The translations under genes were made by a program, and so were the position numbers. From Chloroflexota bacterium (GTDB lineage: Bacteria; Chloroflexota; UBA6077): DNA of 11,459 nt. The DNA is taken from positions 1 through 11,459 of the forward strand of contig JAJYKO010000092.1 in NCBI GenBank assembly GCA_021788565.1, given 5' to 3'. Under the pieces are notes generated by a model, which worked only from the letters and a program-made list of their open reading frames with translations, was not told the DNA's origin and did not search any database. Below, one piece after another: positions 1 to 11,459 of this stretch. Within the stretch, counting starts at the first letter, position 1. Every line of letters starts with the position of its first letter.

Positions 1-1
1 C

Positions 2-283
2 GCTCAGCGGGTAGCCGAGGGGCTGGGGCTGCCATTTCTGCCCGTAGTGACAAAGGTACGCGACAACGAGCCGCAGAAGCTACAGCAGAACCGTTACCAT
101 CAATGTGCTAACCTGGATGGCGTCTTCCGGGTCGACGGCGGCGTGCGTGCTGACGCCGTGCTGCTCATGGACGACGTAGTCGACTCGGGCTGGACCATGA
201 CGGTGGTAGCAGCTCTCTTACGGCAGGCCGGAGCAGGCGTGGTCTGGCCGGTAGCCCTGGCGACTACCAGCACCGGGGATTGA
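2..283 (+). CDS. PRTase-domain C-terminus, probably RecQ-helicase fusion (5' truncated)
   Basis: The frame is open from the window edge and ends at TGA 281-283, giving about 93 C-terminal residues. The segment VLLMDDVVDSGWT followed by a hydrophobic helix is the PRPP-binding loop of type I phosphoribosyltransferases (hydrophobic stretch, D-D, then a small residue, G and T). The preceding stretch VRDNEPQKLQQNRYHQCANL and the ending LATTSTGD match, from memory, the tail of actinobacterial RecQ-family ATP-dependent DNA helicases that carry a ComF-like PRTase domain. The helicase part lies outside the window, so the fusion is inference. A stand-alone PRTase such as a ShosT-type protein is the alternative. 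An internal GTG at 47 is unlikely to be the start because the conserved frame continues upstream. The dprA-like gene begins 1 bp after the stop, which implies translational coupling. Confidence 0.75.
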   Translation, partial: AQRVAEGLGLPFLPVVTKVRDNEPQKLQQNRYHQCANLDGVFRVDGGVRADAVLLMDDVVDSGWTMTVVAALLRQAGAGVVWPVALATTSTGD

Positions 284-284
284 T

Positions 285-1634
285 ATGAGTATCACCAATC
301 AGGCTCAGGCGATTCTCCTCCTCACGGCTCACCTGGGTAAGCCGAGCAAGAACGACCCCAGGCCACTCGGCCCTGTGGAGTGGGGCAGGTTTGCCCAGTG
401 GCTACATGATCGGGGCATAGTGCCAGAAACGCTACTCAGGCAGGATCCCGGGTCTATCCTGGAGGGGTGGATTGATTCGGCGATCACGCTGGAGCGAATT
501 CGCTACCTGCTGGGTCGGGCTGGTGCCCTGGGCCTGGTGATGGAGCGTTGGGAGCGGGCCGGTCTCTGGGTCATCACTCGATCCGATGTCGACTACCCTG
601 TGCGGTTGAAGAGGCGCCTCAAGACAGAGGCGCCGCCTTTCTTCTTTGGAGCTGGCGACCGTGGGCTACTCAATCGGGGAGGAGTAGCTGTAATTGGCTC
701 TCGGGAAGCGAGTGAGGAAGACCTGGCATTTGCTTCGCGTCTGGGCGCAGCAGCGGCGCTGGAACATCTTTCCGTGGTGTCGGGCGGAGCGCGCGGGGTG
801 GACGAGGCCGCCATGTTGGGAGCGCTTGAGTTGCAGGGCGCGGTTGTGGGGGTCCTGGCCGACAACCTCCTGAGGAGCGCGACCTCATCCAAGTACCGGA
901 AGGGCCTGATGTCCGGTAATCTGGCGCTTATCTCGCCCTTCAATCCTGAAGCCGGGTTCGACGTAGGCAACGCCATGGCGCGCAACAGATACATCTACTG
1001 CCTCGCGGACGTTGCCATCGTAATTGCCACCGGCGCCGGCAAGGGCGGCACCTGGCACGGCGCAACTGAGAACCTGAGAAACCGCTGGGTGCCGCTCTGG
1101 GTCAAGCCCGCGAGGGACAAAGCATCGGGCAACTCTGCCCTGGTGGGCAAGGGAGCCCGATGGCTACCAGAGTCGGACTTCAAGCTCTCCGGCCTGTTCG
1201 CACCCACCGAGGATCAGGAGGTCGGCGGGCAGAAGGGGCTGTTCGACGTGGAGCCTCTGCCTTCAGATGCGACGTCAGATGCGACGTCAGATGCGCACGC
1301 GGCACCCTCCCACGTGCTGTCCGTCTCCGATAGCCCGCCTCCCTACACGGCGGAAGATCGCACGGGAGGGCCACGCTCGACCGGCGCGGCGGACTCGGCG
1401 GACCTGGATCTGTACGGACCATTCCTCGCTCGGCTGGAGCGGCTCTCCACCGGAGCGCCTGTCACGCCGGAGCAGTTGATGGAGGTTCTGGGCATCACGA
1501 GGTCGCAGATCGGTGCCTGGCTCAGCCGCGCGCTTGAGGAGGGGCGAGTGAGAAAGCTGAACAAGCCCGTGCGGTACGAGTGGCGCTCGGGGCAGGTCAG
1601 ACAGCCCTCCATGTTCGACGGTGCGGACTCGTAG
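285..1634 (+). CDS. dprA: DprA/Smf-like DNA-processing protein
   Basis: A 449-residue protein with the Rossmann-like DprA core. VAVIGSR lies at about residues 134-140, SGGARGVDEA at 167-176, and ARNRYIYCLADVAIVIATG at 232-250, followed by GKGGTWHGA. Canonical DprA binds single-stranded DNA and loads RecA during transformation. The core is preceded by about 130 residues that include a helical N-terminal region. After the core comes a disordered Ser/Asp/Pro linker (about 310-372) containing SDAT-SDAT-SDAH, encoded by a 12-bp tandem repeat. Residues about 375-435 look like the DprA winged-helix domain (VTPEQLMEVLGITRSQIGAW). The gene sits 1 bp after a PRTase/helicase gene and 1 bp before hsdS. 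This placement suggests a defence-associated paralog rather than the housekeeping competence protein. DprA-PRTase pairing is known from the ShosTA antiphage/toxin-antitoxin system, so a similar role is plausible but unproven. Confidence 0.88.
   Translation: MSITNQAQAILLLTAHLGKPSKNDPRPLGPVEWGRFAQWLHDRGIVPETLLRQDPGSILEGWIDSAITLERIRYLLGRAGALGLVMERWERAGLWVITRSDVDYPVRLKRRLKTEAPPFFFGAGDRGLLNRGGVAVIGSREASEEDLAFASRLGAAAALEHLSVVSGGARGVDEAAMLGALELQGAVVGVLADNLLRSATSSKYRKGLMSGNLALISPFNPEAGFDVGNAMARNRYIYCLADVAIVIATGAGKGGTWHGATENLRNRWVPLWVKPARDKASGNSALVGKGARWLPESDFKLSGLFAPTEDQEVGGQKGLFDVEPLPSDATSDATSDAHAAPSHVLSVSDSPPPYTAEDRTGGPRSTGAADSADLDLYGPFLARLERLSTGAPVTPEQLMEVLGITRSQIGAWLSRALEEGRVRKLNKPVRYEWRSGQVRQPSMFDGADS
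1263..1295 (+). repeat. 12-bp tandem repeat in the DprA linker
   Basis: The unit TCAGATGCGACG occurs at 1263-1274 and 1275-1286, then as a partial third copy at 1287-1295. It is in frame and encodes SDAT, SDAT, SDA(H). It lies in the low-complexity linker between the Rossmann core and the winged helix, so changes in copy number would alter only linker length. Confidence 0.9.
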
Positions 1635-1635
1635 G

Positions 1636-3081
1636 ATGATCGATGGCCTCAAGCCCTATCCCGCCTACAAGGACTCCGGCGTACCGTGGTTAGGGCAAGT
1701 GCCGGAGCACTGGGGGATCGAGCGGGCCAAGTGGCTGTTCCGCAAGATGAATCGAGAAGTTTGCGAAGACGACGGCGTGGTGACATGCTTCCGCGACGGA
1801 ATGGTCACCCTGAGGAAGAATAGACGTGAGCGCGGGTTCACGGAGGCACTGAAGGAGATCGGCTACCAAGGCGTGCATAAGGGTGATCTCGTTATCCACG
1901 CGATGGACGCCTTCGCCGGTGCGGTTGGTGTCTCCGACTCCCATGGCAAGTGCACGCCGGTTTACTCCGTCTGTCGACCCTCTGCCAACGCAAACCCATG
2001 GTTCTATGCTCACATCGTGCGTGAGATGGCTCGGAGCCAGTGGATACTCGCTCTGGCCAAGGGTATACGCGAGCGTTCTACGGACTTTCGTTTCGATGCC
2101 TTCGCGTCACAGTTTGTCCCGTTGCCACCCCGTGCCGAGCAAGATGCCCTCGCCCGCTTTCTCGACTATGCCGACCGCCGTATCCGGCGCTACCTCGTGG
2201 CAAAGAGGAAGCTGATCGCGCTCTTGAACGAGCAGAAGCAGGCGATCATCAACCAGGCCGTGACTCGCGGCCTCGATCCCAACGTTCGCCTCAAGCCCTC
2301 AGGCGTGGAGTGGCAGGGCGACGTGCCTGAGCACTGGAGCGTGATGCCATTGCGACGCGTGACTCTTGAGCGGTGCGATGGACCGTTTGGCTCCGGCCTG
2401 AAGTCCGCGCACTACACGGATCACGGCATCAGGGTGGTCCGCCTCCAAAACATTGGGCAGGGGGAGTTTCAGGGGTCAGACGCAGCCTTCATCTCTCCGT
2501 CGTACTACGCGACACTGGGAGACCACACGGTCATGGAGGGGGATGTCTTGATCGCGGGACTCGGCGACGAGAACCATCCCGCAGGCAGGTCATGCGTGGC
2601 GCCGAAAGACATCGGACCGGCGATGGTAAAGGCGGACTGCTTCAGGTTCCGGCTCGATGACCGACGGGTCGATCCTCAGTTTGCGGCACACTACCTTTCG
2701 GCTACGGCATCCGCCGCCACCCAAGTCCTGTCGAGGGGCGCAACTCGGCAAAGGATAAACCTGCAGTCGATGGCTGGGCGCCCCATCGCGTTCCCCATGT
2801 TGTTGGAGCAGCATCAGATTGTCGCCCGTTTGGGCCGAGATCTCGCTCCCCTAGAAGCAGCGATGGTTCGCTTCCGAACCCAGGTCGAAGCCATACGCGA
2901 GTACCGCACCCGTCTCATCGCCGACGTGGTGACGGGCAAGCTGGACGTGCGGGAAGCGGCCGCCAACCTGCCGGAACAGGGCGAGGAAGCGGTGTCAGTT
3001 GAAGAGGAGCACCTCCTGGGAGAGAATTGCGTGGAGGACGAAGGCGCCGAGCCGGAAGCTACAGCAGAGGACGAAACGTGA
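1636..3081 (+). CDS. hsdS: Type I restriction-modification specificity subunit HsdS
   Basis: A 481-residue DNA-recognition subunit that would direct the HsdM/HsdR complex to a bipartite target site. It shows the usual two-fold organisation. The opening LKPYPAYKDSGVPWLGQVPEHW (5-26) recurs as LKPSGVEWQGDVPEHW (219-234). Each is followed by a target recognition domain (about 27-163 and 235-385) and a long helical conserved region: PPRAEQDALARFLDYADRRI (164-183) onward, and LEQHQIVARLGRDLAPLEAA (390-409) onward. It ends with an acidic tail of about 40 residues (EEEHLLGENCVEDEGAEPEA), an unusual extension. ATG 1636 is chosen because it starts 1 bp after the dprA stop and gives the common short N-terminus. 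An in-frame GTG at 1621 is possible. No strong Shine-Dalgarno is seen, so coupling is likely. The two recognition domains are dissimilar, implying an asymmetric target. The partner hsdM is not in the window. Confidence 0.94.
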   Translation: MIDGLKPYPAYKDSGVPWLGQVPEHWGIERAKWLFRKMNREVCEDDGVVTCFRDGMVTLRKNRRERGFTEALKEIGYQGVHKGDLVIHAMDAFAGAVGVSDSHGKCTPVYSVCRPSANANPWFYAHIVREMARSQWILALAKGIRERSTDFRFDAFASQFVPLPPRAEQDALARFLDYADRRIRRYLVAKRKLIALLNEQKQAIINQAVTRGLDPNVRLKPSGVEWQGDVPEHWSVMPLRRVTLERCDGPFGSGLKSAHYTDHGIRVVRLQNIGQGEFQGSDAAFISPSYYATLGDHTVMEGDVLIAGLGDENHPAGRSCVAPKDIGPAMVKADCFRFRLDDRRVDPQFAAHYLSATASAATQVLSRGATRQRINLQSMAGRPIAFPMLLEQHQIVARLGRDLAPLEAAMVRFRTQVEAIREYRTRLIADVVTGKLDVREAAANLPEQGEEAVSVEEEHLLGENCVEDEGAEPEATAEDET

Positions 3082-4544
3082 CCACCGACCGTTCCACGGA
3101 TTACCTTATCGGTCTCGTCCAGGAGCTTCGCAAGCTTCCCAATGAGACCGAGTGGGTCGAGTTCAAGAGGAACAAGGCCGAACCGCAGGAGATTGGCGAA
3201 TACATCTCGGCCCTCTCTAACTCTGCGGCCCTGACCGGAAAAGCCTTCGCTTACGTGGTCTGGGGCATAGATGACGTCACCCACGACGTGGTGGGCACCT
3301 CTTTCTCCCCCGGCCTCGAGAGGGTTCATAGCGAAGAGCTTGAGAACTGGCTGCTGCGGCAGCTGTCCCCACGGATCAACTTCCGGTTCTTTGCTTCCGA
3401 GGCGGATGGTCTCCCGCTGATTGTCCTTGAGATCGCTCGCGCTTCTGGCCACCCTGTCCAATTCAATGGGCAAGAGTTTATCAGGGTCGGTTCTTACAAG
3501 AAGCGGCTCAGGGAGTATCCTGAAAAGGAACGAGAGCTGTGGCGCATCTTTGACCAGAAGCCGTTCGAGTGCATCGTCGCGGCCGATGGCCTGGCTGCCC
3601 GGGATGTGCTGGGACTTCTGGAATATCCCTCCTATTTCGACCTCCTCCACCTGCCACTTCCAGCATCGCGCGACCGCATCTTGCAGGCACTGGCGGCGGA
3701 TGACCTCATCTTGAGGTCTCCCGACGGGAAGTGGGACATAACCAACCTGGGTGCAATCCTCCTTGCCAAGCGCCTCAAGGAGTTCCGAACGCTGTCCCGC
3801 AAAGCGATCCGAGTGATTATTTACAAGGGCAACAGCCGGGTAGAGACGCTACGGGAGCAGGCTGGGGCCAAAGGATACGCGGTCGGGTTCGAGGGTCTCA
3901 TCGACTACATCAGCGCTCAGATTCCTTCGAACGAGGTGATGGGGAAAGCGCTCCGAAAGACGGTCCCCATGTATCCAGATCTGGCCGTGCGGGAGCTGGT
4001 GGCCAACGCCTTCATCCATCAGGATTTCCACGTCACTGGCAGCGGTCCTATGGTGGAGATCTTCGACGATCGGATGGAGATAACCAATCCCGGCGAGCCG
4101 CTGGTGAGCACCGATCGCTTTCTGGACTCACCTCCTCGATCTCGCAACGAGATGCTCGCTTCCTTTCTCCGACGGGCCGGAGTCTGCGAGGAACGAGGCA
4201 GTGGAGTAGACAAGGTGGTCTCCCAGATGGAAGCGTTTCAGCTCCCTGCACCAATCTTCGAGGTAGTGGAAGGTAATACGCGAGCGGTGCTGCTGGCTCA
4301 TCGTCCGCTCACGCGGATGGACAAGACAGATCGGATTCGGGCGTGTTACCTCCATGCGTCCCTCAAGTATGTTTGTCGTGACTTCATGACCAACACTTCG
4401 CTACGCGAGCGATTTGGAATTGAACCCAGGAACAGCGCTACCGCCTCACGACTGATCAAGGAAGCCACGGAGGCAGGATTCGTTCGACCCCACGACCCGG
4501 ATTCGGCTCGTAGGCTGATGAAGTACGTGCCATTCTGGGCATGA
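3078..4544 (+). CDS. AlbA_2 (Schlafen-type) domain protein with HATPase_c_4-like domain
   Basis: A 488-residue predicted ATP-binding/transcriptional-regulator-type protein. An AlbA_2 domain (about 22-145) begins with ETEWVEFKRN and contains GYISALSN-like (EYISALSNSA) and FIRVGSY motifs. The middle (about 165-290) is a helical/winged-helix-like region. Residues about 300-400 form an HATPase_c_4-like module, with VRELVANAFIHQDF as N-box, FDDRMEITNPGEP as the adenine-binding D/G motif, and ERGSGVDKV as the glycine box. A C-terminal winged-helix-like segment (about 415-488) follows. The start GTG 3078 overlaps the hsdS stop by 4 nt (GTGA) and is preceded by AGAGGA at 3066-3071 with a 6-nt spacer. 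An upstream in-frame start at 3027 lies inside hsdS and is less likely. Proteins of this family are common accessory genes in type I restriction loci. The activity is unknown; regulation, RNA/DNA cleavage (Schlafen core) or ATP-dependent modulation of restriction are possibilities. Confidence 0.88.
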   Translation: MTTDRSTDYLIGLVQELRKLPNETEWVEFKRNKAEPQEIGEYISALSNSAALTGKAFAYVVWGIDDVTHDVVGTSFSPGLERVHSEELENWLLRQLSPRINFRFFASEADGLPLIVLEIARASGHPVQFNGQEFIRVGSYKKRLREYPEKERELWRIFDQKPFECIVAADGLAARDVLGLLEYPSYFDLLHLPLPASRDRILQALAADDLILRSPDGKWDITNLGAILLAKRLKEFRTLSRKAIRVIIYKGNSRVETLREQAGAKGYAVGFEGLIDYISAQIPSNEVMGKALRKTVPMYPDLAVRELVANAFIHQDFHVTGSGPMVEIFDDRMEITNPGEPLVSTDRFLDSPPRSRNEMLASFLRRAGVCEERGSGVDKVVSQMEAFQLPAPIFEVVEGNTRAVLLAHRPLTRMDKTDRIRACYLHASLKYVCRDFMTNTSLRERFGIEPRNSATASRLIKEATEAGFVRPHDPDSARRLMKYVPFWA

Positions 4545-4561
4545 GTGATCCGACGATGGCA

Positions 4562-4579
4562 TTTGATGGGTATTTGATG
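4562..4579 (+). repeat. 18-bp direct repeat, copy 1 (TTTGATG pair)
   Basis: TTTGATGGGTATTTGATG is repeated exactly at 4671-4688, 109 bp away. Each copy contains two TTTGATG heptamers with an 11-bp period, about one helical turn. That is the geometry of a direct-repeat operator. The first copy begins 17 nt after the stop of the AlbA_2 gene. Confidence 0.85.
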
Positions 4580-4670
4580 CAGAGGCCTTCGAGAGCACTT
4601 CAGCCAGACTGGCCTAGCCAGAAATGCGCACAGAACCGGTGATTCTCGGCCGATTGCCAGCGCAGGTTTG

Positions 4671-4688
4671 TTTGATGGGTATTTGATG
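4671..4688 (+). repeat. 18-bp direct repeat, copy 2 (TTTGATG pair)
   Basis: Exact copy of the repeat at 4562-4579, again with two TTTGATG heptamers 11 bp apart. It lies about 70 bp upstream of the hsdR start, so it could be an operator for hsdR or a scar of an earlier rearrangement. Confidence 0.85.
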
Positions 4689-4758
4689 GCGGGACGGTTC
4701 AGGGCTGAGCGGAAGAACGTATCCGAGGGCAGAAGTGTAGCGCAAACTGGAGGGAGCC

Positions 4759-7746
4759 TTGCCCAGCACCGACACCACCGAGAAGGGACTGGAGAGCCTT
4801 ATCGTCACCGCGATGGTCGGCACCGCCGCTTCGCCCATTGGAGGGGCGATCCAGGATGAGGGCGTCCCTTACGACGGGACCGGCTGGCTGCTCGGGGACG
4901 CCAGGGACTACGACCGCGAGTACGCCGTGGACCTTGCCCAGCTTCGCGCCTTCCTGGAGGCGACTCAGCCGAAGGTGGCCGAGGCGCTCGATCTCGACCA
5001 CGACAGCCCGACTCGCCGGAAGTTCCTGGCTCGACTCCAGGGCGAAATCACCAAGCGCGGCACCATCGACGTACTGCGCCGCGGCATCAAGCACGGCCCC
5101 CACAGCCTGGACCTCTTCTACGGCACCCCCTCGATAGGCAACAGGGCCGCTGCCGAGCGCTACCTGCACAACCGCTTCAGCGTCAGCCGGCAACTCAGGT
5201 ACAGCATCGACGAGAGCCAGCTTGCCCTGGACCTCTGCCTCTTCATCAACGGCCTGCCCGTCTTCACCTTCGAACTCAAGAACAGCCTCACCAAGCAGAC
5301 CGTCGATGATGCCGTCCAGCAGTACAAGCGCGACCGCGATCCGAAGGAGCTTCTGTTTCAGTTCGGGCGCTGCATCGCCCACTTCGCCGTGGACGACAGT
5401 GAGGTGCGCTTCTCCACGGCCCTGAAGGGCAAAGAGTCCTGGTTCCTGCCATTCAACCAGGGCTGGAACGACGGGGCCGGCAACCCTCCCAACCCCGACG
5501 GCATCAAGACCGACTACCTGTGGAAGCGCATCCTGACCAGGGACGGCCTCACCGACATCCTGGAGAACTACTGCCAGGTCGTCGAGCCGAAGGACGAGAA
5601 GACCGGCAGGAAGAAGCGGGAGCAGATCTTCCCCCGCTACCACCAACTGGACGTGGTGCGCAGGCTCCTGGCCGATGCGGCTGGTCATGGGGTCGGTAGG
5701 CGCTACCTGATCCAGCACTCGGCCGGTAGCGGCAAGTCCAACTCCATCGCCTGGCTCGCCCACCAGCTTATCGGCCTACGGCATGACGGGAGGGAGGTCT
5801 TCGACTCCATCATCGTGGTCACCGACCGGCGCATCCTCGACCAGCAGATCAGGGACACCATCAAGCAGTTCGCCCAGGTCGGCTCGACGGTAGGTCACGC
5901 CGATAGCTCGGGCGACCTGCGCAGGTTCATCGAGGGTGGCAAGAAGATCGTCATCTCCACGGTACAGAAGTTCCCCTTCATCCTCCAGGAGATCGGGGAC
6001 GAGCACCGAGGCAGGAACTTCGCGATCATCATCGACGAAGCCCACTCCAGCCAGGGCGGCAAGAGTTCCGCGAAGATGAGCATGGTGCTCTCCGAGGCGG
6101 GGTCGGAGGAGGACGACGAGACCATCGAGGACGTGATCAACCGGATCATGGAGAGCCGGAAGATGCTCCCCAACGCGAGCTACTTCGCTTTCACAGCTAC
6201 CCCCAAGAACAAGACCCTGGAGATCTTCGGCGAGGCGTGCCCCGAGGGCGAGAAGGTGCGCCATCGCCCCTTCCACAGCTATACCATGAAGCAGGCGATC
6301 CAGGAGGGCTTCATCCTGGACGTGCTCGCCTACTACACGCCGGTCAACTCCTACTACCGGCTGGTCAAGACCGTCCCGGGAGATCCGGAGTTCGACGTGA
6401 AGCGGGCTCGGAAGAAGCTACGCCGCTACGTGGAGGGCCACGACTACGCGATCCGCCTCAAGGCCGAGATCATGGTGGACCACTTTAGCGAGCAGGTCAT
6501 CGCCCTCGGTAAGATCGGGGGGCAGGCGAGGGCGATGGTGGTGACGACGGGGATCGAGAGGGCGATCCAGTACTACCACGCCATCAGCGACTACCTCTCC
6601 GAGTCAAAGAGTCCCTACAGCGCCATCGTCGCCTTCTCGGGAGAGCACGAGTACGGCGGGGCGAAGGTGACCGAGGCATCCCTCAACGGCTTTGCCAGCA
6701 ACCTCATCCCCGACAGGATCGTGGAGGACCCCTACCGTTTCCTGATCTGTGCCGACAAGTTCCAGACTGGATATGACGAGCCGCTCCTCCACACCATGTA
6801 CGTGGACAAGGTGCTCGCGGGCATCAAGGCGGTCCAGACCCTCTCCCGCCTCAACCGCGCCCACCCCAAGAAGCACGACGTGTTCGTGCTGGACTTCATG
6901 AACGACGCCGACACGATCCGCATGGCCTTCGAGGAATACTACAGGACGACGATCCTGGCCGACGAGACCGACCCGAACAAGCTGCACGACCTGAAGGGCG
7001 AGCTTGACGGCTACCAGGTGTACTCGGACGGCCAGATCCAGGCCGTCGTGGAACTCTACCTCGCTGGCGCTAATAGGGATAAGCTCGATCCCATCCTGGA
7101 TGCCTGCGTCGCCGTCTACAAGGACGAACTCGACGAGGACGGCCAGGTGGCCTTCAAGGGCAAGGCCAAAGCCTTCCTGCGCACCTACGGCTTCCTCTCC
7201 TCGATCCTGCCCTACACCAACGCCGAGTGGGAGAAGCTCTCGATCTTCCTGGACTTCCTCGTGCCGAAGCTGCCCGCCCCTGTCGAGGAGGATCTCTCCA
7301 GGGGCATCCTGGAGTCCATCGACATGGACAGCTACAGGGTGGAGAAGCAGGCGGTGGTGAGGATACAGCTACCCGACGAGGACGCCGAGATCGAGCCGGT
7401 GCCGGCAGGTGCGGTCGGGGGCAAGCCCGAGCCGGAACTGGAGCGGCTGTCCGACATCCTGAAGACCTTCAACGACCAGTTCGGGAACATCCCCTGGACC
7501 GATGGTGACCGCGTCCGCAAGTTGATCACCGAGGAGATACCGGCCAGGGTGGCGGCGGACACGGCCTACCAGAACGCGAAGAAGAACTCCGACCGGCAGA
7601 ACGCCCGCATCGAGCACGACAAGGCTCTCCTGCGGGTCATGACCGCCCTGCTATCCGACGACACCCAGCTTTTCAAGGAGTTCAGCGACAACGAGTCCTT
7701 CAAGCGCTGGCTGACGGATACGGTGTTTGCGCAGACGTACTCCTGA
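4759..7746 (+). CDS. hsdR: Type I restriction endonuclease subunit HsdR
   Basis: A 995-residue motor and nuclease subunit that translocates DNA with ATP and cleaves it once bound to an HsdM-HsdS complex. The N-terminal PD-(D/E)xK nuclease has its acidic residue in LALDLC (about 158), the FELKN motif (E172, K174) and the following QQYKRDR (188-193) typical of type I R subunits. The SF2 motor has Walker A SAGSGKS (321-327), DEAH (426-429), the motif III-like FAFTATPKN (477-484), and motif VI around QTLSRLNRAHPKKHD (about 693-707). A helical C-terminal region follows. The start is TTG 4759, preceded by GGAGGGAG at 4749-4756; there is no good in-frame ATG nearby. Length is normal and all key residues are present, so the subunit looks functional. 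Its third codon positions are noticeably richer in G/C than those of hsdS and the AlbA_2 gene. Confidence 0.96.
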   Translation: MPSTDTTEKGLESLIVTAMVGTAASPIGGAIQDEGVPYDGTGWLLGDARDYDREYAVDLAQLRAFLEATQPKVAEALDLDHDSPTRRKFLARLQGEITKRGTIDVLRRGIKHGPHSLDLFYGTPSIGNRAAAERYLHNRFSVSRQLRYSIDESQLALDLCLFINGLPVFTFELKNSLTKQTVDDAVQQYKRDRDPKELLFQFGRCIAHFAVDDSEVRFSTALKGKESWFLPFNQGWNDGAGNPPNPDGIKTDYLWKRILTRDGLTDILENYCQVVEPKDEKTGRKKREQIFPRYHQLDVVRRLLADAAGHGVGRRYLIQHSAGSGKSNSIAWLAHQLIGLRHDGREVFDSIIVVTDRRILDQQIRDTIKQFAQVGSTVGHADSSGDLRRFIEGGKKIVISTVQKFPFILQEIGDEHRGRNFAIIIDEAHSSQGGKSSAKMSMVLSEAGSEEDDETIEDVINRIMESRKMLPNASYFAFTATPKNKTLEIFGEACPEGEKVRHRPFHSYTMKQAIQEGFILDVLAYYTPVNSYYRLVKTVPGDPEFDVKRARKKLRRYVEGHDYAIRLKAEIMVDHFSEQVIALGKIGGQARAMVVTTGIERAIQYYHAISDYLSESKSPYSAIVAFSGEHEYGGAKVTEASLNGFASNLIPDRIVEDPYRFLICADKFQTGYDEPLLHTMYVDKVLAGIKAVQTLSRLNRAHPKKHDVFVLDFMNDADTIRMAFEEYYRTTILADETDPNKLHDLKGELDGYQVYSDGQIQAVVELYLAGANRDKLDPILDACVAVYKDELDEDGQVAFKGKAKAFLRTYGFLSSILPYTNAEWEKLSIFLDFLVPKLPAPVEEDLSRGILESIDMDSYRVEKQAVVRIQLPDEDAEIEPVPAGAVGGKPEPELERLSDILKTFNDQFGNIPWTDGDRVRKLITEEIPARVAADTAYQNAKKNSDRQNARIEHDKALLRVMTALLSDDTQLFKEFSDNESFKRWLTDTVFAQTYS

Positions 7747-7832
7747 ACAATCGATAGTCAGGGCTGTGCTTTCGCGGGCGCCAAACTATGCTCATCGTAG
7801 GAGAAATCATGGTTCAAAGTAACCGATGACTG

Positions 7833-7860
7833 GCTGCCGGAAGAGGATTCGAACCTCTGT
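7833..7860 (+). repeat. Left attachment-site repeat (attL): partial tRNA-Gln 3' end
   Basis: A 28-bp sequence beginning GCTGCCGG and ending ACCTCTGT, identical to 9940-9967. Read on the minus strand, it is the T-arm and 3' acceptor strand of tRNA-Gln. The match stops at 7861, before the anticodon arm, so this is not a tRNA gene. This is what site-specific integration into a tRNA 3' end leaves at the distal edge of an element. It lies 86 bp after the hsdR stop. Confidence 0.85.
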
Positions 7861-7932
7861 TACCAGGAAGGTGCCTGCAAGGGTCCGCGGGAGCCTTCTC
7901 GGCCTACGGTTTCGTGCGTGGCGGGCATGGTT

Positions 7933-7965
7933 AGAGGGCGTTTCCGGCTCTCGGAATCGCCCTCT
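7933..7965 (+). terminator. Strong hairpin, possible terminator
   Basis: AGAGGGCG (7933-7940) pairs with CGCCCTCT (7958-7965). TTCCG (7942-7946) pairs with CGGAA (7952-7956). One T-T mismatch separates the two stems and the loop is 5 nt. On the plus strand it is followed by CTTGTTG, only a weak T-tract. It could end read-through from hsdR, or it could be a structured site of the element. Confidence 0.45.
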
Positions 7966-7989
7966 CTTGTTGCCCTCCGAATCGGCTAC

Positions 7990-8007
7990 GGGGTCAATTT
8001 GGGGGTC
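7990..8007 (+). repeat. GGGGTCA-type motif, left copy (putative integrase arm site)
   Basis: GGGGTCAATTTGGGGGTC matches GGGGTCAGTTAGGGGGTC at 9838-9855 at 16 of 18 positions and in the same orientation. Each copy holds two GGGGTC-like half-sites 11-12 bp apart. The copies lie about 130 bp inside the left repeat and about 85 bp inside the right one, as expected for arm-type binding sites of a tyrosine recombinase. Confidence 0.5.
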
Positions 8008-8089
8008 GGATCCCATCTCATGTGGATCTAAGAGGTGGCGCCGGCGCGGCGTAGAAAACAGGGAGATCCCCGCTGTAGACGGTCTGGAT

Positions 8090-8124
8090 GGATGGACTCA
8101 TCACCGGAAGGAGGTGATCCATCC
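8090..8124 (+). promoter_or_regulatory. Hairpin around an extended Shine-Dalgarno
   Basis: GGATGGA (8090-8096) pairs with TCCATCC (8118-8124). TCACC (8101-8105) pairs with GGTGA (8113-8117). There is a 4-nt bulge (CTCA) and a 7-nt loop. The 3' half contains AAGGAGGTGATCCA (8108-8121), complementary to the very 3' end of 16S rRNA. Folding would bury part of the ribosome-binding site, which suggests translational control of the small ORF at 8126. No regulator is known. Confidence 0.4.
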
Positions 8125-8125
8125 G

Positions 8126-8266
8126 ATGAAGATCATCACCGTTTCCAGTGGAGACATCCATATCTTGGCACGGGGACGCGAAACGCAATGGGCTAAGCGG
8201 CGATCCGGACGACTACCGACTGCGTGGCCTCAGTCTCTTCGGGCACCGGCTCGCCGTGGGCGATGA
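8126..8266 (+). CDS. Possible 46-residue small ORF behind a perfect SD
   Basis: ATG 8126 stands 11 nt after AGGAGG within an unusually extended 14-nt Shine-Dalgarno. The product begins MKIITVSSGDIHILARGRET and turns into a low-complexity basic tail that overlaps the hicB coding region in antisense. The first 20 or so residues look protein-like while the rest does not, so this may be the 5' stump of a gene cut off when hicB was joined. No family is recognised. It may not be expressed. Confidence 0.3.
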   Translation: MKIITVSSGDIHILARGRETQWAKRRSGRLPTAWPQSLRAPARRGR

Positions 8267-8432
8267 GGTCCTCGATGTAGAGGGAGATCGCGTCCTTCGC
8301 CATGGAGATCGCCTCCTCCAGGGTGTCTCCCTCGGTCACGCAGCCCGGCAGGGCAGGGACGGTAACGGTATAGCCGCCACCTTCGTCGGCCGGGGCGGGA
8401 TGCAGGATTATGGAGTAGCTACGCTCCTTCAC
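8193..8432 (-). CDS. hicB: HicB-family antitoxin, short form
   Basis: A 79-residue antitoxin that would bind and block HicA. YSIILHPAPADEGGGYTVTV followed by PALPGCVTEGDTLEEAI is the characteristic HicB partial RNase H fold (about residues 5-60), with GC at the strand turn and the EA-helix after it. It ends in a short Glu/Pro tail and a VVVRIAA strand. The C-terminal ribbon-helix-helix or helix-turn-helix DNA-binding domain of longer HicB proteins is absent, so DNA binding must come from elsewhere if the operon is autoregulated. It starts at GTG (8430-8432), overlapping the hicA stop by 4 nt, with AGGAGG at 8438-8443 five bases upstream. Confidence 0.93.
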   Translation of the reverse strand: MKERSYSIILHPAPADEGGGYTVTVPALPGCVTEGDTLEEAISMAKDAISLYIEDLIAHGEPVPEETEATQSVVVRIAA

Positions 8433-8656
8433 AGTAACCTCCTCAGATCATCGGCCGTGAGTCCGGCCTGGTCGATGATGGATGCCAGTGTGCCGGTCCG
8501 AAGGTCGCGCCCTCCGTGGTATGGGACCACGACGGCGCCCTTCTTGGTCGGATGACGGAGAATGTGATGGCTGCCCGACTGGCGGGAGACTTCCCAGCCG
8601 TCCCCGCGCAGCGCGCGCAGCAGCTCGCCCGCGGTGATCCTCGGCAGCCTAGGCAC
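8429..8656 (-). CDS. hicA: HicA-family mRNA interferase toxin
   Basis: A 75-residue toxin with a double-stranded-RNA-binding-like fold that cleaves mRNA in the cytoplasm. The family signature is clear: an N-terminal PRITAGELLRALRGDGWEV helix-strand, then RQSGSHHILRHP containing the catalytic histidine region (SGSHH), then a VVVPYHGGRDLRTGTLASII segment and a final helix. Length is normal for HicA and the gene looks intact. The GTG start (8654-8656) overlaps the end of the ribbon-helix-helix gene by 8 nt. The toxin-before-antitoxin order is typical of hicAB. Within the element it probably serves maintenance or phage defence. Confidence 0.93.
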   Translation of the reverse strand: MPRLPRITAGELLRALRGDGWEVSRQSGSHHILRHPTKKGAVVVPYHGGRDLRTGTLASIIDQAGLTADDLRRLL

Positions 8657-8831
8657 GGGCGGTGTCCTGTGGCCTCTTCTCGGGCTTGGGGTTCTGCTCC
8701 AGCGCCCACTCCAGCAGCCACAGAACCGCCGCTGTGCGGGTCTGGAAGCGGTTTTCGAACCTGAAATCCTCGATCCGGTCGAGAAACTTGGGCTCGACTA
8801 CCATGGTGATCACCGGCTTACTGCTGGGCAT
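8649..8831 (-). CDS. Small ribbon-helix-helix DNA-binding protein
   Basis: A 60-residue protein. PVITMVVEPKFLDRIEDFRF forms a short strand and first helix, and TRTAAVLWLLEWALEQNPKP forms the second helix. This resembles small MetJ/Arc/CopG-type repressors of phage and mobile elements, which bind DNA as dimers through the N-terminal strand. ATG 8831 is preceded by AGGAGGTG (8839-8846) at 7 nt and by a good promoter, so this start is secure. It is the first gene of a three-gene operon with hicA and hicB. Because this HicB lacks a DNA-binding domain, this protein is the obvious candidate for operon repressor, possibly also of the divergent integrase promoter. That role is inference. Confidence 0.8.
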   Translation of the reverse strand: MPSSKPVITMVVEPKFLDRIEDFRFENRFQTRTAAVLWLLEWALEQNPKPEKRPQDTARA

Positions 8832-8855
8832 TCAGCGCCACCTCCTATCCAGCGT

Positions 8856-8884
8856 ATTGTAGGGTACATATCCACTATTGACAA
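8856..8884 (-). promoter_or_regulatory. Sigma-70-type promoter of the RHH-hicAB operon
   Basis: On the minus strand, TTGTCA (complement of 8879-8884) and TACAAT (complement of 8856-8861) are separated by 17 nt. Transcription would begin near 8849, just before the Shine-Dalgarno of the ribbon-helix-helix gene. Its -35 overlaps that of the plus-strand promoter. Confidence 0.75.
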
Positions 8885-8910
8885 GGCGATATGCTGCGCA
8901 TATGATATGT
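8866..8910. promoter_or_regulatory. Cluster of GATATGY half-sites (putative operator)
   Basis: ACATATC at 8866-8872 (inverted), GATATGC at 8888-8894, GCATAT at 8898-8903 (inverted, partial) and GATATGT at 8904-8910 cover the spacers and one -10 of both divergent promoters. Ribbon-helix-helix repressors typically occupy such repeated short half-sites. Confidence 0.5.
8878..8906 (+). promoter_or_regulatory. Sigma-70-type promoter toward the integrase
   Basis: TTGACA (8878-8883), a 17-nt spacer and TATGAT (8901-8906) make a near-consensus promoter. Its spacer and -10 hold the inverted repeat ATATGC-TGC-GCATAT (8889-8903), a likely operator. Expected start of transcription is about 8913. Confidence 0.75.
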
Positions 8911-8941
8911 TCCATTGCGACAAAGAACCGGCGACCGAGAA

Positions 8942-9892
8942 GTGACCTCGACCGCCGGCATTCGGCACGGGACGCGCCGATCGGTCTACGGCCGCACGGA
9001 GAAAGCGGCCATCAAGGCGCGTAACGATCTTTTGCGGACCCTCACCGTCGACGACATCGAGGATGCCGAGGCGGTGCTGCTGGGTCGCTTGGCCGCCTCA
9101 GCTGTCCACGTCGCGCACGGCATGCTCCACAGTGCCCTGAAGGAGGCCAAACGCCGGCGACTGATCACTGCAGATCCCATGGCGGAAATGGCCTCTCCGA
9201 AGGCGGATGAGCAGCTGATGGACGTCCTGTCCGAGGCGGAGGTCGAAAGGCTGGCGGCCGACACGGGCAGGGACGCTATCACTGTCTGTGGGTAGCGCTG
9301 GTCACGACGGGCCTGAGACTACGTGAGGCCCTCGGGCTTCGCTGGCGCGACGTCGACCTGGAGAACCGGACGGTCGTGGTGAGGGCCCAGCTGCCGCGAC
9401 GTTGGGCCGACTCGGAGGAGCTGCTGCGCCCCAAGTCGAGCTCGTCCCGGCGGACCGTGGCCATCTCCGCAGGGCTCGCCGATCTTATGGCGGCCCTCGA
9501 GGCCAGACTGGCCCAGGGGCGGGACTTCGCGGCAGGTTCGTGGCGCGACAGGCTCGGCCTGGTCTTCACCACGGCGACTGGGGCTCCCCTCTACGGATCC
9601 CAGGCTCGCCAGGGGGTGGCTGAGAGCGGCCAGGCGCCTGGGATTTGCCCCGATCCGGATCCACGACCTCCGGCACACCTTCGCCACGATCCTAATAACG
9701 CGCGGGGTGCATCCCAAGCTCGTGTCCGAGATGCTGGGCCACGCCGATGTCTCCATGACAATGCGCATTTACGCCCACGTCCTCCCCTCGATGAGTGCCG
9801 ATGGGGCCGCCCAGATGGAGACCTTCTTCGCCGTTAAGGGGTCAGTTAGGGGGTCAAACCCGCTCGTACTGCTTCCCGGGGTCGAGGAATGA
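8942..9892 (+). pseudogene. Tyrosine recombinase (phage-type integrase), frameshifted and internally deleted
   Basis: A site-specific recombinase remnant. The frame starting near GTG 8942 (or TTG 8915) gives RHGTRRSVYGRTEKAAIKAR. It then jumps to HVAHGMLHSALKEAKRRRLI, so much of the core-binding domain normally found between these parts is missing. Near 9285 the frame shifts by -1: the first frame stops at 9295, while another continues as LWVALVTTGLRLREALGLRW with the first catalytic Arg. Near 9600 it shifts back by +1 to give RIHDLRHTFATILITRG (HDLRH at 9662-9676), LGHADVS (His at 9740-9742) and IYAHV (Tyr at 9770-9772). All catalytic residues survive, but no single frame encodes them. The two shifts cancel, so sequencing error in a GC-rich read cannot be excluded; the N-terminal deletion still argues for decay. 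It sits between a strong promoter and a terminator, next to its presumed target tRNA-Gln. Confidence 0.85.
9838..9855 (+). repeat. GGGGTCA-type motif, right copy (putative integrase arm site)
   Basis: GGGGTCAGTTAGGGGGTC is in the same orientation as the left copy at 7990-8007 (16 of 18 identical). It lies inside the last codons of the integrase remnant, 85 bp before the right 28-bp repeat. Confidence 0.5.
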
Positions 9893-9895
9893 GGC

Positions 9896-9928
9896 GGCCC
9901 CGTGCGTAAAACGGCCTTGCACGGGGCC
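9896..9928 (+). terminator. Hairpin terminator after the integrase
   Basis: GGCCCCGTGC (9896-9905) and GCACGGGGCC (9919-9928) form a perfect 10-bp stem with a 13-nt loop, starting 4 nt after the integrase stop and followed by TATTTGG. It could also stop minus-strand transcripts leaving tRNA-Gln, though no T-tract follows on that side. Confidence 0.65.
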
Positions 9929-9939
9929 TATTTGGAGGA

Positions 9940-9967
9940 GCTGCCGGAAGAGGATTCGAACCTCTGT
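9940..9967 (+). repeat. Right attachment-site repeat (attR) within tRNA-Gln
   Basis: 28 bp identical to 7833-7860. It covers the discriminator base, the 3' acceptor strand and the T-arm of the minus-strand tRNA-Gln. The sequences diverge immediately afterwards (T at 7861, A at 9968). Confidence 0.85.
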
Positions 9968-10011
9968 AACGGGATCCAAAGTCCCGAGTCCTACCGCTAG
10001 ACGATCCGGCA
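9941..10011 (-). tRNA. tRNA-Gln (UUG)
   Basis: A 71-nt tRNA on the minus strand. The acceptor TGCCGGA pairs with TCCGGCA, with G as discriminator. The D-stem GTC/GAC closes the loop TAGCGGTAG. The anticodon stem CGGGA/TCCCG closes the loop CTTTGGA, giving anticodon TTG (Gln). A 4-nt variable loop and T-stem AGAGG/CCTCT around TTCGAAT follow. A U1-A72 pair is usual for bacterial tRNA-Gln. CCA is not encoded. The gene is intact despite the integration, because the element supplied an identical 3' end. Confidence 0.96.
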
Positions 10012-10047
10012 ATGGGACGGGAGGGGTGAAATTCCGCTCCGGTTCCT

Positions 10048-10053
10048 ATTATA
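10048..10053 (-). promoter_or_regulatory. -10 box of the tRNA-Gln promoter
   Basis: Read on the minus strand, this is a perfect TATAAT lying 36 nt upstream of the mature tRNA 5' end. No good -35 hexamer is seen at the expected spacing in the GC-rich sequence upstream. Confidence 0.55.
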
Positions 10054-10109
10054 AGGCATCGGCGGGCGCGCGCTCACCTGTCTAGCAAGGCAGGCGGCCG
10101 GAACGGAGC

Positions 10110-10135
10110 GGGCCGGCAGAGCCGCCGGCCCCTAC
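10110..10135 (-). repeat. GTAGGGGC-type palindromic repeat, spacer copy
   Basis: This 26-bp stretch ends in GCCGGCCCCTAC and is the exact reverse complement of 11130-11155, inside the downstream coding region. It is internally palindromic (GCCGGC...GCCGGC around AGAGCC). It looks like a dispersed intergenic repeat. Confidence 0.8.
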
Positions 10136-10202
10136 AACTGGCGTTCGAGTTGGCCAGGCCAGTAGGACGTGGTACAGCGGGCACAGCGTCAAGGCTGAAA
10201 GC

Positions 10203-10216
10203 CCGCCGGCCCCTAC
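10203..10216 (-). repeat. GTAGGGGC-type repeat, partial second spacer copy
   Basis: CCGCCGGCCCCTAC repeats the terminal 14 bp of the copy at 10110-10135 in the same orientation, 81 bp away. The preceding bases (GGCTGAAAGC) are only loosely similar. Confidence 0.65.
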
Positions 10217-10269
10217 CACCGTTCCGGCTGCCGACGGCTCTCGCAAGTCATCTGCTCCCCCACCCCCCA

Positions 10270-10287
10270 CTGCGACAAAGGTCGCAG
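10270..10287. promoter_or_regulatory. Small perfect hairpin upstream of the MTHFR-family gene
   Basis: CTGCGAC and GTCGCAG form a 7-bp stem with an AAAG loop, about 85 bp before the start codon. There is no T-tract. It could be an operator or a leader structure; its role is unknown. Confidence 0.35.
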
Positions 10288-10370
10288 ACCAATGATTCCC
10301 GTGCCACTAGACTCCTGTAGTAGAATAGTAAAGAAAGCTGCTACTTGCTATTGGGGCTCGGGGGTGCGGT

Positions 10371-11459
10371 ATGGTAGGCGACGTCGAGAGTCCGCAGGAC
10401 AGCGCAATCCTAAGTCGACAGGTCTGGCCGTGGACCTTCCGCGCGCGGCTGGCGGAGCCGGGAAGCTTCGTCCGCGTCGTGGAGTTGGTGACGACCCGCG
10501 GCCTGCTCACCGAGCCCTCTGCCGCGAAGGTCGTCTCCACGGCTCTGGAACTCACGGAGATCGGCATCGGCGATGCCCTCAGCATCACGGACAACGCCGG
10601 GGGCCATCCCAAGATAGCCCCGGAGTCGCTGGGTTCGATGCTGCTGGAACGCGCCCAGGACGTGATCATCCACCTCACCTGCAAGGACCTGAACCGCAAC
10701 GGTCTGGAGAGCCGGGCCTGGACCCTCGCCGACGCGGGCTTTCAGAACATCCTCTGCCTGTCTGGCGATCATCCGGTGGATGGATACATGGGGCAACCGG
10801 GCGCCGTCTTCGACGTCGATTCCGTTGGACTGCTCCACATGCTCGACGACATGAACCACGGGATGAGGGTGATCAAGCCGCGCAGGGGTGAGCCCGATCG
10901 TCTTCCGCCTACCGACCTCTTCCTGGGCGCGACAGTGTCTCCGTTCAAGCTGCAGGAGCGCGAGCTGATTCCCCAGTACCTGAAGCTGCAATCCAAGGTC
11001 GCCAACGGTGCCCGATTCATCATTACGCAGGTGGGCTACGACTCCCGCAAGTGGGATGAGCTTCTGCGGTACCTCGATGGAGAGACGGGGAGAGTGGGCG
11101 ATGCGGGGACGCGGGGACGTGGGGATCCTGTAGGGGCCGGCGGCTCTGCCGGCCCGTCCGGGCGGGGGGACACGGCCGTCCGCCCCTACAAACCGAAGGA
11201 GAGGGGATTCAGTCCCCAACCCCCATACCTCATCGCCAACGTGTGCGTCCTCACGGGATCGCTGGCTCGGCTCTTCAACCGGGGCGCCGTCCCGGGCGTC
11301 GTCGTGAGCGACGAACTGCTGGCGATCACCGAGAAGCAGGCGGCCTCATCGGATAAGGGCAAGGCCTTCTTCCATGAGCTCGCGGCAAAGCAGATCGCCA
11401 TCGCCCGCGGGCTCGGATACCGGGGCGCCTACATCAGCGGACACCTCGCGCCGGCCGAG
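10371..11459 (+). CDS. metF: Methylenetetrahydrofolate reductase family protein (3' truncated)
   Basis: 363 residues are visible and the frame is open at the window end. The sequence fits the MTHFR (MetF-type) TIM barrel of folate one-carbon metabolism, which reduces methylene-THF to methyl-THF: VELVTTRGLL near the N-terminus, DALSITDNAGG (about 66-76), VIIHLTCKDLNRNGLESRAW (about 100-119), ILCLSGDHP (about 129-137), FDVDSVGLLHML, LGATVSPFK, GARFIITQVGYDSRKWDELL (about 213-232), then YLIANVCVLTGSLARLFNRG and SDKGKAFFHELAAKQIAIAR. This divergent family also occurs in corrinoid-linked one-carbon pathways, so the exact substrate is uncertain. ATG 10371 is the first plausible start after in-frame stops; its ribosome-binding site is weak. 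Residues about 237-285, between a helix and the next strand, are a Gly/Arg/Pro-rich insertion encoded by low-complexity and palindromic repeat DNA, kept in frame. Confidence 0.8.
   Translation, partial: MVGDVESPQDSAILSRQVWPWTFRARLAEPGSFVRVVELVTTRGLLTEPSAAKVVSTALELTEIGIGDALSITDNAGGHPKIAPESLGSMLLERAQDVIIHLTCKDLNRNGLESRAWTLADAGFQNILCLSGDHPVDGYMGQPGAVFDVDSVGLLHMLDDMNHGMRVIKPRRGEPDRLPPTDLFLGATVSPFKLQERELIPQYLKLQSKVANGARFIITQVGYDSRKWDELLRYLDGETGRVGDAGTRGRGDPVGAGGSAGPSGRGDTAVRPYKPKERGFSPQPPYLIANVCVLTGSLARLFNRGAVPGVVVSDELLAITEKQAASSDKGKAFFHELAAKQIAIARGLGYRGAYISGHLAPAE
11130..11189 (+). repeat. 60-bp palindromic repeat inserted in frame in the MTHFR-family gene
   Basis: The element opens with GTAGGGGC (11130-11137) and closes with GCCCCTAC (11182-11189). 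Its first 26 bp are the exact reverse complement of 10110-10135. At 60 bp it preserves the reading frame and encodes VGAGGSAGPSGRGDTAVRPY (residues 254-273). Upstream is a GGGGACG low-complexity run (11105-11124). Confidence 0.75.

Follow-up and report, generated by a model that had tools for sequence, protein, structure and literature searches.

The window, which is the whole 11,459-nt stretch of DNA analysed here, holds two copies of a 28-bp sequence, one of them within a tRNA-Gln gene. What is the segment that they delimit, with 2,107 bp between the starts of the two copies? The repeats and the tRNA gene are as follows.

7833–7860, unstranded: left 28-bp repeat, a displaced tRNA-Gln 3′-end fragment; proposed attL core
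9940–9967, unstranded: right 28-bp repeat, within tRNA-Gln; proposed attR core
9940–10011, minus strand: intact tRNA-Gln(TTG) without encoded CCA (ARAGORN; Rfam)

The two repeats are identical at 28/28 bp and at 30/31 over 31 bp, the mismatch being at position 29. With up to 3 mismatches allowed, exactly two copies are found in the window and none in 200 dinucleotide shuffles; the identity exceeds chance. The tRNA-Gln(TTG) is placed at 9940–10011 of the minus strand by ARAGORN and at 9941–10011 by Rfam with 61.7 bits, and the right repeat is its 3′ end. The first-pass annotation had claimed exact repeats that diverge at once on the right and a right copy inside an intact tRNA-Gln, and all of this holds.

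The displaced fragment has the same orientation as the intact tRNA and lies on its 3′ side. When the flanks are joined in silico, they make a 74-nt tRNA-Gln with an encoded CCA, whereas the occupied gene is 72 nt long and lacks it. The CCA-restoring bases are those immediately left of the repeat at 7833, and their match beyond the shared C carries a weight of only about 1 in 16.

Paired sites resembling integrase arm sites are present inside both ends.

7990–8008, plus strand: arm-like pair at the left end, reading GGGTCA-N6-GGGTCG from 7991; the left repeat is 129 bp away
9838–9856, plus strand: arm-like pair at the right end, reading GGGTCA-N6-GGGTCA from 9839; the right repeat is 83 bp away

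The window has two occurrences of the paired motif, one within each end of the element, though two matches at 3 mismatches also appear in 2/200 shuffles. Both GGGTCR pairs are on the integrase strand and the right one lies within the integrase 3′ end. In the predicted circle, the arm-to-arm distance would be 259 bp after joining. Elsewhere it is 252 bp in L040 after joining, 254 in L101, 212 in L105, 230 in L142 and 272 in L226. The window value fits this 212–272 bp range.

L040 is the IMG/VR contig IMGVR_UViG_3300010283_000184, found via integrase similarity. Like the window, it has tRNA 3′-end repeats, an integrase gene beside the tRNA, a GGGTCA pair within each end and a hairpin between the integrase gene and the tRNA, its hairpin being 18 bp. 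Unlike the window, it has a whole integrase, a 4.1-kb length, a 47-bp repeat, a tRNA-Arg and different cargo. L040 is an independent element with the same class of arm pair. The arm-like pairs, their spacing, the restored CCA and L040 together support the earlier att-site reading of the repeats, by which they would be the attL and attR of a single element in the 3′ end of tRNA-Gln.

How far the arm pairs are tied to integrases was examined in samples of viral contigs, 120 listed matches for each motif (periods 11, 12 and 15, a scrambled pair and TTTGATG). The exact GGGGTCA pair is beside the integrase 3′ end and on its strand in 5/120 listed contigs at period 11 and 6/120 at period 12, where random placement gives 0.42 and 0.36, respectively. 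At period 15 it is so placed in 0/120 listed contigs, only 2 of which hold any integrase. Four integrase-linked contigs carry two exact pairs at a distance from each other, and in all four a tRNA-like core lies between them. In L247, where no integrase was detected, the two pairs are separated by 196 bp.

The scrambled pair GTGGCGA-N4-GTGGCGA is not a neutral control. It is beside the integrase 3′ end and on its strand in 12/120 listed contigs against 2.25 expected, and on the opposite strand in 22 more, with an integrase in 42/120. This pair is itself integrase-linked, so paired words near integrases are not peculiar to GGGTCA. No integrase is found in the stretch examined in 111/120 and 108/120 of the listed exact-pair contigs, and an integrase is no more frequent among them than among contigs with an unrelated repeat (12/120 listed). 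The excess over expectation lies only in the placement of the pair and not in the integrase frequency.

The period-11 counts vary with the search. A narrow integrase pattern, applied upstream of 88 motifs that lie in 80 of the 120 listed contigs, matched nothing, and HMMER searches were substituted for it. The first query set, with ORFs of at least 60 aa, gave an integrase in 8/120 listed contigs, the motif being at the integrase 3′ end in 6 of them, and the profile search, with ORFs of at least 80 aa, gave 9/120 and 5. Among the 84 distinct sequences used to train the profile are integrases of 5 period-11 contigs, so its period-11 detection is partly circular, while the period-12 set is unaffected.

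Another candidate arm pair, TTTGATG-N4-TTTGATG (4562, 4671), was rejected as an att site of this class, being at the integrase 3′ end in 0/120 listed viral contigs, 12 of which hold an integrase. No paper on GGGTCA as an integrase arm-type site was found in open PMC text, which is no proof of novelty. In the accessible part of one paper with integrase and tRNA, GGGGTCA is part of a cos end, and the accessible part of the arm-type domain account in PMC6109161 has no GGGTCA-type motif. It is possible, though less likely than not, that GGGTCA pairs 11–12 bp apart flanking a tRNA-fragment core are a shared signature of a broad tRNA-targeting integrase class, that integrase-less ends can be read from it and that scraps like the 2.1-kb element can be moved in trans by a member with the same core.

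The integrase itself is broken.

8915–9295, plus strand: integrase remnant, piece 1 (central domain), profile 130–212 of 390; phrog_1, 9.7e-08
9295–9624, plus strand: piece 2, in the other frame, PF00589 at 29.0 bits; profile 227–296
9617–9892, plus strand: piece 3, in the first frame again, PF00589 at 54.2 bits; profile 305–379

An integrase remnant had been reported beside the tRNA, and it is recovered as these three pieces in two frames, matching the profile in order. Pieces 2 and 3 pass the PF00589 cut-off of 27.1 bits. Profile positions 1–129 of 390 have no match, leaving the N-terminal third missing. Since the integrase is broken, self-excision is unlikely, and excised circles would require an integrase supplied in trans.

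The rest of the element is a toxin-antitoxin operon and its surroundings.

8193–8432, minus strand: HicB-like antitoxin, 79 aa, one domain over cut-off (Pfam PF15919, 3.5e-16; phrog_497, 3.8e-21)
8429–8656, minus strand: HicA toxin, 75 aa (Pfam PF07927, 2e-22; phrog_353, 7.2e-21)
8649–8831, minus strand: 60-aa repressor-like ORF overlapping hicA (phrog_4738 'transcriptional repressor', 7.9e-08)
8856–8906, unstranded: divergent sigma-70-like promoters, by consensus match only
9896–9928, unstranded: hairpin between integrase and tRNA, with 10-bp stems at 9896–9905 and 9919–9928

The operon, claimed before from the letters, is borne out by HicA and HicB domains in both Pfam and PHROGs. It is led by the 60-aa ORF, followed by HicA and then HicB. 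The 60-aa ORF has no Pfam, NCBIfam or PADLOC match; by eye, its pattern is ribbon-helix-helix-like. The promoter matches are 11/12 on the plus strand (8878–8906) and 10/12 on the minus strand (8884–8856), and 7700–10400 holds these 2 against a mean of 0.5 in shuffles. The hairpin is absent from the terminator-scan list.

Taken together, 7833–9967 is very probably the decayed remainder of one tyrosine-integrase element in the tRNA-Gln 3′ end, best read as a decayed element of CIME or defective-prophage type. A tyrosine integrase would have inserted the element at the tRNA-Gln 3′ end. The incoming DNA would itself have supplied the last 28 nt, so that the tRNA gene remained whole while the original 3′ end was moved to 7833. 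Each junction would retain one attP arm, a GGGTCR pair spaced by roughly one helical turn, to which the integrase N-terminal domain would bind.

Later, the N-terminal part of the integrase would have gone and its reading frame been broken, and the HicAB operon would have been retained, perhaps because its loss is harmful. The element would not move itself, and its excision in trans may be possible in principle by an integrase recognising the same arms and core.

Two other accounts concern what once stood around or within this remainder. The left flank carries the PsyrT end, PsyrA, HsdS, SLFN/AlbA and HsdR, typical accessory DNA, and this PsyrTA and type I restriction cluster may have been inserted earlier. 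At a little under an even chance, the 2.1 kb belongs to a tandem array as the member nearest the tRNA; the cluster would then be an older element that entered the same tRNA-Gln, and another tRNA fragment would lie past the window's left edge. This would extend the decayed-element reading, and tandem accretion at gene ends, including tRNA genes, is described in the accessible part of PMC5704250. However, the window has just two tRNA-fragment copies, the ORFs tested on the left include no integrase, the paired motif does not occur left of 7833, and the CCA-restoring flank equally fits the original chromosomal neighbour.

Also possible, if somewhat less so, is that the repeats once bounded a much larger prophage or ICE, from which an internal deletion left the ends and the toxin-antitoxin operon; this is compatible with the decayed-element reading. 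The missing N-terminal part of the integrase is in its favour, as are the 9 integrase-linked exact-pair contigs with a length given, which are 15 to 52 kb, and a 40-kb contig in which the pair stands close to either end (L192 and L167). On the other hand, the ORFs tested within the 2.1 kb match no structural, replication or transfer family, and L040, about 4 kb with a whole integrase, shows that the class can be small.

The left copy is tRNA-Gln sequence and might, instead of an att site, be the worn end of an extra tRNA-Gln gene left by tandem duplication, but this is highly improbable, as the identity ends sharply past the 3′ 28 nt with no visible 5′-half trace and the integrase and the arm pairs are left unexplained.

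Relatives were sought with several queries. The neighbouring MTHFR-like protein gave 15 loci in the genome-contig scan, the best at 46% identity, with neither a close relative nor an unoccupied tRNA-Gln site among them, and no relative in the viral-contig scan. The exact 28-mer is in 0 viral contigs and 0/17 loci examined. Against plasmids, the tRNA matches 5 Azospirillum records at 82.5% identity. HsdR has relatives in 2,115 plasmid records, which are uninformative on lineage; its best match is a Meiothermus plasmid at 77.3%, where other genes separate hsdS and hsdR.

One contig shows, in compact form, the attachment core, the arm-like site of each end and the displaced 3′ end of the tRNA. 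This suggests that paired arm sites could back calls of decayed islands lacking a relative or a working integrase. The locus also places a toxin-antitoxin scrap and a defence cluster together at one tRNA.

Among known systems, HicAB is matched by the adjacent HicA and HicB domains in one operon, for which neutralisation of the toxin by HicB is predicted. It differs here in that HicB consists of a single 79-aa domain, with a repressor-like ORF of 60 aa standing separately ahead of hicA.

The Islander-type island, as far as the accessible part of PMC4383910 describes it, is similar in having a whole tRNA, a displaced 3′ fragment in the same orientation and integrase sequence between them; the fragment lies on the 3′ side here too. 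Islander lengths are given there as 2–200 kb, and the 2,107-bp element is just over the lower limit. Its broken integrase and very short length set it apart.

The CIME (cis-mobilizable element), by the accessible part of PMC5704250, is similar in retaining its att sites with the integration gene broken; here the ORFs searched match no transfer gene. Here attL and attR appear retained as the repeats and one arm-like pair per end, and integration is apparently lost with the broken integrase. The difference is that the integrase is a remnant and not gone, and conjugative, phage or satellite ancestry are all possible. The 2.1-kb element, small and well marked, is of an ordinary kind.

The 2.1-kb element at tRNA-Gln is, as judged from its sequence, a decayed tRNA-integrated island. 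The 28-bp direct repeats proposed as its ends in the first-pass annotation are confirmed, 7833-7860 being identical to 9940-9967, and are not due to chance because none of 200 dinucleotide shuffles held such a match, even with up to three mismatches allowed. The right copy indeed lies within tRNA-Gln(TTG) as its 3′ end on the minus strand. The occupied gene is 72 nt without CCA, and joining the left flank, the repeat and the sequence from 9968 onward yields a 74-nt tRNA-Gln with encoded CCA. The restored CCA fits an original 3′ end displaced to 7833 and a gene mended by the element's own copy. The match is modest evidence, as it arises about 1 in 16 times by chance given the common first C.

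The features in and around the element are as follows.
2-283: end of PsyrT, left of the element
285-1634: PsyrA (match 2.5e-147), directly after the PsyrT end, left of the element
1-7746, left of the element: defence cluster with HsdS, an SLFN/AlbA ATPase-like protein and HsdR, its left part lying beyond the window
8649-8831, minus strand: 60-aa ORF overlapping hicA, matching phrog_4738 (transcriptional repressors) at 7.9e-08
Between the repeats, minus strand: the 60-aa ORF, hicA and hicB, with successive overlaps of a few bases
Between the repeats, plus strand: broken integrase gene
Right of the tRNA: MTHFR-like gene

The toxin-antitoxin operon and the integrase remnant, both placed between the repeats in the earlier reading, are present as hicAB and a broken gene. 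The integrase is in three pieces and two frames, which align to positions 130-212, 227-296 and 305-379 of the 390-position integrase profile, leaving the N-terminal third unmatched. Arm-binding domains are usually located in this third. Divergent promoter-like sites separate the operon from the remnant. HicB is one short domain, and DNA binding may have been separated from it onto the repressor-like 60-aa ORF, which has no match in Pfam, NCBIfam or PADLOC and only two weak plasmid matches by tblastn. Ten further short ORFs of the element have no Pfam match over the cut-off.

The defence cluster may be an older insertion in the same tRNA-Gln. The PsyrTA genes look as if embedded in a type I restriction operon, standing directly upstream of hsdS, hsdR and the intervening SLFN/AlbA ATPase-like gene; the window has no hsdM. 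On the other side, a 28-bp perfect inverted repeat (10109-10136 and 11129-11156) has its right arm inside the MTHFR-like reading frame, which remains open through it.

Paired arm-like sites, GGGTCR-N6-GGGTCR, occur twice in the window. Both lie within the element on the integrase strand, the left site being separated from its repeat by 129 bp and the right site by 83 bp. The paired motif was likewise matched twice in two of 200 shuffled sequences when up to three mismatches were allowed. After joining, the arm-to-arm distance is 259 bp.

We searched viral contigs with the third integrase piece and retained the best 80 of 517 candidates encoding a relative. ARAGORN found 12 tRNAs in nine of these loci, and only L040 (IMGVR_UViG_3300010283_000184) has a second copy of a tRNA 3′ end. 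Its element is 4.1 kb (L040:1217-5384) with a 47-bp repeat in tRNA-Arg; the integrase adjoins the tRNA with a hairpin between them. L040 also encodes a 394-aa protein with no Pfam match over the cut-off. The paired pattern, with A or G as the last base and a spacer of 4-7, occurs three times in the 636 kb of the 80 loci; two of these occurrences are in corresponding positions inside the two L040 ends, the third in L082. The mean in base shuffles was 2.05, so there is no excess in number, and the weight of the L040 result is in the placement of its pairs, 252 bp apart after joining. L040 resembles the window element in the tRNA 3′-end repeat and the pairs inside both ends, whereas its integrase is whole.

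Exact GGGGTCA pairs were examined in samples of 120 viral contigs per period, with integrases found by profile and a pair taken as integrase-linked from −300 to +500 of the integrase 3′ end on the same strand. At period 11, nine contigs have an integrase and five are linked against 0.42 expected by random placement; at period 12, these are 12 and six against 0.36. At period 15, the same words give 0/120 linked, with just two integrase contigs in the sample. Integrase presence as such is not in excess, since the unrelated TTTGATG-N4-TTTGATG also has it in 12/120 contigs. That repeat occurs twice in the window against 0.04 expected, at 4562-4579 and 4671-4688; the copies are spaced by 109 bp and lie in the gap separating hsdR from the SLFN/AlbA-like gene. 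It is rejected as an attachment site of this class, none of the 120 sampled viral contigs having it by an integrase 3′ end.

The scrambled control, GTGGCGA-N4-GTGGCGA (120 contigs, L339-L458), is not neutral, as 12/120 have the pair by the 3′ end on the same strand against 2.25 expected. Integrase is found in 42 of the 120, and 22 further contigs, by direct count, have the pair by the 3′ end on the opposite strand. This pair is probably the arm motif of another integrase group.

Two exact GGGGTCA pairs stand about 200-270 bp apart in five contigs, the remaining multi-pair contigs being runs of adjacent or more tightly repeated copies. Four are integrase-linked with tRNA-like sequence between the pairs, at arm-to-arm distances of 254 (L101), 212 (L105), 230 (L142) and 272 bp (L226); no integrase was detected in the fifth, L247. 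By short-pattern search, tRNA-like sequence is near the pair in seven of the 11 linked contigs and not in four. L192 and L167 are one 40,036-bp viral contig with GGGGTCA pairs near both ends and an integrase at one, the layout that an integrated prophage should have.

Most probably, a tyrosine integrase with GGGTCA arms inserted the element, the integrase gene lost its N-terminal part and frame, and the HicAB operon persisted. Paired GGGTCA arms as a general signature may be new; no paper on them was found in open PMC text, which is weak evidence of novelty.

Among known systems, the element resembles a cis-mobilizable element (CIME), as defined in PMC5704250, in the features compared, its two putative attachment sites and its broken integration gene. 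Its length is just above the 2-kb lower limit of Islander (PMC4383910).
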